A stretch of 11,547 bases of DNA, from positions 1 through 11,547 of the forward strand of contig JAHJCU010000014.1 in NCBI GenBank assembly GCA_018812925.1, in the 5' to 3' direction. The stretch's first letter is position 1, and each line of letters opens with the position of its first letter. The stretch comes from Candidatus Omnitrophota bacterium. GTDB taxonomy: Bacteria > CAIJMQ01. Positions 1 to 11,547 of this stretch are shown piece after piece. A model generated the notes under the pieces. The model saw nothing but the letters and a program-made list of their open reading frames with translations. It was not told the origin of the DNA and did no database searches. Both the position numbers and the translations under genes were made by a program.

Positions 1-557
1 GACGCATACTTATTGCAGGAGAAGAGGTTCAGATTAATAGCCCTCATGATGCTATTAGGGCAGGTATGGCTTTAATTCCAGAAGACAGAAAGAACCACGG
101 TTTGAATTTGATTTTCTCGGTTCTTTATAACCTTTCTATAGTACATCTTGATGAATTCTGCAAATTTGGGATAGTTGATACACAGCGAGAGTTTATAGAA
201 ACAGAAGGTATGGTTAGAGAATTAAATATAAAAATACCATCTCTGGGTGTTGCCATAGAAACACTCTCGGGCGGCAACCAACAAAAAGTCGTGCTGGGGA
301 AATGGCTTTTGAGAAGGCCGAGGATTTTATTTATGGATGAACCTACCCGCGGTATTGATGTTGGAGCTAAAGCAGAGATACACCGACTGATAGGGGAATT
401 GACAAGGCAGGGCATGGCCGTGGTCATGGTCTCAAGTGAATTGTCGGAGATATTGGGAGTCACTGATAGGATATTGGTGCTTCGTCAAGGATGCGTATCA
501 GGCAGATTCAGCCGTCAGGATGCAACTCCGGATAAGATTATGGAGGTAGCTGCATGA
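1..557 (+). CDS. xylG: Sugar ABC transporter ATP-binding protein, XylG type (5' truncated by window edge)
   Basis: This is the C-terminal part of a two-domain ATPase that powers import of a pentose or similar sugar, acting on the cytoplasmic face of the membrane. The frame is open from base 3, before the first ATG at 66, and the upstream residues (RILIAGEEV, then NSPHDAIRAGM) match the family, so the gene continues to the left. In the second ABC domain the signature LSGGNQQKV begins near nt 264, followed by Walker B LFMDEPTRGID and the switch segment VSSELSE. LSGGNQQ is typical of the RbsA/MglA/XylG carbohydrate group. The Walker A of this domain is outside the window. The stop overlaps the permease start by four bases (ATGA), indicating translational coupling. 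XylG is favoured over RbsA or MglA because the partner permease is XylH-like; the substrate itself is inferred. Confidence 0.93.
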   Translation, partial: RILIAGEEVQINSPHDAIRAGMALIPEDRKNHGLNLIFSVLYNLSIVHLDEFCKFGIVDTQREFIETEGMVRELNIKIPSLGVAIETLSGGNQQKVVLGKWLLRRPRILFMDEPTRGIDVGAKAEIHRLIGELTRQGMAVVMVSSELSEILGVTDRILVLRQGCVSGRFSRQDATPDKIMEVAA

Positions 558-1771
558 AAACAGCAGAGAAACAGACTAATCTTAAAAAGAAAGAAACTAA
601 AGGTGTTGATTTGCGCCTTTTGTCTATGGTTTTTATTCTCGTGGCCATGTGGCTTTTTTTCCGCTGGCAGGTAGGAGAATTTTATTTTAGCGGAGAGAGC
701 ATTGCCAAGCTTAGCCGGGATATGGCTATCTGGATGATTCTTGCGACCGGTATGACCATGGTAATTGTCTCCGGTAATATTGATTTATCAGTGGGTTCCC
801 TGCTGGCTGTTGTTGTTGGAGCGTGCGCCTTTATGCTTGACCCGGAAAATGGATTGGGTTGGACAGCAAATGTAGCTGTCCCGTTGGCACTGCTGATTGG
901 TTTATCCCTTGGATTATGGCAGGGATTTCTTGTGGCCTTTTTCCGCATGCCAGCCTTTATAGTTACTCTGGCAGGTTTGTTTATCTTTCGGGGGCTAACG
1001 CAGAAAGTAAGCGCAAAGGACCCGCGTGTGCCTGATGACAGTTGGGTGACAACGTTTGGGTTTAGTTATATCCCGCCGACAGTGGGTTATATCATTGCTG
1101 GGCTGATTTGCGCGGCAATTGTCTTCTTTGTGCTTAATAATTATTTTCGGAGAAAGAAGATGGGATTAGATCCTGGCCGCCGATGGGGTGTAATTTTGAA
1201 AATCCTGATTCCTTGCGCAATTATCTTAGGGTTTATCTATAAAGTAAACCAGTACAAGGGCTTACCTGTGCAGACCCTGATTATGCTTATTGTTATATTT
1301 GTAATGTATTTCATTGCCCAGTATACACGGTTTGGTAGGCAGGTATTTGCTATCGGTGGGAATGCGGAAGCGGCGCGCTTTTCCGGTATAAATATTGAAA
1401 AAAATATAGTAGCAGTCTTCGGTATCATGGGACTGTTGGCCGGCATAGCCGGTGTGGTATGGATGGCACAGAACCAGGGAGCAACGCAAAAGGCGGGAGA
1501 GTGGTACGAACTTTACGCTATTGCTGCCTGTGTAATCGGCGGAACGAGTCTTATGGGCGGGCGAGGCTCTGTGTTTGGGACTCTGCTGGGTGCGCTTGTT
1601 TTTGCCACAGTGATACAGGGTATGGACTATACTGGTCTTGAGAACTGGCTACAGCTGGCTGTGCGAGGCTCTGTGCTGGCTATTGCCGTGGCTATTGATG
1701 TAGCCGGCAAAGACCCGGCGCCGTGGATGATTCGTCTCAAGCACAAATTTAAAAGAGTAAAACCGCAATAA
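554..1771 (+). CDS. xylH: Sugar ABC transporter permease, XylH type
   Basis: This is a complete 405-aa inner-membrane permease of the branched-chain/ribose/xylose class (BPD_transp_2 family) that forms the sugar channel with the ATPase encoded just upstream. About ten hydrophobic segments are visible. The conserved loop IDLSVGS is near residues 75-81, FIVTLAG near 135, and the EAA-like loop AIGGNAEAARFSGIN near 266-280, followed by a GGTSLMGGRGSV motif. The extra cytoplasmic stretch with RRKK and GLDPGRR (around residues 199-210), ahead of another membrane segment, resembles XylH and is absent from the shorter RbsC. The start overlaps the ATPase stop. No terminator is evident downstream, where minus-strand genes converge. 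Family assignment is firm; xylose as the substrate is inferred from the XylH-like insert. Confidence 0.92.
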   Translation: MKTAEKQTNLKKKETKGVDLRLLSMVFILVAMWLFFRWQVGEFYFSGESIAKLSRDMAIWMILATGMTMVIVSGNIDLSVGSLLAVVVGACAFMLDPENGLGWTANVAVPLALLIGLSLGLWQGFLVAFFRMPAFIVTLAGLFIFRGLTQKVSAKDPRVPDDSWVTTFGFSYIPPTVGYIIAGLICAAIVFFVLNNYFRRKKMGLDPGRRWGVILKILIPCAIILGFIYKVNQYKGLPVQTLIMLIVIFVMYFIAQYTRFGRQVFAIGGNAEAARFSGINIEKNIVAVFGIMGLLAGIAGVVWMAQNQGATQKAGEWYELYAIAACVIGGTSLMGGRGSVFGTLLGALVFATVIQGMDYTGLENWLQLAVRGSVLAIAVAIDVAGKDPAPWMIRLKHKFKRVKPQ

Positions 1772-1791
1772 GAAATTTGTTCGGCGGGCTA

Positions 1792-1917
1792 TTAAAAATT
1801 ACCTCCTTTTTTCCATTCTGTTGTGGACTTTTGCATGTCTATTCCAAACTTAGCTGCTATTTGCCTGTTTGTTTCATGAATGTTCTTTAGTTTGTTTCTA
1901 TTATATTGTATTAACAT
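1792..1917 (-). CDS. Possible small ORF (41 aa), hypothetical
   Basis: An ATG at 1917 opens 41 codons ending in TAA at 1792. The product begins MLIQYNRNK, contains NRQIAAKFGID, which could be a helix-turn-helix-like segment, and ends KKGGNF. It starts 12 bases after the glycoside hydrolase stop with no good ribosome binding site, so it may be a decayed fragment. The 13 bases at 1899-1911 also occur exactly at 7259-7271, next to the hypE remnant, which hints that this stretch came from a related junction. I do not recognise the product. Confidence 0.22.
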   Translation of the reverse strand: MLIQYNRNKLKNIHETNRQIAAKFGIDMQKSTTEWKKGGNF

Positions 1918-1929
1918 ATTCTCGTATCA

Positions 1930-4482
1930 TCAATGAGTACAAGCAGATAAATAAATCTTAATTTTAGAAATATTCACATAATTATAGTGCTTCGTTCCAT
2001 TGCCCGTATTTTTATAAGACTCATAATGATCAAAGTAACTCATATTCCGAGCGTAGTCGTCTTCAAAGATTCTGACGGAGTATTTTTTATCACCTTCCAA
2101 ATCAGCCTGGAACGATGATGAGTCCAAATATCTTCCCCAGTTCGCCGTATGGGGCATGATCAAATAAGACGCTGCAACGGGTTTACTGCCACCCACCTCT
2201 GAGATTTCAATCCTTTTAACCGCACAGGTTACTCCCGTATTGATAGGACCGGCTCCGTTTGAATACTCAGCATTAATAAAATATCTGCCGCTTTTTTTCA
2301 CGGCAAATGAAGGAATCCGTATTTCATCTTCCGATTGGCCCCAATTTTCAAAATGATGATTATTTACCCGATTCCCACCTCTATTTTTCATCAAAGCAGC
2401 ACCGATTTCGATTATGTTATCTTTTGGACAGTAGAAATTCGCAGGAGTCAGATGCGAGCAGTTGCCTGAATCGGGATAAATGGCTTCAACCATATAAAAA
2501 TATGTTTTGTCTCCATAATCCGCTGAATCAGGATCCGTCCATTCGGTTTTGGTTATCCCTTTGGCACACAATTGACCGTTGCGGTAAATATTAAAGCGGA
2601 TATTGGTTTCACCATTGACGTCATAGTGGAGCTTGAGTTTCCCCTCATCCACGGTAATACCGCCCTGCTCCACGGCTTTCCACCGGGGTTGTTTGGGCCC
2701 AAAGATGTTTCTCGGGCTTAGATCGTTAACCAGATGAATCTTACCCGAAGCCTTATTTCCCGCCGCAGAGAGCCAAACTTCCCAACGATTCTCCTTTTCC
2801 AGATCGCCTGCCATGACAAAATCCTTCTCAATCGGTCGGTCGTTCAAATAAATTTTACCGATTTTGTAAACGCCGACTTCTTCTTTGCTCAAGGAAGGCA
2901 GGTTGACCGTTACCTGTATGGTTTTGCCCCGATACTTGAAGTTTTTCAGGACAAGAGCCTTACTGTTCTGAAAATATTCGCTATGCATCTTCGGCGTGAC
3001 GCAGGGCAGAAATCGAACGCCGTTGTAGTCTGTTTCCAAGCCGAAAATAATATCCTGAACCATCGCCATGTATCCGGCAACCGACCAGAGCTGACGGCGC
3101 GAGTTGATGACCGGCCCGCTGATACCATTTATCTGGGCAAACGCCCCGCCTGTTACAAAATCAAAGTTCTCCATATTGGAAAGGTTCAGGGCTGTCCCCC
3201 TAACCAATGAATAGACCGACTGATCAATAGCGGCACTGTTGCCAACCTGTTTGGCGGCGGAAAGCCAGTAGGCCGTCACAAAGGGCCAGAACGCATGATT
3301 ATGATAGATCGGCACGGTTTGCTCCTGCGGCCATACCACCGGAGGTCCGTATTTTGCCTGGGGATAATTGGAGATGATTTTTTCAGCTTTAGCCTTATCG
3401 GCAATCCCACCGAGTATCGCCAGCGATTGGCCAAGCAAGTCAAAACGATTCAATCTTATCTTTACAGGCTCATCCAATATCAACGAACTGTATAACCCCC
3501 TGGATTCAATATAGAATTCTTCATTAATCGCTTTTTTGAGTGATCTCGCCCAAACAGCATACCGCTTTTCCTGTTCAGCAAACCCTTTATAACCAGCTAT
3601 CCGGCTTGCGGTTTTCAGTAATTGGTAATGACCAATGTTTGTTGAGAGAGTTTTGGATTTTGCGATGGTCAATACGTTATTCTGCGTCCAGCCGGGATAC
3701 GTCTGCTCCCGCCAGTCCAGAAATGACTGTTCACCCCAATATAATTCGTCCTCGGGGTCAAATATGATTCGACGGTCATGCTCGATGGTGTCATGCATGA
3801 TTTGCCATGCATCTTCTAAAAACTGTGCCCTTTGATCGCCGTCGAGATATTTCAATAATTCCCATGCCCCGATGGCCCATACGACACGGTCCGTTGAAAC
3901 AGGGTAACTGCCCCCCGAACCCGTATCCTGAACGATCTGACGGGAATACTGTCCATCAATACCAGGCTTCAGACGCGTGGTTTTAAACAGCAACGAGTTC
4001 AGGCACCGCTGCGGGTCCAGAGAGGCCAGGCCCAGGTCAACCGAATATGAAATATCCCGTGTCCACACATATGTCCACTTTTCTCCGGTTTGAAAATAGG
4101 GGCGATTCATTGCGTCCCGGACATCGAAGCTGCCGTCCCGTATCTGATCGACGGCATTCAAGGCAGCGTCATCCAGCGTCAACGCATACAGAGCGTCAAA
4201 CATTTCATTGCCGCTACGAAGACATGGAAAATTCGTATTTTCAGAAAAGGTTCGTGTTTTGTCTGCTGGTTCATTATCCCGCAGGGTCGCCGTCGTGGAC
4301 AAAGTGTAAGTTTTTACTCCATCCGCCTGACGTACCTGCAATTTTACGGTGTTTCCATCATCCACAAAGGTATTTGCTGTCATTGAACCATAAGAAAAAC
4401 TGCTAAGCATCATGAGAACAATACAAAAAACGACCCATGAGCCAAGCTTAACGATACACTGATGCACATTTTTAATCTTCAT
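1930..4482 (-). CDS. Secreted six-hairpin (alpha/alpha)6 glycoside hydrolase with C-terminal accessory domains
   Basis: The product is about 850 aa and is probably exported to hydrolyse an oligo- or polysaccharide. The ATG at 4482 is preferred over 4488 because AGGAGG lies 7 bases before it and only 1 base before the upstream ATG. A signal peptide is seen (basic start, hydrophobic SWVVFCIVLMMLSSFS, cleavage near residue 32-36). A six-hairpin barrel covers roughly residues 75-530, with WTYVWTRD at 136-143, DELYWGEQSFLDWRE at 245-259, HNHAFWPF at 394-401 and QLWSVAGYM at 464-472. These resemble the GH15/GH63/glycogen-debranching and alpha-L-rhamnosidase-like clan, but I cannot choose a family. 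A fibronectin-III-like region follows (about 605-680), then a beta-rich, possibly carbohydrate-binding end (about 695-850). The WTRD aspartate and an acidic residue in the FLDWRE segment are the likely catalytic pair, by analogy. It runs convergent to the ABC operon. Confidence 0.85.
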   Translation of the reverse strand: MKIKNVHQCIVKLGSWVVFCIVLMMLSSFSYGSMTANTFVDDGNTVKLQVRQADGVKTYTLSTTATLRDNEPADKTRTFSENTNFPCLRSGNEMFDALYALTLDDAALNAVDQIRDGSFDVRDAMNRPYFQTGEKWTYVWTRDISYSVDLGLASLDPQRCLNSLLFKTTRLKPGIDGQYSRQIVQDTGSGGSYPVSTDRVVWAIGAWELLKYLDGDQRAQFLEDAWQIMHDTIEHDRRIIFDPEDELYWGEQSFLDWREQTYPGWTQNNVLTIAKSKTLSTNIGHYQLLKTASRIAGYKGFAEQEKRYAVWARSLKKAINEEFYIESRGLYSSLILDEPVKIRLNRFDLLGQSLAILGGIADKAKAEKIISNYPQAKYGPPVVWPQEQTVPIYHNHAFWPFVTAYWLSAAKQVGNSAAIDQSVYSLVRGTALNLSNMENFDFVTGGAFAQINGISGPVINSRRQLWSVAGYMAMVQDIIFGLETDYNGVRFLPCVTPKMHSEYFQNSKALVLKNFKYRGKTIQVTVNLPSLSKEEVGVYKIGKIYLNDRPIEKDFVMAGDLEKENRWEVWLSAAGNKASGKIHLVNDLSPRNIFGPKQPRWKAVEQGGITVDEGKLKLHYDVNGETNIRFNIYRNGQLCAKGITKTEWTDPDSADYGDKTYFYMVEAIYPDSGNCSHLTPANFYCPKDNIIEIGAALMKNRGGNRVNNHHFENWGQSEDEIRIPSFAVKKSGRYFINAEYSNGAGPINTGVTCAVKRIEISEVGGSKPVAASYLIMPHTANWGRYLDSSSFQADLEGDKKYSVRIFEDDYARNMSYFDHYESYKNTGNGTKHYNYVNISKIKIYLSACTH

Positions 4483-4507
4483 AGACATTCCTCCTTTAAT
4501 CCAAGTT

Positions 4508-4528
4508 ATTATAAGTTACATTATTATA
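4508..4528 (-). promoter_or_regulatory. AT-rich leader with two -10-like hexamers upstream of the six-hairpin hydrolase
   Basis: On the minus strand TATAAT occurs at 4508-4513 and again at 4523-4528, upstream of the ribosome binding site near 4490. Neither has a good TTGACA-like box at 16-18 bp, so an activator-dependent promoter or chance in AT-rich DNA are both possible. Confidence 0.3.
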
Positions 4529-4667
4529 CTATTTTGAGCAGATCTCTCATTGAATTTCCAAATAATCATAATTCCCGGCTTAGGGAATCGCAACATAAAA
4601 ATTAACGCTGTTATGTATTCCAATTTATTAAATCCGGAATCATATCCGTTTCAGTCGCTGTTGAACC
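4529..4667. other. Intergenic remainder between the hydrolase leader and the hypE fragment
   Basis: There is no convincing gene here. A small inverted repeat, ATTCCC with GGGAAT and a 6-base loop, lies at 4571-4588. Looser matching arms (ACATAA and TTATGT) lie just after it. Neither has a U-tract that would mark a clear terminator. Confidence 0.4.
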
Positions 4668-4829
4668 TCATCCGCCTATTTTTGTTTTTGATATGACTTT
4701 TTGCTTGGGTGCTTGGATTACTTCTCCTATGATTTGGCTATCTTTTCTTAATGAATGATGTCGCATAGTTTTCAAGATAGCTTCAACATCTTTTCTTGAT
4801 ACAACTGCAACGAATTTGTCTTTGTTTGC
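4668..4829 (-). pseudogene. hypE: hypE fragment (internal/C-terminal part, broken)
   Basis: HypE is the hydrogenase maturation protein that dehydrates the carbamoyl thioester to the nitrile ligand of [NiFe] hydrogenase. Translating the minus strand from about 4829 gives ANKDKFVAVVSRKDVEA, then LKTMRHHSLRKDSQIIGEV, then KTKIGG and a TGA at 4668-4670. This matches the well-conserved HypE C-terminal region (AN-gKFVAVV, MR-H-LGkda-IIGEV, GG). The final residues that should follow GG are missing and all the N-terminal catalytic part is absent. It begins within a few bases of the GH31 stop. It shares a 126-bp repeat with the fragment at 7271-7455. Confidence 0.8.
4672..4797 (-). repeat. 126-bp direct repeat, copy 1 (hypE core)
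   Basis: This copy aligns without gaps to 7323-7448. By eye I count 9 mismatches in 126 positions, about 93% identity. The repeat covers the HypE segment from RKD to the GG before the last strand. Similarity ends abruptly on both sides. Confidence 0.85.
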
Positions 4830-4830
4830 C

Positions 4831-7029
4831 TTACATAGCAATTTTTATTTTTAGATTTTCTTTGATTACTATCTGCTTTGTTTCATCGCCCTGAGTTCTG
4901 ATTACGTCGTCGGCTGTTATAAGTTCGACTATCGTTTGTCGCTTCGGCCGCGGCATTTGTCCCTGCTGACTTAGTATCTCAACTATTACGCGTTCGCCAT
5001 CCCGACGAGCTGCATATTTTGTCAGCAGATATTGGTCGTTACGGTAACCGTAGCCTTCGCCGGCATCTTCATATAGCGTGCCTTCAGCCAAGCCGTTTTC
5101 ATCTAAGCAGACCAGAAGCGTTAGCGGCTGAAGCGATTCTTCGGTAGTGTTTTGTATTACTCTTCCAAGCGGTATGATAGAGCCGCCTCGTATTTTTAAT
5201 TCCGGCTGATTGATATCTTCTGCTGGATCTTCGCCAACAAGTGAAACCGTCCGCCAGATACCCGATGGCTCAATAATAGTTTCACTTGAATCTTCTTTCA
5301 GTTGCGGAACTACCAGCAGGTCTGAACCTAACAGAAAGGCGCTATCCTCGCTTCGTAGTTTCGGGTCAGCAGGGTCAGTAAAAAATACTGGTCGCATTAC
5401 CGGCATGCCGCTTACGGACGCTTCATAAAATAGAGTGTACAGATACGGCAGCAGACGATAGCGTCGCTCAAGAGCTATACGGCAACTTTGCTCAATGTTT
5501 TCTGAGAAGACCCACGGCTCTTTGCTTATATTACCCTTGCCGGTATGGCCGCGAGCAAATGGCAATAGCGCTCCTACACCCATCCAGCGAGCGAATAATT
5601 TTTCATTGCCGTTTTTGATGTATCCGCCGATATCCGGCCCGCTGAAGGGCTGACCCGACAAACCAAGATTGAGAGCCATAGATACCGAATCCTCCAGATT
5701 GTTCCAATCTGAAATGTTGTCACCCGTCCAGGTAGCCGCATACCGATGACCGCCAATGAAGTTAGCCCTCGTGAGAACAAATGGACGTTTGTCCGGGTTG
5801 GCCGCCTGAATGCCCTCTCGCGTCGCTTGAACCATAAGCATACCGTAAACGTTGTGATACTGTGCGTGTGATCCCTTCGGCAGTCCATCGCCGCCGCTGT
5901 GAATATTATCCAGCGGCATTGTTTTAGAATCGGTCTTGAAAACAGCCGGCTCATTCATATCATTCCAGACGCCGTCAATACCGAAGGTCATAAAATCCTT
6001 GTATAATGAGCCCCACCATGTACGGGTCGCCGGCCTGGTGAAATCAGGAAACGCGCACATACCCGGCCAGACTTCGCCGTTATATTCTTTGCCGTCAACA
6101 GTTTTTACCCAGTGGTCACCGACAGTACCCTGGTCATAGACGAAATAACCCGTATCGACTTTAACGCCCGGGTCAATCATCCAGATTGATTTAAATCCCA
6201 TTTTATGCAAGTCGTCATTCAATTCTGCCGGATTCGGAAAACCCTCTTTTTCAAAAGTGAAAATCCGGTACTCGTCCATATAATCAATATCCATCCAGAT
6301 AACATCGCAGGGAATATTGCGACTGCGAAAGCCATTGGCGATTTCAAGCACGCGACTATCTGGATAATACGAATATCGGCACTGATGATAACCGAGCGCC
6401 CACTTCGGCGGTAAGGGCATCGTGCCAATAAGACCGGCAAGAGCTTTTAAAACTTCCTGAGGCGAATTGCGATTGATAATAATCACTGGAAAACTTGGCC
6501 CATCGGCGGTAAACTCTATGCCATCTATCAGGTTAATCCAGCATTTATAAGTTGTGTCGGCCAAAACGCCAAATGCAGTTCCATCCCTGCGAACAGCCAG
6601 TACCCAGGGATGCGATTGATACAGCGATGGGTTTAATCTACTGTAGCCGTAGCAGTCTGTGTTCCAGCAGGTTGTAACTTTGCCGTTTCGCAGAAGCGGG
6701 CCGGCAATTTCGCCTGTTCCATATAAACTTGTGCCGGCGTCGATTTTGATTTTGACCGTACGCCGACCGTCTACAGCCGATTCAAAAGAGGGCATCGGCT
6801 GGAATGAACGCGGTACCGAGCCGAGCACGACCGGTTGATGCTCAAGAGCCATTGAAGGCGGCAACTGATTCAGCTCAACGCCCGAGGCATAAAAACGGGC
6901 GATACCATTTCCGAGCAGTTGCGATTTTCCAGGTGGCTGCGCATAACTTACGCAAGCAATCGTAAATAGCAAAGCTATTACGATTGCAATTTTTGTAAAC
7001 ACTGGCCATTGTCTTTTTGAATTTGTCAT
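4831..7029 (-). CDS. Secreted GH31 alpha-glucosidase
   Basis: This 732-aa protein hydrolyses terminal alpha-linked glucose, probably outside the cytoplasm. The ATG at 7029 is preferred because AAGGAAG precedes it and the next residues form a signal peptide: hydrophobic core IAIVIALLFTIA, cleavage after VSYA near residue 30. The frame is also open upstream to an ATG at 7221. An N-terminal beta domain is followed by the GH31 barrel. WMDIDYMD is at 245-252, the nucleophile is D357 in GVWNDMNEP, and the acid/base is D437 in ATWTGDN after RANFIGGHRY. A beta-sandwich with a GGSIIPLG segment and the GH31 C-terminal DUF5110-like part follow. WMDIDYMD and WNDMNEP fit alpha-glucosidase better than alpha-xylosidase. 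Its stop abuts one hypE fragment and its promoter lies in another. Confidence 0.93.
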   Translation of the reverse strand: MTNSKRQWPVFTKIAIVIALLFTIACVSYAQPPGKSQLLGNGIARFYASGVELNQLPPSMALEHQPVVLGSVPRSFQPMPSFESAVDGRRTVKIKIDAGTSLYGTGEIAGPLLRNGKVTTCWNTDCYGYSRLNPSLYQSHPWVLAVRRDGTAFGVLADTTYKCWINLIDGIEFTADGPSFPVIIINRNSPQEVLKALAGLIGTMPLPPKWALGYHQCRYSYYPDSRVLEIANGFRSRNIPCDVIWMDIDYMDEYRIFTFEKEGFPNPAELNDDLHKMGFKSIWMIDPGVKVDTGYFVYDQGTVGDHWVKTVDGKEYNGEVWPGMCAFPDFTRPATRTWWGSLYKDFMTFGIDGVWNDMNEPAVFKTDSKTMPLDNIHSGGDGLPKGSHAQYHNVYGMLMVQATREGIQAANPDKRPFVLTRANFIGGHRYAATWTGDNISDWNNLEDSVSMALNLGLSGQPFSGPDIGGYIKNGNEKLFARWMGVGALLPFARGHTGKGNISKEPWVFSENIEQSCRIALERRYRLLPYLYTLFYEASVSGMPVMRPVFFTDPADPKLRSEDSAFLLGSDLLVVPQLKEDSSETIIEPSGIWRTVSLVGEDPAEDINQPELKIRGGSIIPLGRVIQNTTEESLQPLTLLVCLDENGLAEGTLYEDAGEGYGYRNDQYLLTKYAARRDGERVIVEILSQQGQMPRPKRQTIVELITADDVIRTQGDETKQIVIKENLKIKIAM

Positions 7030-7221
7030 ATTGCTTCCTTTTTTATTATTTATCCCGTTAGAAATAAAAGGATGCGATTCTTTTTCTCTGGGTTTTTTAA
7101 ACCAATCTTGTCTATGGATTTCTTTAGCTTCTTTTAATAATTCAGAGACATATTTATAAGCAGTTACGCCGACTTCTTCTTTTTTCTTTTCATAGAGATT
7201 AACTAAATCTTTAAAAGTCAT
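7030..7221 (-). CDS. 64-codon upstream ORF fused in frame to GH31; probable remnant of another gene
   Basis: The ATG at 7221 has a strong ribosome binding site (AAGGAG, 7 bases upstream) and opens a charged helical stretch (MTFKDLVNLYEKKKEEVG, then YVSELLKEAKEIHRQDW). It runs in frame without a stop into the GH31 signal peptide. Placed before a signal peptide, such an extension would block secretion, so I read it as the start of a separate gene that has lost its body, or as a leader. The sequence recalls N-termini of some restriction endonucleases, but I cannot confirm that. From about nt 7065 downward it coincides with a fragment (7054-7065) also found in the palindrome at 10280-10310, suggesting disruption by such a module. 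Confidence 0.4.
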
Positions 7222-7259
7222 GATTTTGCTCCTTGTTCCAAAATTTCTATTATATCTGT

Positions 7260-7288
7260 ATTATATTGTATCAGCAGATTTTTGGCAA
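7260..7288 (-). promoter_or_regulatory. Sigma-70 promoter for the GH31 transcript
   Basis: On the minus strand TTGCCA (7283-7288), a 17-bp spacer and TATAAT (7260-7265) make a near-consensus promoter. A second TATAAT sits at 7249-7254. The -35 box and spacer overlap the last codons and stop of the hypE remnant. It would start transcription about 30 bases upstream of the ATG at 7221. Confidence 0.65.
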
Positions 7289-7455
7289 CTGGGCGGAGGT
7301 TAGCATTTCGATGAAACGGGTACCGCCGATTTTTGTTTTTAATATGACTTTTTGTCTGGGTGCTTGGATTACTTCTCCTATGATTTGGCTATCTTTTCCT
7401 AATGAATGATGTCGCATAGTTTTTAGGACAGCTTCAGCATCTTTTCTTATATACT
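7271..7455 (-). pseudogene. hypE: hypE fragment (true C-terminal end)
   Basis: The minus strand reads KDAEAVLKTMRHHSLGKDS, then IIGEVIQAPRQKVILKTKI, then GGTRFIEMLTSAQLPKIC and a TGA at 7271. GGTR...DML...QLPRIC is the hallmark C-terminus of HypE. Homology stops near 7455 and upstream DNA is unrelated, so only about 55 of the usual 330-350 residues remain. The other fragment, at 4668-4829, has more sequence on its N-terminal side but lacks this tail. Confidence 0.85.
7323..7448 (-). repeat. 126-bp direct repeat, copy 2 (hypE core)
   Basis: This is the partner of 4672-4797, in the same orientation, with about 9 mismatches counted by eye. The two copies bracket the whole GH31 transcription unit. 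Confidence 0.85.
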
Positions 7456-7534
7456 ACGCTACCGAGAGAGTATTTTGCAAACTGCTTGAGGATGAAAAGG
7501 TAGTGACCAACCTGTCCGCCAATATTTGGCAGGC

Positions 7535-7572
7535 GGGGCTTGCTCGGTGAATGGGAAAGCAAAGCAAGCCCC
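7535..7572. repeat. Inverted repeat, 9-bp arms
   Basis: GGGGCTTGC (7535-7543) and GCAAGCCCC (7564-7572) are perfect complements around a 20-base loop. Just upstream, CCGCCAA and TTGGCAGG around 7516-7533 add another imperfect stem. The block leads directly into the CCCCGT palindrome that follows. Confidence 0.6.
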
Positions 7573-7599
7573 CGTTGAAAATATATTTTCTTACGGGGC
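7569..7599. repeat. CCCCGT...ACGGGG palindromic module
   Basis: CCCCGT opens and ACGGGGC closes an AT-rich inner palindrome (GAAAATA with TATTTTC) with a small mismatch near the arms. It has the same organisation as the module at 10280-10310. The 558 bases between 7222 and 7779 otherwise hold only the hypE remnant and hairpins, with no gene. Confidence 0.6.
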
Positions 7600-7668
7600 A
7601 GGTTTGCCACTACTTATATTTGAAGGTCTGAATGTATTGTCGGTTTAGAAGAGAAATCAAACAACAAG

Positions 7669-7708
7669 AAGGAAGTCCCGACGCTCCTTCGGATGTCGGG
7701 ACTTCCTT
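7669..7708 (-). terminator. Strong hairpin terminator downstream of the prepilin gene
   Basis: A perfect 14-bp stem (AAGGAAGTCCCGAC with GTCGGGACTTCCTT) encloses a 12-base loop. On the minus strand the stem is followed by a pyrimidine-rich, U-containing tail (CTTCTTGTTGTTTG). It sits about 70 bases past the prepilin stop and probably ends the sigma/anti-sigma/prepilin transcript. Confidence 0.7.
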
Positions 7709-7733
7709 TCAGCAGAATTTACCCCCCCCGCTT

Positions 7734-7752
7734 GTTCCGACGTAATCGGAAC
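7734..7752. repeat. Small inverted repeat after the prepilin stop
   Basis: GTTCCGA and TCGGAAC are separated by CGTAA. It precedes a run of eight C at 7722-7729 and the larger terminator hairpin, and may help termination or mRNA 3'-end stability. Confidence 0.5.
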
Positions 7753-7779
7753 GGAGGGAGTGAATCGATTAAGTCTTAT

Positions 7780-8724
7780 TTAGTAGCCACCAAATCCAAC
7801 CTCGGGCATGTACTGAGGCATTAAGTGTACCTTCTTTGGGCAACTTTTGGTATATGGGCAAATTGCTATCAAACAGCCCGATAGGCTAGAAGGAATAAGT
7901 ATCACATGCCCATCAAGCATTCCTGCAGTAGAATCATTAAGATGGCGCGGCTCGACCAAATCGCAGGAACAGTTCCTGGGGTCATTCATCGCATAGGGAC
8001 AGCCGCCGGGCCATGGGCAGCCGGGTGTGCAGCCGCACGTGGTGCCTGTTATCATTCCAGTGTGTTCTTCAGCATAGACCACTGTTTGGCTCGGTCCCGG
8101 AAATGATGTAATTTTCCTGTGTCCACCTGGGCAAGCCTCGGCTGAACTTATTCCTCCTCCCTCAAATACAGTACGATACATACCATTAGCATCCAAAACA
8201 GCAGTAGAGGGTATGACCCATGTGCGTTCGGAAATCGCATAGTCGTACTGGCGCCTCGGCCTCGTAGGAGAAGTTCCTGGAATCAATGGGTTTCGAGCCT
8301 GCGCACTTGGGCATTTAAAGAATTCAGGATTAGTTAGATAACCACCGCTGAAAAGAAGACCTCCTTTTGCCCTTCCCTGTCCAGTTCCAGAAAACGCAGT
8401 GCTGACAGGTGAGATTTGAGCACAACCCTCGCACCAGCCATATGTAGGATACGTCATTAATCCCGTTACAACACCTTGGTATCCTGGCAGGTAATTGTCC
8501 CAATCGTTCGCATATAATATGTTCGCAAGCATCAGTTGGTGCAGATTGTTCATACATCTTGCCCTTATTGCGAGGTCTCTTGCCCTGTTCAATGCAGGAA
8601 GTAGCACTGCAGCCAAAATTCCAATAATAGCTATTACTACAAGAAGCTCTATTAGCGTGAAACCACTATCTACCCGCCTCTTCGGGAAATCTTGTCCGAG
8701 GAGAATCTTAACTCTACTTATCAT
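7780..8724 (-). CDS. Prepilin-type, H-X9-DG family surface/secretion protein, cysteine-rich
   Basis: This is a 314-aa pseudopilin-like protein exported through a type II secretion or type IV pilus type system. The prepilin peptidase site is G21-F22 in [19 protein letters not shown], with the conserved glutamate at mature position 5, followed by the hydrophobic helix to about residue 44 and [25 protein letters not shown] at 71-81 and FFKCPSAQ at 135-142 are family landmarks. H261 followed after nine residues by D271-G272 is the H-X9-DG motif. The product has 14 cysteines, six of them at 230-254 in a CGC...C...C...CSC cluster, which is unusual. The ATG at 8724 has AGGAGGG 9 bases upstream and lies 3 bases after the anti-sigma stop. 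It also has its own consensus promoter. The role is unproven. Confidence 0.9.
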
Positions 8725-8743
8725 ATCTCATCCCTCCTTTTTT
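8722..8743. repeat. 22-bp leader shared with the pseudogene locus, copy 1
   Basis: These 22 bases are identical to 11277-11298 and contain the ribosome binding site AGGAGGG, the overlapping ATGA and the start codon of the prepilin gene. Identity stops exactly at both ends, as expected for the leader of a duplicated gene. Confidence 0.9.
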
Positions 8744-9450
8744 GCATTCTTTACCCCGTTTTTAAATTCCTCTGATGCCACGTCAGAACTGATTTCTGAC
8801 CAGAATTTACTGTGATAATTATAGGTAAGCATATCATATTTGTCAAGGAACTGCGCCCCGTGAAATCCATGGATTTCCGTCCCCGTGGAATTTCTCTCAG
8901 AGAAATTCCCGGGATTTAGTCCTTGGGATTGCTTTGCAATTCCTAGGGAGACTAAAGTCCTTGAGATTGCCTTGCAATCTCTAAGGGCATTTGTTTTTAC
9001 ATTTGTGGTTGCTCGTGTTGCCGGGTAGAGCAAATATGTAGATATTTGCTCTATCGTTTTCTCGTGAACATATTGGAGCCACTCCATCTGTTGGGTGCGT
9101 ATATGCAGGAGCCCACTTAAGAAAATTAGCAGAGCTATTAGAATCCCGTTCAAAGCGAATGCAAATTTAGAGATAAAGCGATTGAACGAACTCTGAACTC
9201 CAGATAGTCGCAGAGTTGCAGTTCTATCTAATCTACTCTCTAATTTTTGCCAATAGTTTTCCCAGTATTCCTTAGAAGGTTTTTCTCTAACCTTGAGTTT
9301 GAGCAGGTTATCAATCTTGGTCATAGTGTTAAGCTCATCCATACACTTGTGACATTTAGCAAGGTGTTCTTTAATTGCGTTTCTATAAGTAACCTTTAAC
9401 GAATTGTCCAAGTAACCCGATAAGAACCTGTTTACTTTCTCACACTCCAT
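8728..9450 (-). CDS. Membrane-bound zinc-finger anti-sigma factor (zf-HC2/ZAS type)
   Basis: This 240-aa protein is expected to hold the adjacent ECF sigma factor inactive until a signal arrives. The N-terminal zinc anti-sigma motif has C3, H29, C33 and C36 (EHLAKCHKC), the classic HxxxCxxC pattern. One membrane helix (FALNGILIALLIFLSGLL, about 97-114) separates a cytoplasmic head from an outer part. The ribosome binding site is excellent (AGGAGGTGA) and the ATG is 22 bases after the sigma stop. Residues about 153-200 are the in-frame translation of palindromic modules (8853-8994), and residues after about 200 overlap the promoter of the next gene. The C-terminal third is therefore probably recent, non-conserved sequence and the ancestral protein probably ended earlier. 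Confidence 0.85.
   Translation of the reverse strand: MECEKVNRFLSGYLDNSLKVTYRNAIKEHLAKCHKCMDELNTMTKIDNLLKLKVREKPSKEYWENYWQKLESRLDRTATLRLSGVQSSFNRFISKFAFALNGILIALLIFLSGLLHIRTQQMEWLQYVHEKTIEQISTYLLYPATRATTNVKTNALRDCKAISRTLVSLGIAKQSQGLNPGNFSERNSTGTEIHGFHGAQFLDKYDMLTYNYHSKFWSEISSDVASEEFKNGVKNAKKEG
8782..8800 (-). promoter_or_regulatory. 5'-UTR hairpin of the prepilin transcript
   Basis: GTCAGAA and TTCTGAC form a perfect 7-bp stem with a 5-base loop, 10-30 bases downstream of the expected start site of the 8818-8846 promoter. It could be an operator or an mRNA-stabilising structure. Confidence 0.45.
8818..8846 (-). promoter_or_regulatory. Consensus sigma-70 promoter for the prepilin gene
   Basis: On the minus strand TTGACA (8841-8846), a 17-bp spacer and TATAAT (8818-8823) match the consensus at all 12 positions. 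It lies inside the 3' end of the anti-sigma ORF, about 95 bases upstream of the prepilin start, so that gene can be expressed independently of the sigma operon. The -35 region (TTGACAAATA) is also present upstream of the pseudogene copy at 11352-11357. Confidence 0.8.
8856..8981. repeat. Cluster of palindromic modules inside the anti-sigma gene
   Basis: Four palindromes are packed in 126 bases. A perfect 16-bp palindrome GAAATCCATGGATTTC is at 8862-8877. An 11-bp-arm palindrome (GGAATTTCTCT with AGAGAAATTCC) is at 8887-8909. GGGATTGC/GCAATTCC at 8925-8943 is nested in TTTAGTC/GACTAAA arms (8915-8956). GAGATTGC/GCAATCTC is at 8963-8981. CCCCGT precedes each of the first two. The modules GAAATCC, ATTGC and GACTAAAGTCC recur at 10147-10205. 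Confidence 0.85.
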
Positions 9451-9472
9451 TTCTATTCACCTCCTTATTATA

Positions 9473-10015
9473 TTAGACAACAAACCTTAATTTTTCTTTG
9501 AGTTTATTTCTCGCTTGAAATAAACGCCAAGATACGGTCTTTTCCCGACAACCTAAAATTTGCGCTATTTCTCTATGAGGTAAGCCTTCAAGAAGCGCCA
9601 ATTCTACTACTGCCTTTTGCTTCAGCGGTAAAGAATTTATGGCCTTTGTTATTTCTTCGTTTAACTGGCGGCTTTCTGCAATTTTCTCAGGGTTAGAGAT
9701 ATCTTCAATCGAAATATTTTCATCTAATGTAAATATTTGCCTTCTCCCCATTTTCTTTAGGTGATTGATCGTTATATTCATAATTATTCTATATAACCAT
9801 GTGAAAAAAGAGGATTTCTCTTGGAAGTTACAGATTGATTCATACGCTTTAATAAAAGCTTCTTGAGAAAGGTCATCTGCGTCAGTATGGTTATTAGTCA
9901 TCCGATAAGCTACAAAATAAATTTGCTGCTTATATTTTTGCACCAACTCGCCAAACGCATCTCTATCACCCATCTTAACTCTCCTAACCAACGCCATGTC
10001 TTGTTCTGTTTTCAT
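9473..10015 (-). CDS. ECF-type RNA polymerase sigma factor (RpoE-like)
   Basis: This 180-aa sigma-70-family factor would redirect RNA polymerase to its own promoters on a signal relayed by the anti-sigma encoded 22 bases downstream. Region 2 covers about residues 18-88, with the core-binding and -10 segment HTDADDLSQEAFIKAY (43-58) and FFTWLYRIIMN (70-80). The short linker contains ENISIEDISNPE. Region 4 is at about 125-175, with the -35 helix-turn-helix LLEGLPHREIAQILGCREKT. Region 3 is absent, as in ECF factors. The ATG at 10015 has no clear ribosome binding site, and an in-frame stop lies just upstream, so the start is 10015 or the Met at codon 7. Target promoters cannot be read from this window. 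Confidence 0.94.
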   Translation of the reverse strand: MKTEQDMALVRRVKMGDRDAFGELVQKYKQQIYFVAYRMTNNHTDADDLSQEAFIKAYESICNFQEKSSFFTWLYRIIMNITINHLKKMGRRQIFTLDENISIEDISNPEKIAESRQLNEEITKAINSLPLKQKAVVELALLEGLPHREIAQILGCREKTVSWRLFQARNKLKEKLRFVV

Positions 10016-10039
10016 AAGGATATCTGATTACAGAAAAAT

Positions 10040-10113
10040 GTCATTGTGAGCCGAAGGCAAAGCAATTACACGGAGATTGCTTCGGCTGTGCCTCGCAACG
10101 ACCTTTTAGGTCG
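10040..10113. repeat. TGTCATTG-type interspersed inverted-repeat element
   Basis: Outer arms GTCATTGTGAG (10040-10050) and CTCGCAACGAC (10092-10102) match at 9 of 11 positions, with inner arms CCGAAG...AAGCAAT and ATTGCTTCGG. A second perfect stem, CGACCT/AGGTCG with a TTT loop, follows at 10099-10113. This resembles the non-coding 'TGTCATTGCGAG' repeats seen in many environmental bacterial genomes. It lies just upstream of the sigma gene. Confidence 0.65.
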
Positions 10114-10146
10114 GATTGCCACGCTTCTTTCAGTCGCTCGCCCCTA

Positions 10147-10222
10147 GAAATTGCGAAGCAATTTCAGGGACTTTAGTCCCGGAAATCCTTTGGATTTCAC
10201 GGGGCAATGACAACAGCGCTGT
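10147..10222. repeat. Palindromic module cluster upstream of the sigma gene
   Basis: In order: GAAATTGC/GCAATTTC with a GAA loop (10147-10165), GGGACT/AGTCCC with a TT loop (10167-10180), GAAATCC/GGATTTC with a TTT loop (10182-10198) ending in ACGGGGC, and the 10-bp palindrome ACAGCGCTGT (10213-10222). Read on the other strand, the first three are the same modules, in related order, as those inside the anti-sigma gene. Confidence 0.85.
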
Positions 10223-10279
10223 CACCTGTGAAATCCACTCACTACTTAAGTTAGACAATTTTCCCGTTAAATCCTTTGA

Positions 10280-10310
10280 CCCCGTTTAGAAATTCTATTT
10301 CTAACGGGGC
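10280..10310. repeat. CCCCGT...ACGGGG palindromic module
   Basis: CCCCGTTTAGAAAT and ATTTCTAACGGGG pair with one bulged T around a TCT loop. The right arm is the exact reverse complement of 12 bases at 7054-7065. Confidence 0.75.
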
Positions 10311-10341
10311 GAACTATTTTCGATGACATATTGAGGCTTGC

Positions 10342-10362
10342 CCTGCCTGTCGCATAGGCAGG
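10342..10362. repeat. Inverted repeat CCTGCCT/AGGCAGG
   Basis: Perfect 7-bp arms with a 7-base loop. Related GGCAGG-containing sequence occurs near 7528-7535. Confidence 0.55.
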
Positions 10363-10550
10363 TGCGTACAGACTAAAGACAAAAGACTAACTAAAAAATA
10401 GAACCGTCCTCTTTTCCTTTTCCCTTATGGATTACACATGAAACCTTCACTGCTAAGGATATACGGCCCGCCAGTCGAACGGAGCCCCAGACAACAGCCA
10501 GAGCCTAGGACACAATACAGTGTTTCAGGAATGCTTGCAAGTGTGCACCA
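10363..10550. other. Gene-free stretch downstream of the prepilin pseudogene
   Basis: No ORF with coding character is seen. A short tandem of GACTAAAGAC-like units (10371-10390) and a pyrimidine-rich run (10411-10427) are the only features. No convincing terminator is present. Confidence 0.4.
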
Positions 10551-11286
10551 TTAAACATGACCGTCAATTTTGAGTACGTTGACACCACTCCTTCCGTGGT
10601 TTTTGTTCCCGGTGCCAGATAAGAAATAGCGAAAGTTAAATTGAGTGATAGGAGGACAATTACCAGTATCGTATTCCCCGTTCATATCAGCTGCCAAAGC
10701 GTGCGTATTCTCTTTACAGTTCACAGGCATGTTCCGAACCGTCGTTGATAAGAGCCTTACTGTTGCGGGGGAGAATGGAGACATAGAATTTAAGCCAAAT
10801 GCATACGTATACGAACATTCAGGTTTATTTGTTCCCAGAGAAGCTGTACCATAGGGGTTACCAATAAGGTAGCACGTTGAGAGAATTATCCTCATCCTTG
10901 ATTCCCCTCGTGTTGCTTGGGCAAAAGAGTATAGCACCTGTTCCATATTTTCCAGCATTTATCAAAATGTTGAAATCCCGTACGGTATTAGCGTCATTAG
11001 TATTAATGCTGCTAACAAAAGAATACCACCGCACGGAAACATCTGACCCCCCAGTTGTTTGCGTACATCATCAAGCCCATTACCTATCTCTTTGAGGTTA
11101 CTTTTGCAAACAGCACGTCTTGCAGCTTCCCTTGCTCTCTGGAGTGCTGGCAAGAACATAGCAGATAAAATCCCAATTATAGTTATTACAACAAGAAGCT
11201 CTATTAGAGTAAAGCCATTGCGGATTGAAGATTTTGAATCTTGCCTGCCCCTTCAAGGAGTCTTGAATCTCCTTAACATATCTCAT
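10551..11286 (-). pseudogene. Frameshifted prepilin-type, H-X9-DG family gene
   Basis: This is a decayed paralogue of the gene at 7780-8724. Its leader is identical over 22 bases. From the equivalent ATG (11279) an in-frame TGA occurs at codon 9 (11253-11255). The same frame then gives [19 protein letters not shown] and [19 protein letters not shown]. After one base is dropped near 11073 it reads [10 protein letters not shown]. After one G is dropped from the run at 11047-11052 it reads [12 protein letters not shown], then [11 protein letters not shown], then GAILFCPSN. A third shift near 10860-10900 returns to the first frame, giving SYTYAFGLNSMS and finally NHGRSGVNVLKIDGHV with its stop. 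Each shift removes one extra base. Using the ATG at 11286 plus one lost A avoids the TGA. Real decay or sequencing insertions could both explain the lesions. Confidence 0.85.
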
Positions 11287-11298
11287 CCCTCCTTTTTT
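11277..11298. repeat. 22-bp leader shared with the intact prepilin gene, copy 2
   Basis: Identical to 8722-8743, including the ribosome binding site and start codon. In copy 1 part of it is the end of the anti-sigma gene; here that gene is absent. Confidence 0.9.
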
Positions 11299-11313
11299 AT
11301 TGTATACTGTATA

Positions 11314-11340
11314 TGTTACAACGTAGTTAATTGTGTAACA
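11314..11340. repeat. Dyad TGTTACA-N13-TGTAACA upstream of the pseudogene
   Basis: Perfect 7-bp arms at 11314-11320 and 11334-11340 around 13 bases, downstream of a TTGACA box (minus strand, 11352-11357). The placement suits an operator, but no matching site is seen at the intact prepilin gene. Confidence 0.35.
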
Positions 11341-11370
11341 ACATCTGTATTTGTCAAGAGCGATTGTCGG

Positions 11371-11547
11371 CTTAGAACAGTTAGAACAGAAGTTGAGCAT
11401 CAGCCGGGGAAAGTTATTTTTGAAGTGGAGGGTTTGTCTTTAGAAGACCCTGAAGTCCCGGGTCGTATGCTCTTCAAAGATGTTTCTTTCGATTTAAGAG
11501 AGAGGGAAATTTTAGGTATTGCCGGATTAATGGGCGCGGGACGAACA
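11371..11547 (+). CDS. xylG: XylG-type sugar ABC ATPase fragment (start of second ABC domain; 3' end beyond window)
   Basis: From about 11371 the plus strand encodes [20 protein letters not shown], then [19 protein letters not shown], then LMGAGRT at the window edge. This is the inter-domain linker and the Walker-A-like start of the second ABC domain of a RbsA/XylG-type ATPase. The first ABC domain that should precede it is missing. Upstream DNA is instead the promoter region of the prepilin pseudogene, and the frame merely stays open through its antisense. No start codon with a ribosome binding site is visible. Only about 17-20 residues would be needed to join this fragment to the one that opens the window. 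Confidence 0.8.

Follow-up and report, generated by a model that had tools for sequence, protein, structure and literature searches.

A palindromic block within an anti-sigma factor gene of a Candidatus Omnitrophota bacterium consists of two nested copies of a dispersed double-hairpin element

The window, i.e., the whole stretch of 11,547 nucleotides analysed here, is one of the 14 contigs of an assembly (G000) that totals 1.47 Mb. On its reverse strand, an ECF sigma factor gene (9473–10015, 180 aa, with Sigma70_r2 and Sigma70_r4_2 domains) is followed by an ORF of 240 aa (8728–9450) and by a prepilin-like gene (7780–8724, with N_methyl and DUF1559/SBP_bac_10 matches). The 240-aa ORF encodes a zinc finger at residues 3–36, matching PF13490 (zf-HC2) exactly at the cut-off score; with this N-terminal domain and an ECF sigma gene immediately upstream, its product can reasonably be called an anti-sigma factor. 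A hydrophobic helix can be read at approximately residues 97–118. The AlphaFold model of the protein, based on four sequences, has a mean pLDDT of 42.9 and is uninformative; no relative was found in a scan of named genomes.

Other features of the contig were recorded as well. Just 5′ of the sigma gene lies a palindrome with 32-nt arms (10035–10107, GTCATTGTGAGCC...), and motifs like its GTCATTGCGAG recur in the sample of a sister genome. A second prepilin-like gene (10551–11290, reverse strand) is seemingly broken: its ATG follows the leader GGGATGAGATATG, as in the intact prepilin gene, but a 10-residue stretch is out of frame with this ATG. Both contig ends (1–557 and 11365–11547) fall within a sugar ABC transporter ATPase gene whose N-terminal half is absent; the end of the contig (GLMGAGRT) and its start (RILIAGEEVQ) would almost join, apart from a short gap. 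The contig may be near-circular or rearranged.

The original prediction was that four tightly packed palindromes encode residues 153–200, approximately, of the anti-sigma factor. Four hairpins are indeed present on the reverse strand (8959–8986, 8921–8948, 8881–8913, and about 8856–8879), within a block of 132 nt (8857–8988, reverse strand) that corresponds to 44 codons, residues 156–199, and whose ends are uncertain by 2 nt (GC repeat). The predicted fold of this block as RNA has −58.9 kcal/mol, compared to an average of −38.0 for shuffled sequences (z-score −5.67), and none of 200 shuffles is as low. However, the hairpins are not four independent modules, since their profile positions reveal two nested two-hairpin units. 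The inner unit is complete (8881–8948, reverse strand; profile positions 1–63, E = 7.9e-12) and interrupts an outer unit, whose first half spans 8949–8988 (profile positions 1–37 at 8950–8986) and whose second half (hairpin B), assigned by eye, spans 8857–8880, both on the reverse strand. The block is thus composed of two copies of a 62–63-nt double-hairpin element, one inserted in the central linker of the other. A similar non-coding module, also predicted, does exist and is slightly larger than the 10147–10198 first proposed: a full-length intergenic copy of the unit is located 5′ of the sigma gene on the forward strand (10142–10204; profile search, E = 4.4e-19), and inverted repeats of 51, 39, and 15 nt link it to the block.

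The profile built from the copies describes a unit consisting of hairpin A (CCCTAGAAATTGC-nnn-GCAATTTCAGGG), a linker (ACTTTAGT), and hairpin B (CCCGGAAATCC-nnn-GGATTTCACGGG). Aligned units start with CCYTAG and end with GGGG, while the outer ends pair over only about 4 nt. We located 58 distinct unit places in a sample of 1.36 Mb, namely 35 in 0.81 Mb of G000 and 23 in 0.55 Mb of a sister species of the same genus (G001). Pattern matching over whole genomes, in which symmetric units may count on both strands, yields 37 matches in G000, 29 in G001, 23 and 6 in the more distant outgroups G002 and G003, respectively, and none in G004–G006; a reversed control pattern gives zero matches. The hairpin-A pattern also matches named species genomes labelled Ratteibacteria, Omnitrophota, Desantisbacteria, Auribacterota, Nitrospirota, Spirochaetes, and others, and many of the assemblies with this pattern have full-length units according to the profile. 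A survey for the modules within other ORFs had been suggested, and 12 of the 58 places lie in ORFs of at least 100 aa. The unit is mainly intergenic, likely in part because, of the three reading frames per strand, most copies have just one or two open. Other places seem to be self-nested too, for instance C11:571479–571603 in G000. Elsewhere in the same genome (G000:C14), two identical copies at 115602–115663 and 115758–115819, 156 nt apart, share one ORF of 310 aa. The only Rfam 15 match, TeloSII_ncR33, reaches 19.7 bits, the gathering score being 105, so that no family is matched at gathering score. Among the papers listed by searches of an open-licence library, none describes the double-hairpin element or reports coding palindromes for these phyla.

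The arms of the unit covary. Over 22 copies, 97.4% of the cells are paired and 56 double changes are counted, compared to 18.0 ± 3.4 in shuffles, and the covariation is lost when the partner is slid. The palindrome, accordingly, is either maintained or regenerated; selection on structure and hairpin-templated repair are not told apart by covariation alone.

In G001, which like G000 is a multi-contig assembly probably derived from a metagenome, the orthologous sigma, anti-sigma, and prepilin genes occur in the same order. The site of the block is empty in this species: aligned with the window it reads GTAAAAACAAAT/GCGCAGTTCCTTGACA, with one frame on both sides, which bears out the expectation that the insert keeps the frame. 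The anti-sigma gene of G001 carries a different palindromic insert of its own, 72 nt long (CCCCGTTTAGAGATA...TATCTCTAACGGGG, with TTTGC on both sides), in frame and just before the hydrophobic helix; the matching site of the window (9161–9166, reverse strand) is empty. Minus their inserts, the two sister proteins measure 196 and 195 residues. Since neither the 132-nt block nor the 72-nt insert is present in G002 and G003, each most plausibly represents an independent insertion. G001 also has an insert of 135 nt, with a direct repeat of 9 nt, in the region separating its sigma and anti-sigma genes (G001:C14; L072, insert start 6061); this insert is absent in the window.

The insert had been thought to add a tail after the membrane helix, with relatives ending near residue 150. 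Instead, the block is internal: residues 200–240 pre-exist and are common to G001 (tblastn, 86% identity), and the C-terminal ends are found at residue 162 in G003, 178 in G002, and 219 in G001, the last including its own 24-residue insert. Residues 200–240 overlap two signals of the prepilin gene downstream, its promoter and its ribosome-binding site. Indeed, a sigma-70 promoter, TTGACA-17-TATAAT, with 12 of 12 consensus bases, lies within the anti-sigma ORF (8818–8846, reverse strand), where it presumably serves the prepilin gene, and the insert ends 10 bp upstream of its −35 box. By eye, comparable hexamers are found at the same place in G001 (TTGACA-17-TGTAAT), G002 (TTGACA-16-TATAAT), and G003 (TTGATA-17-TATAAT). 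The only two invariant residues in the tail part of the protein alignment, Asp-Lys, are encoded by the −35 region; considering the similar hexamers of the three relatives, the −35 box seems to dictate this conserved pair near the C-terminus. Between the sisters, the gene body shows pS of 0.286 and pN of 0.073; in the tail, all 6 differences are nonsynonymous and none is synonymous (Fisher p = 0.028 vs. the body). On these small counts, it is the DNA rather than the peptide that seems to be constrained in the tail. As the tail evolves unlike a protein, the extent of the ORF that is functionally read is uncertain. Finally, in G003 the anti-sigma gene has its stop within the promoter spacer; G000 and G001 may have lost a stop of this kind, which would account for their long ORF.

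The anti-sigma gene is one of many with such inserts. Approximately 194 kb could be aligned between the G000 and G001 samples, from which we took insertions that measure 24 nt or more and whose 40-nt flanks are well conserved. With a fold of −0.27 kcal/mol per nt or lower, 24 insertions fall in ORFs and 22 of them are multiples of three; a limit of −0.25 combined with a shuffle z-score gives 20 out of 23, and a strict perfect-arm criterion 11 out of 12 (p = 4.7e-5). The last criterion is too strict for imperfect hairpins; the results are presented for all three definitions. Given that the clean-flank filter favours coding sequence, that the ORFs were defined mechanically, and that the criteria were fixed after the data had been viewed, robustness can be granted to the share of in-frame insertions rather than to the ratio of coding to intergenic ones. 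The hosts are conserved housekeeping genes; proteins scoring above the NCBIfam cut-offs are UvrA, ValS, MurE, PdxA, NadC, PanC, and ribosomal protein S1. Other palindrome families (e.g., CCTGCCCGCC..GGCGGGCAG and CCCCGTTAGAAAT..ATTTCTAACGGGG) account for most of the ORF inserts. Within one gene, G000 and G001 carry different inserts in the cases of the anti-sigma factor, PdxA, and a UvrD-type helicase; in pdxA, the two different palindromic inserts, one per sister, are both in frame (L056:5769–6896 and L066:10747–11760).

Residues 156–199 are very probably the product of an in-frame insertion of dispersed repeat DNA, made of two nested units, and one of many such events. A double-hairpin unit would have entered the C-terminal segment of the anti-sigma factor, probably extracytoplasmic judging from the topology predicted for the protein, and a second copy would then have inserted into the central linker of the first. 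The persistence of the insert would be due to a length, 132 nt, divisible by three, a frame that stays open, and a presumably tolerant place, away from both the zinc finger and the membrane helix. Most likely, the 44 residues are a passive, tolerated spacer, which would be translated and would leave signalling unaffected. On a wider scale, palindromes of several families would enter genes throughout the lineage, and selection would purge the frame-breaking and stop-bearing insertions from genes, so that mostly in-frame, stop-free ones survive.

Other explanations have to be weighed against this one. A presence/absence difference alone gives no polarity, and the block could in principle be ancestral and have been lost from G001 by deletion. 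We reject this lineage-specific deletion as barely credible, for G002 and G003 also lack the block, which moreover is made of dispersed repeats. A recruitment of the insert, by which the anti-sigma factor would have gained a functional extension on its sensor side, is likewise very improbable. The location of the insert after the membrane helix and the fact that this gene took two different inserts in two species would agree with such a role, but the block occurs in one species only, the G001 insert sits before the helix, and similar inserts are found in unrelated enzymes.

The insert could also act as DNA or RNA, and not as peptide, by altering the expression of the prepilin gene or of the sigma operon, either because the prepilin promoter was parted from its former upstream sequence or because the hairpins change the mRNA. 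The perfect promoter 10 bp away, with similar hexamers in the relatives, the seeming constraint on the tail as DNA, and the covarying hairpin arms would fit this scenario; it is nevertheless decidedly unlikely, considering that the unit is found at many unrelated places and that other inserts are located deep inside genes, where no promoter is near. Alternatively, the ORF past about residue 155 could be without protein function, the palindromes lying in what is effectively a read-through extension of a gene whose ancestral end was near the promoter. The G003 protein, which stops at residue 162 inside the promoter spacer, and the absence of synonymous differences next to six nonsynonymous ones in the tail point in this direction. 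On the other hand, both sisters hold the frame open through their inserts and a 3-nt indel, and in-frame inserts are common in unquestionable genes, so that we regard this possibility as unlikely. It is not fully exclusive of the in-frame insertion of repeat DNA, with which it is partly compatible.

As to how the inserted elements spread, a transposase acting in trans or hairpin-templated copying during repair or replication may be responsible. No Y1_Tnp was found in G000. Y1-type transposase matches were found in G001 (L120, L121, L123, L124) and G002 (L119, L122), and these loci have no significant match to the double-hairpin unit; a link to a RAYT is thus not supported. There is no uniform target-site duplication, the flanking direct repeats measuring mostly 0–3 nt, with single cases of 5 and 9.

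Among known systems, the double-hairpin elements of fungal mitochondrial genomes likewise have two hairpins per element, but they are not bacterial. The resemblance to the Rickettsia palindromic elements (RPE) suggested at the outset holds in that the anti-sigma gene received a repeated palindromic element without a change of frame and the site is empty in G001. RPE are short palindromic repeats of several families, found both in intergenic regions and in frame in unrelated conserved protein genes (PMC2229807; PMC10969869). Common to both is the in-frame entry into protein genes that lack the insert in relatives, as in the 20 of 23 ORF insertions that are multiples of three. RPE, however, measure 105–146 bp with terminal inverted repeats of about 12 bp (Ogata et al., 2000, 2002, as quoted in PMC2229807 and PMC10969869), while the present unit measures 62–63 nt, with ends pairing over about 4 nt, has two separate hairpins, is self-nesting, and comes from uncultivated candidate phyla. 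By description, then, the element appears to behave like an RPE, which is not a claim of membership. For the guanylate kinase of Rickettsia, the kinetics of the enzyme with and without its insert have reportedly been compared. The GTAG- and CGTC-tagged REPs and the REPINs are often paired short palindromes with compensating stem changes between subfamilies, some of them in genes (PMC3733652); our units are similar in all these respects, but their ends carry no GTAG or CGTC tag and no link to a RAYT gene was found. Bacterial MITEs such as RUP, ERIC, and Correia are small, non-autonomous, dispersed stem-loop repeats, sometimes fused with ORFs (PMC2229807; PMC10969869). The unit shares the small size, the dispersal, the stem-loops, and the occasional presence in ORFs, yet it lacks long terminal inverted repeats and a uniform target-site duplication.

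Until now, protein-coding palindromes were a curiosity described mainly from Rickettsia, with few other cases. It is possible, and we advance it tentatively, that several unrelated palindrome families, including a self-nesting double-hairpin element common to several candidate phyla, are still spreading in intergenic DNA and housekeeping genes of this lineage, with no known transposase tied to them, and that in-frame palindrome insertion is a major source of change in protein length here. The sister pair, with its many filled and empty sites, differing inserts per gene, and nested copies, makes the rate of insertion, the choice of target, the frame bias, and the fate of the inserts directly measurable. 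The finding also calls for caution in annotation, as insert-derived peptides lie inside conserved proteins of such genomes.
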